A stretch of DNA of 64,000 nt, taken from NCBI RefSeq assembly GCF_013085465.1, contig NZ_CP049838.1, positions 6,944,001 through 7,008,000 on the forward strand, in the 5' to 3' direction. The position numbers and the translations under genes were made by a program. The notes below the pieces were generated by a model, which made no database searches, was not told where the DNA came from, and saw only the letters and a program-made list of their open reading frames with translations. This document shows, piece by piece, positions 1 through 64,000 of this stretch; the first letter of the stretch is position 1, and each line of letters begins with the position of its first letter. Source of the stretch: Streptomyces asoensis (GTDB taxonomy: Bacteria > Actinomycetota > Actinomycetes > Streptomycetales > Streptomycetaceae).

Positions 1-983
1 CCGCCGGAAGGGTGGGCCAGGGCGTGGCGGTCCGAGGCTTCCACGCCACCCTCCTCGCCGAACTCGCCCTCGCCCGCGGCGACCTCGCCGAGGCCGACCG
101 TCAACTGGTCGCGGCACAGGGCTTTTTCGGCTCCCACGAACACGCCCCGCAGAACCACCTCCCCCTCGCCCGCCTAGCCATCGGACTCGCCGCGGCCCAG
201 GGCCGCCCCCTGGACGCCCGCGCCCACCTCGCCCGCGCCCACGACCGCGACTTCCGGCCCGGCACCCAGCGCTACGCCTGGCCCCTGCTGCTCGCCGCGG
301 CCTCCGCCGAGGGCGACGCCCGCGCGACCCCCGCCGCCGACCCCGGCCGCGCCGACCTCCTCGACCGCATCCGGGCGGCCGCCAGGAGGCTCGCCACGAT
401 CGCGCCCGTCTGGCAGGCCCACGAACGCTGGGTCCGCGCAGAGCTCCTGCGCGCCGAGGGCCGGACCGACCCGGAGGACTGGGCCGAGGTGGTCGCCGCC
501 TTCGAGTGTCTGGAACGGCCCTACGACCTCGCCCGCACCCGGCACCGCCTGGCCGAGGCCCTTCTCTCCGTCGGCGGTGACGACGAACGCGACCGGGCCG
601 CCGAGCTGCTGCGCCTCGTCCACGCGGTCGCCGCGCACCTCGGCGCACGTCCCCTCACCGAGGCCGTCACCCTGCTCGGCCGGCGCGCCCGACTGTCCCT
701 GACCCCCGCCGCGGGCCCGCCGGACACCCCGGCCGACCCCACCGACCCGCTGGCGACGCTGGGCCTGACCAGCCGGGAACGCGACGTCCTGCGTCTGGTC
801 TCGGCCGGCCGCACCAACCGCCAGATCGCGGAGGTGCTCTTCATCTCCCCGAAGACGGCGAGCGTCCATGTCTCGAACATCCTGTCCAAGCTCGACGTCT
901 CGGGCCGCGGCGAGGCGGCGGCGGTGGCCCACCGGCTGGGGTTGTTCCCGCCAGGGGTCGAAGAACGGCTGATCGCGCGATAA
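1..983 (+). CDS. LuxR-family transcriptional regulator, C-terminal part (cut by window start)
   Basis: The reading frame is open from base 3 to the TAA at 981-983, so the true start lies upstream of the window. About 230 residues of Ala/Arg/Leu-rich helical sequence, resembling the TPR-like middle of large LAL-type regulators, are followed by a typical LuxR DNA-binding domain. The recognisable helix-turn-helix stretch contains LTSRERDVLRLV and then NRQIAEVLFISPKTASVHV, ending in LSKLDVSGRGEAAAVA. Tetratricopeptide-like repeats before a LuxR domain suggest a MalT or LAL architecture, in which an N-terminal NTPase would lie outside the window. That NTPase is inference. The target genes are unknown. 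Confidence 0.85.
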   Translation, partial: AGRVGQGVAVRGFHATLLAELALARGDLAEADRQLVAAQGFFGSHEHAPQNHLPLARLAIGLAAAQGRPLDARAHLARAHDRDFRPGTQRYAWPLLLAAASAEGDARATPAADPGRADLLDRIRAAARRLATIAPVWQAHERWVRAELLRAEGRTDPEDWAEVVAAFECLERPYDLARTRHRLAEALLSVGGDDERDRAAELLRLVHAVAAHLGARPLTEAVTLLGRRARLSLTPAAGPPDTPADPTDPLATLGLTSRERDVLRLVSAGRTNRQIAEVLFISPKTASVHVSNILSKLDVSGRGEAAAVAHRLGLFPPGVEERLIAR

Positions 984-1051
984 TGGGGCAGGCCGGCAGG
1001 GAGGAAGCCGCACAGGCCACCGACCGTGATCCGGCCCGGCAGGGGAGAACG

Positions 1052-1231
1052 ATGTTCAACGCATTCGAGGACCTCTTCGCCCCGGGCCGCAAGCACACCC
1101 GGGACGAGCAGAACCGGCTGGAACTGACCAGGGAGGACGTCGGCGACGGCGACCCCGGGCGCGGGCCGATAGACCTCGCGTCCGGAAAGGTCGTGGTGCG
1201 GCCCTCCGAGCCGGCGGCGGAGGACGAGTGA
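1052..1231 (+). CDS. Small conserved Streptomyces protein (DUF6191-like)
   Basis: This is a 59-residue acidic protein beginning MFNAFEDLFAPGRKHTRDEQ and containing a DPGRGPIDL segment. The ATG at 1052 is preceded by AGGGGAGA about 5 bases upstream, which is why it is preferred over the GTG-type start upstream in the same frame. The family resembles short streptomycete proteins I remember as DUF6191. No catalytic motif, signal peptide or membrane segment is visible, and the function is unknown. It lies just after the LuxR-type gene and converges on the sugar dehydrogenase gene, whose stop is 7 bases away. Confidence 0.75.
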   Translation: MFNAFEDLFAPGRKHTRDEQNRLELTREDVGDGDPGRGPIDLASGKVVVRPSEPAAEDE

Positions 1232-1237
1232 CGCCGC

Positions 1238-2398
1238 TCAGCTCACCTCCAGCTCGAGGATCCGGTCGTCCCCCTTCTTCGGGTCGCCCCGGCCGTCCGT
1301 GTTGCTGGTCGTGACCCACAGCTTGTCGCCGCCCGCCGACACCACCGTGCGCAGCCGGCCGTACTCGCCCTGGAGGAAGGGCTGCGGGTCCGCCGAGGCC
1401 GCCGTGCCCTTCAGCGGGACGCGCCACAGGCGCTGCCCCTTCAGCCCCGCCATCCAGATCGAGCCCGCGGCGTAGGCGATGCCGCTGGGCGAGGCGTCGT
1501 CGGTGTGCCACTGGGCTATCGGGTTCCGGAACTTCGTGTCCTCGGACCTGCCCTCGGCCGTCGGCCAGCCGTAGTCGGCGCCCGGCACGATCGCGTTCAG
1601 TTCGTCCCAGGTGTCCTGGCCGAACTCCGCGGCGAACAGGCGCTGCTTGGAATCCCAGGCCAGCCCCTGCACATTGCGGTGTCCGTACGAGTACACCGGG
1701 GAGTCCGGGAACGGGTTGCCGGCGGCCGGTTCGCCCTCCGGGGTCAGCCGGAGGATCTTGCCGCCGAGGGACTTCTTGTCCTGGGCCAGGCCCCGGTCGC
1801 CGCTCTCGCCGGTGCCGACGTAGAGCAGCCGGTCGGGACCGAAGGCGATCCGGCCACCGTTGTGGATCATGCCCTTGGGGATGCCCTTGAAGACCGTGTC
1901 GGGCGCCCCCAGCTGGTCGCCGGACGGCCGCGCGGGGTCGTAGATCATCCGGACGATACGGTTGTCCGAGGCCGAGGTGAAGTACGCGTAGACCATGTGG
2001 TCCGACGCGTAGTCGGGGGAGAGGGCGAGGCCCAACAGGCCGCCCTCGCCGGCCGCCGAGACCCCCGGCACCTCGCCCAGCTCGGTCTTCTTGCCCGTCT
2101 CCGCGTCCACCCGGGTGATCGTGCCCTCGTCGCGGGAGGCGACCAGGAGGCCGCCCTCGGGGAGGGGAGCGAGGCCCCAGGGCGTGTTCAGGCCCTCTGC
2201 GACCGTGCGCACCACCTTGACCGTGCCCTTCGCGGGCGGGGTCTCCTCGGCGGACGGGGCGGCCTGGGCCGCCGTACGACTCGGGGACGCGCTGGCCGAG
2301 GCGCCCGAGGACCCCCCGGCGTCGGACGAGCAGCCTGCCGTCACCAGCAGAGCACTCGCGGCCAACACGGCTGAAACAGCTCGACGTTGCACGATCAT
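1238..2398 (-). CDS. PQQ-dependent sugar dehydrogenase (GSDH family), lipoprotein
   Basis: The 386-residue product begins MIVQRRAVSAVLAASALL followed by a lipobox (VTAGC), so it is probably a lipid-anchored extracytoplasmic protein. After a Ser/Ala-rich linker comes a six-bladed soluble glucose/aldose sugar dehydrogenase fold, with LNTPWGLAPLPEGGLLVASR near the start, GEGGLLGLALSPDY, and later GHRNVQGLAWD and PGADYGWPT. These are hallmark positions of the family that oxidises aldoses with pyrroloquinoline quinone. The ATG at 2398 is chosen because it immediately precedes the signal sequence. The longer in-frame extension upstream is Arg/Gly-rich shadow sequence. The real substrate and the cofactor supply are unknown. 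Confidence 0.88.
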   Translation of the reverse strand: MIVQRRAVSAVLAASALLVTAGCSSDAGGSSGASASASPSRTAAQAAPSAEETPPAKGTVKVVRTVAEGLNTPWGLAPLPEGGLLVASRDEGTITRVDAETGKKTELGEVPGVSAAGEGGLLGLALSPDYASDHMVYAYFTSASDNRIVRMIYDPARPSGDQLGAPDTVFKGIPKGMIHNGGRIAFGPDRLLYVGTGESGDRGLAQDKKSLGGKILRLTPEGEPAAGNPFPDSPVYSYGHRNVQGLAWDSKQRLFAAEFGQDTWDELNAIVPGADYGWPTAEGRSEDTKFRNPIAQWHTDDASPSGIAYAAGSIWMAGLKGQRLWRVPLKGTAASADPQPFLQGEYGRLRTVVSAGGDKLWVTTSNTDGRGDPKKGDDRILELEVS

Positions 2399-2499
2399 GG
2401 TCCCTTCGACACGGCGGTTCCTGCGGCGGGCTTCACCTGTCCTACGCCGTTCACGCCTCACGGGTTCCCGATCCGGGCCATCGCGACCCGAAAGCGGGA

Positions 2500-3495
2500 C
2501 TACTCCCACGATCCTTGCGCCCCGGGCAGCTCCGCCACCTCCGTCAGGTCCTGCGGTGTCAGACGCAGGCCGGCCGCCGCCGCGTTCTCCGTCACCCAGC
2601 GTTCCCGCTTGGCGCCCGGGACGGGGATCACGTGCCGGCCCTGCGCCAGCACCCAGGCCAGCGCCACCTGCGCGGCCGTCACGGTCCCGCCGTGCCGGGC
2701 GGCGACCCGGCGCAGACCGACGACGATCGGCTGGTTCGCGGCCATCATCTCGGCGGTGAAACGGGGGTGCCGGGCGCGCATGTCGTCCGGTTCGAAGCCC
2801 TGGCCGGGAGTGAGTGTGCCGGTGAGGAACCCGTTGCCGAGCGGCATCGCCGCCAGGAAGCCCACGCCACGCGCCTCGCACCAGGGCAGCAGGGTGTCCA
2901 GCGCCTCGGGCGACCACACCGACAGCTCCGCCTCCACGGCGCTCACCGGGAAGACCTGCTGGACGCGCCGCAACTGCCGAATCGTTCCGTCGTACAGCCC
3001 ACCGGATCGGCGACCACCCCGGGCCCCCACCGCGCACAGCCCCAGCGCCCGCACCTTGCCCGCCCGGACGAGCTCGGCCATCGCGCCCCAGGTCTCCTCG
3101 ACCGGGACCTCGGGATCGGCCCGGTGCAGCTGGTAGAGGTCGATGACGTCCGTCTGGAGGCGCCGGAGCGAGGCGTCGCAGGCCCGCTTCACATACCCCG
3201 GCCGCCCGTTGGCCACGATGTGCTGCTCACCGACGAGCAGACCGACCTTCGTCGACACGAACGCGTCCTCGCGCCGCTCCTTCAACGCCCGCCCCATCAG
3301 CAGCTCGTTGGTGAACGGGCCGTACATGTCGGCGGTGTCCAGCAGGGACGAACCCGCGTCCAGCGCCCGGTGCACCGCCCGGAGCGACTCGTCGCCCCGC
3401 TGCCGCGACCCGCTGTACGCCCAGCTCATCGGCATGCACCCGAGACCGACGGCACCCACCTCGAGCGCCCCCGCGCCGATCGTCCTGCGCTCCAC
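2500..3495 (-). CDS. Aldo/keto reductase
   Basis: This is a 331-residue NADPH-dependent oxidoreductase of the AKR superfamily (TIM barrel). The N-terminus reads VERRTIGAGALEVGAVGLGC from a GTG at 3495, the usual opening of this family. Visible family features are LDTADMYGPFTNELLMGRAL, which carries the catalytic Asp and Tyr, then STKVGL with the catalytic Lys, and LYQLHRADP with the catalytic His. The C-terminal part contains IPVPGAKRERWVTENAAA, the phosphate-binding region for NADPH. The length is normal. It lies about 100 bases upstream of the sugar dehydrogenase on the same strand, but a shared role is not established. The substrate is unknown. Confidence 0.9.
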   Translation of the reverse strand: MERRTIGAGALEVGAVGLGCMPMSWAYSGSRQRGDESLRAVHRALDAGSSLLDTADMYGPFTNELLMGRALKERREDAFVSTKVGLLVGEQHIVANGRPGYVKRACDASLRRLQTDVIDLYQLHRADPEVPVEETWGAMAELVRAGKVRALGLCAVGARGGRRSGGLYDGTIRQLRRVQQVFPVSAVEAELSVWSPEALDTLLPWCEARGVGFLAAMPLGNGFLTGTLTPGQGFEPDDMRARHPRFTAEMMAANQPIVVGLRRVAARHGGTVTAAQVALAWVLAQGRHVIPVPGAKRERWVTENAAAAGLRLTPQDLTEVAELPGAQGSWE

Positions 3496-3571
3496 CTGCC
3501 CGTGACCCTCCCTCTCCCGAGCCCCCAACCTAACCTCTGCACGCGCGCGTACCTGACATAGCCTCCTGACC

Positions 3572-4525
3572 ATGAGCGCTGACGTCTGGCTTCCCATCCC
3601 CCCGGAAGAGATCGAGGGCCTTCCGGAGGGGCCGAACTACCGCTTCTGGAACGGTGAGGAGGACTTTCCGGCCGACCCGGCCGACTGCGTCTTCTACGTC
3701 GTCCCCTACATGAAGCCCGCCGGCCTCGGGCAGCGGCCGCTGCCCGCGATGACCTCACTGGAGGTCGTCCAGACCCTGTCCGCCGGCATCGACCACGTGG
3801 TGCCGGCCCTCGAGTCACTGCGTCCCGGCGTGCGGCTGTGCAACGCGCGGGGGGTGCACGAGGCGAGCACGGCAGAGCTCACGCTCACCCTGATCCTCGC
3901 GTCGCTGCGCGGGATCCCCGACTTCGTCCGGGCCCAGGACCGGGGGGAGTGGCTCAGCGGGTTCCGGCCGGCGCTCGCCGACAAGAACGTGCTCATCGTC
4001 GGGTACGGCTCCATCGGCTCCGCCATCGAGGACCGGCTCGTGCCCTTCGAGGTGGCGCGGGTGGCGCGCGTCGCGCGCTCCTGGCGCACGACGGCGCGCG
4101 GCCCCGTGCATCCGATCGCCGAACTCCCCGCCCTGCTCCCTGACGCGGACGTGGTGATCCTGTGCACGCCCCTGAACGAGAGCACCCTCGGCCTGGTCGA
4201 CGCCGATTTCCTGGCCCGGATGAAGGACGGCGCGCTGCTCGTGAACGTGGCCCGCGGCGGGGTCGTCGACACCAAGGCCCTGCTCACCGAAGTGGAGAGC
4301 GGCCGCCTCACCGCGGCGCTGGACGTCACCGACCCCGAGCCCCTGCCCCCGGGCCACCCGTTGTGGAGCGCGCCGGGCGTCCTCGTCAGCCCGCACGTCG
4401 GCGGGCCCACCTCCGCCTTCCTGCCCCGCGCCGTACGCCTGCTGGTGGACCAGTTGGGCCGCTTCGTGAACCGGGAGCCACTGCGCAACGTGATCCTCAC
4501 TACGGGCACGGCGAACGGATCGTGA
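3572..4525 (+). CDS. D-isomer-specific 2-hydroxyacid dehydrogenase
   Basis: The product has 317 residues and starts with ATG at 3572. It has the NAD-binding GYGSIGSA motif about halfway along. The conserved catalytic set of the family is visible: Arg in LVNVARGGVVD, Glu in DVTDPEPLPPGHPLW, and His in SPHVGGPT. The reaction would be reversible reduction of a 2-keto acid to a D-2-hydroxy acid. The protein is about the length of glyoxylate/hydroxypyruvate reductases, but the substrate cannot be read from sequence. It is transcribed divergently from the aldo/keto reductase, and the two starts are only 76 bases apart, so the promoters probably overlap. Confidence 0.9.
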   Translation: MSADVWLPIPPEEIEGLPEGPNYRFWNGEEDFPADPADCVFYVVPYMKPAGLGQRPLPAMTSLEVVQTLSAGIDHVVPALESLRPGVRLCNARGVHEASTAELTLTLILASLRGIPDFVRAQDRGEWLSGFRPALADKNVLIVGYGSIGSAIEDRLVPFEVARVARVARSWRTTARGPVHPIAELPALLPDADVVILCTPLNESTLGLVDADFLARMKDGALLVNVARGGVVDTKALLTEVESGRLTAALDVTDPEPLPPGHPLWSAPGVLVSPHVGGPTSAFLPRAVRLLVDQLGRFVNREPLRNVILTTGTANGS

Positions 4526-4936
4526 CGGCCAGGGCGCTCCTGTAGTCCGATTCAGGCACCCTCCGCAGTCCTCCGGACGCGTTCCGTACCTCTTCCGGGC
4601 GCATATGCCGATGATCGTCACGCAGCGTAGAGGAACTATGTCCCTGAGTGACGAGACTGGTGTATCGTCCCGACAGGGGCTACGCCGCGCACGTTCGGCG
4701 TCAGGGATGGACATTTCAGACTTGTGAGGGGGGCGACGGGCGATGCACGGCCTATGGACGAACGATCCGACGCGGCGGAGCCGCCGCCGGCGACCCTGGC
4801 GTTCCACCGAGCGCCGACACGGTCACGGCGCTCACCCCGGCCTTCACCGCCACCGGTGCGGCGGCCACGGGACGCACGCGCCACCGGCGGTCCAGGACCC
4901 GAGGGATCCGGGAGTGACGCGGACCGGGAGGACGCG
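4526..4936. other. Intergenic region upstream of the GGDEF/EAL gene
   Basis: These 411 bases lie between the hydroxyacid dehydrogenase stop and the chosen GTG of the GGDEF/EAL gene. The second half stays open in the GGDEF frame from GTG 4724 (also ATG 4754). It encodes a Pro/Arg-rich, low-complexity stretch, so the protein could be up to 71 residues longer. A Shine-Dalgarno-like GGGAGGA just before GTG 4937 favours the shorter form. I see no convincing promoter hexamers. Related genes are BldD targets in other streptomycetes, but I cannot assign a clear BldD box here. Confidence 0.5.
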
Positions 4937-7900
4937 GTGAGTCCGCCGCCGACCTCCACGCCCCTCCTCGACGGAGTGCTGCGGACGCGGCCTTCGACGG
5001 GGACACCGCACACCGCGCCGCCGACCGGCGGCCCCGGAACGAACCTGGTCCAGCAACTGCTGCTCGCCCTGCTGTGCGCGGGATACGCCGTCGGTTCCGC
5101 GCTCGGCTGGGGCTCCGACCGACTCGCGCTGATCATGGGTGACTTCGGGCTGACCGCGGCGGCGGGCACCGCCGCCGTGTCCTGCTTCCTCTACGCGCGC
5201 AGCCGCCGCGTCCGGTTTCGACCCGCCTGGCTGCTGTTCTCGATCTCCTCGGCGATGGCGGCCCTCGGCAACCTGGTCTGGGGCTGGTACGAGGTGGTCC
5301 TGGGGCGGCCCGTGCCCAGCCCCAGCTTCGCCGACCTGTTCTTCCTGTGCTTCGCGCCCCCCGCCATCGTGGGGCTGCTCGTGCTCGCCGCCCGACCCAT
5401 GACGAAGGCGGGCTGGGTCTGCCTGGCCCTGGACGCCTGGCTGATCGCCGGCTCACTGCTCACCCTCTCCTGGAGCCTCGCGCTCGCCCAGGCGGCGAAG
5501 TTCGACGGACCGAGCGTGGCGCACGCCGCGCTGTCGCTCGCGTACCCGCTGCTCGACATCGCCCTGGTGAGCATGGTGCTGGTGCTGCACTTCCGGCGCA
5601 CGGCGGTGAACCGCACGGCGGTCAACACGGCCGTCGCCGCGCTCGCGCTGACCGTCATGTGCGACGCCCTGTTCACCTCGCCGCTGATGCACAACAACTA
5701 CCGCTCGGGCCAGCTCCTCGACGCGGGCTGGTTCGCGGGCTCGCTGCTCCTGGCGTACGCGCCCTGGGCCGCCTCCCGCCGGCAGCGGTCGGCCGCGGAT
5801 GAGGGGCACACGCGTGTGGTGCACGAACACGTACCGGGTCCGCGCCCCACGGGGCGCCCCCACGGGCCGTCGCGCACGGCGGCCGCCGCGGCCGCCGCGG
5901 CCGCCGCGTCCGCGCAGACGTCCGCCCAGCGGCCCGACCAGACGCCTCCCCAGGGAGGTGATCACAGCCGGTATCCGGTCACCCGGCCCATCACCGGCTC
6001 CCTGGCCGCCCTCACGCCCTATCTCGCCGCCGCCGTCTGCACCCTGGGCATCCTCTACAACGTCCTCAACGGCCGCAGCGTCGACCGCGTGGTGCTGCTG
6101 ACCGGTGGCGCGGTCGTGCTCGCCCTCGTGGTGCGCCAGGGGATCATGCTGCTCGACAACATCACCCTCACCCAGGAACTGGCGCAGAAGGAGAACCACT
6201 TCCGCTCCCTGGTGCAGGGCTCCAGCGACGTCATCATGATCGCCGCGCCCAGCGGCGTCCTGCGCTACGTCTCCCCGGCCGCCGCCGGGGTCTACGGACG
6301 GCCTGCCGAGGACCTGGTGGGTTCCGAACTGGCCGACCTCATCCACCCCGAGGACCTGGGCTGCGTGGTGCACGAGGTGCGCCGGTTCCTCGCCGCCGTC
6401 CCCTCGGAGGAACCCACCACGCGCATCGAGTGCCGCTTCCACTCCGGCGACGGAGGCTGGCTGAATGTCGAGTCGACCGTCAACCGCCATCACGGCGGCC
6501 TGATCTTCAACAGCCGGGACGTGACCGAGCGGGTGCGGCTCCAGGCGCAGCTCCAGCACAACGCCGAACACGACCCGCTCACCGACCTGCCCAACCGCGC
6601 CCTGTTCACCCGGCGCGTCCAGCAGGCCCTGTCCGGCCGCCGCAGCTCCGACCGGGGGCCCGCCCTGCGCAACACGGCGGTCCTCTTCATCGACCTCGAC
6701 GGTTTCAAGGCCGTCAACGACACGATCGGCCACGCGGCAGGCGACGAACTGCTGGTCCAGGCCGCCCGCAGGCTCCAGGACGCGGTCCGCAAGGGAGACA
6801 CCGCCTCCCGACTGGGCGGCGACGAGTTCGCGGCACTGATCGTCGGCGACGGCACCCGCGACCGCGCCGCCCGGGAACGGCACATAGTGGAACTCGCCGA
6901 CCGCCTCAGGCTCACCCTGTCGCAGCCCTACCTCATCGACGGCAACGAGGTCCGTGTCGCCGCCTCCATCGGCGTCGCCTTCGCCGAAGCCGGTCTGGGC
7001 GCCGGTGAGCTGCTGCGCAACGCCGACCTCGCCATGTACCGCGCCAAGGCGGGCGGCAAGGGCCGGGTCGAGCTGTACAAGCCGCAGATGCAGCAGGACG
7101 TCGTACGCAAGGCGGAGCTGGCCACGCGGCTGCGTGCCGCGCTGCACGACGGCGAGTTCGCGCTGCTGCACCAGCCCGTGGTGCGCCTGGAGGACGGCCG
7201 GATCTCGTCGGTCGCCGCACAGGCCCGCTGGCGCTCCTCCCAGGGGGTGCTCTTCACGCCCGCCGAGTTCCTGCGGGTCGCGGAGGACAGCGACAAGACG
7301 ACCGAGCTGGGGCGCTGGATGCTGGAGGAGGCCGTCGAGCAGGCCGCCGACCGGGCCGCGAGCGGGCTCACCCTGCCGGTGGTCGTGCGGGTGGGCGCCC
7401 GGCGGCTGCTGGACCGGTCGTTGCCGCTGGGCTCCGTGGAGGCACTGCTGACCCGGCACGGGCTGCCGTCGGGATCCCTGGTGGTCGAGCTCTCCGACAC
7501 CGACCCGAGGGTGCCGCTGGACGAGCTGGAGCGCCGTCTGGGGGCGCTGCGCCGCCTCGGGGTGCGGATCGCCCTCGACGGCTTCGGCAGCGGCTACGCG
7601 GCCCTCACGGCGCTGCGGCGGCTCCCCGTCGACGTGCTCAGGCTCGACCGCTCGCTGGTCGAGGGGGTCGTCGAGTCCGCGCGGCTGCACAAGATCACCA
7701 GCGGCCTGCTGCGGATCGCCACCGACCTCGGGCTCCAGTCCGTCGCCGAGGGCGTGGATCTGCCCGAGCAGGTGGTCGCCCTGCGCGCGATGGGCTGTAC
7801 GCACGGCCAGGGCATGGCGTTCTCCGGGCCGCTCGACGAGTACCGGCTGCGCCGGGCCCTCGCGACCGGCCGCTATCCGGTGCCGCACGGGCCGGCCGAG

Positions 7901-8038
7901 CCCGCGTTCGCGGGCGGTGGCTCGGGGGTGTACACCAGTGGTGTCCATGCCGGTGGCGTCGCCGGCGGTGTCACGGCCGTCCTGGGGAGCGGTAGTGCCC
8001 TTCGCTCACATAATGAGACTCCCGTCCCACCCACTTGA
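4937..8038 (+). CDS. cdgC: Membrane-bound PAS-GGDEF-EAL protein, probable diguanylate cyclase with inactive EAL domain
   Basis: The product has 1033 residues from GTG 4937. The N-terminus holds several hydrophobic segments (about residues 35-300), an Ala run, two more membrane segments, then a PAS domain (about 415-530), GGDEF (about 550-715) and EAL (about 725-975). The cyclase motif GGDEF (627-631) is intact, and an inhibitory-site RxxD (Arg618-Asp621) stands exactly five residues before it. In the EAL domain the signature is AQA (761-763) instead of EAL, the usual DDFG is DGFG (881-884), and the later AEGVE is AEGVD. This predicts synthesis of cyclic di-GMP and no hydrolysis. The position just before ilvB matches SCO5511, which I remember as CdgC, so the symbol is tentative. 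Start alternatives are GTG 4724 and ATG 4754. Confidence 0.85.
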   Translation: MSPPPTSTPLLDGVLRTRPSTGTPHTAPPTGGPGTNLVQQLLLALLCAGYAVGSALGWGSDRLALIMGDFGLTAAAGTAAVSCFLYARSRRVRFRPAWLLFSISSAMAALGNLVWGWYEVVLGRPVPSPSFADLFFLCFAPPAIVGLLVLAARPMTKAGWVCLALDAWLIAGSLLTLSWSLALAQAAKFDGPSVAHAALSLAYPLLDIALVSMVLVLHFRRTAVNRTAVNTAVAALALTVMCDALFTSPLMHNNYRSGQLLDAGWFAGSLLLAYAPWAASRRQRSAADEGHTRVVHEHVPGPRPTGRPHGPSRTAAAAAAAAAASAQTSAQRPDQTPPQGGDHSRYPVTRPITGSLAALTPYLAAAVCTLGILYNVLNGRSVDRVVLLTGGAVVLALVVRQGIMLLDNITLTQELAQKENHFRSLVQGSSDVIMIAAPSGVLRYVSPAAAGVYGRPAEDLVGSELADLIHPEDLGCVVHEVRRFLAAVPSEEPTTRIECRFHSGDGGWLNVESTVNRHHGGLIFNSRDVTERVRLQAQLQHNAEHDPLTDLPNRALFTRRVQQALSGRRSSDRGPALRNTAVLFIDLDGFKAVNDTIGHAAGDELLVQAARRLQDAVRKGDTASRLGGDEFAALIVGDGTRDRAARERHIVELADRLRLTLSQPYLIDGNEVRVAASIGVAFAEAGLGAGELLRNADLAMYRAKAGGKGRVELYKPQMQQDVVRKAELATRLRAALHDGEFALLHQPVVRLEDGRISSVAAQARWRSSQGVLFTPAEFLRVAEDSDKTTELGRWMLEEAVEQAADRAASGLTLPVVVRVGARRLLDRSLPLGSVEALLTRHGLPSGSLVVELSDTDPRVPLDELERRLGALRRLGVRIALDGFGSGYAALTALRRLPVDVLRLDRSLVEGVVESARLHKITSGLLRIATDLGLQSVAEGVDLPEQVVALRAMGCTHGQGMAFSGPLDEYRLRRALATGRYPVPHGPAEPAFAGGGSGVYTSGVHAGGVAGGVTAVLGSGSALRSHNETPVPPT

Positions 8039-8071
8039 CAGTCGGTGCGTGCCGGGGGGAGGGTCAATGCC

Positions 8072-8113
8072 ATGCGCACCCGAATTCTCGTACTTGGAAA
8101 GCGCGTCGGCTGA
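8072..8113 (+). CDS. ilvB leader peptide (attenuation), 13 residues
   Basis: An ATG at 8072 opens a 13-codon frame reading MRTRILVLGKRVG and stopping at TGA 8111-8113. A strong ribosome-binding site (GGAGGG, 8058-8063) lies 8 bases before it. Four consecutive branched-chain codons, Ile-Leu-Val-Leu, stand in the middle. An intrinsic terminator follows 57 bases later, before ilvB. This is the arrangement of a ribosome-mediated transcription attenuator that senses charged Ile, Leu and Val tRNAs. Comparable leaders have been described for ilvB in Actinobacteria (from memory). It begins only 33 bases after the GGDEF/EAL stop. A possible -10 (CATAAT, 8009-8014) lies inside that gene, with no good -35. 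Confidence 0.75.
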   Translation: MRTRILVLGKRVG

Positions 8114-8169
8114 AGTTGGTGACGCTCCGGACGGACCCGGAACTCCCAGCGACCCACACCCGGCGCGCT

Positions 8170-8203
8170 CCCCTCGCTTGCCTTTTGGCACGAGGGGTTT
8201 TTT
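8170..8203 (+). terminator. Attenuator terminator in the ilvB leader
   Basis: The arms CCCCTCG (8170-8176) and CGAGGGG (8191-8197) pair, with an inner TGCC/GGCA stem, and are followed at once by six T residues (8198-8203). The hairpin sits between the Ile-Leu-Val-Leu leader peptide and the ilvB start, 78 bases before the ATG. The short CCGGA/TCCGG elements at about 8130-8150 could take part in an alternative fold, but I have not computed one. Confidence 0.8.
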
Positions 8204-8280
8204 GTTGCACAAAACCCGCCTCGGCACTCGTGCCGCAGCCCTGAAAAACCCTCAGTAAAACCCTCAGCATCGAGAAGAGA

Positions 8281-10158
8281 ATGCCGATGACCGAGCAGGC
8301 CACCGGGGCCCATCCGCAGCCGCGGCCCCGATCCGGAGGACAGCACTCCGCGACCGTCGAGCACGTGACGGGTGCGCAGTCCCTCATCCGTTCTCTCGAG
8401 GAGGTCGGCGCCGACACGGTATTCGGCATTCCCGGCGGTGCGATCCTTCCCGCCTACGACCCGCTGATGGACTCGACGAGGGTCCGCCACGTCCTGGTCC
8501 GGCACGAGCAGGGCGCGGGCCACGCGGCCACCGGATACGCGCAGGCCACCGGCCGGGTCGGCGTCTGCATGGCCACCTCGGGTCCCGGCGCCACCAACCT
8601 GGTGACCCCGATCGCCGACGCCCACATGGACTCGGTGCCGCTCGTGGCGATCACCGGGCAGGTGGCGTCGAAGGCGATCGGCACGGACGCCTTCCAGGAG
8701 GCGGACATCGTCGGCATCACCATGCCGATCACCAAGCACAACTTCCTGGTCACCAAGGCCGAGGACATCCCGCGGGTCATCGCGCAGGCGTTCCACATCG
8801 CCTCCACCGGCCGGCCCGGCCCGGTCCTGGTCGACATCGCCAAGGACGCCCTCCAGGCGAAGACCACGTTCTCCTGGCCGCCCACCATGGACCTGCCCGG
8901 CTACCGCCCGGTGACCAAGCCGCACGCCAAGCAGATCCGCGAGGCGGCCAAGCTGATCACCGCCGCCAAGCGGCCGATCCTGTACGTCGGCGGCGGTGTC
9001 CTGAAGGCCGGCGCCACCGCCGAGCTGAAGGTCCTCGCGGAGCTGACGGGCGCGCCCGTCACCACCACGCTGATGGCGCTGGGCGCGTTCCCCGACAGCC
9101 ACCCGCAGCACCTGGGCATGCCGGGCATGCACGGCTCGGTGGCCGCTGTCACCGGTCTCCAGAAGGCCGACCTGATCGTCGCGCTCGGCGCCCGCTTCGA
9201 CGACCGCGTCACCGGCAAGCTCGACAGCTTCGCCCCCTACGCCAAGATCGTGCACGCGGACATCGACCCGGCGGAGATCGGCAAGAACCGCGCCGCCGAC
9301 GTGCCGATCGTCGGTGACGCGCGTGAGGTCATCGCCGATCTGGTCCAGGCGGTCCAGAAGGAGCACAGCGAGGGCCAGCAGGGCGACTACACCGCCTGGT
9401 GGAAGGACCTGAGCCGCTGGCGCGACACCTACCCGCTCGGCTACGACCAGCCCGCCGACGGTTCGCTCTCCCCGCAGCAGGTCATCGAGCGCATCGGACA
9501 GCTCGCCCCCGAGGGCACGATCTTCGCGGCGGGCGTCGGCCAGCACCAGATGTGGGCCGCGCACTTCGTCCAGTACGAGAAGCCCGCCACCTGGCTGAAC
9601 TCGGGCGGCGCGGGCACGATGGGGTACGCGGTCCCGGCCGCGATGGGCGCCAAGGCGGGTGTCCCGGGCCAGACCGTCTGGGCCATCGACGGCGACGGCT
9701 GCTTCCAGATGACCAATCAGGAGCTCACGACCTGCGCCCTGAACAACATCCCGATCAAGGTCGCCATCATCAACAACGGCGTCCTCGGGATGGTCCGCCA
9801 GTGGCAGACCCTGTTCTACAACCAGCGCTACTCCAACACCGTGCTGCACAGCGGCCCGCAGGCCGCCGCGCCCGACAGCGGCTCCGCCGCCAAGCAGCCC
9901 AGCGCCGGCACCCGCGTCCCCGACTTCGTGAAGCTGTCGGAGGCCATGGGCTGCTACGCGATCCGCTGCGAGTCCCCGGACGACCTCGACAAGGTCATCG
10001 AGGAGGCGAACTCCATCAACGACCGTCCCGTCGTCGTCGACTTCATCGTCCACGAGGACGCGATGGTGTGGCCGATGGTCGCCGCCGGCACCTCCAACGA
10101 CGAGATCCTGGCCGCCCGGGACGTCCGCCCCGACTTCGGCGACAACGAAGACGACTGA
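8281..10158 (+). CDS. ilvB: Acetolactate synthase large (catalytic) subunit
   Basis: The 625-residue thiamine-diphosphate enzyme condenses pyruvate with pyruvate or 2-ketobutyrate, the first common step of valine, leucine and isoleucine synthesis. The N-terminal domain has [16 protein letters not shown] and [14 protein letters not shown], which includes the catalytic Glu before the cofactor. The central domain has the FAD-binding region, with [13 protein letters not shown]. The C-terminal domain carries the ThDP/Mg motif [14 protein letters not shown] through [15 protein letters not shown] 8281 is used; ATG 8287 two codons later is equally possible. It is followed by ilvN after 21 bases, so the two subunits are probably cotranscribed and translated together. 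Confidence 0.97.
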
Positions 10159-10179
10159 GCGAGAGAGACGTAAGAAGAC

Positions 10180-11842
<1,663 letters not shown>

Positions 11843-11855
11843 GGCCTCGGGACGG

Positions 11856-11882
11856 GGGGCCGGAGCAGATCGCTCCGGCCCC
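11856..11882 (+). terminator. Hairpin terminator after ilvC
   Basis: The perfect 11-bp arms are GGGGCCGGAGC (11856-11866) and GCTCCGGCCCC (11872-11882), with loop AGATC. Only a weak T stretch follows. It lies 14 bases after the ilvC stop and separates the ilv genes from serA. Confidence 0.75.
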
Positions 11883-12076
11883 GTTGTCCATCCCGTCCAA
11901 CCACGGACGGGTGATCCTTCCGCGGAGGCGTGAGGCGGCCTCCGTCGCAGCACTACACTGCTGCACTACATACGCGTCAGGCCCACAGCGTCGTGCGTCT
12001 TCCACGCGGCTAGCCCCTCCTCCGCCTGCGGCCGTCGGGACGGCCGTCCGCACGCTTTGGACTTGTGAGGACTCAC

Positions 12077-13666
12077 GTGAGCTCGAAACCTGTCGTACTC
12101 ATCGCTGAAGAGCTGTCGCCCGCGACCGTGGACGCGCTTGGCCCGGACTTCGAGATCCGGCACGTCAACGGAGCGGACCGAGCCGAACTGCTCCCGGCCA
12201 TCGCCGACGTCGACGCGATCCTGATCCGCTCGGCCACCAAGGTGGACGCCGAGGCGATCGCCGCCGCGAAGAAACTGAAGGTCGTCGCACGAGCCGGCGT
12301 CGGCCTGGACAACGTGGACGTCTCCGCCGCCACCAAGGCCGGCGTGATGGTCGTCAACGCCCCCACCTCCAACATCGTGACCGCGGCCGAGCTGGCCTGC
12401 GGTCTGCTGCTCGCCACCGCGCGCTACATTCCGCAGGCCAACACGGCGCTGAAGAACGGCGAGTGGAAGCGCAGCAAGTACACGGGTGTGGAGCTGGCCG
12501 AGAAGACCCTCGGTGTCGTCGGTCTCGGCCGCATCGGCGCGCTCGTCGCCCAGCGCATGTCCGCCTTCGGCATGAAGGTCGTCGCCTACGACCCCTACGT
12601 GCAGCCCGCGCGCGCCGCGCAGATGGGCGTGAAGGTGCTGTCGCTGGACGAGCTGCTCGAGGTCTCCGACTTCATCACCGTCCACCTGCCCAAGACCCCG
12701 GAGACGGTCGGTCTGATCGGCGACGAGGCGCTGCGCAAGGTCAAGCCGAGCGTGCGCATCGTCAACGCCGCGCGCGGCGGGATCGTCGACGAGGAGGCGC
12801 TGTACTCGGCGCTGAAGGAGGGCCGTGTCGCCGGCGCCGGCCTCGACGTGTACGCGAAGGAGCCCTGCACGGACTCCCCGCTGTTCGAGTTCGACCAGGT
12901 CGTGGCCACCCCGCACCTCGGCGCCTCGACCGACGAGGCCCAGGAGAAGGCCGGTATCGCGGTCGCGCGTTCGGTGCGGCTGGCCCTCGCGGGTGAGCTG
13001 GTGCCGGACGCGGTGAACGTCCAGGGCGGTGTCATCGCCGAGGACGTCAAGCCCGGCCTGCCCCTCGCCGAGCGCCTCGGCCGGATCTTCACCGCGCTCG
13101 CCGGTGAGGTCGCGGTCCGCCTCGACGTCGAGGTGTACGGCGAGATCACCCAGCACGACGTGAAGGTGCTGGAGCTGTCGGCTCTCAAGGGTGTCTTCGA
13201 GGACGTCGTCGACGAGACCGTCTCGTACGTCAACGCCCCGCTGTTCGCGCAGGAGCGCGGCGTCGAGGTGCGGCTGACGACCAGCTCGGAGTCGGCCGAC
13301 CACCGTAACGTCGTCACCGTGCGCGGCACGCTCTCGGACGGCGAGGAGGTGTCGGTCTCCGGCACGCTGGCCGGTCCGAAGCACCTCCAGAAGATCGTCG
13401 CGGTCGGCGAGTACGACGTCGACCTCGCGCTCGCCGATCACATGGTCGTCCTCAAGTACGAGGACCGTCCGGGTGTCGTCGGCACCGTGGGCCGGGTCTT
13501 CGGCGAGGCGGGGATCAACATCGCCGGTATGCAGGTCGCTCGCGCCGCTGTGGGTGGCGAGGCGCTGGCCGTTCTGACGGTTGACGACACGGTGCCCGCC
13601 GCGGTGCTGGCGGAGGTTGCCGAGGAGATCGGTGCGACGTCCGCGCGTGCGGTGAACCTCGTCTGA
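12077..13666 (+). CDS. serA: D-3-phosphoglycerate dehydrogenase
   Basis: The 529-residue enzyme oxidises 3-phosphoglycerate with NAD, the first step of serine synthesis. The NAD site is GVVGLGRIGALVAQRM. The catalytic set is Arg in RIVNAARGGIVDEE, Glu in DVYAKEPC, and His in ATPHLGAST. The long C-terminus has the intervening ASB domain typical of the actinobacterial long form, then an ACT domain (LKYEDRPGVVGTVGRVF) that usually binds serine for feedback inhibition. GTG 12077 is chosen because GAGG lies just before it and the protein then opens SSKPVVLIAEELSP. GTG 12065 is a four-codon-longer alternative. Confidence 0.97.
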   Translation: MSSKPVVLIAEELSPATVDALGPDFEIRHVNGADRAELLPAIADVDAILIRSATKVDAEAIAAAKKLKVVARAGVGLDNVDVSAATKAGVMVVNAPTSNIVTAAELACGLLLATARYIPQANTALKNGEWKRSKYTGVELAEKTLGVVGLGRIGALVAQRMSAFGMKVVAYDPYVQPARAAQMGVKVLSLDELLEVSDFITVHLPKTPETVGLIGDEALRKVKPSVRIVNAARGGIVDEEALYSALKEGRVAGAGLDVYAKEPCTDSPLFEFDQVVATPHLGASTDEAQEKAGIAVARSVRLALAGELVPDAVNVQGGVIAEDVKPGLPLAERLGRIFTALAGEVAVRLDVEVYGEITQHDVKVLELSALKGVFEDVVDETVSYVNAPLFAQERGVEVRLTTSSESADHRNVVTVRGTLSDGEEVSVSGTLAGPKHLQKIVAVGEYDVDLALADHMVVLKYEDRPGVVGTVGRVFGEAGINIAGMQVARAAVGGEALAVLTVDDTVPAAVLAEVAEEIGATSARAVNLV

Positions 13667-13675
13667 GGTTGCCGC

Positions 13676-13753
13676 ACCTTCTGGGGGCTGCCGCCCCCAG
13701 GCCCCCGCTTCGGCCCTGAAGGGACCTCGTCCTCAAACGCCGGGCGGGCTGGA
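13676..13753. repeat. Streptomyces-type intergenic repeat element
   Basis: This GC-rich stretch begins with a hairpin CTGGGGGC-TGCC-GCCCCCAG and continues through CCCCCGCTTCGGCCCTGAA and CCTCGTCCTCAAACGCCGG. I recognise near-identical copies, from memory, in very many intergenic regions of Streptomyces chromosomes. It lies directly after the serA stop and before the long bidirectional hairpin. Its 3' end (CGGGCGGGCTGG) is repeated within the arm of that hairpin. Copy number in this genome cannot be judged from one window. Confidence 0.6.
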
Positions 13754-13776
13754 TTTACTGAACGTGGCTCGAGAGC

Positions 13777-13822
13777 AGGAGCCGGGCGGGCTGGTGTGAT
13801 CCAGCCCGCCCGGCTCCTTTTG
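13777..13822. terminator. Bidirectional terminator between serA and the MFS gene
   Basis: A perfect 18-bp stem is formed by 13777-13794 and 13801-13818, with the hexaloop TGTGAT. T residues follow on the plus strand. On the minus strand the flank is not T-rich, but the stem is very strong. It lies between the convergent serA and MFS genes and probably serves both. Confidence 0.8.
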
Positions 13823-13828
13823 CTCGGG

Positions 13829-15358
13829 TCACTTCACCCGGATCCTTCGCAGCGTGATCGAAGCCGCTGCCGCCGCTGCGGTGAGGAGTAGTGCTCCGGC
13901 GATCGCCGCGCCCTGCATGCCGCTGGTGAACGCCTCGCGTGCCGTCGTCGCCAGGGCGTCTCCCGTGCGCCCCGGGAGACGACCCGCCACCGCCAGGGCG
14001 CCGCCGAGGGTCTCGCGGGCCTCGGCCGGGGCCGTGGCCGGGATGTCGTGGCGGTAGATCGCCGTGCCGATGGAGCCGAGGACGGCCATACCGAGGGCGC
14101 CGCCGAACTCGGTGCCGGTCTCCAGCAGGGCGGACGCGGAGCCCGCGCGTTCGACCGGGGCCGCGCCCATCGCCAGGTCCGTCATCTGGGACAGGACCAT
14201 GACGATCCCGCAGGCCAGGACCGCGCAGGCGGTCAGCACGAGCCACATCGAGTCCGGGCCGGCGAGGGCCAGCAGCGCATAGCCGCTCGCGCCGATCGCG
14301 AAGCCGGCCGTCACCACGTAGGCGCGGTTGACGCCCTTCTGGACCAGGGAGGTCGCGACCGGGGCCGCCAGGCCGATCGGCACCGAGGGGAGCAGGGCCC
14401 ACAGGGCCGCTTCCAGCGCGCTCTTGCCGAGGACCGACTGGAGGTACTGGGTGGTGAAGAACGCCGAGCCCATCATGCCGAAGGCGGAGACCAGGTTGAG
14501 GGCGAGGGCGGGGGCGAAACCGTGGCCGCGGAACAGGGCCGGGGAGATCATCGGTGAGGCCGTGGTGCGCTGGCGGTGGACGAAGAGGGCCGCGAAGAGC
14601 AGACCGACGGTGACCGGGACGACGTACTCCGCGTGCCAGCCCTCGGACGGGATCTCCTTCAGGCCGTAGATCACGGGCAGTACGGCGGCCATCGACAGCG
14701 GGACGCTCGGCCAGTCGAAGCGGCCGGGGGCGGGGTCGCGGGACTCCGGCAGCAGGACCGGGCCGAGGACGAGCAGCAGGACCATCGCGGGCAGGTTGAC
14801 CAGGAAGACCGAGCCCCACCAGAAGTACTGGACCAGCAGGCCGCTCATCACCGAGCCGAGCGCGATGCCGCCCGTCATCACCGCGGACCAGATGCCGATC
14901 GCCTTCGCGCGCTGGGCCGAGTCGGTGAACATCGTGCGGATCAGGGCCATCGTCGAGGGCATCAGGGTCGCGCCGCCGATGCCGAGGACCGCCCGGGCCG
15001 CGATGAGGGTCTCGGCGCTGTTCGCGTACGCCGCGATCAGTGAGGCGGCGCCGAAGGCGGCGGCGCCGATCAGCAGCAGCCTGCGGCGGCCGATGCGGTC
15101 GCCGAGCGAGCCCATCGTCATCAGCAGGCCCGCCAGCACGAAGGCGTAGATGTCGAAGATCCACAGCTGCTGGGTGCCGGTCGGCGCCAGGTCCGCGCTG
15201 ATCGCCGGGATCGCGAAGTAGAGGACGGAGACGTCCATGGAGACCAGCAGCAGCGGAAGCATCAGTACGCCCAGCGCGGTCCATTCACGGCGGCCGGCGA
15301 TGCCTGCCGGGGGTGCGGGGGTGCCCACCGAGTCTGTCGTGTTCGTCGAGTTGGTCAT
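13829..15358 (-). CDS. MFS drug/proton antiporter, DHA2 (EmrB/QacA) type
   Basis: This is a 509-residue integral membrane protein with about 14 predicted hydrophobic segments. After a short polar start it has REWTALGVLMLPLLLVSMD, the DHA2 opening. Loop 2-3 has the MFS motif GSLGDRIGRRRLLLIGA, and motif C-like ARAVLGIGGATLMPSTM follows. It would export a small toxic molecule or antibiotic in exchange for protons. The neighbouring divergent TetR gene, with a shared operator-like control region, strongly suggests induction by the exported compound. The ligand is unknown. Confidence 0.92.
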   Translation of the reverse strand: MTNSTNTTDSVGTPAPPAGIAGRREWTALGVLMLPLLLVSMDVSVLYFAIPAISADLAPTGTQQLWIFDIYAFVLAGLLMTMGSLGDRIGRRRLLLIGAAAFGAASLIAAYANSAETLIAARAVLGIGGATLMPSTMALIRTMFTDSAQRAKAIGIWSAVMTGGIALGSVMSGLLVQYFWWGSVFLVNLPAMVLLLVLGPVLLPESRDPAPGRFDWPSVPLSMAAVLPVIYGLKEIPSEGWHAEYVVPVTVGLLFAALFVHRQRTTASPMISPALFRGHGFAPALALNLVSAFGMMGSAFFTTQYLQSVLGKSALEAALWALLPSVPIGLAAPVATSLVQKGVNRAYVVTAGFAIGASGYALLALAGPDSMWLVLTACAVLACGIVMVLSQMTDLAMGAAPVERAGSASALLETGTEFGGALGMAVLGSIGTAIYRHDIPATAPAEARETLGGALAVAGRLPGRTGDALATTAREAFTSGMQGAAIAGALLLTAAAAAASITLRRIRVK

Positions 15359-15370
15359 GGCGGTGACTGT

Positions 15371-15435
15371 ACGAGCGTCTTAAACGATTGTCTAGAACGA
15401 ATGTATAAGTCATGCGTCTAGGACGGTTGTATGGA
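15371..15435. promoter_or_regulatory. Five 13-bp iterated elements in the divergent MFS/TetR promoter
   Basis: Imperfect direct repeats with consensus ACGANTGTCTANG begin at 15371, 15384, 15397, 15410 and 15423, each exactly 13 bases after the last. The best copies are at 15384, 15397 and 15423, and the copy at 15410 is weak. The array fills most of the 97 bases between the MFS start and the TetR start. I infer that it is the binding region of the TetR protein. Confidence 0.5.
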
Positions 15436-15455
15436 TCGGGGGTAGGGTGGCGCGC

Positions 15456-16046
15456 ATGGGACACCGTGAGGATCTGCTCGAAGGCGCCAAGCGCTGCCTG
15501 CTGGAGAAGGGGTTCCTGCGTACGACCGCGCGGGACATCGTCAAGGAGTCGGGGACCAACCTGGCGTCCATCGGCTACCACTACGGGTCGAAGGACGCGC
15601 TGCTGGTGCAGGCGTACGTCTCGCTGATCGAGGGTGCCGGCGACGAGTTCGACCCCGGGTGGGGCGCGGGGGGCGAGATGACGGCGGCCGCCGGGTCGCT
15701 GGAGCGCTTCCAGGAGGTGTGGGCGAGCATCATCGGCTCGGTGCCGCGGACGCGGGCCATCTGGCTGCTGAGCTTCGAGCTCATCGTCCAGGGGGACCGG
15801 CTCCCCGAGGTGCGCAAGCTGCTGGCCGAGGCGCAGGAGGAGGGCCGGTCGGGGATCGTGCCCATGTTCAACGGCATTCCGGAGGACGAGCTCGACAAGG
15901 AGACCGTCGACACCGAGGGCCGCTTCTACCAGACCCTCCTCAACGGGCTCATGGTCCAGTGGCTCTTCGACCCGGACTCGGCGACCGACGCGGCACAGCT
16001 CACCGAGGGACTGCGCCGGGTGATCGCGGGCGCCGCGCAGAGCTGA
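15456..16046 (+). CDS. TetR-family transcriptional regulator
   Basis: The product has 196 residues. The N-terminal helix-turn-helix reads LLEGAKRCLLEKGFLRTTA, then DIVKESGTNLASIGYHYGSK, which is a typical TetR recognition region. The rest is a helical ligand-binding and dimerisation domain with no predictable ligand. ATG 15456 is preferred because GGGTAGGG at 15438-15445 is well spaced from it, whereas it almost touches the in-frame GTG at 15447. It is divergent from the MFS exporter and probably represses it. Confidence 0.9.
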   Translation: MGHREDLLEGAKRCLLEKGFLRTTARDIVKESGTNLASIGYHYGSKDALLVQAYVSLIEGAGDEFDPGWGAGGEMTAAAGSLERFQEVWASIIGSVPRTRAIWLLSFELIVQGDRLPEVRKLLAEAQEEGRSGIVPMFNGIPEDELDKETVDTEGRFYQTLLNGLMVQWLFDPDSATDAAQLTEGLRRVIAGAAQS

Positions 16047-16080
16047 CCCGCTCGGGCCGCCCGGGGTGCCGGAGAGGTGC

Positions 16081-17268
16081 CTAGGGCAGCCGGGCCGCCT
16101 TGAGGGTCATGTGCAGGAGCAGCCGGTCCTCGCCGTCGTCGAGGTCCAGGCCGGTCAGCTGTTCCACCCGGGACAGCCGGTAGTAGAGGGTCTGCCGGTG
16201 GATTCCCAACTCGGCTGCCGTGCGGCCCGCTTGGCCCGCGCAGTCGAGGTACACCTCGGCCGTGCGGGCGAGTTCGTGGTGGGCGGGGGTCAACAGGGTC
16301 CGCACGGCGGGGTCCTGGGCGGTCTCCTGGGGCAGGGCGGTCAGCAGGCGGTAGGGGCCGATGGACGCCCACCGGGCGACCGGGCCGAGGCCGGGCTCCG
16401 CGAGCGCCGCCCGCGCCGACGCCGACGCCTCCTGCCAGGCGGCGCCGAGTTCCGCGAGGCCGATCCGCCCCGCGGCCACTCCCGCGGCGGACTCGCCCGC
16501 CCGCTCCAGCAGCCGGGTCGCAGCCGACGTCGCCGGGGTGAGGGTGTCCGTCGAACGCAGGCGGACCAGCAGGGCCAGCGACTGGGATGCGGTGCCCCAC
16601 GGGACCGTGCACAGTGCCGTCGCCCCCGGCAGCGTACGCAGCGAGGGTGCGTCGTCCGGGTCGGCGGAAGGCCAGGGCGTCACGCACACCACCGTGTGCG
16701 GGCCGTCCGCGCGGGCGCCGAGCGCGGTGCGCAACTCCGCCACCGCCATGTCCCGCTGCCAGTCGGGCTGTGCGGTCAGCACCGCCCGCAGCTCCCGGGT
16801 GAGGTCCGCGCCGTGCTGGGCCTCGTCGGCGAGCAGGGCGCCGATCCGGCCGGTCACCTCCATCGCGGCCGCCAGCTGGGCGTCCGAGGGTCCGGGGTCG
16901 TCGTCGAGCAGCCAGACATAGCCGAGGACGACCCCCCGGTGCCGTACGGGGAGGCAGACCCGCCCCCGGTACACCCCGGCTTCCGGGGTCGGCGGGATCC
17001 GCACCGGGCCGGTCGCGCGGGTGATGCCGAAGCCCTCGAACCAGGTACGGACGGCGGCCGTGGAGCGCCGGGTCAGGATCGAGCGGGTGCGCACCGGATC
17101 CAGCGCCGACGCGTCGAGCTCGCCCTCGCTGTCGTAGGCGCCGAAGGCGATCAGCTCGAAATCCCGGTTCTCCAGGGTCGCGGGGGCGCCGAGCAGCTCG
17201 GAGATCTCGTCGACGAGCTCCTGGTGGTCACCTTGGTAATCGGCTGTCACCCGGGCATTCTCCCGCAT
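16081..17268 (-). CDS. PucR-family (CdaR/PucR-type) transcriptional regulator
   Basis: The product has about 395 residues from ATG 17268 (cat at 17266-17268). The N-terminal part resembles a GAF-like sensory region ([20 protein letters not shown]). The C-terminus has the PucR helix-turn-helix, [19 protein letters not shown], followed by [21 protein letters not shown]. Such regulators activate nitrogen or amino-acid catabolism. It is divergent from putA-pruA, 164 bases apart, so control of proline use is the natural guess, as for PutR-type proteins. The upstream in-frame GTG and ATG codons lack a clear ribosome-binding site. Confidence 0.88.
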
Positions 17269-17432
17269 GTCCGCATCCTCTTCATACATCTGTCTGAGAT
17301 CCGCGGCACGGATGCGTGACAGCTGTCGATGGCCCACGATCGGAGGGATCCTTAGGTTTCACGGTGGTTCTCCGTGCCGTTCCCCGATCGTCGGGAAACG
17401 GCCTCGTATGGGTTGGTATGTGGAGGTGCCCC

Positions 17433-18413
17433 GTGCTGGGTCCCGTGATTCTCGCCGCTTCGCGCAGCGACCGGATGCGACGCCTGATCTCGGCGGCCCC
17501 GGTGACGAAGCAGGTCGTGGACCGCTTCATCCCCGGTGAGACGGTCGACGACATCGTCCCGATCGTCGAGGAGCTCACCGCCGGGGGGCTGGAGCTGACG
17601 ATGGACGTCGTCGGCGAGGACATCACCACCCCCGAGCAGGCCGCCGCCGCCCGGGACGCCTACCTGGCGCTGATCGACCGGCTCGCGGAGCTGGAGCTCG
17701 GCGAGCGGGTCGAGATGTCCGTCAAGCTGTCGATGTTCGGACAGGCCCTCCCGTCGCCCACCACCGCCCTGATCGAAGGGCCCTCCGGGCCCGCCCCCAC
17801 CTTCCAGGGCGGCCACGAGCTGGCCCTCGCCAACGTGCGCCCGGTCGTCGAGGCCGCCGCGGCCATCGGCACCACCGTCACTCTCGACGCCGAGGACCAC
17901 ACCACCCTCGACTCGATGTTCGCCATCCACGAGGAGCTGCGGAAGGACTTCCCGCAGACCGGCTGTGTCATCCAGGCCTACCTCTTCCGCACCGAGGCCG
18001 ACGCCCGCCGGCTCGCGGAGAGCGGCAGCCGGGTACGGCTCGTGAAGGGCGCGTACAAGGAGCCCGCCGAGGTCGCCTACCAGCAGAAGCACGAGATCGA
18101 CAAGGCGTACGTCCGGATCCTGCGCACGCTGATGGAGGGCGAGGGGTACCCCATGATCGGGTCCCACGACCCGCGCCTCATCTCCATCGCGCAGGAGCTC
18201 GCCCGCAAGGCCGGGCGCAAGCTGGACGAGTACGAGTTCCAGATGCTGTACGGCATCCGCAGCGACGAGCACCTGCGGCTGGCCGCCGAGGGCCACCGCA
18301 TGCGCGTCTACACCGCCTACGGCACCGACTGGTACGGCTACTTCATGCGTCGCTTGGCGGAGAAGCCCGCCAACCTGCGTTTTTTCGCCCGCAGCATGCT
18401 CACCCGGGGCTGA
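17433..18413 (+). CDS. putA: Proline dehydrogenase
   Basis: The 326-residue monofunctional FAD enzyme oxidises proline to 1-pyrroline-5-carboxylate. Conserved barrel segments are VEMSVKLSMFGQAL, VTLDAEDHTTLDS, GCVIQAYLFRTEADARRLAE, RLVKGAYKEP and YEFQMLYGIR. GTG 17433 is the start because GGAGGT lies 6 bases upstream and the protein then opens VLGPVILAASRSDRMRRLIS. The C-terminus MRRLAEKPANLRFFARSM recurs in a second copy at 18480-18548, after the stop. pruA begins 184 bases after the stop, so the pair still form a proline-to-glutamate pathway unit. Confidence 0.95.
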   Translation: MLGPVILAASRSDRMRRLISAAPVTKQVVDRFIPGETVDDIVPIVEELTAGGLELTMDVVGEDITTPEQAAAARDAYLALIDRLAELELGERVEMSVKLSMFGQALPSPTTALIEGPSGPAPTFQGGHELALANVRPVVEAAAAIGTTVTLDAEDHTTLDSMFAIHEELRKDFPQTGCVIQAYLFRTEADARRLAESGSRVRLVKGAYKEPAEVAYQQKHEIDKAYVRILRTLMEGEGYPMIGSHDPRLISIAQELARKAGRKLDEYEFQMLYGIRSDEHLRLAAEGHRMRVYTAYGTDWYGYFMRRLAEKPANLRFFARSMLTRG

Positions 18414-18479
18414 GAGACGATGCCGGCGCAGTGGCTGTTCCGCCGGGGGTCCGGGGGTCGTCTCCCGGGAAGGCACAGC

Positions 18480-18548
18480 ATGCGCCGCTTGGCGGAGAAG
18501 CCCGCCAACCTGCGGTTCTTCGTCCGTTCGATGATCAGCAAGGGCTGA
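18480..18548 (+). pseudogene. Duplicated 3' end of putA
   Basis: An in-frame 22-codon stretch with stop reads MRRLAEKPANLRFFVRSM then ISKG. It repeats, at equal length and with the stop at the same place, the last 22 codons of putA (18345-18413, ending RSMLTRG). By eye roughly 80 percent of bases match, with exact identity over the first half except one silent change. The offset is 135 bases. The 66 bases between the two copies contain a Gly-Pro-like CCGGGGGTCCGGGGG motif and a CCGGG/CCCGG hairpin. It has no start signal of its own and is probably not translated separately. Confidence 0.8.
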
Positions 18549-18597
18549 GCCCGCACCCCCCGCTCGAAACACCCGCTCAGAAGGAGTAACGGAAGAC

Positions 18598-20238
18598 ATG
18601 GACGCGGTAACCCAGGTCCCCACCCCCGTCAACGAGCCGGTGCACGGCTACGCCCCCGGCTCGCCGGAGCGTGCCCGGCTGGAGGCCAAGCTCAAGGAAC
18701 TGGCCGACAACCCGATCGACCTGCCCTGCACCATCGGCGGCGAGCAGCGGATGGGCGGCGGTGAGCGGTTCGACGTCGTGCAGCCGCACAACCACAAGGC
18801 CCGCCTCGGCACCTACGCCGACGCCACGCAGCAGGACGCCCAGGACGCCATCGACGCGGCGCTCGCCGCCGCGCCCGCCTGGCGCGCGATGTCCTTCGAC
18901 GACCGCGCCGCCATCATCCTGCGCGCCGCCGAACTGCTCGCCGGCCCCTGGCGCGAGACGCTCGCCGCCTCCACCATGCTCGGCCAGTCGAAGACCGCCC
19001 AGCAGGCGGAGATCGACTGTCCCTGTGAACTGGTCGACTTCTGGCGCTTCAACGTCGCCTACGCCCGCCAGATCCTGGCCGAGCAGCCCCCGGCGAACTC
19101 CCCGGGCGTCTGGAACCGCCTCGACCACCGCCCGCTCGAGGGCTTCGTCTACGCGATCACGCCGTTCAACTTCAGCGCCATCGCGGGCAACCTGCCGACC
19201 GCGCCCGCGCTGATGGGCAACGTGGTCGTGTGGAAGCCGTCCCCGACGCAGACCCACGCCGCCGTGCTGCTCATGCGGCTGCTGGAGGAGGCCGGTCTGC
19301 CCAAGGGCGTCATCAACCTGGTCACCGGCGACGGCATCGAGGTCTCCAAGGTGGCCCTGGAGCACCGCGACCTCGCCGGCATCCACTTCACCGGCTCGAC
19401 GAAGACCTTCCAGTACCTGTGGAAGACGGTCGGCGCCAACATCGAGAAGTACCGCTCCTACCCGCGTCTGGTCGGCGAGACCGGCGGCAAGGACTTCGTC
19501 GTCGCCCACCCGAGCGCGGACCGCGCGGTACTGAAGACGGCGCTCACCCGTGGCGCCTTCGAGTACCAGGGCCAGAAGTGCAGCGCGACCTCCCGGGCCT
19601 ACATCCCGGCGTCGATCTGGAACTCCGGCTTCAAGGAGGAGTTCGCGGCCGAGGTCGACTACCTCACGATGGGTGACGTCACCGACCTCTCCAACTTCGT
19701 CGGCGCCGTCATCGACGAGCGTTCCTTCGCCAAGAACAAGGCGGCGATCGACCGCGCGAAGGCGGACCCGACCTGCACGATCGTCGCGGGCGGCTCCTAC
19801 GACGACTCGGTCGGCTACTTCGTCCGCCCGACCGTCGTCGAGTGCACCGACCCGGAGAACGAGGTCTTCACGACCGAGTACTTCGGCCCGTTCCTCGCCG
19901 TGCACGTGTACGACGACAGCTCCGACGAGGCGTACGACGAGATGCTGACGCAGATGGAGTCGGTGTCGGACTACGCGCTGACGGGCTCGGTCATCTCGGG
20001 CGACCGCGCGGCCGCCGCGTACACGATGGAGAAGCTGCGCTACGCGGCCGGCAACTTCTACATCAACGACAAGTCGACCGGCGCCGTCGTCGGCCAGCAG
20101 CCCTTCGGCGGCGGCCGCGCCTCCGGCACCAACGACAAGGCCGGCGCGCCCCAGAACCTGATGCGCTGGACCCTGACCCGCGCCATCAAGGAGACGCTGG
20201 TCGCGCCGACCGACTACGCGTACCCGCACATGGGCTGA
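18598..20238 (+). CDS. pruA: L-glutamate gamma-semialdehyde dehydrogenase (1-pyrroline-5-carboxylate dehydrogenase)
   Basis: The 546-residue aldehyde dehydrogenase superfamily enzyme oxidises glutamate semialdehyde to glutamate with NAD, completing proline breakdown. Visible sites are VYAITPFNFSAIAGNLPTA, FTGSTKTFQYLWK (cofactor loop), the general base Glu in LVGETGGKDFV, and the catalytic Cys in GQKCSATSRAY. The C-terminal motif QPFGGGRASGTNDKAG is typical of the PruA subgroup. ATG 18598 follows AAGGAGTAACGGAAG. A strong terminator follows 18 bases after the stop. Confidence 0.96.
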   Translation: MDAVTQVPTPVNEPVHGYAPGSPERARLEAKLKELADNPIDLPCTIGGEQRMGGGERFDVVQPHNHKARLGTYADATQQDAQDAIDAALAAAPAWRAMSFDDRAAIILRAAELLAGPWRETLAASTMLGQSKTAQQAEIDCPCELVDFWRFNVAYARQILAEQPPANSPGVWNRLDHRPLEGFVYAITPFNFSAIAGNLPTAPALMGNVVVWKPSPTQTHAAVLLMRLLEEAGLPKGVINLVTGDGIEVSKVALEHRDLAGIHFTGSTKTFQYLWKTVGANIEKYRSYPRLVGETGGKDFVVAHPSADRAVLKTALTRGAFEYQGQKCSATSRAYIPASIWNSGFKEEFAAEVDYLTMGDVTDLSNFVGAVIDERSFAKNKAAIDRAKADPTCTIVAGGSYDDSVGYFVRPTVVECTDPENEVFTTEYFGPFLAVHVYDDSSDEAYDEMLTQMESVSDYALTGSVISGDRAAAAYTMEKLRYAAGNFYINDKSTGAVVGQQPFGGGRASGTNDKAGAPQNLMRWTLTRAIKETLVAPTDYAYPHMG

Positions 20239-20255
20239 CGCGTCGTCGTACGACG

Positions 20256-20291
20256 CGGGAAGGGGCCGGGCTACTGCCCGGCCCCTTCCCG
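20256..20291. terminator. Terminator after pruA
   Basis: A perfect 15-bp stem, CGGGAAGGGGCCGGG (20256-20270) against 20277-20291, has loop CTACTG and is followed by TTCT. It lies between the convergent pruA and hydrolase genes. Confidence 0.85.
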
Positions 20292-20310
20292 TTCTCCGTC
20301 GGCGGGTGCG

Positions 20311-21195
20311 TCAGCGCGTGCCGCTGCGTCCGAGGAAGTCGCTGATCAGCGCCGCGATCTGGACCGCGTGTGTCTCCAGGGCGAAGTGCCCTGTGGGCAG
20401 CAGGTGCACCTCCGCCCCGGGCAGGTCGCGGCGGAACGCGAGCGCGCCGGCCGGGACGAAGATCTCGTCACCGGCGCCCCAGACCGCCAGCAGCGGGACC
20501 TGGCTGGTGCGGAAGTACTCCTGGAAGGCCGGGTAGAGGGCGAAGTTGGAGCCGTAGTCGGAGATCAGGTCGAGCTGGATCCCCGACTGGCCGGGCCGGG
20601 CCATGAGGGCCGTGTCGTGCTCGTAGGCGTCGGGGCTGACGAGCTCCTGCTGCTCCGCCGGAACCCCGTGCAGGTACTGCCACCTGATCCCCTCCGGGCT
20701 GCTGATCTCCCGCACCGGCGCCTCGGTCTGCGGGGTCCGCTCCGCGATCAGCGCCAGCACCGGCGCCCAGGCCTGCGCCCCGAGCCCCTCCTCGTAGGCG
20801 TTGCCGTTCTGCGTGATGATCGCGGTCACCCGGTCGGGATGGGCGAGGGCGAGGCGCAGGCCGATGGGGGAGCCGTAGTCCTGGATGTAGAGCGCGAACT
20901 TCTTCAGGCCGAGCTGCTCGGTGAACTCCCCGGTGACGGCAGCCAGTTCGTCGAAGGTGTACCGGAAGTCCGCGGGCGCCGCCGACCGGCCGAAGCCGAG
21001 GTGGTCGGGGGCGATGACGCGATGGCTGTCGGCGAGCAGCGGGATCAGGTCGCGGAACATGTGGGAGCTGCTCGGGAAGCCGTGCAGGAGCAGCAGGACC
21101 GGTGCGTCGGCCGGGCCCGCTTCCCGGTAGTACACCTCGTGGCCGCGGACGGTGGTGGTGCGGTGACGGACCTGGCGGTGGGCGTGGAGGGTCAT
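20311..21195 (-). CDS. Alpha/beta hydrolase with Asp nucleophile (epoxide hydrolase or haloalkane dehalogenase-like)
   Basis: The product has 294 residues. The oxyanion motif HGFPSSSHMF is followed by DHLGFGRS and the nucleophile elbow YIQDYGSPIG, in which Asp106 takes the place of Ser. The acid/base end has WGAGDEIFVP and LPTGHFALETH, supplying the late Asp and the His. Asp nucleophiles are typical of epoxide hydrolases and haloalkane dehalogenases, so a serine esterase is unlikely. The substrate is unknown. The gene lies 43 bases downstream of the MDR oxidoreductase on the same strand, so the two are probably cotranscribed. Confidence 0.88.
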   Translation of the reverse strand: MTLHAHRQVRHRTTTVRGHEVYYREAGPADAPVLLLLHGFPSSSHMFRDLIPLLADSHRVIAPDHLGFGRSAAPADFRYTFDELAAVTGEFTEQLGLKKFALYIQDYGSPIGLRLALAHPDRVTAIITQNGNAYEEGLGAQAWAPVLALIAERTPQTEAPVREISSPEGIRWQYLHGVPAEQQELVSPDAYEHDTALMARPGQSGIQLDLISDYGSNFALYPAFQEYFRTSQVPLLAVWGAGDEIFVPAGALAFRRDLPGAEVHLLPTGHFALETHAVQIAALISDFLGRSGTR

Positions 21196-21238
21196 GGCAC
21201 GAGTGCATCATGTGATCATCTAACCGGTCAAGAGACTT

Positions 21239-22243
21239 TTAGAGGTTAGGTGACCGGCGCACCAGGATCTTCCCCGTGTTCCCGCCGCGCAGCATCAGCA
21301 GGAACGCCTCCACGATCCGCTCGAACCCGTCCACCACCGTCTCGTCCAGCGCCAGCGCCCCGCTCAGCAGATGCGGTACGGCGAACTCGTACAACTCCTC
21401 CTGGACGTCCAGGTGGTCGCGCACCAGGAAGCCCTCCATGCGCAGGCTCTTCTCCACCATGTCGGCGTGGTTGAAGGCCACCGGCGGCGCGTCGGGCGTG
21501 TTGTACTGCCCGACCGTGCCGATGCGCACCACCCGCCCCCGCTCCCGCAACGCGCCGATCGCCGCCCCGAGGTGTTCGCCGCCCACGTTGTCGACGAAGA
21601 CGTCGATGCCGGTGGGGGCGGCCTTCGCCAGGAGGTCGGCGACCGGGCCGTCGTGGTAGTCGAAGGCCGCGTCGTAGCCGACCTGCCGGGTCAGGTACCG
21701 CACCTTCTCCGCCGTGCCCGCGCTGCCGATCAGCCGGCCCGCGCCGAGCAGTCGCGCGAAGCGTCCCGTCGCCGTGCCGACCCCGCCCGCCGCCGCGGAG
21801 ACGAACAGGTCCTCGCCCTCGCGCAGCCGGGCGATGCGGGTCAGGCCGACGTACGCGGTCAGGCCCGTGCCGCCGAGGAGGCTCAAGTGCGCGGAGAGCG
21901 GCACCCCTTCGTACCGGGGGAGCCGTCTGACCTCCGCCGGGCGGACCACCGCGTGGGTGCGCCAGCCCTGGCGGTGGAAGACGATCTCACCCTCGGGGAG
22001 GGCCACCGGATCGCGGGTGGCGATGATCCGGCCGAGTGAGCGTCCCTCCAGCGGGGAGTTCAACTCGAAGTCGCCGTCCATCATTTCGCGGTGGTAGGGG
22101 TCGACCGACCAGTAGAGGTTCTCCACCAGGGCCGTCCCCGGAGCCGGTGTTGGGACCGGGGACTCGGCGAAGCGGAAGTCGTCGGGGGTGGGGAAGCCGG
22201 TCGGGCGGGCGGTCTGCTGCACGGTGAGCGCGGTGCTGGTCAT
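21239..22243 (-). CDS. MDR-family NADP-dependent oxidoreductase (zinc-independent)
   Basis: The product has 334 residues and resembles leukotriene B4 12-hydroxydehydrogenase or curcumin-type double-bond reductases. The opening QTARPTGFPTPDDFRFAESP is the family's substrate-domain start. GGTGLTAYVGL and the cofactor stretch VSAAAGGVGTATGRFARLL identify the Rossmann part, and DVFVDNVGGEHLGAAI follows. No structural zinc cysteines are present. It likely reduces an activated alkene with NADPH. The divergent LysR gene, 103 bases away with a palindrome between, is the probable regulator. The hydrolase follows in the same direction. Confidence 0.9.
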   Translation of the reverse strand: MTSTALTVQQTARPTGFPTPDDFRFAESPVPTPAPGTALVENLYWSVDPYHREMMDGDFELNSPLEGRSLGRIIATRDPVALPEGEIVFHRQGWRTHAVVRPAEVRRLPRYEGVPLSAHLSLLGGTGLTAYVGLTRIARLREGEDLFVSAAAGGVGTATGRFARLLGAGRLIGSAGTAEKVRYLTRQVGYDAAFDYHDGPVADLLAKAAPTGIDVFVDNVGGEHLGAAIGALRERGRVVRIGTVGQYNTPDAPPVAFNHADMVEKSLRMEGFLVRDHLDVQEELYEFAVPHLLSGALALDETVVDGFERIVEAFLLMLRGGNTGKILVRRSPNL

Positions 22244-22290
22244 GGAAGGCGACCGTAGGCAGGAATGCGGGCTGCGGGCAGAGGGTTGCG

Positions 22291-22315
22291 CTCATGGAAC
22301 GGGACGATCCATGAG
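22291..22315. promoter_or_regulatory. 25-bp palindrome between the MDR and LysR genes
   Basis: Perfect 8-bp arms CTCATGGA (22291-22298) and TCCATGAG (22308-22315) are separated by 9 bases. It lies midway in the divergent promoter region and has the size and symmetry of a LysR-type binding site. That assignment is inference. Confidence 0.55.
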
Positions 22316-22346
22316 TCGCCCTCATACCAGCAGGTGGGAGCCCCGG

Positions 22347-23240
22347 GTGAGCGCAGTCGAGCTTGCGCCGCAGGAGCTGCGGACTCTGGTGGCGATCGCC
22401 GACGAGGGAGGTTTCTCGGCCGCCGCCGCCCGGCTCGGGACCACCCAGTCGGCCGTCTCGCACGCGGTGCGGGGCATCGAGGGCAAGGTGGGGGTCGTCC
22501 TGTTCGAGCGCGGGCGGTACGGTGCCCGGCCCACCGCGGCCGGCGCCCGCGCGGTCGCCCACGCCCGACGCGTCCTGCGGATGCTCCAGACCCTGGTCAT
22601 CGAGACGCGGGGCGTCGCGACGGGCCAGGTCGACGGACCGTTGCGGATCGCGGCCTTCCGCAGCGCGGCCCTGTATCTGCTGCCGCCCGTCCTGGAGCGG
22701 CTGGCCGCACGGCACCCGGGGATCGAGGCGACCGTGACCGTCGTACGGGAAGTGGGTCCGGGGACGGCCGGCGCGGTGGCCGAGGGGCGGGCCGACCTCG
22801 GGATCGCCACCTTCGGCACCAGTTCGCCGATCCCGCCGGAGCTGGTGGGGGACGTGCTGCTGGAGGAGCCGTACGCGCTGGTGCACCCGGCGGGTCACCC
22901 CGACCCGCGCTCCCTCCCGCTCGTCGACTGGACGGAGAACTGCTCGTCCTACACGCGCGCGTGGTGGGCCGCGCAGGACTGGATCCCCGCCGCGACCGTC
23001 CGCGCCGAGGACGACGGGGCGGTGCTGTCGATGGTGAGCAGCGGCCTGGGGATGGCGATCATGCCCGCGCTCTCCCTCACCCGGACACCCCTCGGGACGG
23101 AGATCACCGACCTCGGCCCGGAGCGGCCCACCCGTCAGGTCGGCTATGTCACGACCCCGGAGCTGGCCGCGACCGCGGCCGTCCGGGCGCTCGTCCGGGA
23201 GTTGAGGTCGTCCGCGAAACCGCAGGTCGGCACCGGGTGA
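22347..23240 (+). CDS. LysR-family transcriptional regulator
   Basis: The 297-residue protein has a typical winged helix-turn-helix opening, LAPQELRTLVAIADEGGFS then AAARLGTTQSAVSHAVRGIE and LFERG. A substrate-binding-like effector domain follows (GPLRIAAFRSAALYLLPPVL). GTG 22347 is used because GGTGGGAG stands just upstream and the protein then opens directly into the DNA-binding domain. It is divergent from the MDR oxidoreductase and probably controls it, with self-regulation through the palindrome at 22291. Confidence 0.92.
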   Translation: MSAVELAPQELRTLVAIADEGGFSAAAARLGTTQSAVSHAVRGIEGKVGVVLFERGRYGARPTAAGARAVAHARRVLRMLQTLVIETRGVATGQVDGPLRIAAFRSAALYLLPPVLERLAARHPGIEATVTVVREVGPGTAGAVAEGRADLGIATFGTSSPIPPELVGDVLLEEPYALVHPAGHPDPRSLPLVDWTENCSSYTRAWWAAQDWIPAATVRAEDDGAVLSMVSSGLGMAIMPALSLTRTPLGTEITDLGPERPTRQVGYVTTPELAATAAVRALVRELRSSAKPQVGTG

Positions 23241-23460
23241 TCCGGGGCGCCGTCTCAGATAGTAGGAAGTCCGAGTAATTGTAGAGACAGGCGCGTGCTC
23301 CTCCCTTAGCTTTGTAGGAGCCGAACGTCTCGCTCGACCAAGCGAATGGCGGTCGTGAGCCGGGCCCCGTGCAGGCAACCCCTGTGGCCACGCTCCCCGC
23401 CCCTCCGGCGTCTCGTAACCCCCTTCCGCACTCCCTGGAATTCGAAGGAGTCGATTTCCC

Positions 23461-23592
23461 ATGGCCGAGACGACCGTCCGCCGCCGAGTCCGTCACATCT
23501 CCCGTACGAGCGAGTCCGACCGGAAGAACGCCGCCGCGGCGCTCCAGCGTGCCCTCGACCGCCGTGACAACGGCGGCGAGACCGGCCACTGA
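23461..23592 (+). CDS. Small conserved basic protein, 43 residues
   Basis: The frame begins with ATG 23461 after AAGGAG at about 13 bases distance and reads [19 protein letters not shown], then [17 protein letters not shown], ending GGETGH. It is Arg-rich and mostly helical, and no known domain is visible. A similar small gene upstream of leuB exists in other streptomycetes as far as I remember. The function is unknown. The 196 bases that follow contain no other gene. Confidence 0.65.
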
Positions 23593-23788
23593 GCCGAGCC
23601 GCCCCGCAGTCCGGGAGCCGCACCCGCACGGGGTGCGGCGCGGGCCCCGAACGGGACTTCGGGACCCGCGTCGCACCTCGACCCTTCATGACTCCTCGGG
23701 TCCGCGCAGCCACGTCCGCACCGCGACTTCTCTGTCCGTATGGCGGACGGTCCATGTCATCCCATGGGACGAGGAGTACGGTTCCCGT

Positions 23789-24832
23789 ATGTCTCGCAGC
23801 CTCAATCTCGCAGTGATTCCCGGTGACGGCATCGGCCAGGAGGTCGTGGCCGAAGGTCTCAAGGTCCTCTCCGCCGTCCTCCCGCAGGATGTGAAGCTGG
23901 AGACCGAGGAGTACGACTTCGGCGCCCGGCGCTACCACGCCACCGGTGAGACCCTCACCGACGCGGACGTCGAGGCGCTCAAGCGGCACGACGCCATCCT
24001 GCTCGGCGCGATCGGCGACCCGAGCGTCCCCTCCGGCGTCCTGGAGCGGGGTTTCCTGCTCAAGCTGCGCTTCCTCTTCGACCACCACGTCAACCTGCGT
24101 CCGTCGAAGCTCCTCCCGGGTGTCGCCACCCCGCTGGCCGGCCAGCCCGAGATCGACTTCATCGTGGTCCGCGAGGGCACCGAGGGTCCGTACACCGGCA
24201 ACGGCGGCACGATCCGCAAGGGCACCCCGCACGAGGTCGCCACCGAGGTCTCCGTGAACACGGCCTTCGGTGTCGAGCGCGTGGTCCGGGACGCCTTCGC
24301 CCGCGCCCAGGCCCGCCCCCGCAAGAAGCTCACGCTGGTCCACAAGAACAACGTGCTGGCCTTCGCCGGTCACCTCTGGACGAACGTCTTCAACCAGGTG
24401 GCCCAGGAGTTCCCCGACGTCACCACGGACTACATCCACGTGGACGCCGCGACGATCTACCTCGTCACGGACCCCGCGCGCTTCGACGTCATCGTCACCG
24501 ACAACCTCTTCGGCGACATCATCACCGACCTCGCCGCGGCCGTCTCCGGCGGTATCGGCGTCGCCGCGAGCGGGAACATCAACCCGTCCGGCGAGTTCCC
24601 GTCCATGTTCGAGCCGGTGCACGGCTCGGCCCCGGACATCGCCGGCCAGGGCAAGGCCGACCCCACCGCCACGGTCCTGTCCGTCGCCCTGCTCCTGCGC
24701 CACCTCGGCTACGAGGCCGAGGCGGTCCGCATCGAGGACGCCGTCTCCGCCGACCTGGAGGAGCGCGGCTCGCTGCCCGCGCGCAGCACCTCCGAGATCG
24801 GTGACGCGCTCTCCGTACGAGTAGCCGGCTGA
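23789..24832 (+). CDS. leuB: 3-isopropylmalate dehydrogenase
   Basis: The 347-residue enzyme decarboxylates 3-isopropylmalate with NAD in leucine synthesis. The opening [20 protein letters not shown] and the motif [19 protein letters not shown] are diagnostic. The metal and substrate site [20 protein letters not shown] and [20 protein letters not shown] follow. ATG 23789 is the start because the family opening follows directly. GAGGAG lies about 13 bases upstream. It precedes ilvE by about 250 bases. leuC and leuD are not in the window. Confidence 0.96.
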
Positions 24833-24944
24833 CCCCGCGCTGCGCGAAACCTCTTCGAAGCCGCCGGGTCGCATCCGCACCCGGCGGCTTCCGCATGTCC
24901 CCCGCCGGGTGCCACCATCAACCCTGGGTCGCATTCACGCCGTT

Positions 24945-24972
24945 TTGGACCTCGCCCGCCGCTTGCGATAAT
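24945..24972 (+). promoter_or_regulatory. Predicted sigma70-type promoter of ilvE
   Basis: TTGGAC (24945-24950) and GATAAT (24967-24972) are separated by 16 bases, close to the HrdB consensus. The transcript would start near 24979 and carry a leader of about 100 bases with a short reading frame (24991-25086) that overlaps the ilvE start codon. Confidence 0.65.
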
Positions 24973-25082
24973 CGAACGTGGAGCCGCGGTATGAGGGAAT
25001 GCTCGGACGTCCTAGCACCGGCCACTGGCCGTACGGGCGTGAGCGCGGCCCCGTCACTACAACCGGTGAAGGACAACCACTC

Positions 25083-26171
25083 ATGACGACGCCCACGATC
25101 GAGCTCAAGCCCTCCGCCAGTCCCACCTCCGCCGCCGAGCGGCAGGCGATCCTGGCGAACCCCGGGTTCGGCCGCCACTTCACCGACCACATGGTGACGA
25201 TCAAGTGGACCGAGGGCCGCGGCTGGCACGACGGTCAGCTCGTTCCGTACGCGCCGATCCCCCTCGACCCGGCCACCAACGTCCTGCACTACGCGCAGGA
25301 GATCTTCGAGGGCCTGAAGGCGTACCGCCGTCCCGACGGATCGGTCGCCACCTTCCGCCCGGACCAGAACGCCAAGCGCTTCCAGCGCTCGGCCCGCCGT
25401 CTGGCCATGCCCGAGCTGCCGGTCGAGACGTTCATCGAGGCGTGCGACGCGCTGGTCGGTCAGGACAAGGACTGGGTGCCCGCGCACGGCGGGGAGGAGT
25501 CCCTCTACCTGCGGCCCTTCATGATCGCGACCGAGGTCGGCCTGGGCGTGAAGCCGGCCAACGAGTACCTGTTCCTCGTCATCGCCTCGCCGGCCGGCGC
25601 CTACTTCCCGGGCGGCGTCAAGCCCGTCTCCATCTGGGTCTCCGAGGAGCATGTGCGGGCCGTCCCCGGTGGCATGGGCGACGCCAAGACGGGCGGCAAC
25701 TACGCCGCGTCCCTGCTCGCCCAGGCCGAGGCCGCCGCCCAGGGCTGCGCCCAGGTCTGCTACCTCGACGCCGTCGAGCGCAAGTGGGTCGAGGAACTCG
25801 GCGGTATGAACCTGTACTTCGTGTACGGCGACAAGATCATCACGCCGTCGCTGACGGGCTCCATCCTGGAGGGCGTCACCCGTGACAGCCTTCTCACCGT
25901 CGCCCGCGACCTCGGCTACGAGGCCGAGGAGGGCCGGGTCTCGGTCGAGCAGTGGCAGCGCGACTCCGAGAGCGGCGCCCTCAAGGAGGTCTTCGCCTGC
26001 GGCACCGCCGCCGTGATCACCCCGGTCGGAACGGTCAAGCGGACCGCCGGCGAGTGGCAGCAGTCGGGCGGCGAGCCCGGCGAGGTCACCCTCAGGCTCC
26101 GCCAGGCCCTGCTGGACATCCAGCGCGGCACGGCCGAGGACAAGCACGGCTGGATGCACGAGCTGGGCTAG
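25083..26171 (+). CDS. ilvE: Branched-chain amino acid aminotransferase
   Basis: The 362-residue pyridoxal-phosphate class IV aminotransferase interconverts Ile, Leu and Val and their keto acids with glutamate. Conserved parts are [49 protein letters not shown] with the PLP Lys, and the C-terminal [15 protein letters not shown]. The ATG at 25083 sits in TCATGA, where it overlaps the stop of a 31-codon upstream frame. The upstream extension in its own frame has no family similarity. A terminator follows 15 bases after the stop. Confidence 0.96.
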
Positions 26172-26186
26172 TCGCCCCTTTCCCGT

Positions 26187-26214
26187 CAGGGCCACCCCGT
26201 CCGGGGTGGCCCTG
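26187..26214 (+). terminator. Terminator after ilvE
   Basis: The 12-bp arms CAGGGCCACCCC (26187-26198) and GGGGTGGCCCTG (26203-26214) are a perfect match with loop GTCC. No long T run follows. Confidence 0.75.
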
Positions 26215-26282
26215 CGGCGTTCTCGGAGCTCGCCCCTTTTCGAGCGGTGTTCAAAAGTTCCTCGCCATGTCTTCTGATCATC

Positions 26283-26307
26283 GAGCAGAGCGTTTAGAGT
26301 GCTGCTC
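26283..26307. promoter_or_regulatory. Inverted repeat upstream of the ureAB operon
   Basis: GAGCAG (26283-26288) and CTGCTC (26302-26307) are perfect arms 13 bases apart and lie 18 bases before the ureAB GTG. A -10-like TTTAGAGT lies between the arms. It may be the operator of the TetR protein encoded as the fourth gene of the cluster. That link is inference. Confidence 0.4.
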
Positions 26308-26325
26308 AAAGAAAGGGAGAGCATC

Positions 26326-27021
26326 GTGCGACTCACCCCCACCGAGCGGGACCGTCTGCTGCTCTTCGGCGCGGCGGAGCTGGCCCGGGCGAGAAGGGCC
26401 CGCGGGCTGCGGCTCAACGTGCCCGAGGCGACCGCGCTCATCGCGGACACGGTGTGCGAGGCCGCCCGTGACGGCGCCCGGCTCGCCGAGGCGATCGAAC
26501 GCGCCCGGTCGGTCCTCGGCCCGGACGACGTGCTGCCGGGCGTCGCGGACGTCGTCACCGAGGTGCATGTCGAGGCCGTGTTCGACGACGGCTCGCGTCT
26601 CGCGGTCGTCGGCGGTCCGATCGCCGGCGGCACGCTCGGGGACCGGGCGCCGGGGGCCCTGCTGCCGGGGCCCGAGCACGCCGAGCCCGAGGCGGCCGTA
26701 CGGCTGGCGGTCACGAACACGGCGACCGTGCCCGTCTCCGTCACCTCCCACTTCCACTTCTTCGAGGCCAACCCGCGGCTCGACTTCGTCCGGGAGAAGG
26801 CCTACGGGATGCGGCTCGCCGTCCCCGCCGGGTCCTCCGTGCGCTTCGGGCCGGGGGAGAGCGGCGAGGTCGGGCTCGTGCCGATCGGCGGCGACCGGGT
26901 CGCGATCGGCTTCGCCGGTCTGGTCGACGGCGCGCTCGACGCGCCGGGGGCGAAGGACGAGGCCCTGCGCCGGGCCGCCGCCTGCGGATATCTGGGAGCG
27001 GAAGCGGGAGGGACCCGATGA
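26326..27021 (+). CDS. ureAB: Urease gamma-beta fusion subunit (UreAB)
   Basis: The 231-residue protein combines a urease gamma domain (VRLTPTERDRLLLFGAAEL, about residues 1-100) with a beta domain (about 110-231). The beta part shows TNTATVPVSVTSHFHFFEA and MRLAVPAGSSVRFGPGE. A single gamma-beta chain is also known in Helicobacter (UreA). GTG 26326 follows AAAGGGAGA. The stop overlaps the ureC start as ATGA, so the two are translationally coupled. No accessory genes for nickel insertion (ureD, E, F, G) occur in the window. A second urease-like locus of this form exists in S. coelicolor as I recall. Confidence 0.92.
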   Translation: MRLTPTERDRLLLFGAAELARARRARGLRLNVPEATALIADTVCEAARDGARLAEAIERARSVLGPDDVLPGVADVVTEVHVEAVFDDGSRLAVVGGPIAGGTLGDRAPGALLPGPEHAEPEAAVRLAVTNTATVPVSVTSHFHFFEANPRLDFVREKAYGMRLAVPAGSSVRFGPGESGEVGLVPIGGDRVAIGFAGLVDGALDAPGAKDEALRRAAACGYLGAEAGGTR

Positions 27022-28691
27022 ACCCGTACGAGTACGCCGCCACGCACGGCCCCCGGGCCGGCGACCGCGTCCGGCTCGGTGACTCGGGGCTCGTCATCCG
27101 CGTCGAGTCGGACTCCCAGCTGCTCGGCGACGAGTTCCTGGCCGGCTTCGGCAAGACCGCCCGGGACGGGCTGCACCTGAAGGCCGCCGCCGTCCGCGAG
27201 ACCTGTGACGTCGTGATCAGCAACGTCGTCGTGATCGACGCCGTGCAGGGGATCCGGAAGGTGTCGATCGGTATCCGGGAGGGCCGGATCCACGCGATCG
27301 GGCGGGCCGGGAACCCCGACACCCTCGACGGGGTCGACGTCGTCGTCGGCACGGGTACGTCCATCGTGTCCGGCGAGGGGCTGATCGCCACCGCGGGCGC
27401 CGTCGACACCCACGTCCATCTGCTGTCGCCGCGGATCATGGAGGCCTCGCTGGCCTCGGGGGTGACCACGGTCATCGGGCAGGAGTTCGGGCCCGTGTGG
27501 GGCGTCGGCGTCAACTCGCCCTGGGCGCTGCGGCACGCGTTCAACGCGTTCGACGCCTGGCCGGTCAACATCGGCTTCCTCGGCCGGGGTTCGTCGTCGT
27601 CCGCCGCGCCCCTGGTGGAGGCCCTCGCCGAAGGCGGTGCCTCGGGCTTCAAGGTGCACGAGGACATGGGCGCCCATACCCGGGCGCTGGACACGGCGTT
27701 GCGGGTCGCCGAGGAACACGACGTCCAAGTGGCCCTGCACAGCGATGGGTTGAACGAATGCCTGTCGGTCGAGGACACCCTGAGGGTGCTGGAGGGCCGG
27801 ACCATCCACGCCTTCCACATCGAGGGCTGCGGCGGCGGGCACGTCCCGAACGTGCTGAAGATGGCGGGCGTCGCGAACGTCATCGGCTCCTCCACCAACC
27901 CCACCCTCCCCTTCGGCCGGGACGCCGTCGCCGAGCACTACGGCATGATCGTCTCCGTCCATGACCTCAAGACCGACCTGCCCGGCGACGCCGCCATGGC
28001 CCGCGACCGGATCCGGGCCGGCACCATGGGCGCCGAGGACGTCCTGCACGACCTGGGCGCGATCGGCATCACCTCGTCCGACGCCCAGGGCATGGGCCGG
28101 GCGGGCGAGACGGTCCGCCGTACGTTCGCCATGGCCGGGAAGATGAAGGCCGAGTTCGGCGCCCCGGACGGCGACCACGACAACGAGCGCGTCCTGCGCT
28201 ACATCGCCAAGCTGACCGTCAACCCGGCCATCGCCCACGGCCTCGCGCACGAGGTCGGCTCCCTCGAGGTCGGCAAGCTCGCCGACATCGTGCTCTGGCG
28301 CCCCGAGTACTTCGGCGCCAAGCCACAGCTCGTGCTCAAGTCGGGCTTCCCGGCGTACGGCGTGGTCGGCGACCCGGGCGCGGCCACCGACACCTGCGAA
28401 CCCCTGGTCCTCGGCCCGCAGTTCGGGGCGTACGGGGCCACGCCCGCCGACATCTCGGTCGCCTTCGTCGCGCAGGCCGCCCTCGACCAGGGCGCCGACT
28501 CGATGCCGACCCGCCGCCGCAGGGTCGCCGTCCGCGGTACCCGCGGCATCGGCCCCGCCGACCTGCGCCGCAACTCCCGTACCGGAGTGGTCGACGTCGA
28601 CCGGCGCACCGGCCTGGTCACCCTCGACGGCGAGCCGCTGCGCTCAGAGCCGGCCGAGTCCGTCTCCCTCAACCGCCTGTACTTCCTCTGA
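27018..28691 (+). CDS. ureC: Urease alpha subunit homologue, flap cysteine replaced
   Basis: The 557-residue product is an amidohydrolase-fold urease alpha subunit. Nickel ligands are present: His132 and His134 (DTHVH), Lys212 (GFKVHED, the carbamylated residue) with His214, the two later His in VALHSDGLNE and FHIEGCGGGH, and Asp355 (TSSDAQGMGR). The mobile flap normally reads MVCHH at the alignment point; here it is SVHD, so the flap Cys is Val314 while the catalytic His is kept as His315. Loop residues and spacing otherwise follow the family. It is coupled to ureAB and followed 9 bases later by agmatine deiminase. True urea hydrolysis is not certain. Confidence 0.88.
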   Translation: MNPYEYAATHGPRAGDRVRLGDSGLVIRVESDSQLLGDEFLAGFGKTARDGLHLKAAAVRETCDVVISNVVVIDAVQGIRKVSIGIREGRIHAIGRAGNPDTLDGVDVVVGTGTSIVSGEGLIATAGAVDTHVHLLSPRIMEASLASGVTTVIGQEFGPVWGVGVNSPWALRHAFNAFDAWPVNIGFLGRGSSSSAAPLVEALAEGGASGFKVHEDMGAHTRALDTALRVAEEHDVQVALHSDGLNECLSVEDTLRVLEGRTIHAFHIEGCGGGHVPNVLKMAGVANVIGSSTNPTLPFGRDAVAEHYGMIVSVHDLKTDLPGDAAMARDRIRAGTMGAEDVLHDLGAIGITSSDAQGMGRAGETVRRTFAMAGKMKAEFGAPDGDHDNERVLRYIAKLTVNPAIAHGLAHEVGSLEVGKLADIVLWRPEYFGAKPQLVLKSGFPAYGVVGDPGAATDTCEPLVLGPQFGAYGATPADISVAFVAQAALDQGADSMPTRRRRVAVRGTRGIGPADLRRNSRTGVVDVDRRTGLVTLDGEPLRSEPAESVSLNRLYFL

Positions 28692-28700
28692 GGACCGCTG

Positions 28701-29738
28701 ATGTCTGCTGCCGCCGACGGCTTCCGCATGCCCGCCGAGTGGGCCCCGCACGAGCGCACCTGGATGGCGTGGCCGGGCCCCAACCCCACCTTCGACGACC
28801 CCGACGACCTCACCGCCGCCCGGGCCGCCTGGGCCTCGGTCGCCCGCGCGGTCCACCGCTTCGAGCCGGTGACGGTGGTGTGCGGCCCCGGGCGGTCGGC
28901 GGACGCCCGCGCCCTCCTCGGCCCGGGCGTCGACACGGTCGAGCGCGAGCTCGACGACGCCTGGATGCGGGACATCGGCCCCACCTTCCTGACCGGTGCG
29001 GACGGGCGGCTCGCCGCCGTCGACTGGACGTTCAACGGCTGGGGTGCCCAGGGCTGGGCCCGCTGGGAGCACGACGCGAAGATCGCCGCGTATGTCGCGG
29101 ACCTCGCGGGGGCGCGGACGTACGCCTCGAAGCTGGTCAACGAGGGCGGCGCCGTCCATGTCGACGGCGAGGGCACGGTCCTGCTGACGGAGACGGTCCA
29201 ACTCGGCCCGGAGCGCAATCCGGGGTGGACGCGGGAGGAGGTCGAGGCGGAGGTCCACGCCATGCTCGGCACCCGCAAGGCGATCTGGCTGCCTCGCGGA
29301 CTCACCGGCGACTACCCTCCCCACGGCTTCGGCACCCTCGGCCACGTCGACATCGTCGCCGCCTTCGCCCGCCCCGGAGTCGTCGTCGCCCACCACCAAC
29401 CCGACCCGGCCCACCCCGACCACGAGGTGACGAAGGAGGTCATCGGGCTGCTGAAGGGGCAGACCGACGCGCGGGGCCGCCGTCTGGAGGTCGTCGAGGT
29501 CGCCGCCCCGACCGTCCTGGAGGCCGACGGCCACTGGGCCGACTACTCGTACATCAACCACTACCTCTGCAACGGCGGCGTCGTGCTCTGCGGCTTCGAC
29601 GACCCGCGCGACGAGCTCGCGGCGGGCGTCTTCCGCCGCCTGTTCCCGGAGCGCACGGTCACGCTGGTGGACGCCCGTACGATCTTCTCCGGCGGCGGTG
29701 GCATCCACTGCATCACCCAGCAGCAGCCGAGGGTCTGA
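28701..29738 (+). CDS. aguA: Agmatine deiminase (PPAD family)
   Basis: The product has 345 residues. It begins in the family style with MPAEWAPHERTWMAWPG, has WMRDIGPTFL and the substrate-guiding His-Asp in LGHVDIVAAF, and ends with the catalytic cysteine Cys337 in GGIHCITQQQP. The reaction is agmatine to N-carbamoylputrescine and ammonia. The gene starts 9 bases after ureC and so probably belongs to the same transcript. That context suggests a role in arginine- or agmatine-derived nitrogen release. A peptidylarginine-type substrate cannot be excluded, but the length fits free agmatine. Confidence 0.9.
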   Translation: MSAAADGFRMPAEWAPHERTWMAWPGPNPTFDDPDDLTAARAAWASVARAVHRFEPVTVVCGPGRSADARALLGPGVDTVERELDDAWMRDIGPTFLTGADGRLAAVDWTFNGWGAQGWARWEHDAKIAAYVADLAGARTYASKLVNEGGAVHVDGEGTVLLTETVQLGPERNPGWTREEVEAEVHAMLGTRKAIWLPRGLTGDYPPHGFGTLGHVDIVAAFARPGVVVAHHQPDPAHPDHEVTKEVIGLLKGQTDARGRRLEVVEVAAPTVLEADGHWADYSYINHYLCNGGVVLCGFDDPRDELAAGVFRRLFPERTVTLVDARTIFSGGGGIHCITQQQPRV

Positions 29739-29770
29739 GATCCGGGGAACGAGACAAAGGGGAGCCGGGA

Positions 29771-30385
29771 ATGGCCGGACCGGCACGGGCACGCAGGAAC
29801 GCGCCGCCCCGCGAGGACGTCCTCGCCGCCGCCATGGAGATGATCGCCGAGCGCGGGCTGGAGAAGCTCACCATGGCGGGGCTCGGCCGCGAGGTCGGGA
29901 TGAGCAGCGGCCATCTCCTGTACTACTTCCACTCCAAGGACGAACTGCTGCTGCGCACCCTGGAGTGGAGCGAGGGCCGGCTCGGCGCCGAGCGCGCCCG
30001 GCTGCTGGCCCGCGCCGCCCCCGCCCGCGAGCGCCTCGACGCCTATGTCGACCTGTACGTCCCCGACGGCCACCGCGACCCGCACTGGACGCTCTGGCTG
30101 GAGGTCTGGAACCGCTCGCAGAACGCCGCCGTCGACGCGGTCGCCCGGGACCGCCAGGCGGCCATCGAGGGCGCCTGGCACCGCGACCTGGTCGCCCTGC
30201 TGGCAGAAGGGGTGTCGCGGGGCGAGTTCCGGCGCGTGGACCCCGACCGGTTCGCGGCCCGGCTGCGCGCCCTCCTCGACGGCTTCTCCATCCATGTCGC
30301 CATCGGACTGCGGGGCACGGGCCGGGAACAGGTCCTCGGGCACGTCCGCGAATTCCTGGCCGAGAGCCTTCTCGCGGATATGTGA
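29771..30385 (+). CDS. TetR-family transcriptional regulator at the end of the urease/agmatine operon
   Basis: The product has 204 residues from ATG 29771, with AAAGGGGAGCC upstream. The helix-turn-helix contains DVLAAAMEMIAERGLEKLTM and GREVGMSSGHLLYYFHSK. The C-terminal part (LWLEVWNRSQNAAVDAVARD) resembles the BetI/TetR_C_6 type. It lies 32 bases after agmatine deiminase and is probably the local repressor of ureAB-ureC-aguA. The effector is unknown, with agmatine or a polyamine as a reasonable guess. Confidence 0.9.
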   Translation: MAGPARARRNAPPREDVLAAAMEMIAERGLEKLTMAGLGREVGMSSGHLLYYFHSKDELLLRTLEWSEGRLGAERARLLARAAPARERLDAYVDLYVPDGHRDPHWTLWLEVWNRSQNAAVDAVARDRQAAIEGAWHRDLVALLAEGVSRGEFRRVDPDRFAARLRALLDGFSIHVAIGLRGTGREQVLGHVREFLAESLLADM

Positions 30386-30450
30386 GAACACGCTGCTCGC
30401 ATCCTGAGACACCCGGTGAGCAAACGGACGGACTGTGCCAGACTGCCGCC

Positions 30451-30501
30451 GTGCTCTCGTTCGCCACGATTATTGGCAGCAGGCGCGCCGGTCCGCAGTG
30501 A
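30451..30501 (+). CDS. cimA leader peptide (attenuation), 16 residues
   Basis: A GTG at 30451 opens a 16-codon frame, MLSFATIIGSRRAGPQ, with TGA at 30499-30501. Its two adjacent Ile codons are both ATT, a codon rarely used in this GC-rich genome. An intrinsic terminator with a T run follows 55 bases after the stop codon, and the citramalate synthase ATG lies 107 bases further on. The layout is that of an isoleucine-sensing ribosome-mediated attenuator. The ribosome-binding site is not strong. It lies 65 bases after the TetR stop with no terminator between. Confidence 0.65.
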   Translation: MLSFATIIGSRRAGPQ

Positions 30502-30586
30502 CCGCTCCGTACGACCAGGTACGAGCGGACATCGTCGTCCTCGACCCGCGCGCAGACCTCTCGCACCCGCGAGGGGTTTTTCGCTT
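30502..30586 (+). terminator. Pause hairpin and attenuator terminator upstream of cimA
   Basis: A first hairpin pairs CCGCTC and GTAC (30502-30512) with GTAC and GAGCGG (30519-30528). The terminator stem pairs CCTCTCGC (30557-30564) with GCGAGGGG (30569-30576), with loop ACCC and TTTTT from 30577. It is embedded in the leader between the Ile-Ile leader peptide and the cimA gene. Confidence 0.75.
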
Positions 30587-30692
30587 TTCTGGCCCACCCA
30601 CAGCCGGGAGCGAGAGCGCGAGGGAACATGGGGGGATGGTGGAGCCGGTCATTCCGGTAACGACCGAGATCCAACACAGGAGCCTTCAGACC

Positions 30693-32297
30693 ATGACCGC
30701 AACCAGCGAACTCGACGATTCGTTCCACGTCTTCGACACCACCCTGCGCGACGGCGCGCAGCGTGAGGGCATCAACCTCACCGTCGCCGACAAGCTGGCC
30801 ATCGCCCGGCACCTGGACGACTTCGGAGTGGGCTTCATCGAGGGCGGCTGGCCGGGCGCCAACCCGCGGGACACCGAGTTCTTCGCCCGCGCCCAGGAAG
30901 AGATCGACTTCAAGCACGCCCAGCTGGTCGCCTTCGGCGCCACTCGCCGGGCGGGCGCGAAGGCCGCCGAGGACCCGCAGGTCAGGGCGCTGCTGGAGTC
31001 GGGTGCGGGGGTGATCACGCTGGTCGCGAAGTCCCACGACCGGCACGTCGAGCTGGCCCTGCGCACGACGCTGGACGAGAACCTGGCGATGGTGAGCGAC
31101 ACGGTGTCGTTCCTGAAGGACCAGGGCCGCCGGGTCTTCGTCGACTGCGAGCACTTCTTCGACGGCTACCGCGCCAACCCGGAGTACGCGAAGGCGGTCG
31201 TCCGGGCCGCCGCCGAGGCCGGCGCGGACGTGGTCATCCTCTGCGACACCAACGGCGGCATGCTCCCGGCGCAGATCCAGGCGGTCGTCTCCACGGTCCT
31301 CGCCGACACCGGCGCCCGGCTCGGCATCCACACCCAGGACGACACCGGCTGCGCGGTGGCGAACACCCTGGCCGCGGTGGACGCGGGCGCGACGCACGTC
31401 CAGTGCACGGCGAACGGCTACGGCGAGCGGGTCGGCAACGCGAACCTGTTCCCGGTGGTCGCGGCCCTGGAACTGAAGTACGGCAAGAAGGTCCTGCCCG
31501 AGGGCCGGCTGCGCGAGATGACCCGCATCTCGCACGCGATCGCCGAGGTCGTCAACCTGACGCCGTCCACGCATCAGCCGTACGTGGGAGTCTCGGCCTT
31601 CGCCCACAAGGCCGGCCTGCACGCCTCGGCCATCAAGGTCGACCCGGACCTCTACCAGCACATCGACCCCGAGCAGGTCGGCAACACCATGCGGATGCTG
31701 GTGTCGGACATGGCCGGACGGGCGTCGGTCGAGCTCAAGGGCAAGGAGCTCGGTGTCGACCTGGGCGGCGACCGTGAAGTGGTCGGCCGGGTCGTGGAGC
31801 GGGTCAAGGAACGCGAGCTCAAGGGCTACACCTACGAGGCGGCGGATGCCTCCTTCGAGCTGCTCCTGCGGGCCGAGGTCGAAGGCAGGCCGCTGAAGTA
31901 CTTCGAGGTCGAGTCCTGGCGGGCCATCGTCGAGGACCGCCCCGACGGCACCCACGCCAACGAGGCCACGGTCAAGCTGTGGGCCAAGGGCGAGCGCATC
32001 GTCGCGACCGCGGAGGGCAACGGCCCGGTCAACGCCCTGGACCGCTCCCTGCGCGTGGCCCTGGAGAAGATCTACCCCCAGCTGGCCAAGCTCGACCTGG
32101 TCGACTACAAGGTCCGCATCCTGGAGGGCGTCCACGGCACCCAGTCCACCACCCGCGTCCTGATCTCCACGACGGACGGCACGGGCGAGTGGTCCACGGT
32201 GGGTGTCGCGGAGAACGTGATCGCCGCCTCCTGGCAGGCCCTGGAGGACGCCTACACGTACGGCCTGCTGCGGGCCAAGGTGGAGCCCGCCGAGTAG
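30693..32297 (+). CDS. cimA: (R)-citramalate synthase
   Basis: The 534-residue enzyme belongs to the HMGL-like/LeuA superfamily. It would condense pyruvate with acetyl-CoA to citramalate, which leads to 2-ketobutyrate and isoleucine. The metal and catalytic opening FHVFDTTLRDGAQREG is present, with HTQDDTGCAVANTLAAVDAG and THVQCTANGYGERVGNANL. The C-terminal third is a LeuA-type regulatory dimerisation domain. ATG 30693 follows AGGAG at 30678-30682. The Ile-Ile leader peptide points to isoleucine rather than leucine synthesis, so citramalate synthase is preferred over 2-isopropylmalate synthase. Confidence 0.9.
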   Translation: MTATSELDDSFHVFDTTLRDGAQREGINLTVADKLAIARHLDDFGVGFIEGGWPGANPRDTEFFARAQEEIDFKHAQLVAFGATRRAGAKAAEDPQVRALLESGAGVITLVAKSHDRHVELALRTTLDENLAMVSDTVSFLKDQGRRVFVDCEHFFDGYRANPEYAKAVVRAAAEAGADVVILCDTNGGMLPAQIQAVVSTVLADTGARLGIHTQDDTGCAVANTLAAVDAGATHVQCTANGYGERVGNANLFPVVAALELKYGKKVLPEGRLREMTRISHAIAEVVNLTPSTHQPYVGVSAFAHKAGLHASAIKVDPDLYQHIDPEQVGNTMRMLVSDMAGRASVELKGKELGVDLGGDREVVGRVVERVKERELKGYTYEAADASFELLLRAEVEGRPLKYFEVESWRAIVEDRPDGTHANEATVKLWAKGERIVATAEGNGPVNALDRSLRVALEKIYPQLAKLDLVDYKVRILEGVHGTQSTTRVLISTTDGTGEWSTVGVAENVIAASWQALEDAYTYGLLRAKVEPAE

Positions 32298-32315
32298 GCG
32301 CCGCTCAGCGGGAGT

Positions 32316-32344
32316 CCTCGGCGAGTTTCTCGAACTCGCCGAGG
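32316..32344. terminator. Terminator between cimA and the GH30 gene
   Basis: The 12-bp arms CCTCGGCGAGTT (32316-32327) and AACTCGCCGAGG (32333-32344) pair perfectly with loop TCTCG. GGAG/CTCC extends the stem past one mismatch. The convergent cimA and GH30 genes flank it. Confidence 0.75.
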
Positions 32345-32379
32345 CTCCCCGCACGGCTCAGCGGAAGAGCCTCACCGTC

Positions 32380-34245
32380 CTACCGCAGCTGCCACTTCTG
32401 GTTGGCCGCCCCCGTGCACGACCAGATCTGGCCCCGTGCCCCGTTCGCCGACGAGTTGTCCGTGACGTCGAGGCACTTGTTCGCCGCCGTGTTCACGACA
32501 TCACCGGTGGTGGCGTTGTACGACCACCGTTGGGCGCCGGTTCCGTTGCAGTCGTACAGCTGTGCCTTGGCCCCGTCGGCCGTCGAACCCCCGACGACGT
32601 CGAGGCATTTGCCGAGCGCCTGGAGCGAGCCGTCCGCCTGGACCGTCCAGCGCTGTGCGGCCGACCCGTTGCAGTCGTAGAGCTGCACGGCCGTGCCGTT
32701 GGCCGTCGCACCACCCGCCACGTCCAGGCACTTGCCCGCGAGCCCGACGAAGGACCCCGACCGGCTCGCGTCACCCGACTGCGTCCCCGACCAGGTGAAG
32801 GTCGCCGACGTCTTCCCCGGCAGTGAGTACGTCGCGTGTTGCGCACCCCAGTTGATCGTCACCGTCCTCGCCGTCGACGCGTCGTTGTAGGCGATCAGCG
32901 CCTTGGAGCCGTCGGGGTTGCGCCAGGCCACGTTCGGCACGGACGACGACGCCGTCGACGCGATCCGCTGCGCCCCCGGCCGGACGAACTTCGTCAGGTG
33001 CCCCATCGTGTAGTACTCGATCGTGTAGTCGACGGTCCCGCTCGCCCCGTCCCCGTTGTGCACGGTGACCAGCCCGTCGCACGTCCCGCAGCCGCCGTTG
33101 TGCGGCCCCCGGTTCTGGTCCACGGCCAGCGACCACTTCGTCACCGACTTCGCCCAGTTGCGGGTGTAGTCCACGATGTCGAGCATGTCCTCGCGCTGCT
33201 GGTCGGCGATCCAGGTCCCGCCGGAGTGCTCGGTGCCGAAGGCGTCCAGCTGCGGGTACTGGTTGTGCACCGACGTCTGCTTCGCCACGTCTCCGCCGTA
33301 GCCGTGCCAGGCGATCCCGCCGAAGTTCGGGTGCGAGCGGACCGCCGCGTCGTCCACCGTCTGTGCCGCGTACGCGTCGTACGTGTCCCAGTTCCAGTCG
33401 TGCGCCAGCACCTTCGTCGACAGTCCCGCCGCCGCCAGTTTCGGCAGCAGTTCGTTCTTCGTGAAGTACGCCAGCCCCGACGCGTTCCAGCTCATCGACG
33501 GGTAGCCCGAGCAGCACGTCGGTTCGTTCTGCGCCGTCACGTACGCCACCGGTATGCCCTGGTCCCGGTACGCCTGGAGGTACTTCACGAAGTACGACGC
33601 GTACGCCCCGTAGTTCTCCGCCTTCAGCCAGCCGCCGTTGAGCTGCCCGCTGTCCTTCATCCAGGCGGGCGCCGTCCACGGCGACGCCATCACCGTCAGC
33701 GCCGGGTTCAGCTCCCGGGCCCGCCGGGTCAGCGGCACCACGTCCGCCAGATCGTGGGCGATCGAGAACTCCGACAGATCGGCGTCCGTCTGGCCGGCCG
33801 GCACGTCGTCGTAGGTGTAGCCGAAGCGCGCGAGATCCGAGCCGCCCATCGGATTGCGCAGGAACGACAGGCCGATGCCCTCGGTCGGCGAGAACAGCTT
33901 GCGCATGGTCGTGTCCCGGGTCGCCGCGGACAGCGCCCCGCTGCCGTTCATCAGCCAGGCCGCGGTGTCGGTGAAGGACGCGCCGCCACCGGTGAACGTC
34001 TGGTACCCGGTGTTCTCGTCGACGGTGATGTTCTCGCCGCTGCCGCCGCTGCCCGGCTGGAACGCGAAGGCGGGCTGGGCCTGAAGACCGCGGACCACGT
34101 GCCGCCCGCCGGCGTCGTCGGTGGTGGTGAGCCAGGCCGTGATCTGCTCGCCGGCCGCGTGCGCGGGCGCGGCCGCCGCGCCGATCCCGGCGGAGGTGAG
34201 CAGACCGGCGAGGAGCAGCCGGAGGACGCGAGTGGATCTCCTCAT
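32380..34245 (-). CDS. Secreted GH30 glycoside hydrolase with C-terminal ricin-type lectin domain
   Basis: The 621-residue product starts MRRSTRVLRLLLAGLLTSAG, a signal peptide ending near AHAAG. The catalytic domain (about residues 50-480) is of the GH30 glucosylceramidase or beta-1,6-glucanase type: GGGASFTDTAAWLM, SFLRNPMGGSDLA, acid/base Glu in VTAQNEPTCC and nucleophile Glu in FGTEHSGG. The C-terminal part (about 490-621) has three QxW-type repeats (AQRW, AQRW, NQKW) with GKCLDV motifs, a CBM13 ricin lectin. It probably hydrolyses a beta-linked glucan or glucosylated substrate outside the cell. The GH3 gene is divergent. Confidence 0.9.
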   Translation of the reverse strand: MRRSTRVLRLLLAGLLTSAGIGAAAAPAHAAGEQITAWLTTTDDAGGRHVVRGLQAQPAFAFQPGSGGSGENITVDENTGYQTFTGGGASFTDTAAWLMNGSGALSAATRDTTMRKLFSPTEGIGLSFLRNPMGGSDLARFGYTYDDVPAGQTDADLSEFSIAHDLADVVPLTRRARELNPALTVMASPWTAPAWMKDSGQLNGGWLKAENYGAYASYFVKYLQAYRDQGIPVAYVTAQNEPTCCSGYPSMSWNASGLAYFTKNELLPKLAAAGLSTKVLAHDWNWDTYDAYAAQTVDDAAVRSHPNFGGIAWHGYGGDVAKQTSVHNQYPQLDAFGTEHSGGTWIADQQREDMLDIVDYTRNWAKSVTKWSLAVDQNRGPHNGGCGTCDGLVTVHNGDGASGTVDYTIEYYTMGHLTKFVRPGAQRIASTASSSVPNVAWRNPDGSKALIAYNDASTARTVTINWGAQHATYSLPGKTSATFTWSGTQSGDASRSGSFVGLAGKCLDVAGGATANGTAVQLYDCNGSAAQRWTVQADGSLQALGKCLDVVGGSTADGAKAQLYDCNGTGAQRWSYNATTGDVVNTAANKCLDVTDNSSANGARGQIWSCTGAANQKWQLR

Positions 34246-34403
34246 GGAGCGCCGCCCTTTCGGAGGTGGGGGATGGGGGCGTGCGAGGCGTGAGTAAATG
34301 ACGGCTTCAGGGGCGCGTCAAGGGGTCGCGCGTTCATCTGTCGAACGAACAACGTCCCTGATCCGGACGGGTGTTGCGGCCGTACCAGTTCTGGTGTGAA
34401 GTC

Positions 34404-34433
34404 TTGACGGCGCAACGGGTCACGAGTTAACTC
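34404..34433. promoter_or_regulatory. Possible promoter with overlapping palindrome upstream of the GH3 gene
   Basis: TTGACG (34404-34409) and TTAACT (34427-34432) are 17 bases apart. A perfect 10-bp palindrome GAGTTAACTC (34424-34433) covers the -10-like element. It is the only clear symmetric element I see in the 237 bases between the GH30 and GH3 genes, so repressor control is plausible but unproven. Confidence 0.4.
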
Positions 34434-34482
34434 ACGGCGTGATCTAAGTCATGAGTGGACCACGAGAGTAGAGGGACGTTCC

Positions 34483-37400
34483 ATGCGAAGAACCGCCCTG
34501 CTAGCCTCCGCCACCCTGCTGGCCGCACTGCTCCCGATGACCACCGCCGTCGGCGCGTCCGGCGCCGACGACCCCGCCCCCGTCCCGGTCGACCGCTTCG
34601 AGGGCGAGGTCCCCTTCGCGAGCCCGCCCGCCGAGGGCATCTTCACCTGGGGCAGCGACACCGACGACCCGCCCGCCCTCCGGCTGACCGCGCGCGACGA
34701 CGCCCCCGAGGGCGACAAGGTCCTCACCGGCAGCTACGACATCAGCGGTTACGGCGGCTTCACCCACGACTTCGCCTTCGCGGAGCCCGCCCACGACTGG
34801 TCCGCCCACCGGGGCATCCGGTTCTGGTGGGAGGGTCGCGGCAACGGCAGGAAGATCGCCTTCGAGCTCAAGGACGGCGGGGCGAACGGAGAGGCGTCCG
34901 AGCTCTGGACGACCTCCTTCACCGACGACTGGACCGGCTGGAAACAGGTCGAGATCCCCTTCACCGACTTCACCTACCGCACGGACTACCAGCCCGTCGG
35001 CGGCATCGACCAGGTCCTCGGTCTCACCGAGACCTGGGGATACGCCCTCACCCTCCCCGTCGGCGTCAAGGGCGACTTCGCCATGGACGGCGTGGAGCTG
35101 TACGGCCGGGCGGACCAGTCGTTGCGCGCCGCCGTCACCACCGACGCGGCCGTGTACCCGGTCCAGGAGGGCAGAGCGGCCGCCGTCACGCTCACCGTCG
35201 CCACCACCGGCGCCGCCCCCCTCGACGATCCCGTCACCGTCGCCTACGAGACCGCCGCGACCGGCACCGCCGAGCCCGGCAAGGACTACACCCCGGTCAC
35301 CGGCACCGTCACCTTCCCGGCGGGCACCCCCTCCGGCACCACCCGCACGGTCGCCGTCCGCACGATCGAGGACAAGCGGGCCGAGTCCGCCGAGACCGTC
35401 CCGCTCCGGCTGACCGTCACCGGCGCCAAGCCTCCGTCCGAGACCCCGCAGGTCGTGGTCGACGCGCACGGACTGCCGTATCTGAACGCCGAGTTGCCGG
35501 TGAAGAAGCGCGTCGCCGATCTCCTGTCGCGGATGAGTCTCGCGGAGAAGGCCGGCCAGATGACCCAGGCGGAGCGCGGCGCGATCACCGCTCCCGGTGA
35601 CATCGCCGCGTACGACCTCGGCTCGCTGCTCTCCGGCGGCGGCTCGACCCCGACGCCCAACACCCCCGAGGCGTGGGCGAAGATGATCGACGCGTTCCAG
35701 CTCCGGACGCAGGCCACCCGCTACCAGATCCCGCTGATCTACGGCGTCGACGCCGTGCACGGCCACAACAACCTGGTCGGCGCGACCGTCATGCCGCACA
35801 ACATCGGCATCGGGGCGACCCGGGACCCCGGGCTCGCCGAGCGGACCGGCGCGGTGACCGCCGCCGAGGTCCGGGCCACCGGGATCCCCTGGGACTTCGC
35901 CCCCTGCCTGTGCGTCACCCGCGACGAACGCTGGGGCCGCTCCTACGAGGCGTACGGCGAGGACCCGGCACTGGTCGAGGCCATGGAGACGGTGATCCAG
36001 GGTCTCCAGGGCCGGGCGAGCGGCGCGGACCTGAAGGACGACGACAAGGTCCTCGCCACCGCCAAGCACTTCGTCGGGGACGGCGGCACCGGGTACGGCT
36101 CCTCCACGACCGGCTCGTACACCATCGACCAGGGCATCACCAAGGTCACCCGGCAGGAACTGGAGGCCGTCCACCTGGCGCCCTTCCGGACGGCCGTCGA
36201 CCGCGGGGTCGGCACCGTCATGCCGTCCTACTCCTCGCTCGACATCGTGGGCGACGGCCACGGGCCGGTGAAGATGCACGCCCGCGCCGACCTGGTCAAC
36301 GGCGTGCTGAAGGACCGTATGGGCTTCGACGGGTTCGTCATCAGCGACTGGGCGGCCATCGACCAACTCCCGGGCGACTACGCCTCCGACGTCCGTACGT
36401 CGGTCAACGCGGGCCTCGACATGATCATGGTTCCGTACGCGTACAAGGACTTCCACGCCACGCTGCTCGACGGGGTCGAGGCCGGCCGGGTCGGCGAGCG
36501 GCGGATCGACGACGCCGTGTCGCGCATCCTCACGCAGAAGTTCAAGCTGGGCCTCTTCGAGAAGCCGTACGCCGACACCGACGGCGCGTCCGACATCGGC
36601 TCCGCCGGGCACCGGGCCGTCGCGCGCAAGGCGGCCGCCGAGTCACAGGTGCTGCTGAAGAACTCCGGTGGGGTCCTGCCGCTGAAGAAGAACCAGAAGG
36701 TGTACGTCGCCGGCTCCAACGCCGACGACATCGGCAACCAGACCGGCGGCTGGACCATCACCTGGCAGGGCGCCTCCGGCGACATCACGCAGGGCACGAC
36801 GATCCTGGAGGGGATGAAGAAGGCCGGCGGCGACGTCACCTACTCCAAGGACGCCTCGGCGTCGACGGACGGGTACGACGTGGGTGTCGTGGTCGTCGGC
36901 GAGACCCCGTACGCCGAGGGCGTCGGCGACGTCGGCAACGGCAACGACCTGGAGCTGACGGCCGCCGACCGGGCGGCCGTGGACAAGGTGTGCGCCGCGA
37001 TGAGGTGCGCGGTGCTGATCGTCTCCGGACGGCCCCAGCTGATCGGCGACCGGCTCGGCGACATCGACGCGCTGGTGGCCTCCTGGCTGCCGGGCACGGA
37101 GGGCGACGGCGTGGCCGACGTCCTGTACGGCAGGCGGCCCTTCACCGGTCAGCTTCCGGTGACCTGGCCGAAGTCCCAGGCCCAGCTGCCGATCAACGTC
37201 GGCGACGCGGCGTACGACCCGCAGTTCCCCTACGGCTGGGGTCTGACGACGCTGAGCAGGGTGCCGGAGGGCGGCGTGGCGACCCTGAAGGGGCTGGCGG
37301 CCGCGGCCGCGGTGGCCGAGCGGGCCGGCGCCGACGAGGTGGGACGCACGCTGGTCGGGAAGGCCCGGCTCATCGTCCAGCAGAAGGTGGGCCAGGCCCT

Positions 37401-37509
37401 GACGGCGGCGGTCGCGAAGCCCTTCGCCGACGCGGACCACCTGCTGCTGACCGGCCGGTACGGAAAGGCGGTGGAGCAGCTGACGGCGGCGTACCGGGCG
37501 GCGTCCTGA
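34483..37509 (+). CDS. Secreted GH3 beta-glucosidase with N-terminal carbohydrate-binding and Calx-beta-like domains
   Basis: The product has 1008 residues. A signal peptide (MRRTALLASATLLAALLPM) leads to a CBM11/CIA30-like beta-sandwich (about 35-210; SYDISGYGGFTHDFAFAEPA and GDFAMDGVELYG). A Calx-beta-like module follows (about 215-315; YPVQEGRAAAVTLTV). The GH3 catalytic barrel has GVDAVHGHNNLVGATVMPHN, then AKHFVGDGGTGYGS and the nucleophile Asp in FDGFVISDWAAIDQL. The GH3 C-terminal domain and a helical tail of about 70 residues close the protein. It probably cleaves beta-glucosidic bonds outside the cell and may act together with the divergent GH30 enzyme. Confidence 0.9.
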   Translation: MRRTALLASATLLAALLPMTTAVGASGADDPAPVPVDRFEGEVPFASPPAEGIFTWGSDTDDPPALRLTARDDAPEGDKVLTGSYDISGYGGFTHDFAFAEPAHDWSAHRGIRFWWEGRGNGRKIAFELKDGGANGEASELWTTSFTDDWTGWKQVEIPFTDFTYRTDYQPVGGIDQVLGLTETWGYALTLPVGVKGDFAMDGVELYGRADQSLRAAVTTDAAVYPVQEGRAAAVTLTVATTGAAPLDDPVTVAYETAATGTAEPGKDYTPVTGTVTFPAGTPSGTTRTVAVRTIEDKRAESAETVPLRLTVTGAKPPSETPQVVVDAHGLPYLNAELPVKKRVADLLSRMSLAEKAGQMTQAERGAITAPGDIAAYDLGSLLSGGGSTPTPNTPEAWAKMIDAFQLRTQATRYQIPLIYGVDAVHGHNNLVGATVMPHNIGIGATRDPGLAERTGAVTAAEVRATGIPWDFAPCLCVTRDERWGRSYEAYGEDPALVEAMETVIQGLQGRASGADLKDDDKVLATAKHFVGDGGTGYGSSTTGSYTIDQGITKVTRQELEAVHLAPFRTAVDRGVGTVMPSYSSLDIVGDGHGPVKMHARADLVNGVLKDRMGFDGFVISDWAAIDQLPGDYASDVRTSVNAGLDMIMVPYAYKDFHATLLDGVEAGRVGERRIDDAVSRILTQKFKLGLFEKPYADTDGASDIGSAGHRAVARKAAAESQVLLKNSGGVLPLKKNQKVYVAGSNADDIGNQTGGWTITWQGASGDITQGTTILEGMKKAGGDVTYSKDASASTDGYDVGVVVVGETPYAEGVGDVGNGNDLELTAADRAAVDKVCAAMRCAVLIVSGRPQLIGDRLGDIDALVASWLPGTEGDGVADVLYGRRPFTGQLPVTWPKSQAQLPINVGDAAYDPQFPYGWGLTTLSRVPEGGVATLKGLAAAAAVAERAGADEVGRTLVGKARLIVQQKVGQALTAAVAKPFADADHLLLTGRYGKAVEQLTAAYRAAS

Positions 37510-37570
37510 CCACCACGTTCCCGGCCATCCGAACAGACCGTTTTTGCTGGCTTTCGGGTAGTTTCGAAGT

Positions 37571-38935
37571 ATGAAGGTCGCTCTATCGGCCCGAAGCTCT
37601 GCCGGATCGCTGATCGCACTGGCGCTCGCCGTCCTGACCGCTCTGGCGGTCCTGACGGCGGGCGCCCCGCGCGCCTCCGCGGCCACGAGCGTCTCGACGA
37701 TCGCCGCGTCCCTCCGCGAGAGCCCCCTCTACGTCGATCCGGAGGCGAGCGCCCAGCTGTCCCAGGCGGAGGCGCACGCTCTCCAGAAGCAGATCGAGGG
37801 CGCCGACAAGCCCCTGTTCATCGCCGTCCTGCCCGCCGGCTACCCCACGGCGGACCTCTTCACGGACCTGCGCACCGCCACCGGCGTGACCGGCCTGTAC
37901 GCGATCCGCCTCGGTGACCGCTTCGACGCCCGCGCCGACTCCTCGGTCCTGTCCCGCACGGCCGTCCGCAACCTGGTCGCCAGTGTCCAGGGTGAGGACG
38001 ACGCCAAGACCCAGCTGACCGACTTCACCGACCGTGCCCTGGCCAACATGGGCGGCTCGGCTCCGAAGAGCTGGAGCTCCTCGGGCGGCGGCGACGGGAT
38101 CTCCTCCACCGCGCTGATCACGGCGGGCGTGGTGCTGGTGGCGGGCGGGGCGGGCGCCTACACCCTCGTACGGCGCAACCGCCGGCGGCACGCGGCGGAG
38201 CAGCGGGCCGCCCTCGACCGGCTGCGGGTCGTCGTGGACGAGGACATCACGGCCTTCGGCGAGGAGCTCGACCGCCTGGACTTCCACCCGTCGGAGCCGG
38301 GCGCCGACGACCCCATGCGCGCCGACTACGAACGCGCCCTGGACGCCTACGAGCAGGCGAAGTCGCTCATGGCGGCGGCGGCGAGACCCGAGGACGTCCG
38401 GGCCGTCACCCAGGCGCTGGAGGACGGCCGCTTCTCCCTCGCTCAGCTGACCGCCCGCCGCGCGGGACGGCCGCTGCCCGAACGCCGGCCGCCGTGCTTC
38501 TTCGACCCCCGCCACGGCCCTTCGGTCACCGACGCCACCTGGACGCCGCCCGGCGGGGCCACCCGCGAGGTCCCGGTCTGCGCGGCGGACGCGACCCGCC
38601 TGGCCGACGGCCGCGACCCGGTGATCCGCGAGGTCGACAGCGACTACGGCCGCCGCCCGTACTGGGAGGCCGGCCCCGCCTACGGCCCCTGGGCGGGCGG
38701 CTACTTCGGCGGCGGCATCCTGCCCGGTCTCCTCGTCGGCACGATGCTCGGCGGCATCATGGCCGCCCCGTCCTACGCCTCCGACTACGGCAGCGGCTAC
38801 GGCGACTTCGGCGGGGGCTACGAGGGCGGCGACGTCTCCGGCGCCGACTTCGACACCGGCGACTTCGGCGGCTTCGGCGGCGGGGGAGGGGACTTCGGCG
38901 GAGGCGGCGGGGGCGACTTCGGCGGCGGGTTCTGA
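37571..38935 (+). CDS. Secreted/membrane-anchored protein with Gly-rich C-terminus (TPM-like)
   Basis: The product has 454 residues. A signal peptide with a long hydrophobic stretch (LIALALAVLTALAVLTAG) is followed by an extracytoplasmic region of about 120 residues that resembles a TPM-type domain (ASLRESPLYVDPEA, DKPLFIAVLPAGYPTADLF). A second membrane segment follows near residue 180 (TALITAGVVLVAGGAGAYTLV) and then Arg-rich cytoplasmic sequence (RRNRRRHAAEQRAAL). The tail is unusually Gly-rich (DFGGGGGGDFGGGF). Similar TPM-domain proteins exist in streptomycetes, but a function is not known to me. The gene begins about 60 bases after the GH3 stop and is not obviously related to it. Confidence 0.7.
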   Translation: MKVALSARSSAGSLIALALAVLTALAVLTAGAPRASAATSVSTIAASLRESPLYVDPEASAQLSQAEAHALQKQIEGADKPLFIAVLPAGYPTADLFTDLRTATGVTGLYAIRLGDRFDARADSSVLSRTAVRNLVASVQGEDDAKTQLTDFTDRALANMGGSAPKSWSSSGGGDGISSTALITAGVVLVAGGAGAYTLVRRNRRRHAAEQRAALDRLRVVVDEDITAFGEELDRLDFHPSEPGADDPMRADYERALDAYEQAKSLMAAAARPEDVRAVTQALEDGRFSLAQLTARRAGRPLPERRPPCFFDPRHGPSVTDATWTPPGGATREVPVCAADATRLADGRDPVIREVDSDYGRRPYWEAGPAYGPWAGGYFGGGILPGLLVGTMLGGIMAAPSYASDYGSGYGDFGGGYEGGDVSGADFDTGDFGGFGGGGGDFGGGGGGDFGGGF

Positions 38936-38967
38936 AGCCCGGCCCGTTCCGGCCGGGCCCGCAAAGG

Positions 38968-39080
38968 CCACGGGCCCGCACGCGCCACGGGCCCGCACGC
39001 GCCACGGGCCCGCACGCGCCACGGGCCCGCACGCGCCACGGGCCCGCACGCGCCACGGGCCCGCACGCGCCACGGGCCCG
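38968..39080. repeat. Seven-copy 17-bp tandem array
   Basis: Copies of a unit starting CCACGGGCCCG begin at 38968, 38985, 39002, 39019, 39036, 39053 and 39070, always 17 bases apart. The first copy has a different flank (GCAAAGG), and the inner ones read CCACGGGCCCGCACGCG. The array lies between convergent genes. The last copy is the 5' arm of the terminator at 39070-39105, so the array is an amplification of a terminator arm. Confidence 0.9.
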
Positions 39081-39105
39081 GCGCGCAACGGCGCCGGGCC
39101 CGTGG
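39070..39105. terminator. Strong hairpin terminator after the Gly-rich protein gene
   Basis: A perfect 15-bp stem pairs CCACGGGCCCGGCGC (39070-39084) with GCGCCGGGCCCGTGG (39091-39105), loop GCAACG. It lies between convergent genes. The 5' arm is the seventh copy of the 17-bp tandem array. Confidence 0.75.
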
Positions 39106-39150
39106 ACGTCGTACGACTCGCTCACGCCCGGTCCACAGGACCGGTGTGCG

Positions 39151-40023
<873 letters not shown>

Positions 40024-40094
40024 TCAGGTCAAATCTGTTGCTGGATTATGAGAACTCCGCAAGCCCTCACACAAGGGGGCTGATTCAGCCACAT

Positions 40095-40193
40095 CCGTCC
40101 ACCGGCGGCCGCGCCGCTCCACTGGGGCCGCACCCGTCCGCCGGGGGCCACGCCCGCCCACCGGCGGCTCCGCCCGTCCGACCGGCGGCCGCG
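40095..40193. repeat. Degenerate 20-bp tandem repeats
   Basis: Five imperfect units of about 20 bases begin at 40095, 40114, 40134, 40154 and 40174, starting CCGTCC, CCGCTC, CCGTCC, CCGCCC and CCGTCC and usually continuing to a GGCGGCCGC or GGGGGCC core. They lie in the roughly 300-base gap between the trypsin start and the amidase-like stop. No gene is visible there. Confidence 0.65.
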
Positions 40194-40236
40194 CTCGCCG
40201 GGGCGCAGCCGGCCGCCAGTACGTCGTCAGCCGATG

Positions 40237-40875
40237 TCAGTCCTGGACCGCCGCCTTCGCGAAGCCGAGCAGCCCCTCGAAGTCGAGCGCCCCGGGATCC
40301 CCGTGCGCGTTCTCCGGCACGTGCATGTGCCCGCACACTCCCTTGAACGCGTTCCACCGCTCCCCGCTCATCCGCTGACCGCCCCCGTTCCCGGCGGACT
40401 TCGGGTACGCGGGCCAGAGTGCCGGTCCGCGCAGTGGGACACGGTGGTGGATGTGCATCCACGCCAGGTACTCGGCGACGGCGCGCAGCGCCCACTCCGG
40501 CGCTTTCGGCCAGTAGACGTGGGCCTGGTCGCGGGCCTTCCACTTGGCGTGCAGGTCGGGGTCGCAGGTGCCGACGAGTTCCGCCTGGCAGACGTTCAGC
40601 GTGTTCGTCTCGACGCCGCCGCGCTTGTTGACCAGCGCGCGCGAGGAGACGTCGATCTCGAAGTGCTGGTACCACTTCAGCTTCCTGGCGGCGAAGTCCG
40701 GCACGGCCGTCAGGTTGGGCGCGGCGGAGCCGCCCTGGTAGTCGGGCAGCGAACGTCCTTCAGTGGTGTGCAGGACGACGACGTTGACCTCCATGCGGTC
40801 ACCGCCGAAGTCGTCCTGGTACCAGTGGTCGCGGTTCGCGCCGGGGTAGTGCTGGGGTCCGGTCCTGGTGCTCAT
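40237..40875 (-). CDS. N-acetylmuramoyl-L-alanine amidase-like protein
   Basis: The product has 212 residues from ATG 40875. An amidase_2/PGRP-type fold is suggested by MEVNVVVLHTTEGRSLPDY (first metal His), the central VSSRALVNKRGGVETNTLN, and C-terminal GHMHVPENAHGDPGALDFEG, where a His and Asp supply the other zinc ligands. There is no obvious signal peptide, unlike a secreted autolysin, so a phage-like or cytoplasmic role is possible. The zinc ligands cannot be assigned exactly by eye. It lies 92 bases downstream of yceI on the same strand, with an imperfect terminator-like hairpin between. Confidence 0.7.
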   Translation of the reverse strand: MSTRTGPQHYPGANRDHWYQDDFGGDRMEVNVVVLHTTEGRSLPDYQGGSAAPNLTAVPDFAARKLKWYQHFEIDVSSRALVNKRGGVETNTLNVCQAELVGTCDPDLHAKWKARDQAHVYWPKAPEWALRAVAEYLAWMHIHHRVPLRGPALWPAYPKSAGNGGGQRMSGERWNAFKGVCGHMHVPENAHGDPGALDFEGLLGFAKAAVQD

Positions 40876-40968
40876 GCCTCGCGACTGTGACACGGAACGC
40901 GGAAAGGGGCCGGGAGCTCTTCGCTTCCGACCCCTATTCGCCGTTTTCCACCGTATTCAGCCGACCGC

Positions 40969-41580
40969 TTACGCGTTCTTGATCGCCGAGATGTCGAAGT
41001 TCAGCTTGATCTTGTCCGAGACCAGAACGCCACCCGTCTCCAGTGCCGCGTTCCAGGTCAGGCCCCACGCCGAGCGCAGGATCTCGGCCTTGCCCTCGAA
41101 GCCGACACGCTCGTTGCCGAACGGGTCCTTGGCGGCGCCGTTGAACTCCAGGTCGATGCTGAGCGGCTTGGTGACGCCGAGGATGGTCAGGTCGCCGGTG
41201 ATCCGGTAGTCGTCGCCGCCCAGCGCTTCCGCCGAGGTGGAGCGGAAGGTCATCGTCGGGAACTCGTCGGTCTTGAAGAAGTCGGCGGTCTTCAGGTGGC
41301 CGTCACGGTCGGCGGACCCGGTGTCGATGCTTTCCATCGTGATGTCGAGGGTGGCGCTGGACTTCGACGGGTCGGTGCCGTCCAGGTGCAGCGAGCCGGT
41401 GAAGTCGTTGAACTTGCCCTTGACGTTCGTGACCATCGCGTGGCGCGCGACGAAGCCCAGCGTCGAGTGAGCGGGGTCGATCGAGTAGTCGCCGGTCAGG
41501 GCGGCGAGCTCGGGGCTCACCGTGGCGTCGGCGCCGGCGGTGACGGTCTCGTCGGTGGTCTTGCGGCCGAAGATACCCAT
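40969..41580 (-). CDS. YceI-family protein
   Basis: The product has 203 residues from ATG 41580. The YceI beta-barrel signature is clear: YSIDPAHSTLGFVARHAMVT near residue 32, GSLHLDGTDPSKSSATLDI, DFFKTDEFPTMTFRST and LTILGVTKPLSIDLEF. The family binds polyisoprenoid or other lipophilic ligands. The start of this protein (MGIFGRKTTDETVTAGADA) is short and not a classical signal peptide. A palindrome lies at 41664. Regulation by a MarR-type protein is only a guess, as no such gene is present nearby. Confidence 0.9.
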   Translation of the reverse strand: MGIFGRKTTDETVTAGADATVSPELAALTGDYSIDPAHSTLGFVARHAMVTNVKGKFNDFTGSLHLDGTDPSKSSATLDITMESIDTGSADRDGHLKTADFFKTDEFPTMTFRSTSAEALGGDDYRITGDLTILGVTKPLSIDLEFNGAAKDPFGNERVGFEGKAEILRSAWGLTWNAALETGGVLVSDKIKLNFDISAIKNA

Positions 41581-41663
41581 GACGTGCTCCTTGGGGACGG
41601 GAAGATCGATGATGTTTAATCTTCAACGAGGTCAACAAGGACGACCGTAGACCTATTCCGTTC

Positions 41664-41676
41664 AATGTTCAACATT
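41664..41676. promoter_or_regulatory. Palindrome AATGTTCAACATT upstream of yceI
   Basis: AATGTT (41664-41669) and AACATT (41671-41676) form a perfect 13-bp palindrome around one base, 83 bases before the yceI start. A related TTTAATCTTCAAC stretch lies nearer the gene, at about 41614. The sequence is AT-rich against the background and has the look of a MarR-type operator. Confidence 0.45.
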
Positions 41677-41735
41677 AACCGGAACGTGTTCACTCGATTG
41701 CTCGACGTGATCGGCTTCCCTCATGCTGTTGACCC

Positions 41736-43664
41736 GTGGGGACTGCGACAGCGCGACCGCCGACCGTGTTCCATCTCTTCACCGTGCCGGTCCGGAAGGA
41801 GACCGAGGCAGCGCGGGAAGTCCTGCGCGCCGCGGGCGTGGACCACACCGCCCTGCACCCGTCGGGCGGCGCGTCCCGGACCGAGGTCGTACTGACCGGG
41901 ACCGCCGGGACCGACATCCTCGCCGAGGTCGTCGCGGCGCTGCGGCACCGGCTGCGCCATGGTGTGGTGGTGCACAGGGCGGGACCCGCGGACATCGTCG
42001 TCCGGTCCGATCCCGGTGTCGCGCACGGGGTGATCGTGATCCGCGGACCGCACCGGGACGTGGAGGCACGGGACGCCGCCGGACTGCGTCGCGCGCTGAA
42101 CATCGTTCTCGCGGAAGAGCCGGGACGACCGCCGGGCGGGTCGTCGGACGGGTCGTGGGATCGGTCGCCGGGCGGGGCGGATGGGCCGGATGGGCCGGGA
42201 GGGCCGGGCAGGTCGGGCGGGCCGGGCGGGGCGGATGGGCCGGACGGGCCGGGAGGGCCGGGCAGGTCGGATGGGCCGGGCAGGTCGGATGGGCCGGATG
42301 GGCCGGATGGGCCGGGAGGGCCGGGCAGGTCGGGCAGGTCGGGCGGGCCGGGCAGGTCGGGCAGGTCGGGCAGGTCGGGCGGGGCGGGCGGGGCGGGTGA
42401 GCTGGGGTCCGGCCCGTACGCGCCGAGCGTGCTGTTCCGGGAGAGCCAGGACCCGGCGCTGGCCGCCGAGGCGATCCGGCTGTCGCGTGTCTTCGCCGAT
42501 CCGGACTTCGTCCGGGGCGCGCAGCCCGGCCGCGACCTGCTCGAGGACCTGTCCGCGCTGGCCGAGATCGCCGCGAAGCCGCGCGTCCTGCTCGACCTCC
42601 TCCTGCTCGCCCACGCCTTCTCCCGGACCGACGGCGGCGACCACCGCGTGAGCGAACTCCGGCTGCCGGGCATGGACGACGCCCGCCGGCTCGCCTCGAC
42701 CGTGGAGGTCTTCGTCCAGCCGTCCACCGACCCGGAGGCCAGGACACTGACCCGGCCGCTGCCGGACGGCCGCCGGGGATTCCTCATCGGAGTGCCTCCG
42801 CAGACCGGTGAGTTGATGGCCAACCTCTCCTGGGTCCTGCCCACCCTCTTCCAGGTCGCGGAGGACGGCGGTGGCGGATCCGCCGCGCCGGACCGGGAGC
42901 GGGTCTGGGCCGATGTGGACGGCTCGGTCGCCTCCTACCTCCGGTCCTGGCGCCCGGGAAGAGGAGCCACCCTGCTGCCGCCCCAGCCCCTCATCCCGAT
43001 GACCATGCCCGACGGAGAGGTCCGCCACGGTCCCGGGGACCCCTTCATGGTCTTCGACGCGTGCACCCTCTTCCTGATGGCCCGCGAGCTCGTCCCGATC
43101 CTGAACGGCAACCTCGGCGGCGAAGCCGCAGCCGGATTCCCGCTGCCGCCGTTCACCGCAGGCCTCCCGCGTGAGGTACGCCGTGAACTGGCCGCCGACT
43201 GCGGGGCGTACACGCTCACCATGAACGCCCTCCTGCTCGGCACCGGCGAGGACGGGCCCTTCCCGCCGGACATCGGCAATGTCAAACGCCACTTCCACGC
43301 CGGCCGGCTCAGCCGCTTCGGGCGGACCAGACGGCTGGAGGAGCAGGCGCGACACGACGCGGGGCTGCTGCTGCGGAGCGTGCACCGGACGACGGAGGCG
43401 GTCCTGTCCTACTACGCCGTCGTCGACATGTTCGCCGCGCTCGCCCGGGCGCGGGGCGACGGCCTCCTCGCCCGGCACCTGGAGGCGATCGCCGACCGTC
43501 GTGAGGCGGTCTGCGCGTACATGCTCTTCGTCAAGCGGACGGAGCTGCTCGCGGACTGGGGCGTGCGCACCTGGCGCGACGGGGAGGAGGAGGGGTGGGA
43601 GCGCCTGTGGGAGTACGTGCGTCACGCGCAGCGGCACCTGGTGCCCCTGCTCGTCGAAGAGTGA
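41736..43664 (+). CDS. Unrecognised protein with minisatellite linker, first gene of the Trypco cassette
   Basis: The product has about 642 residues from GTG 41736; GTG 41766 is another possible start and neither has a clear ribosome-binding site. Three parts are visible. Residues 1-130 look like a small alpha/beta domain ([39 protein letters not shown]). Residues 146-220 are a low-complexity linker of 25 tripeptides. Residues 225-642 are a helix-rich globular region ([53 protein letters not shown]) with no family I recognise. The end lies 48 bases before the Trypco2-like gene, so it may be the effector or target-recognition component of the cassette. That role is inference. Confidence 0.75.
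42171..42395. repeat. 25-unit 9-bp minisatellite in the 41736 gene
   Basis: Twenty-five in-frame 9-bp units encode tripeptides from the set GGP, DGP, GRS and GGA with no interruption. The unit is close to GGNGGGCCG or GGCAGGTCG. The first position is Gly or Asp, the second Gly or Arg, the third Pro, Ser or Ala. This is low-complexity linker sequence. It is not a strict collagen Gly-X-Y pattern. Length variation by slippage would change linker length without breaking the frame. Confidence 0.85.
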
Positions 43665-43712
43665 GCCGCCGATCCCTGTGCCGCAAGGGAGTCACGCCGT
43701 TACGGTGGGTGC

Positions 43713-44042
43713 ATGAACGACATCACGGTCGGGGACGCCATCGACCACCTGCGCGCCGAGCTGACCGCGGCACGGGACCGTGCCGCGGAGGGCGGGATGC
43801 GTTTCGAACTCGGCGACATATCACTGGAGTTGACCGTCGAGCTGCGCCGGGAGAGCACGGGCAAGGGGTCCATCAAGGCCTGGGTGGTGTCGGGAGAGGC
43901 GGGCGCCACCCGCTCCGAGACGGCGACCCACCGGCTCGCGTTCACCCTGCGCGCGGTGGACCCGGACGGCCAGGGGGTCAGGATCGCCAACTCGGCCGCC
44001 CCGACAGGCGGTCTGGCGGGCGGCGGAACGCTGACGCGATAG
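43713..44042 (+). CDS. Trypco2-like protein (trypsin-co-occurring domain 2)
   Basis: The product has 109 residues from ATG 43713. The layout is one helix (TVGDAIDHLRAELTAARDRA), then strands GGMRFELGDISLELTVELRR and a second long beta section (KGSIKAWVVSGEAGATRSET), ending GLAGGGTLTR. This matches what I remember of the Trypco2 domain, found next to trypsin-like effectors in actinobacterial NTP-dependent conflict systems. The next gene encodes just such a protein. The domain has no catalytic residues and may be an adaptor or regulator. The gene stands 48 bases after the upstream gene and 66 bases before the protease-NTPase gene. Confidence 0.75.
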   Translation: MNDITVGDAIDHLRAELTAARDRAAEGGMRFELGDISLELTVELRRESTGKGSIKAWVVSGEAGATRSETATHRLAFTLRAVDPDGQGVRIANSAAPTGGLAGGGTLTR

Positions 44043-44108
44043 CCGCGCCGCCCTTCGGCGCGATGCCGGCGGGGGATGACGGGGTGACCGGGGGACGGGG
44101 GTCCTTGG

Positions 44109-47100
44109 ATGGAACTGGGCCGGATCGTGGCGGTCCTGCTGCCCGGCGTTTCGGGGTACGCGGGCAATGGAAGCGGCTATCTCCTCGGCCGCAGACTGGT
44201 GTTGACGGCCCGTCATGTCCTGGCCGGGCGCGACTCCTGCGAGGTTCAGGTGCCGGGCGGCGTCCCGGTCCGCTGCACGATCGTCTGGCGGGGCGGGACG
44301 CTCGACGGTGCCGATGTGGACGCGGCGTTGCTGCTCGCCGAGGCGGACGTGCGCGAGTCGGTGGCCCCGGTCCGCTGGGGTCGGCTCGTCACCGCCCGGC
44401 ACCAGCCCTGCGACGTGGCCGGTTACCCCGAGGTGGGTCGGCGGGCCGACGGCAGCCTGGATCTCCAGCAGCCGCGTGCCACCCTCGCCCCCGGCACCGG
44501 CGCGCTCTCGCACCGCTACACGGCGGAGCTGGCCGGCGCGCCACCCCGTGACCCGGGCGGACGGACCCCGTCGCCCTGGAGCGGTCAGTCGGGCGCCGCG
44601 CTGTTCTGCGGCGCCCCGACCCGCGGGCTGTCGCTGCTGACCGGCGTGGTCGTGACCGACGTGACAGGCTGGGGGCTGCCGCGCTGGGAGGCCGTACCGG
44701 TGTACGCGCTGCTGGCCGACCGGGCGTTCACGGACCTCGTGACCCGGCACACGGGAGCCGCGCCCGTGTGGGAGCCGGTCGACCTCCAGGGCCTTGTCAC
44801 CCCCGCCACCGGATGGCAGGTCCGCTCACCGGCCACGCTGCTGGACCAGCGCGCGGAAGTGGTCCGCTTCCACGGCCGTGCGGACCTGCTGCGGGAACTC
44901 GTCGAGGACTGGTGCGAGGGCGAGGGCGACGGCGGTGCGGGCGGTGGAGTCCGGCTGGCCGTGGTCACCGGCCCGGGCGGCGCGGGCAAGTCCCGGCTCG
45001 CCCGGGAACTGTCCGCCCGGATGCGGGACCGGCACGGCTGGGTCTGCGGCTGGCTGGACGACCGCGGTCCGGACGCGGACCACGCGGTGCTGGCCGAGGT
45101 CGACCGACCCCTGATCCTGGTGGCGGACTACGCCGAGCTCCGCATTCCGCAACTGACCGCCGTGCTCGGGGTCCTGGACCGGCGTCCCGAAGGCCGCCCC
45201 GCCGTACGACTGCTGCTGACCGCCCGTGGCCTGGGCGACGAGACGGGCGGCTGGTGGGACCAGCTCAGGACCCGCACCCGTGAGACCCGGGCCCTGACCT
45301 ACGACGCCGTTCGCCATGAACTGCCGCCGCTGACGGACTTACCGGACCGCGCCGCCCACTACCGGGCCGCGCTGAGCGACCTGGCCCGACGGCTCCCGGA
45401 GGCCCTGCCCAGGGCGCTGCGCGAAGCGACCGGGGACTGGTCGGGGCGGGTCGGGCTCGTCGCCCCGCGGGATGTCGACGCACCCGGGTACGGCTCCGCC
45501 CTCACCCTGCACATGACGGCCCTCACCGACCTCCTGGCGACGCACCCCGCGACCCGCCCCCCGCACGACGCGAACCTCCTCGTGGAGGAGCAACTCCTGC
45601 TGCACGAGCGCGCCTACTGGGAGGACAGCGCGGCGGGCCGCCCGGCGCTCGCGTCCGCGGGACCCGTGGCGCTGGCCGACGCGGTCGGCACGGCCGTCCT
45701 CACCGCCGGGGCCGAACCCGCCCTGGCACGCCCGCTGTTGCGCTCCTCGCCGGGGTTCGCCACCGCGGACGAGGCCATGGTGGGGGAGGGCACCACCTGG
45801 CTGGCCGGCATGTACCCGGGGCCCGCCGGCAGTTGCTGGGGCGCGCTCCAGCCGGACCGGCTCGGCGAGTACCACGTCGGGGAACGGACCGGGATCGACG
45901 CGGAACTCGTCTCGTCGCCCCTGGTCACCCTCGCCGCCGGTGCCGGGCAGGACGTGCGGGGCGGAACGGACACGCTGCTCCTCGCCGCCCTGGTCACCGT
46001 CTCACGCGCGGGCGACCTGCCCCGCCACTGGGAGCCGGTGGCCCGCGCACTCGACAGGGCGTTCGCCCGTGCACCGTCCCTCGCCGCACGGGTCATGCAG
46101 GCCGCCACCCTGACGGACTGCCCGGAGCCCCTGGTGGAAGCCCTCCACCGGCTCACGGACGCCCCCGCCACCGACCCCGGGCTGCTGCTGGAACTGCTCG
46201 ACCGGCTGGGCGCGGGCCGGAGCCGGGTGCTGGCCGGCTGGGCCACCCGTACCGCCGCCATCGCGGCGCGGGCCCTCCCGCCCTCGCAGCGGGCGGCCGC
46301 GCTCGTGCATGAGGCGGTCTGGCGTCAGACGGCCGGAGACCACCTGGCGGCCGTCCGCCGCTGTGAGGAGGCGCTCCGACTGCTGGAGTCCGGGCAGAGC
46401 GCCGCCCCGCCCACGACCCTCGTCGAGATCCTGACCCTGAAGGCCCGTTCGCAGCACTGGACGGCCGACTTCGACCCGGCCCTCGAAACCCTGCGTGCGG
46501 CCGAGGACCTGGTGGAGCGGCTTCCGGCCGCACCCGACCGGGACCGGGCGAGCGCGGAGATCCTCGGCGAGCGCGCCCGGATCCTCTTCAGGCGCGACGA
46601 TCACGACGCCGCGCGCCCGCTCCAGGAGCGCAGGGTCACCCTGCTCCGGTCCCTCGCCGACACGGGCGACGCGGCCCTGCTCGAACGGCTCGCGGACGCC
46701 GAGGCGGAGCTCGCCCTCACCCTCGACCACCAGGGCAGGTTCCGGGAGGCCGTCGACGTCCTCTCGGAGACGACGGCCCGGTCGCTGAGCCGACTGGCCG
46801 AGGAGAGTCCCGACGCGGTGGACCTCGATGTTCTCGGCAGCATCGTCGGCCGCGCCAACCGGCTCAGGGCGATGGACCGGCTGGAGGAGTCCCTGGAGGT
46901 CCAGCGCGTCGCCCTCGCCGTGGCCGACCGCCCGGAGAGCCTGGGCACCCCCGTCGCCGCGGCCGCTCTGGCGCTCGTACTGAACAACCTCGGCGCGACG
47001 CTTGTGGCCCTGGACCGGCCGCAGGAGGCGCTGGAACCGCTCCGGCGAGGACTCGACATCCGCCGTGAACAGGCCGCCGACGCCGGAGAGCCCACCGAGT

Positions 47101-48056
47101 CGTTGTGGAGATCGCTGCTCCAGTACTCGGGTGTGCTCCGGGAGCTCGGGCGCCACGACGAGGCGCGGGAGGTCGCCGAGGAGTGTCTCGCCGTCGGCAC
47201 GGAGCTGGCCCGTGTCGATCCGGCGCAGTGGCGGCTGGAGGCGGGGGCGCAGGTCGTCCTCGGCGAGATGCTGTACGTCACCGCCGCCGCGGAGCCCGAG
47301 CAGGACCATCGCGAGGACCTGCGCCGTGCGCTGAAGATGATCAACCAGGCGATCACCCGGTACCGCCGCCCCCTCAAGGACCAGCCCGGTGACCGACTGG
47401 TCGAGTTCACCCTCGCGCTGAGCGCGGGTGTGGAGATCCACCACATGCTCGGGCGAGACCGGTCGGCGCGCCACCTGTGCCGCATGTTGCTGGCCGCACG
47501 GCGGCTGCTCACCGAGCACGACCCCGAGCAGCACGGCGACGAGCTGGCTGCCGACCTGGCGGCCGCCGCCAGGCAGGAGCAGCGGAGCGGGCGCACAAGC
47601 CGCGCGGAGCGCCACCACGCGGAGGCCGTCGCGGTCCGGCGGATGCTGCTCTCCCTGCGCGGCGGGGGCGCTGACCGCATCCACCTGGCCGGAGCCCTCG
47701 CCGAGTACGCCGTATTGCTCTCCGCCGACGGGCGGCAGCGCGAGGCCCTGCCCCACCTGCGGGAGGCGCTGGAGCTGACCCATGAGGCGGAGCCGGACAC
47801 CGAGCCGGGGCAGTACGCGCTCACCCTCGCCACCTGCCACTACAATCTCGCGGACACTCTTCCGTGGACCGGTGCCTTCGAGGAGGCGCTGCGGGAGGTC
47901 GACGTGTCCCGGAGCTGTCTGGCTCCGCTCGCCGACCTGGACCCGGAGCTGTACGCGCGGGAGACCGCCGACTGCGAGAGCCTGCGGGCGGAGATCGTCA
48001 AGGCGGCGGAGCACGGTCTGCCGGACCGGCCCGGACGGCGGCGGTGGCGCCGGTGA
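44109..48056 (+). CDS. Trypsin-like protease, STAND NTPase and TPR multidomain protein, with a TTA codon
   Basis: The 1315-residue product is tripartite. An N-terminal serine-protease domain (about 1-230) has the complete triad: His36 (LTARHV), Asp71 (DVDAAL) and Ser161 (SGQSGAAL). A P-loop NTPase follows, with Walker A GPGGAGKS at 288-295 and Walker B ILVADYAE with Asp340. From about residue 700 the protein is a long array of TPR-like helical pairs (for example AVWRQTAGDHLAAVRRCEEAL). No signal peptide or membrane segment is seen, so it acts in the cytoplasm. The likely mechanism is nucleotide-dependent, stimulus-triggered proteolysis. Codon 411 (45339-45341) is TTA, read in Streptomyces only by the bldA tRNA. 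Confidence 0.88.
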   Translation: MELGRIVAVLLPGVSGYAGNGSGYLLGRRLVLTARHVLAGRDSCEVQVPGGVPVRCTIVWRGGTLDGADVDAALLLAEADVRESVAPVRWGRLVTARHQPCDVAGYPEVGRRADGSLDLQQPRATLAPGTGALSHRYTAELAGAPPRDPGGRTPSPWSGQSGAALFCGAPTRGLSLLTGVVVTDVTGWGLPRWEAVPVYALLADRAFTDLVTRHTGAAPVWEPVDLQGLVTPATGWQVRSPATLLDQRAEVVRFHGRADLLRELVEDWCEGEGDGGAGGGVRLAVVTGPGGAGKSRLARELSARMRDRHGWVCGWLDDRGPDADHAVLAEVDRPLILVADYAELRIPQLTAVLGVLDRRPEGRPAVRLLLTARGLGDETGGWWDQLRTRTRETRALTYDAVRHELPPLTDLPDRAAHYRAALSDLARRLPEALPRALREATGDWSGRVGLVAPRDVDAPGYGSALTLHMTALTDLLATHPATRPPHDANLLVEEQLLLHERAYWEDSAAGRPALASAGPVALADAVGTAVLTAGAEPALARPLLRSSPGFATADEAMVGEGTTWLAGMYPGPAGSCWGALQPDRLGEYHVGERTGIDAELVSSPLVTLAAGAGQDVRGGTDTLLLAALVTVSRAGDLPRHWEPVARALDRAFARAPSLAARVMQAATLTDCPEPLVEALHRLTDAPATDPGLLLELLDRLGAGRSRVLAGWATRTAAIAARALPPSQRAAALVHEAVWRQTAGDHLAAVRRCEEALRLLESGQSAAPPTTLVEILTLKARSQHWTADFDPALETLRAAEDLVERLPAAPDRDRASAEILGERARILFRRDDHDAARPLQERRVTLLRSLADTGDAALLERLADAEAELALTLDHQGRFREAVDVLSETTARSLSRLAEESPDAVDLDVLGSIVGRANRLRAMDRLEESLEVQRVALAVADRPESLGTPVAAAALALVLNNLGATLVALDRPQEALEPLRRGLDIRREQAADAGEPTESLWRSLLQYSGVLRELGRHDEAREVAEECLAVGTELARVDPAQWRLEAGAQVVLGEMLYVTAAAEPEQDHREDLRRALKMINQAITRYRRPLKDQPGDRLVEFTLALSAGVEIHHMLGRDRSARHLCRMLLAARRLLTEHDPEQHGDELAADLAAAARQEQRSGRTSRAERHHAEAVAVRRMLLSLRGGGADRIHLAGALAEYAVLLSADGRQREALPHLREALELTHEAEPDTEPGQYALTLATCHYNLADTLPWTGAFEEALREVDVSRSCLAPLADLDPELYARETADCESLRAEIVKAAEHGLPDRPGRRRWRR

Positions 48057-48129
48057 ACCGCCGTCCGGACGCTCCGTTTCACTCCGGCGAGGGCATGTGC
48101 GCGCCCGGAATGTGAGGCGGGTCTCAGTC

Positions 48130-48160
48130 CCGGGGTTTGTGTGACCCCTACAAGCCCCGG
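48130..48160 (+). terminator. Hairpin between the Trypco cassette and accB
   Basis: The 11-bp arms CCGGGGTTTGT (48130-48140) and ACAAGCCCCGG (48150-48160) pair with one G-T wobble. No T run follows, so it could terminate the cassette transcript or be a leader structure of accB. Confidence 0.5.
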
Positions 48161-48285
48161 CCCCTCTGAGCAGTCGGAACGGCTGCATGCCTGCCCGGTT
48201 CTGTTCAGGGCTACCAGGAAAACGCTCCGGAGACTGTACGGAGTCGACGTCCCTCTTTCCTTGGTGGGCTTCGTAAGGTCACTAC

Positions 48286-49890
48286 ATGACCGTTTTGGAA
48301 GAGACGACGGGCGAGCCGATCGCAGAGCCTTCGGAACCCACGGATGCGCGCGGCCGCGTGGCCGAGCTGCACGAGATCCGTGCCCAGGCGCTGGCCGGCC
48401 CGAGCGAGAAGGCGACCCAGGCGCAGCACGCCAAGGGCAAGCTGACCGCCCGGGAGCGGATCGAGCTGCTCCTCGACCCGGGGTCCTTCCAGGAGGTCGA
48501 GCAGCTGCGCCGGCACCGGGCGACCGGGTTCGGCCTGGAGGCCAAGAAGCCGTTCACCGACGGTGTGATCACCGGTTGGGGCACGGTGGAGGGCCGTACG
48601 GTCTTCGTCTACGCCCATGACTTCCGTATCTTCGGCGGCGCGCTGGGCGAGGCCCACGCCACGAAGATCCACAAGATCATGGACATGGCCATCGCGGCCG
48701 GTGCCCCGCTGGTCTCGCTCAACGACGGCGCCGGCGCCCGTATCCAGGAGGGCGTCTCCGCCCTCGCCGGCTACGGCGGCATCTTCCAGCGCAACACCAG
48801 GGCGAGCGGGGTGATCCCGCAGATCTCGGTCATGCTGGGCCCGTGCGCGGGCGGCGCGGCCTACAGCCCCGCCCTCACCGACTTCGTCTTCATGGTCCGC
48901 GAGACCTCGCAGATGTTCATCACCGGGCCGGACGTGGTCAAGGCCGTCACCGGCGAGGAGATCAGCCAGAACGGCCTCGGCGGCGCCGACGTGCACGCCG
49001 AGACCTCCGGCGTCTGCCACTTCGCGTACGACGACGAGGAGACCTGCATCGCGGAGGTCCGCTACCTCCTCTCGCTGCTCCCGCAGAACAACCGCGAGAA
49101 CCCGCCGCGCGCCGAGTCCAGCGACCCGGCCGACCGTCGCGGCGACGTCCTGCTCGACCTGGTCCCGGCGGACGGCAACCGTCCGTACGACATGACCAAG
49201 GTCATCGAGGAGATCGTCGACGACGGCGAGTACGTGGAGATCCACGAGCGCTGGGCCCGCAACATCATCTGCGCGATGGCCCGGCTCGACGGCCAGGTCG
49301 TCGGCATCGTGGCCAACCAGCCGCAGGCCCTCGCCGGTGTCCTGGACATCGAGGCGTCGGAAAAAGCTGCGCGCTTTGTCCAGATGTGTGACGCTTTCAA
49401 TATCCCGATCGTCACCTTCCTGGACGTCCCCGGATTCCTCCCGGGCGTCGACCAGGAGCACGGCGGAATCATCCGGCACGGAGCGAAGCTGCTCTACGCC
49501 TACTGCAACGCGACCGTGCCGCGGATCTCCCTGATCCTGCGCAAGGCCTACGGAGGTGCCTACATCGTCATGGACAGCCAGTCCATCGGCGCCGACCTCA
49601 CCTACGCCTGGCCGACGAACGAGATCGCCGTGATGGGCGCCGAAGGTGCCGCCAACGTCATCTTCCGGCGTCAGATCGCCGAGGCCGAGGACCCCGAGGC
49701 CATGCGGGCCCGCATGGTCAAGGAGTACAAGTCCGAGCTGATGCACCCGTACTACGCGGCGGAACGCGGCCTGGTCGACGACGTCATCGACCCCGCCGAG
49801 ACCCGCGAGGTACTCATCAAGTCGCTGGCCATGCTCCAGTCGAAGCACGCGGACCTGCCCTCGCGCAAGCACGGCAACCCCCCGCAGTAA
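48286..49890 (+). CDS. accB: Acyl-CoA carboxylase carboxyltransferase (beta) subunit
   Basis: The 534-residue enzyme transfers carboxyl from biotin to acetyl-, propionyl- or butyryl-CoA to give extender units and fatty acid precursors. It has the crotonase-fold carboxyltransferase motifs VSLNDGAGARIQEGVSALAG, GPCAGGAAYSPALTDFVFM, and AYGGAYIVMDSQSIGADL. The specificity residue after GGAY is Ile (Ile427). Ile at the matching position is the AccB type with broad substrate use, whereas Asp is the PccB type restricted to propionyl-CoA (from memory of S. coelicolor work). ATG 48286 is the start. accE follows after 67 bases. Confidence 0.95.
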   Translation: MTVLEETTGEPIAEPSEPTDARGRVAELHEIRAQALAGPSEKATQAQHAKGKLTARERIELLLDPGSFQEVEQLRRHRATGFGLEAKKPFTDGVITGWGTVEGRTVFVYAHDFRIFGGALGEAHATKIHKIMDMAIAAGAPLVSLNDGAGARIQEGVSALAGYGGIFQRNTRASGVIPQISVMLGPCAGGAAYSPALTDFVFMVRETSQMFITGPDVVKAVTGEEISQNGLGGADVHAETSGVCHFAYDDEETCIAEVRYLLSLLPQNNRENPPRAESSDPADRRGDVLLDLVPADGNRPYDMTKVIEEIVDDGEYVEIHERWARNIICAMARLDGQVVGIVANQPQALAGVLDIEASEKAARFVQMCDAFNIPIVTFLDVPGFLPGVDQEHGGIIRHGAKLLYAYCNATVPRISLILRKAYGGAYIVMDSQSIGADLTYAWPTNEIAVMGAEGAANVIFRRQIAEAEDPEAMRARMVKEYKSELMHPYYAAERGLVDDVIDPAETREVLIKSLAMLQSKHADLPSRKHGNPPQ

Positions 49891-49957
49891 CCCGGCAGAT
49901 CCAACGGGTAACCCACTGGATCCCCTGCGGAAACCTCATCCACGGAGACTTGCACCC

Positions 49958-50149
49958 ATGAACGCTCCCGACATCCGCGTCGAGAAGGGCCACGCCGAGC
50001 CCGAGGAAGTCGCCGCCATCACGGCGATCCTCCTGGCCCGCGCGGCTGCCCAGTCGTCCCCCGTCGAGACCCACCGAGGCCGCCCCAAGGCCGGCTGGCG
50101 CCGCCTGGAGCGCGAGGGCGGCTTCCGCGCCCCGCACAGCTGGCACTGA
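49958..50149 (+). CDS. accE: Acyl-CoA carboxylase epsilon subunit
   Basis: The 63-residue product opens MNAPDIRVEKGHAEPEEVAA, then ITAILLARAAA, and ends WRRLEREGGFRAPHSWH. This is the AccE/PccE pattern of small actinobacterial epsilon subunits that bind the beta subunit and stimulate the carboxylase complex. The biotinylated alpha subunit (accA) is not in this window. It lies immediately after accB and before a strong terminator. Confidence 0.93.
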   Translation: MNAPDIRVEKGHAEPEEVAAITAILLARAAAQSSPVETHRGRPKAGWRRLEREGGFRAPHSWH

Positions 50150-50163
50150 ACCCGTACGACGCG

Positions 50164-50197
50164 GAGAAGGGCCCCTCCACCCGGAGGGGCCCTTCTC
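50164..50197 (+). terminator. Terminator after accE
   Basis: A perfect 15-bp stem pairs GAGAAGGGCCCCTCC (50164-50178) with GGAGGGGCCCTTCTC (50183-50197), loop ACCC, 14 bases after the accE stop. On the plus strand the flank TGTCGG is not T-rich. Confidence 0.8.
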
Positions 50198-50259
50198 TGT
50201 CGGTCGGCATTCCGGTCGGTCGGCACCCCGCCCGCCGCCCGGCAGCACCGCGCAACGGC

Positions 50260-50290
50260 GAAGGCCCCCTCCGGGTGGAGGGGGCCTTTC
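50260..50290 (-). terminator. Terminator of the second conservon operon
   Basis: A perfect 12-bp stem AAGGCCCCCTCC (50261-50272) pairs with GGAGGGGGCCTT (50277-50288), loop GGGT. It lies 18 bases from the cvnD2 stop on the side toward accE, and so faces the minus-strand operon. Confidence 0.7.
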
Positions 50291-50308
50291 GGCTGTCTGC
50301 GGCCGGTG

Positions 50309-50890
50309 CTACCGGAGCCGGGCCATCAGCGCGTGCTCCACGAGCGTGATCAGCGCCGACTTGGCGTCCGCGCGGTGGCGGGCGTCGGTCGTGATGATCG
50401 GAGTGTCGGGGCCGATCTGAAGGGCCTCGCGGACCTCGTCCGGCTGGTACGGCTGCGAGCCGTCGAAGCCGTTGAGGGCGACGACGAACGGCAGGCCGCT
50501 GTTCTCGAAGTAGTCGACCGCAGGGAAGCAGTCGGCGAGACGGCGGGTGTCCACGAGCACGATCGCGCCGATCGCGCCGCGCACCAGGTCGTCCCACATG
50601 AACCAGAACCGGTCCTGACCCGGCGTACCGAAGAGGTACAGGATCAGGTCCTGGTCCAGGGTGATACGGCCGAAGTCCATGGCGACCGTGGTGGTCGTCT
50701 TGTCCCCCGTGTGGGTGAGGTCGTCGATCCCCGCCGACGCGGACGTCATGACGGCCTCGGTGCGCAGCGGATTGATCTCCGAAACAGCCCCGACGAACGT
50801 GGTCTTGCCCACGCCGAAGCCGCCCGCCACCACGATCTTCGCGGAAGTGGTGGAGCGGGACGGACCCCCGCTAGAGCTTGCGAAGTCCAC
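50309..50890 (-). CDS. cvnD2: Conservon small GTPase CvnD2
   Basis: The 193-residue ATP/GTP-binding protein is of the MglA-like CvnD group. The P-loop is GGFGVGKTTFVGAVSEI, the switch II region is LFGTPGQDRFWFMW, and the base-recognition motif is ALNGFDG. It is expected to work with CvnA, CvnB and CvnC as a membrane-associated complex. GTG 50890 lies inside the end of cvnC2 (20-base overlap), so translation is coupled. CvnD1 at 55663 is almost identical, including stretches without any silent change. Confidence 0.94.
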   Translation of the reverse strand: MDFASSSGGPSRSTTSAKIVVAGGFGVGKTTFVGAVSEINPLRTEAVMTSASAGIDDLTHTGDKTTTTVAMDFGRITLDQDLILYLFGTPGQDRFWFMWDDLVRGAIGAIVLVDTRRLADCFPAVDYFENSGLPFVVALNGFDGSQPYQPDEVREALQIGPDTPIITTDARHRADAKSALITLVEHALMARLR

Positions 50891-51458
50891 TGAGCACCCT
50901 TTCGAGCAGTGTCACGTCTGGCTGGCCGCCGGCGCTCTCGTCGCCGCCGGGCTGATGGATGGCGACCAGTCCCGCCTCCGCCAAGTCGGCGACGAGGATC
51001 CTGGCCACGCCGAGAGGGATGGTCAGCAGTGCCGAGATCTCGGCGACCGACTTGATCTCTCGGCAGAGGTTGCAGATCCGCTGATGCTCGGGCAGTTGGC
51101 CCTGCATCTGGTGCGGCTGCGCAGTGGTGTGCACCAGCGCCTCGATGGCGAGCTGGTAACGCGGGCGGGTCCGGCCACCGGTCATGGCGTACGGACGCAC
51201 CAGCGGGTTGTTCGACGCCCCCGCGGGCGCCGGCTCCGGGGTGCGGCGGTGCGGCTGTACGGGCTGGATGCGCGGGGCCGACGGCTGGTCGTACGGTGAC
51301 GGCCCGGGACCCTGCGGACCCTGGGGCGTGTACGGCCGCTGCTGGCTGGGCGCGGAGGGGAAGTTGTAACGGTTCGGGTTCTGGGAACCGTCGCCCTGGC
51401 CCTGGGCAGGGCCGTACGACCAGTTGCCCGAATTCGATCCGCCTGGGGGTGTTGCCAC
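50871..51458 (-). CDS. cvnC2: Conservon protein CvnC2 (DUF742)
   Basis: The 195-residue product starts from GTG 51458 after the GGAGGAGGAGAGA stretch. Residues 1-75 are Pro/Gln/Tyr-rich low complexity (YGPAQGQGDGSQNPN, QQRPYTPQGPQGPGPSPY). The rest is DUF742: NPLVRPYAMTGGRTRPRYQL, IEALVHTTAQPHQMQGQ and IPLGVARILVADLAEAGLVA. The N-terminal extension is about 60 residues longer than in CvnC1. It ends overlapping cvnD2 by 20 bases. The family acts as a scaffold for the conservon GTPase. Confidence 0.93.
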   Translation of the reverse strand: MATPPGGSNSGNWSYGPAQGQGDGSQNPNRYNFPSAPSQQRPYTPQGPQGPGPSPYDQPSAPRIQPVQPHRRTPEPAPAGASNNPLVRPYAMTGGRTRPRYQLAIEALVHTTAQPHQMQGQLPEHQRICNLCREIKSVAEISALLTIPLGVARILVADLAEAGLVAIHQPGGDESAGGQPDVTLLERVLSGLRKL

Positions 51459-51553
51459 TCTCTCTCCTCCTCCGATGTGCCTGGCACCCATCACGTGGAA
51501 GCCGCGTCCCGAAACCCTACGGCCTCGGGACGCCAATACGCACCGTTCGTTTG

Positions 51554-51976
51554 TTAGTTGAGAAGGCTCCCTTGGAGCTCCGCACGAAGGTCAGGGGTCA
51601 GGACCGAACCCGCTCGGTCCACCAGAAGGGCCATCTCGTACCCAATGAGGCCGATGTCCGCCTCGGGATGCGCAAGAACCGCGAGCGAGGAACCGTCGGA
51701 GATGGACATGAGGAAGAGGAATCCCCGCTCCATCTCCACAACCGTCTGGTTCACGCTGCCTCCCTCGAAGATCCGGGAGGCGCCTGCCGTCAGGGACGTC
51801 AGACCGGAGGCCACGGCCGCGAGCTGGTCGGCCCGGTCGCGGGGGAAGCCTTCGGACATCGCCAGAAGGAGTCCGTCGGCGGAGACCACCACCGTGTGGG
51901 ACACCCCCGGGGTGTTGTCCACGAAGTTGGTGATCACCCAGTTCAGGTTCTGTGCCGCCTGGCTCATCGGGCTCAC
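51554..51976 (-). CDS. cvnB2: Conservon roadblock/LC7 protein CvnB2
   Basis: About 140 residues, roadblock fold. It opens MSQAAQNLNWVITNFVDNTP and continues VVVSADGLLLAMSEGFPRDR, then TAGASRIFEGGSVNQTVVEM. This is the partner that regulates the CvnD GTPase. GTG 51976 is chosen because AGGAG lies 7 bases upstream of it, whereas ATG 51967 three codons later is 16 bases from AGGAG. It follows cvnA2 with almost no gap, so the two are coupled. Confidence 0.93.
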   Translation of the reverse strand: MSPMSQAAQNLNWVITNFVDNTPGVSHTVVVSADGLLLAMSEGFPRDRADQLAAVASGLTSLTAGASRIFEGGSVNQTVVEMERGFLFLMSISDGSSLAVLAHPEADIGLIGYEMALLVDRAGSVLTPDLRAELQGSLLN

Positions 51977-51977
51977 A

Positions 51978-54900
51978 CTAACGCTCCTGGTTGTAGGTGC
52001 TGTCAGGACCGAGGCCCTGGCCGTTCGTTTCACTGCTGCCTGCGTTGCGTCCGCGCTGGACGCCCCGACGCAGGTTGCTCAACCTGCCTCGGACGTCCTC
52101 CGGGGCGCGGGAGACCTGAGGGCCTCCCTGGGGGGTGGTCTCGGCGGCGCCCTCGATCAGATTGGCCTTGGGCACCCGCCGCGGCAGGCCGGAGGAGGTG
52201 ACCCCACCCGCCTTGGGCTTCTTCAGAGCGGAGGCCTGCTGCCAGCGCTCGTCGTTGGCCGAGCGCCAGGAGTCGCCGCCGCCGTTGCTCTCCGCGGGGG
52301 AGGCCGCCGGCTCCTGCTTCGCGGGCCGGGCGCCGTTCGCACCGCTTGCGGCGGAGCCGCGGCGGGGGAGACCGGCGTCGGTCAGCGCGTGGGAGGCGGA
52401 GGAGGTCGGTCCCGGACGGTCGAAGCCTACGCGGTTCTGCTCACCCGCGTCAGCGGCCTGCGCGGATTCCGCTTCCGGAGCGTACTGGTCCTGGTAGCCG
52501 TTCTGGTAACCGTTGGTGTGGCCGTTCTGCTGGGGCCAGTCGTCCTGGTAGGACTGCTGCTCCTGGTACGGCTGGAAGCCCTCGGACGCGGCGGCGGGGG
52601 CCGCCGTCCGCTCCTCCCGGCCGGGCTCCGCATACGCGGGGTCCGGGTAACCGCCGTTCGACGCGAATCCGTCGTTCTGCGGAAGGCCGCCGTTGCCGGA
52701 GAACGACTCGCCCTGCGGCATGCCACCGTTCGGCGCGAAGTACTGGTCGTCGTACGCCGGGCGCTGCTGCTCCTCGTACGACGTCTGCTGGTCGAACGCG
52801 GCGGGCTGCTCGGCGTACCCGGTCGCACTGTTGTCGTAGCCGGCCCCGGCACCCTGCTGGGCGGGGTCGTAGCCGTTCTGCCCGGCGTCGTACGACTGCT
52901 GCTGACGGGGTGCGTCGAAGCCCTCGGCGGACTGCTGCCCGGTCGGCTGACCCGGCTGGCCCGACTGGGTCTCCAGGGCCGCACGGCGTTCCTCGCGCAT
53001 CAGCGAGCGGCCCACCGGGTCCAGGTCACGGATGTCGTCGGGGACCTCGTACTGGCTGTCGTCGAAGCCGAGCTCCGCGGCGGTGCGCATCGGCAGACCG
53101 TTGTTGAAGTCCTCGCCGCCACCGCCGTAGTTCTGCTCCGGGATGATCTGCGAGACGGTGAACTCGTCGCGCGGCTGCTGCTGTTCGCCGCCACCACCGT
53201 GGGTGATGGCGTCCGGCAGCATGACCAGCGAGGTGGTGCCGGCCTGCTCGCCCGAGGGGCGCAGCTGGACGCGGATACCGTGCCGGTCGGACAGCCGGCC
53301 GACCACGAACAGGCCCATGCGCTGCGAGATCGCGGCGTCCACCGTCGGCGGGTTGGCCAGCTTGTGGTTGATGTCCGCGAAGTCCTCGGCGGTGAGGCCG
53401 ATGCCCTTGTCGTGGATCTCGATCATCACGCGGCCGTCGGGAAGACGGGTCGCGGTGACCCGGACCTTGGTCTGCGGGGAGGAGAACGTCGTCGCGTTCT
53501 CCAGAAGCTCGGCGAGCAGGTGCACGAGGTCGGTCACGGCGCGGCCGTGGATCTCGGCCTCCGGGACGCCCGACAGCTCGATGCGCTCGTACTGCTCCAC
53601 CTCGGAGGAGGCGGCGCGCAGCACGTCGACCAGCGGGACCGGCTGGTCCCAGCGGCGGCCGGGCTCCTCGCCGGCGAGGACCAGGAGGTTCTCGCCGTTG
53701 CGGCGCATACGGGTGGCGAGGTGGTCCAGGCGGAAGAGGTTCTCCAGCTGGTCCGGGTCGGCCTCGTTGTTCTCCAGCTCGGTGATCAGGGTCAGCTGGC
53801 CCTCGATCAGGGACTGGTTGCGGCGCGAGAGGTTGGTGAAGATCGCGTTGATGTTGCCCCGGAGCAGAGCCTGCTCGGCGGCCAGTCGGACGGCCTCGCG
53901 GTGGACCTGGTCGAAGGCGCGGGCGACTTCGCCGATCTCGTCCCTGGTGTTGATGGGGATCGGCTGGACGCGGGTGTCCACCCGGCCCGGGTCGGTGCGT
54001 GAGAGCTGGTCGACCAGCATCGGCAGCCGCTGCTCGGCGATGCCGAAGGCGGCGTTGCGCAGCTGGCGCATGGCCTGGCTCATCTGGCGGGCCATGAGAC
54101 TGGCGACGATGAACGCGGCGAGCAGGGCGATGATGACGATGGCGCCGTTGATGATGGCGTCGCGCTGCGCGTCGGAGGCGATCTCACCGGCGTCGGTGAC
54201 CGCCCGGTCGATGAGTTCGCTCTCGACCTGGCTGTAGCCCTCGAACTTCAGCGTCGCGGCCGTCATCCAGGCCTTGGCGGTGACGCCCTGCTCGGCGAGC
54301 TTCGACGGAGACTGACCGCTGGCGATCGCCTGGATCATCTTGTCCATGGTCGGCGGCGCGGTGAAGTCCTCACCCGCGGCGTCGGCCTTGGCCTTCGCGT
54401 CGGCGGCCTGCTGCGCGCCCTCCTCGGTCTTCTCCTTCATGACCTCGGTGAGCCGCGCGGCGTCCTCGGTGGTGCCACCGGAGACGTACTCCTGCTGGGC
54501 GATGCCCTCGAGATAGGCGTACGAGGTGAAGGCGGTGAGCTGCTGGCGGAAGACCGTCTCGTCGGGGCTGGGCCGGACCAGCAGGTGCATGCCGATCGAG
54601 CGCTGGAGCGACTCGGCGCCCTTGGCCAGGGCGACCGCGTAGACGGTGCGGCCGTAGGCGGTGATGTTGCCGGTGCCGAGGCCGAGTTCGTTGGAGAACT
54701 CCATCAGCAGGTGCTCGACCGCGACGTAGCCCTCTTCGGTCTTCACCGGGTCCAGGGCCTTGGTGTAGGCGGCGGCGCGAATCTTCGTCAGAGTCGGCTC
54801 GGCCTCCTCCACCAGCTTCAGACGGCGCTTGAGGCCTTCCTTGTCCGGCATCCCGACGACCTCGTCGTGGAAGGCGGTGGCCTTCGCGTCGGTGGTGGCG

Positions 54901-55286
54901 CGGGCCGCCTTGACGTCGGAGTCGTCCTTCTTGGACTGGAGCAGCGGCTGGGCGCTGATGTCCCGCTCGTTGAGCAGGGCCTCGGCGTACTCGCCGGCGG
55001 CGGCCACGATCTTCGCCGTCTTCTCGGCGTCGCGGGCCTCCTGCCAGGTGTCGATCGAGTTCTTCACCTGGAAGCCGCCCATGACCAGGCCGACCACCAC
55101 GGGTATGAGCAGGATCGCGTTCAGCCGGGTGGGCACCCGCCAGTTCCGCGGGGAGAGGCGGCCGCCGCTCTTCGCGGGTGCGGACGCCGGCTCCGAACCG
55201 GGCACAGGGGCGGGCGCCGCTCCGCGCGGCGGCGGGGTGAAGTTGCCCCGGGCCGCCGGCTCGGGACTTTGCTTGCTTCGCCTCAC
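51978..55286 (-). CDS. cvnA2: Conservon sensor protein CvnA2 (histidine kinase-like)
   Basis: The 1102-residue protein starts from GTG 55286. A cytoplasmic Pro-rich start is followed by a first membrane helix (LNAILLIPVVVGLVMGGFQV), an extracellular nitrate/nitrite-sensor-like (NIT) domain of about 300 residues, and a second helix (DAIINGAIVIIALLAAFIVA). HAMP, a helical region with FRLDHLATRMRRNGENLLVL, and an HATPase_c domain follow: ELLENATTFS (N box), HDKGIGLTAEDF (G1) and MGLFVVGRLSDRHG (G2). The C-terminal 400 residues are Gln/Pro/Gly/Tyr-rich and disordered. It senses an unknown signal at the membrane and couples to CvnB, C and D. The start lacks a strong ribosome-binding site. Confidence 0.93.
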   Translation of the reverse strand: MRRSKQSPEPAARGNFTPPPRGAAPAPVPGSEPASAPAKSGGRLSPRNWRVPTRLNAILLIPVVVGLVMGGFQVKNSIDTWQEARDAEKTAKIVAAAGEYAEALLNERDISAQPLLQSKKDDSDVKAARATTDAKATAFHDEVVGMPDKEGLKRRLKLVEEAEPTLTKIRAAAYTKALDPVKTEEGYVAVEHLLMEFSNELGLGTGNITAYGRTVYAVALAKGAESLQRSIGMHLLVRPSPDETVFRQQLTAFTSYAYLEGIAQQEYVSGGTTEDAARLTEVMKEKTEEGAQQAADAKAKADAAGEDFTAPPTMDKMIQAIASGQSPSKLAEQGVTAKAWMTAATLKFEGYSQVESELIDRAVTDAGEIASDAQRDAIINGAIVIIALLAAFIVASLMARQMSQAMRQLRNAAFGIAEQRLPMLVDQLSRTDPGRVDTRVQPIPINTRDEIGEVARAFDQVHREAVRLAAEQALLRGNINAIFTNLSRRNQSLIEGQLTLITELENNEADPDQLENLFRLDHLATRMRRNGENLLVLAGEEPGRRWDQPVPLVDVLRAASSEVEQYERIELSGVPEAEIHGRAVTDLVHLLAELLENATTFSSPQTKVRVTATRLPDGRVMIEIHDKGIGLTAEDFADINHKLANPPTVDAAISQRMGLFVVGRLSDRHGIRVQLRPSGEQAGTTSLVMLPDAITHGGGGEQQQPRDEFTVSQIIPEQNYGGGGEDFNNGLPMRTAAELGFDDSQYEVPDDIRDLDPVGRSLMREERRAALETQSGQPGQPTGQQSAEGFDAPRQQQSYDAGQNGYDPAQQGAGAGYDNSATGYAEQPAAFDQQTSYEEQQRPAYDDQYFAPNGGMPQGESFSGNGGLPQNDGFASNGGYPDPAYAEPGREERTAAPAAASEGFQPYQEQQSYQDDWPQQNGHTNGYQNGYQDQYAPEAESAQAADAGEQNRVGFDRPGPTSSASHALTDAGLPRRGSAASGANGARPAKQEPAASPAESNGGGDSWRSANDERWQQASALKKPKAGGVTSSGLPRRVPKANLIEGAAETTPQGGPQVSRAPEDVRGRLSNLRRGVQRGRNAGSSETNGQGLGPDSTYNQER

Positions 55287-55662
55287 TCGACCAACAACCT
55301 CTCGGCGGTCGGCACCTTCGTCGTGCCGCAGTGTCTCAGAGCCCGGTCAGCCATCGACCATGAGTACGTCATTGACTATTGGGCAGTTCAGGCATTCCAG
55401 CACGACGACCAGCGCTCTTCCAAACATGGGAAAGCGCTGGTTCGATGTGATGTAAGCCCCAGATAAAACGGTCAAAAAGAACGAGCCCCGCCAAAAGGCG
55501 GGGCTTTCGTACGCGCAGTGAGACCAAGCGACCGCGACGCGTGTCGGTTCCTGTGGATTCCACTGCCGAAACGTTATGAACACCGGAGCCGACCGTGTCA
55601 AAGGCCACAGTCGGCTCCAGAGCGTCTACGACAACCGCCGTACGGCACCGGGTGCTTGAAAG
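55287..55662. other. Intergenic region between the two conservons
   Basis: These 376 bases hold the terminator of the first conservon (55473-55505), facing the minus strand, and then the promoter region of cvnA2. I see no clear gene. The stretch from about 55430 to 55290 is less GC-rich than the flanking genes and should contain the cvnA2 promoter, but I cannot assign hexamers with confidence. Confidence 0.6.
55473..55505 (-). terminator. Terminator of the first conservon operon
   Basis: Read on the minus strand, AGCCCCGCC pairs with GGCGGGGCT around a TTTT loop (55484-55505) and is followed by TCGTTCTTTTT. This is a classical intrinsic terminator. It lies about 160 bases after the cvnD1 stop. 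Confidence 0.85.
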
Positions 55663-56238
55663 TTACCGCAGTCGCGCCATCAGCGCGTGCTCGACCAGCG
55701 TGATCAGGGCGCTCTTGGCGTCCGAGCGGTGCCGGGCGTCCGTCGTGATGATCGGGGTGTCCGGTCCGATCTGGAGCGCCTCGCGCACCTCTTCCGGCTG
55801 GTACGGCTGCGAGCCGTCGAAGCCGTTGAGGGCGACGACGAACGGCAGGCCGCTGTTCTCGAAGTAGTCGACCGCAGGGAAGCAGTCGGCGAGACGGCGG
55901 GTGTCCACCAGGACGATCGCGCCGATCGCGCCGCGCACCAGGTCGTCCCACATGAACCAGAACCGGTCCTGACCCGGCGTACCGAACAGGTAGAGGATCA
56001 GGTCCTGGTCGAGCGTGATACGGCCGAAGTCCATGGCCACCGTGGTGGTGGTCTTGTCCCCGGTGTGGGTGAGGTCGTCGATGCCCGCGCTCGCGGACGT
56101 CATCACGGCCTCCGTGCGCAGCGGGTTGATCTCGGAGACGGCGCCCACGAACGTGGTCTTGCCCACGCCGAAGCCGCCCGCCACCACGATCTTCGCGGAG
56201 GTGGTGGCCCGCCCCCCGTCAGAGCTTGCGAAGTCCAC
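55663..56238 (-). CDS. cvnD1: Conservon small GTPase CvnD1
   Basis: The product has 191 residues, with P-loop GGFGVGKTTFVGAVSEI, switch LFGTPGQDRFWFMW and ALNGFDG, all shared with CvnD2. GTG 56238 lies inside cvnC1 with a 20-base overlap, as in the second conservon. The N-terminus is a little shorter (DFASSDGGRATTSAKIVVAG). This is the last gene of the operon before the terminator. Confidence 0.94.
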   Translation of the reverse strand: MDFASSDGGRATTSAKIVVAGGFGVGKTTFVGAVSEINPLRTEAVMTSASAGIDDLTHTGDKTTTTVAMDFGRITLDQDLILYLFGTPGQDRFWFMWDDLVRGAIGAIVLVDTRRLADCFPAVDYFENSGLPFVVALNGFDGSQPYQPEEVREALQIGPDTPIITTDARHRSDAKSALITLVEHALMARLR

Positions 56239-56617
56239 TGAGCACCCTTTCGAGCAGCGTCACGTCCGGAGCGCCGCCGTTGTTCTCGTCGCCGCCCGGC
56301 TGGTGGATGGCCACCAGTCCGGCCTCGGCGAGGTCCGCGACCAGGATCCGCGCCACCCCCAGCGGCATGGCCAGGAGAGCCGAGACCTCCGCGACCGACT
56401 TCACCTCGCGGCACAGATGGCAGATGCGCTGGTGCTCCGGGAGCAGCCCCATGAGCGCTGCCGGGTCGGCCGTGGTGCTGATCAGTGCCTCGATGGCGAG
56501 CTGATAGCGCGGCCGCGTCCGACCGCCGGTCATCGCGTACGGACGCACCAGCGGCTGGTCGCCCTCATCCCCGTACGGCTCCGCGTACGGATCATGATGG
56601 GCGGTGGGCGGGGTCAT
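56219..56617 (-). CDS. cvnC1: Conservon protein CvnC1 (DUF742)
   Basis: The product has 132 residues from ATG 56617. It is a short DUF742 protein: QPLVRPYAMTGGRTRPRYQL, IEALISTTADPAALMGLLPE and MPLGVARILVADLAEAGLVA. It lacks the long Pro/Gln-rich extension of CvnC2. A 112-base gap separates it from cvnB1. Its end overlaps cvnD1 by 20 bases. Confidence 0.93.
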   Translation of the reverse strand: MTPPTAHHDPYAEPYGDEGDQPLVRPYAMTGGRTRPRYQLAIEALISTTADPAALMGLLPEHQRICHLCREVKSVAEVSALLAMPLGVARILVADLAEAGLVAIHQPGGDENNGGAPDVTLLERVLSGLRKL

Positions 56618-56729
56618 GGATCCTCCGGGCGGGACAGCATTCGCGGTCAGTCGTGCCGTCCGTCGAGGCCGGTGGGGGGATTGTGTCGGCCGGACGGTGA
56701 TTTCGTGAGGCGGGTAGTGCTGGGGCGGG

Positions 56730-57152
56730 TCAGTGGAGCAGACTGCCCTGGAGTTCGGCGCGCAGGTCGGGCGTGAGGACCGCGCCCGCGCGGTCGACGA
56801 GGAGAGTCATCTCGTAGCCGACGAGGCCGATGTCGCACTCGGGGTGTGCGAGAACGGCGAGCGACGAGCCGTCCGAGACGGACATGAGGAAGAGGAACCC
56901 TCGTTCCATCTCGACGACGGTCTGCGCGACGCTGCCGCCTTCGAAGATCCGGGAGGCGCCGGCCGTCAGCGAGGTCAGCCCCGACGCGACGGCCGCCAAC
57001 TGGTCGGCACGGTCGCGTGGGAAGCCCTCGGACATCGCGAGCAGGAGCCCGTCGGCGGACACGACAACGGTGTGGGACACCCCAGGGGTGTTGTCCACGA
57101 AGTTGGTGATCAACCAGTTCAGGTTCTGTGCCGCCTGGCTCATCTGACTCAA
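56730..57152 (-). CDS. cvnB1: Conservon roadblock/LC7 protein CvnB1
   Basis: About 140 residues. It reads MSQAAQNLNWLITNFVDNTP after the chosen start and carries the same roadblock core as CvnB2 (TAGASRIFEGGSVAQTVVEM). TTG 57152 is chosen because AGGAG is 6 bases upstream; ATG 57143 three codons later is the conventional choice but is about 15 bases from that site. The stop of cvnA1 is immediately adjacent, so the two genes are coupled. Confidence 0.93.
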   Translation of the reverse strand: MSQMSQAAQNLNWLITNFVDNTPGVSHTVVVSADGLLLAMSEGFPRDRADQLAAVASGLTSLTAGASRIFEGGSVAQTVVEMERGFLFLMSVSDGSSLAVLAHPECDIGLVGYEMTLLVDRAGAVLTPDLRAELQGSLLH

Positions 57153-60100
57153 CTAACGCTCCTGCTGGTGAGTGGGGCTCGGGAAACTGCCGGTCTGACC
57201 GTTGCCGGCCTGACGACCCTGCGCGATGCCCCGACGGAGATTGGTCAGTCGGCCGCGTACGTCGTCAGGCGCACGCGAGACCTGCGGACCGGGTTGGTGC
57301 TGTTGCTGCTGAGCCGTGCCCGGGACGAGGTTCGCCCTGGGCACCCGGCGCGGCAGGCCGGATGTGGTGACGCCGCCCGCGGCCGGCTGCCTGACCCGCT
57401 CGGCCTGCCGGACGAGTTCGTCGTTCGGCGAGGTGCGCCAGGAGGCATTGGCGGCGGCGGGACGCTGGGGGGCAGCCGGAGCCTGCGGCTCCTGGTGCTG
57501 CTGTTGCTGCGGAGCCTGGGCCGCACCGCCCGCCTGCTGACCGTGGAACCAGTTGGTCTCCAGCGTGTCGTAGAGCGGGGTACGGCCGTCACCGGGACCC
57601 GCCGGCGGCAGTGCCTCCGGCTCGGGACGCCCGACCGGACGCTGGGGGCCGGTCGGCTGCGCCGGGGTGCCGTAGCCACCCGACTGCGGAGCGGCGAACT
57701 GGCCGGTGGACGAGGGGTCCTGGCGGCCGGGCAGTGAGTGCTGACCGGTCGAGGAGCCGTCGTAGCCGGGTGCGGCGAACTGGCCGGTGGAGCCGTTGTC
57801 GTACGCCTGCGGAGCGAACTGGTTCGGAGCCGCCGGGGTGTTCTGGCCGCCCGGGGCACCGAAGACGTCGGACCGGGTGAAGCCGTTCTCGTCCTGCTGG
57901 CCGCTGGTACCGGGGCGCTGGAACTGACCCGTGTCCTGTCGGCCGTTCGTGCCCGGACGCTGGAACTGGCCGGCATCCTGCCGTCCGCCCGGACCCGTCT
58001 GGGGGTTGCCCACGGCCGGGAACTGGCTCGTGCTCTGGAGACCGTTCGCGACGGGACGGCCGAAGTCGGCGGGGCCCGCCGGGCTCTGGCGGTCGTCGCT
58101 GCGCGGGATCGCCGGTATCTCGGCGGTGGCGCCGGGACCCTGCCGGTCGTCGAAGCGCGGGATGCGCGACGTCTGAGCGACGTCCGGCTCCTCGTGACCG
58201 CGCGGGGCGTCCAGCGGGCTGCGCGGGACCGGAGGCTGGGCGTTCTCGTCGCCCCAGCTGGTCACCCGCGGCTGCGGGTTGCCGCCCGGCAGCTCGGCGC
58301 GCGGACCACCGCGCGGCGGCAGCTGCGGCTGACGGCCGCGGCCGCCCTGATCGGCCTTGTTGCCCCGCTGCGGCGTCTGACGTCCGCCGAACATGTCCAC
58401 ACCCTGGGAGGCCGTACCGGCCGCCTGGAGACCCTGCGGCGCGCCCGGCGCCTGGCCGCCGAAGCCGGAACCCGCACCGGCCGGAGCCGGTCGGCCCTGC
58501 TGGGGGGAGGCCGGAGGCTGCTGCGGTCCGCGCGGCGGCTGACCACCGGGACGGCCACCGCCGTCACGGCCGGGCAGCGCGGCCCGGGGGCCCTGACCGG
58601 CGGCGAGCCGGCCACCGGCGCCGGGACCGGAGCCGAGGGCACCGCCCTGCGAACCGTTCTGCGAGCCGTTCTGGCGACGCGCGGCGGCGACGCCCGCGGC
58701 GGCCTGCGCGGCGGCGGGACCGCCCGCGACGCTGCTCTGGCCGGGCTTGGGCTGAGGCTTCTTGCCGCCCTGGGCGACGTCCACCGGCAGCATGACCAGC
58801 GCGGTCGTGCCACCGGAGTCGGAGGGACGCAGCTGGATGCGGATGCCGTGCCGCTGCGACAGACGACCGACCACGAACAGACCCATGCGTCGGGAGACCG
58901 ACACGTCCACGGTGGGCGGCGAGGCGAGCCGCTCGTTGATCGCGGCGAGGTCCTCGGGGGAGAGGCCGATACCGGTGTCGTGGATCTCGATCAGGACGCG
59001 GCCGTCGGGCAGCGCGTGACCGGTGACCTTGACCTTGGTCTGCGGGGAGGAGAACGAGGTGGCGTTCTCGAGCAGCTCGGCGAGGAGGTGCACGAGGTCG
59101 TTGACGACCCGGCCGGCCACTTCGGTGGTCGGCACGGAGGCCAGTTCGATGCGCTCGTACTGCTCCACCTCGGACGCGGCGGCACGCAGCACGTCGACCA
59201 GCGGGACCGGACGGGTCCAGCGACGGCCGGGCTCCTCACCCGCGAGGACGAGGAGGTTCTCACCGTTACGGCGCATGCGGGTCGCGAGGTGGTCGAGCTT
59301 GAAGAGCGAGGACAGCTGGTCCGGGTCGGCCTCGCGGGACTCCAGTTCGGAGATCAGCGACAGCTGGCGCTGGATCAGACCCTGGGAGCGGCGCGAGAGG
59401 TTGGTGAACATCGCGTTGACGTTGCCCCGCAGCAGGGCCTGCTCGGCGGCGAGGCGGACCGCCTCGCGGTGCACGTCGTCGAAGGCCGCGGCCACCTGGC
59501 CGATCTCGTCCCGGGAGTGCACACCGACCGACTCCACGGACGTGTCGACGTCCTGCGGGTCGGACTCGGACAGCTGCTTGACCAGCTCGGGCAGCCGGTC
59601 CTGGGCGACCTTGGTGGCGGTCTCCTGGAGGCGGCGCAGCGAACGGATCATGGACCGGGCGACGACGAACGCGCCGACCAGCGAGACACCGAGCACGAGC
59701 AGGATGAGCGCACCGGAGATGATCGCCTCGCGCTCCGACTCGGCGCGCAGCTCACGCGCCTTCTGCTCCATGTCCTCGAGCAGCGTGAGCTCGATGTTGT
59801 TCATCTGCTTGATCTTGGTGGAGCTGGCGTCGATCCAGTCCTGGTACGACTGCTTGTCCAGCGACTCCAGGCCGTTGGGCGAGCTGAGCGCCCGGTTGGC
59901 GTAGGTGTCGGCGTCCTCGATGACCGGGTTGCCCAGCTCGACCGGCTTCAGCAGCTCCTCCGCGTCGCCGTTGCCGTAGATGCTGCGGAAACTCGCGAGC
60001 TCGGACTCCTGGTTCTCGAGCGCGGCCTCGGCGTACTGCCGGTCGTTCTCGGAGAGGTCGCCGTAGACGGTGTTGCTCACCGGCAGCGCCGCCGCGAGCA

Positions 60101-60920
60101 CGGCGCGCTGGACTGAGGCGTACTCCTTGGCGGAGGAGAAGGCGGCCAGCGCACGCGTGCGCTGGATCATCTCCGGGTTGCTCGTGGCCTGCGCCATGTC
60201 CTGCGAGAGGTCGAGCAGGCTGGTGATGAGGCGGTGGTAGGCCTCCACCGTCTGGGTGGAGTTGTCCTTCTCCGCGTAGGCCGTCGTACGGACCTTGGCG
60301 AGGTTGCCCAGGTCGCTCAGCAGGCCGACGAGGCTGTCCCGGACGCCCTGGAGGTTGCCGTCCGCGGTGGCGCCGTCGATCTCCTCCGACGAGTCCTGGA
60401 AGGCGCTCAGCGCGCGGTCCGTCTTCTCGCGGAAACCCTTGATACCGGGGTCGGTCGCCTTGCCGTTGTGTGCCAGCGGGCCGGCCGAGCGGTCGCGCTC
60501 GTCCTGGAGCGCGACGGCCAGGTCGGTGGCCTGCTTCGTCATGTCCGTCAGCAGCTTCATGTTGTCGAGCTGCTGGATGTCGTCCATCGACTGGTTGATG
60601 CGCAGCGCGCCCAGCGAGGTGGCCGCGACCACGGGCAGGGTCAGCAGCGCCACCAGACGCGTGGAGATGCGCCAGTTGCGCAGCGCCACCCGGGGGCCGG
60701 GGCCGCTGGGGCCGGTCGGTGGCTTCGTCGGAGCCGGGGGAGGAGAACTCGGTGACGCGGACGCACCGGGACGCCCGGAGCGCTCACCGCCGTCGCCGGA
60801 CGGATTGGGGCCCGGGTTCTGGGCGTGCTGGGGCGAGGAGCCGACTGCCATCGGGCCAGTCCCGCCGTGCGGCTCCGGCTCGGCCGAAGCGCTGCCATCC
60901 CTCTTGAAACGTCCCTGCAC
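57153..60920 (-). CDS. cvnA1: Conservon sensor protein CvnA1 (histidine kinase-like)
   Basis: The product has about 1255 residues from GTG 60920 (QGRFKRDGSASAEPEPHGGT). The architecture matches CvnA2: Pro/Gly-rich start, first helix (LVALLTLPVVAATSLGALRI), NIT-type periplasmic domain, second helix (AIISGALILLVLGVSLVGAF), HAMP, FKLDHLATRMRRNGENLLVL and an HATPase_c domain with ELLENATSFS, HDTGIGLSPEDL and MGLFVVGRLSQRHG. The last 480 residues are Gly/Pro/Gln-rich and disordered. In S. coelicolor the matching gene (SCO5544, from memory) affects aerial growth and antibiotic production. An extension to 61055 is possible but has no supporting ribosome-binding site. Confidence 0.93.
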   Translation of the reverse strand: MQGRFKRDGSASAEPEPHGGTGPMAVGSSPQHAQNPGPNPSGDGGERSGRPGASASPSSPPPAPTKPPTGPSGPGPRVALRNWRISTRLVALLTLPVVAATSLGALRINQSMDDIQQLDNMKLLTDMTKQATDLAVALQDERDRSAGPLAHNGKATDPGIKGFREKTDRALSAFQDSSEEIDGATADGNLQGVRDSLVGLLSDLGNLAKVRTTAYAEKDNSTQTVEAYHRLITSLLDLSQDMAQATSNPEMIQRTRALAAFSSAKEYASVQRAVLAAALPVSNTVYGDLSENDRQYAEAALENQESELASFRSIYGNGDAEELLKPVELGNPVIEDADTYANRALSSPNGLESLDKQSYQDWIDASSTKIKQMNNIELTLLEDMEQKARELRAESEREAIISGALILLVLGVSLVGAFVVARSMIRSLRRLQETATKVAQDRLPELVKQLSESDPQDVDTSVESVGVHSRDEIGQVAAAFDDVHREAVRLAAEQALLRGNVNAMFTNLSRRSQGLIQRQLSLISELESREADPDQLSSLFKLDHLATRMRRNGENLLVLAGEEPGRRWTRPVPLVDVLRAAASEVEQYERIELASVPTTEVAGRVVNDLVHLLAELLENATSFSSPQTKVKVTGHALPDGRVLIEIHDTGIGLSPEDLAAINERLASPPTVDVSVSRRMGLFVVGRLSQRHGIRIQLRPSDSGGTTALVMLPVDVAQGGKKPQPKPGQSSVAGGPAAAQAAAGVAAARRQNGSQNGSQGGALGSGPGAGGRLAAGQGPRAALPGRDGGGRPGGQPPRGPQQPPASPQQGRPAPAGAGSGFGGQAPGAPQGLQAAGTASQGVDMFGGRQTPQRGNKADQGGRGRQPQLPPRGGPRAELPGGNPQPRVTSWGDENAQPPVPRSPLDAPRGHEEPDVAQTSRIPRFDDRQGPGATAEIPAIPRSDDRQSPAGPADFGRPVANGLQSTSQFPAVGNPQTGPGGRQDAGQFQRPGTNGRQDTGQFQRPGTSGQQDENGFTRSDVFGAPGGQNTPAAPNQFAPQAYDNGSTGQFAAPGYDGSSTGQHSLPGRQDPSSTGQFAAPQSGGYGTPAQPTGPQRPVGRPEPEALPPAGPGDGRTPLYDTLETNWFHGQQAGGAAQAPQQQQHQEPQAPAAPQRPAAANASWRTSPNDELVRQAERVRQPAAGGVTTSGLPRRVPRANLVPGTAQQQQHQPGPQVSRAPDDVRGRLTNLRRGIAQGRQAGNGQTGSFPSPTHQQER

Positions 60921-61536
60921 TAGCGTCGCAACCTCTGGACCAGGCGCCCCTCCGCGTGAACGGAAGGACGGTGTCGGCGTGTTGAGGGGCGTCCTGAATA
61001 CGCCCCCCAATTGGTCGTGAGTAACCGGCGCTGGCTCCCCCTGTCTCGCCGCCACCGGGCGCGCTGAGCGCCCTCTGTGCGCCGGCTCGATCCCGCGGCG
61101 GTCCGAGGAATTCCAGCACAGTGCAGGATCTCCAACAAGGCCCGTTGGCCAGGCTGTGACATCCGTGACACGACGTGAGGGTCAAGTTACGGGATGTAGA
61201 AACCGATCCCATATAAGGCGGACATAAGGGGGTGAAGGGGTGGCGGTCGACCCGTGTCCCAGTCGCCATGATCAGGAGCGGAATGAGCGCTTCAGGTGGC
61301 CTATGTCCGTTTCGTAATGGTCATCCGACAGTCGGAAATGACCGCTTTGCCCAGTGATTCGTGAGCAAACTCACACGCTGATCATGCGACCTTCACGTCT
61401 TCACCGGGAATCGCGTGTTTAGCCTGACGCTTTACAGGGATGGCACATCCGACAAACCGCGTCTGTGCGGAGGCCCTTGAGGGTTTCCCGGACGCCCGAA
61501 ACGACAGGGTCACGTACAACAGTGAAGACGACGACG
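60921..61536. other. Intergenic region upstream of cvnA1 and of the 57-residue gene
   Basis: No gene is supported in these 616 bases. The region is less GC-rich than its neighbours. Visible elements are the inverted repeat GTGAG-CAAA-CTCAC (61360-61373), direct repeats GTGACATCC and GTGACACG near 61156-61172, and ATAAGG repeats near 61213-61232. A weak minus-strand promoter for cvnA1 may use TTGACC (61180-61185) with TGTCAC (61156-61161) 18 bases away. The region must hold the promoters of the conservon and of the small gene. Confidence 0.5.
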
Positions 61537-61710
61537 ATGTTCCACAAGATCGCCAACCCTCGGCGTACGACCCTGGCGCACCTCACGGACGCCGACGAAC
61601 TCCAGCTCCCGGAGCAGCAGGAGCACTCCGTCGAACTTCCCGCCCAGACTGCGAACCCCAAGCGCACCATCCTCATGGAGGTGCCGGTGGCAGCCTCCGT
61701 CGCGGAGTAG
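61537..61710 (+). CDS. Small protein of 57 residues with internal ANP(R/K)RT repeat
   Basis: The frame reads MFHKIANPRRTTLAHLTDAD, then ELQLPEQQEHSVELPAQT, then ANPKRTILMEVPVAASVAE. The start-proximal IANPRRTTL and the later TANPKRTIL are two versions of one motif about 35 residues apart. The family is unknown to me, and no membrane segment or signal peptide is seen. ATG 61537 has GAAGACG upstream; GTG 61522 is five codons earlier. A strong terminator follows at 61773. A RiPP-precursor role is not supported, as no modifying gene is nearby. Confidence 0.65.
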   Translation: MFHKIANPRRTTLAHLTDADELQLPEQQEHSVELPAQTANPKRTILMEVPVAASVAE

Positions 61711-61772
61711 ATCTTCACGCGGAGATACGGGCACCGGCCGCCGAATGCTCAAGGCGGCCACCCACGGATGTC

Positions 61773-61800
61773 AAGGGCGTCCCCGGCCGGGGGCGCCCTT
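61773..61800 (+). terminator. Terminator before the fumarylacetoacetase gene
   Basis: AAGGGCG (61773-61779) and CCCC pair with GGGG and CGCCCTT (to 61800) around GGCC, with a single-base bulge on each side. It lies about 60 bases after the small protein stop. Confidence 0.7.
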
Positions 61801-61857
61801 CCGCGTTAGCCTGGGGCGTCACACTCCAGCCAGCTCAGTCAAGGGGCCAACCAACCC

Positions 61858-62643
61858 GTGCGCATCGCCAGGTTCTCCATCGACGGGAACGTCGCCTTCG
61901 GCGCGGTCGAGGGCGACAAGCCGGACGAGCTCGTCCTCGACATCATCAAGGGCATCCCGTTCACGGACTTCGAGCTCTCCGGCACCAAGGTGCCGCTGAG
62001 CAAGGTCCGGCTGCTCCCGCCCGTCCTGCCCAACAAGGTCGTGGCCTTCGGCCGCAACTACGCCGAACACGCGCGCGAGCTGGGCAACGAGGTGCCGGAC
62101 GCCCCGTTCGCCTTCTTCAAGCCGTCCACCTCGGTGATCGGCCCCGGCGACGCCATCCAGTACCCGGCCTTCTCCGAGGAGGTCCATCACGAGGCCGAGC
62201 TCGCCGTGGTCATCGGCCGGCTCTGCCGCGAGGTCCCCCGCGAGCGCGTCAAGGACGTGATCTTCGGCTACACCTGCGCGAACGACGTCACCGCCCGCGA
62301 CGTCCAGAAGCGCGAGAAACAGTGGGCCCGGGCCAAGGGCTTCGACACCTCGTGCCCGCTGGGCCCCTGGGTGGAGACCGGCCTGGACCTCGAGACCGCG
62401 GGCGACCTCACCGTCCAGTTGACGGTCAACGGGCAGCAACGGCAGCTCGGCCGCACCAGCGAGATGATCCACTCGATCGAGGATCTGATCGTCAACATCA
62501 CCGAGGCCATGACGCTGCTCCCCGGCGACGTGATCCTCACGGGCACCCCGGCAGGGGTAGGCCCCCTGGTCGTCGGCGACGAGGTCGCCGTCACCATCGA
62601 AGGCATCGGCACTCTCACCAACAAGGTTGTCAAGCGTGGCTAG
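61858..62643 (+). CDS. Fumarylacetoacetate hydrolase-family enzyme
   Basis: The product has 261 residues from GTG 61858. The FAH catalytic domain is clear: [36 protein letters not shown], metal-binding Glu residues in [18 protein letters not shown], and the cap segment [16 protein letters not shown]. The ending [20 protein letters not shown] is also typical. Substrates in this family include 2-hydroxymuconate or acylpyruvates, so the exact one is open. Its stop overlaps the gltX start by 8 bases, so the two genes are translationally coupled. Confidence 0.9.
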
Positions 62644-64000
62644 CGCACCCGGCTCCCCCGTACGCGTCCGTTTCTGTCCCTCGCCCACCGGTAACCCCCA
62701 CGTGGGCCTGGTCCGCACCGCCCTGTTCAACTGGGCGTTCGCCAAGCACCACCAGGGCACGCTGGTCTTCCGCATCGAGGACACCGACGCGGCCCGTGAC
62801 TCCGAGGAGTCCTACAACCAGCTCCTGGACTCGCTGCGCTGGCTGGGCTTCGACTGGGACGAGGGCCCCGAGGTCGGCGGCCCGCACGCGCCGTACCGCC
62901 AGTCGCAGCGCATGGACCTCTACGCCGACGTCGCCCGCAAGCTCCTCGACGCCGGCCACGCCTACCACTGCTACTGCTCCCAGGAGGAGCTGGACACCCG
63001 CCGCGACGCCGCCCGCGCCGCCGGCCGGCCCTCCGGCTACGACGGCCACTGCCGCGACCTCACCGAGGCGCAGGTGGCGGAGTACCGGGCCCAGGGCCGC
63101 ACCCCGATCGTCCGCTTCCGCATGCCCGACGAGACGATCACCTTCACGGACCTGGTCCGCGGCGAGCTGACGTTCACCCCGGAGAACGTGCCCGACTTCG
63201 GCATCGTCCGCGCGAACGGCGCCCCGCTGTACACGCTGGTCAACCCGGTGGACGACGCACTGATGGAGATCACGCACGTCCTGCGCGGTGAGGACCTGCT
63301 CTCCTCGACCCCCCGCCAGATCGCCCTCTACAAGGCGCTGACCGAACTGGGCATCGCCCAGGGGACCCCGCACTTCGGTCACCTGCCGTACGTGATGGGC
63401 GAGGGCAACAAGAAGCTGTCGAAGCGGGACCCGGAGTCCTCGCTCAACCTCTACCGCGAGCGCGGCTTCCTCCCCGAGGGCCTGCTCAACTACCTCTCGC
63501 TGCTCGGCTGGTCGCTCTCGGCCGACCAGGACATCTTCACGATGGCCGAGATGACCGCGGCCTTCGACATCGCGGACGTCAACCCCAACCCGGCGCGCTT
63601 CGACCTGAAGAAGTGCGAGGCGATCAACGCCGACCACATCCGGCTGCTGGACGTGAAGGACTTCACGGAGCGCTGCCGCCCGTGGCTGAAGGCCCCCTTC
63701 GCCGCCTGGGCCCCGGAGGACTTCGACGAGACCAAGTGGCAGGCGATCGCCCCGCACGCCCAGACCCGTCTGAAGGTGCTGTCGGAGATCACCGACAACG
63801 TCGACTTCCTCTTCCTCCCGGAGCCGGTCTTCGACGAGGCCAGCTGGACGAAGGCGATGAAGGAGGGCAGCGACGCACTGCTCACGACGGCCCGCGAGAA
63901 GCTGGCGGCGGCCGACTGGACCTCGGCCGAGTCCCTGAAGGAGGCCGTTCTGGCCGCCGGCGAGGCGCACGGCCTCAAGCTCGGCAAGGCCCAGGCGCCG
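62636..64000 (+). CDS. gltX: Glutamyl-tRNA synthetase, 5' part (cut by window end)
   Basis: The frame is open from GTG 62636 to the window end (455 codons). The protein begins [20 protein letters not shown], with the class I HIGH-type motif as [16 protein letters not shown] and a KMSKS-type motif as [13 protein letters not shown]. GluRS hallmarks include [20 protein letters not shown] and [20 protein letters not shown]. The catalytic core and part of the anticodon-binding domain ([15 protein letters not shown]) are inside the window. It overlaps the preceding stop by 8 bases. Confidence 0.95.

Follow-up and report, generated by a model that had tools for sequence, protein, structure and literature searches.

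Inactive peptidases of systems related to the one analysed here have been proposed to act as dominant-negative regulators or as peptide-binding domains, according to the part of the source available (PMC7159879). In Hachiman and AVAST proteins that carry a fused trypsin-like domain, this domain cleaves and thereby activates a partner encoded upstream, as given in the accessible sections of that report (PMC12799240), and in a CARD-NLR-like system trypsin-like peptidases act with an NLR-like ATPase-TPR protein (PMC13236601, excerpted text). A three-gene cassette within the window, by which the whole 64,000-nucleotide stretch of Streptomyces DNA is meant, was compared with these systems. The literature searched on Trypco terms and on the partner contained, in the portions of the sources available, no description of a partner of the kind reported below, an M48-like pseudoprotease (pseudo-M48).

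Gene organisation and genomic context

The cassette and its neighbours are arranged as follows:
39151-40011, minus strand, trypsin-type protease gene upstream of the cassette
40969-41580, minus strand, YceI-like gene, immediate upstream neighbour
41736..43664, plus strand, third-partner gene (ORF), 642 aa from a GTG start
43713..44042, plus strand, Trypco2 protein gene (PF19631; ORF and Pfam match), 109 aa
44109..48056, plus strand, gene of a trypsin-like peptidase - nSTAND NTPase - TPR protein (ORF), 1315 aa
48286-49890, carboxyltransferase gene downstream of the cassette

The Trypco2 gene is separated by 48 bases from the 41736 gene and by 66 bases from the 1315-aa gene, and a check of the frames and motif positions found the three ORFs, their spacings and every residue named in the original prediction to be correct. 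The flanking genes had been named as cimA and accB; a carboxyltransferase gene does lie downstream, but the upstream neighbours are the YceI-like and trypsin-type protease genes and cimA was not seen beside the cassette. The ORF at 18598-20238, considered as a cimA candidate, was rejected as an aldehyde dehydrogenase. Among the 10 other cassette loci, the upstream trypsin-type protease and YceI-like genes were present only in Streptomyces sp. yr375. A scan of 25 flanking ORF queries returned YceI, trypsin, carboxyltransferase, glycosidases and two NIT-type histidine kinases, the other queries being unmatched; no match to MoxR, vWA or VMAP was found among the 25, from which the cassette does not look like a vWA-MoxR-VMAP ternary system, the kind for which Trypco2 was described and with which it has only the Trypco2-trypsin pairing in common. 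The proposed match to NTP-dependent conflict systems was retained for the Trypco2 / trypsin-STAND-TPR module, whose motifs are intact, and not for the VMAP ternary type. A PADLOC search matched no system and gave a single stray 13-bit match (E 0.013).

The peptidase-NTPase protein and Trypco2

Trypco2 was assigned with 89.8 bits (E 1.3e-25) against a gathering cut-off of 24.2 for PF19631. The following parts of the 1315-aa protein were delineated:
44169..44651, plus strand, putative trypsin-like domain, residues 21-181
44928..45227, plus strand, nSTAND_NTPase5 match, residues 274-373
46863..47069, plus strand, TPR_12, best-scoring TPR match, residues 919-987, inside the C-terminal TPR region

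In Pfam, nSTAND_NTPase5 (PF25199) scored 35.3 bits against a cut-off of 34 and three TPR families exceeded their cut-offs, while Trypsin_2 (25.4 vs 27.6 bits) and Trypsin (19.3 vs 20.6 bits) fell slightly below theirs. The N-terminal domain is nevertheless read as a trypsin-like peptidase because the catalytic triad is present and Trypco2 is its partner. The triad (His36, Asp71 and Ser161, the last in GQSG), Walker A (GPGGAGKS, 288-295) and Walker B Asp340 are intact, as originally claimed, and conserved in 7/7 aligned cassettes.

Identification of the third partner

At full length the 41736 product matched no family at E<=1 in Pfam, NCBIfam or PADLOC, which widens to the whole 642 aa the absence of a known family that had been reported for the C-terminal 400 residues. 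The gene is single-copy in the 10.04-Mb one-contig genome. Residues 222-642 used as a query retrieved 24 database proteins, the named ones all from Streptomyces, the highest identity being 98% (Streptomyces cacaoi) and the lowest 39% (P0027). The product is predicted to join a small domain to an M48-like metallopeptidase that has been inactivated, with these parts:
41736..43664, plus strand, fusion protein of a small N-terminal domain, a linker and a putative M48-like pseudometallopeptidase
41736..42113, plus strand, N-terminal domain (residues 1-126), its predicted core ferredoxin-like (b-a-b-b-a-b), with additional strands and one helix
42167..42396, plus strand, linker tandem repeat of 4.3 units of 54 bp, encoding Gly/Pro/Arg/Ser, predicted at low confidence (disordered)
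42426..43661, plus strand, putative pseudo-M48 domain, residues 231-642
43083..43097, plus strand, RELVP, residues 450-454, replacing the HExxH zinc motif
43185..43199, plus strand, E484-x-x-A-D488, equivalent of the third-ligand motif E-x-x-A-D, with the Glu present

The linker region (42111-42425) has a GC content of 0.83; the linker is shorter in aligned relatives, and the S. cacaoi relative, at 98% identity, has a shorter array of the 54-bp repeat. EACC1 (PF19953) gave no Pfam match to the N-terminal domain and an hhalign probability of 2%, the hhalign score being 17.5, where 30 column shuffles reached at most 14.4, with two of the 30 EACC1 rows apparently misoriented and one empty.

An antisense frame of 638 aa is also open across the 41736 gene. 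The gene is nonetheless taken as real, and not as a chance GC-rich frame, because of its relatives across that range of identities and a dN/dS of 0.24-0.48 for the pseudo-M48 domain (six orthologues), which is under purifying selection and not decaying. The corresponding values were 0.32-0.39 for the trypsin-STAND-TPR protein and 0.17-0.24 for Trypco2 (six orthologues), and 0.40-0.96 for the N-domain (five comparisons), all calculated by the Nei-Gojobori method, for which the high GC content is a caveat. Mean p-distances over 55 locus pairs separated slow parts (trypsin 0.17, STAND 0.21, Trypco2 0.21) from fast parts (pseudo-M48 0.36, TPR 0.38, N-domain 0.46). Pseudo-M48 and TPR distances correlated at r 0.97, yet every pair of parts correlated at 0.82 at least. 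The pseudo-M48 protein evolves fast, in step with the TPR sensor, and is apparently dead, which is best explained by a part in recognition or regulation.

Replacement of the zinc site

The 41736 protein was not recovered as an M48 metallopeptidase, as the HExxH motif is absent and Pfam M48 is unmatched. A fixed R-E-x-x-P on a helix is common to the window protein and 23 of the 24 matches (one of the 23 having R-A-x-x-P); P0027, which lacks the N-terminal domain, carries HELSH at this position followed by R-E-V-E-A-D. Two sets were compiled, one of 25 distinct window-type proteins (the window protein, P0004-P0026 and P0037) and one of 40 HExxH relatives, of which the P0027 search gave eight including itself and a search with a distant TPR-bearing relative gave 32 more, again including the query. 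Both histidine positions are replaced by R and P in 25/25 window-type proteins (RExxP in 24, RAxxP in one), which keep the central Glu in 24/25 and the third-ligand Glu in 17/25, the latter being lost in eight. The H, E, H and E-x-x-A-D residues are present in 40/40 HExxH relatives, and an alignment of 27 of the 40 has just 16 invariant columns, which include H232, E233, H236, E267, A270 and D271 of P0027.

These invariant residues are predicted to form a gluzincin zinc site; in the available part of the BepA source, the zinc ligands are H136 and H140 of HExxH, E201 and the plug H246 (PMC7950410). A fold match to a solved M48 structure was found, with E. coli BepA as the best structural match of P0027. 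PF01435 matched the HExxH relatives in 7 of 19 scanned, at best with 18.2 bits against a cut-off of 20.3, and no invariant His-Pro columns corresponding to the HPx4R active-site plug were found after the third-ligand Glu in the 27-row HExxH alignment; the relatives are therefore called M48-like and not M48. TPR_12 follows the HExxH domain in 28 of the 32 proteins from the distant-relative search and is absent from P0027-P0034.

In a tree of 39 rows (38 different, some of them near-duplicates) a branch with 100/100 support separates the RExxP rows from the rest, and replacement of the zinc site needs one change. The direction from HExxH to RExxP was taken from the functional motif, as the tree has a midpoint root and long branches. 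The 41736 protein would accordingly be expected, on its residues, to have lost peptidase activity. It could instead have remained an enzyme whose remodelled RExxP site works through other metal ligands or a different chemistry, since R and P are fixed in every window-type protein and the central Glu in all but one, which is more uniform than neutral decay predicts; with the third-ligand Glu lost in eight members and the central Glu in one, this is considered highly improbable. Arg and Pro are not known as usual zinc ligands, which also counts against it. The 41736 protein offers a clear case of a conflict-linked protease that apparently lost its metal site a single time and was retained under selection within another system.

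Probable origin from a two-gene protease system

In 5/5 intact loci the HExxH gene is immediately preceded by a separate small gene, the pair making up a two-gene system of a small ferredoxin-like protein and an HExxH M48-like protease:
L030:8031-10515, small gene and protease gene
L031:8417-11078, small gene and protease gene
L032:8049-10572, small gene and protease gene
L035:6589-8290, small gene and protease gene, plasmid NBC_01220
L037:about 6460-8070, small gene and protease gene, plasmid NBC_00841

The end of the small gene overlaps the protease frame in L030, L031, L032 and L035. All five small proteins match a profile that includes the window-type N-domain, and when the fused N-domains were compared with four of them, profile against profile, the probability was 99.2 (E 1.2e-19). 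A profile of the small proteins alone found the domain in 24/25 window-type and 0/41 HExxH-type proteins; in the exception, P0006, the N-domain is in frame upstream of the annotated start. From the homology of the small gene to the N-domain, together with that to the HExxH proteins, the window gene was identified as a fused, apparently inactivated form of the two-gene system. Trypco2 and the trypsin-STAND protein are absent from the fetched stretch of all five HExxH loci, and the fused gene appears to have lost its zinc site and joined the Trypco2 / trypsin-STAND pair. Two further genes for trypsin-like proteases lie at a distance of a few kilobases in L035.

The two-gene system occurs on Streptomyces chromosomes and plasmids, its protease often with a C-terminal TPR, and no name for it was found in the literature searched, as far as the available portions of the sources go. 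A further cluster, L029:2579-12535, contains caspase-like and trypsin-like ORFs (both by eye), part of a gene of the HExxH family (8592-9344) and a weak match to EACC1 that stays under the cut-off.

The relation to the two-gene system also admits a rather unlikely reading in which the pseudoprotease, as a dead version of the small-domain/M48-like system, acts as a bacterial decoy wired to the trypsin-STAND executioner. It would then serve as bait for inhibitors of the live system that invaders encode, or for the same ligand, much as decoy domains do in plant NLRs.

Linkage and distribution

The order pseudo-M48, Trypco2, trypsin-STAND-TPR was found in 11/11 distinct loci examined with a window-type gene (the window; L002/L026; L003; L004/L022; L005/L025; L006; L007/L023; L024; L027; L028; and the plasmid L036). 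Frequent occurrence of a 41736-type gene away from Trypco2, which would have spoken against the original prediction, was not seen in this survey; co-occurrence holds for the window type and not for the HExxH relatives, which lie apart from Trypco2 in the DNA fetched (5/5). P0027 as a query matched 14 of 392 sampled Streptomyces genomes, eight of the 14 being cassette genomes. A close trypsin-STAND protein (at least 78% identical) was found in the same eight, all other matches being at most 47% identical. The wider trypsin-STAND family is commoner, at 94/392 genomes at E<=1e-20, a figure that takes in partial matches with three candidates per genome scored.

Trypco2 lies directly upstream of trypsin-STAND in 20/20 wider loci (the 19 next best and the window genome's second copy). 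The DNA fetched for these 20 loci, which for L071, L076 and L080 reaches just 1-2 kb upstream of Trypco2, yielded no pseudo-M48 protein and no small domain. The second copy, L088 (G000:C1:479616-481301), is a Trypco2 / trypsin-STAND pair whose fetched stretch has no third partner. On these counts the pair looks like an older module and the third gene like a clade-specific addition. The window's flanking genes are shared by one of the 10 other cassette loci and one cassette is plasmid-borne, among transposase genes; the cassette therefore probably moves as one unit.

The absence of the third gene from the wider loci bears on two other roles. The 41736 protein could be a proenzyme cut by the trypsin domain, with a released fragment that acts on the cell: the gene order is that of the upstream MBL nuclease proenzymes of trypsin-fused Hachiman/AVAST, as published in the accessible sections of the report (PMC12799240), and the window linker is Arg-rich and of low predicted confidence. 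The Arg-rich linker is not conserved, most aligned relatives having a short one with hardly any Arg; there is no catalytic signature, the sole recognisable active site being lost in 25/25; and the Trypco2 gene sits between the two genes concerned. As the pair also stands without a 41736-type gene in all 20 wider loci sampled (DNA fetched), the protein is not a general executioner, and release of an effector is judged unlikely. An antitoxin-like inhibitor that silences trypsin-STAND until titrated or degraded would agree with the tight linkage in 11 loci, with the position as first gene in the row and with the dominant-negative roles proposed for inactive peptidases in the available part of PMC7159879. 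No such gene occurs in the sampled wider trypsin-STAND loci (20/20), all of which carry Trypco2, a better candidate; this makes an inhibitor role quite unlikely.

Proposed function

The cassette is best interpreted, with a probability of roughly 0.6, as an NLR-like conflict system, probably anti-invader, to which the zinc-less 41736 protein has been added as a recognition or regulatory subunit. The 1315-aa protein would be both switch and executioner, most likely working as other NLR-like proteins of bacteria do, with the TPR solenoid sensing: a trigger would free the NTPase, the STAND module would oligomerise and the N-terminal trypsin-like domain would be turned on, Trypco2 serving as a small dedicated regulator that assists the trypsin domain. 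The ancestor of the third partner would have been a ferredoxin-like small protein with an HExxH M48-like protease, whose genes fused and whose zinc site was lost once. The dead protease may have been retained for its capacity to bind peptides or proteins, capturing the trigger or substrate and leaving it uncut; the 41736 protein, presumably in a physical complex, could control whether a ligand or substrate reaches the trypsin-STAND protein, by presenting or withholding it. Cell arrest or death would be the outcome of triggering.

The third gene had been suggested as a new effector or sensor. Since the partner appears to be an inactivated M48-like metallopeptidase, an effector acting by catalysis is unlikely with the zinc motif lost and a sensor or regulator more likely; the pseudoprotease is read as a recognition or regulatory subunit rather than as a catalytic effector, and the partner was previously unnamed. 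The analysis names an unrecognised partner of the Trypco2 / trypsin-STAND module and uncovers its apparently live counterpart in Streptomyces, a small gene with an HExxH M48-like protease, often with TPR. This active/inactive pair makes the role of a dead protease in an NLR-like system directly testable.

Comparison with known systems

With the VMAP ternary systems, as far as the available text describes them (PMC7159879), the cassette shares Trypco2 beside a trypsin-like peptidase, an NTPase switch, a presumed conflict role and inactive-peptidase partners; it differs in that its trypsin-like domain shares one protein with TPR and an active-looking STAND NTPase, and that the relative of a metallopeptidase is encoded as a partner in its own right, tightly linked. 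The AVAST/Hachiman variants, in the accessible sections of the report (PMC12799240), likewise have a trypsin-like domain fused N-terminally to a defence protein and a partner gene directly upstream, and AVAST is a STAND system as is the cassette, but the cassette partner is a pseudo-M48 and not an MBL nuclease, and Trypco2 lies in between. LypABC, which is CARD-NLR-like, also combines a trypsin-like peptidase with an NLR-like ATPase-TPR protein; there the two are separate proteins with a CARD-like domain, and Trypco2 and a pseudo-M48 were not seen in the excerpted text (PMC13236601). BepA, an E. coli M48 peptidase with TPR (PMC7950410, available part), has the layout seen in 28 of the 32 HExxH proteins from the distant-relative search, with sequence similarity under the Pfam cut-off, whereas the window protein has neither zinc histidine and no TPR match of its own.
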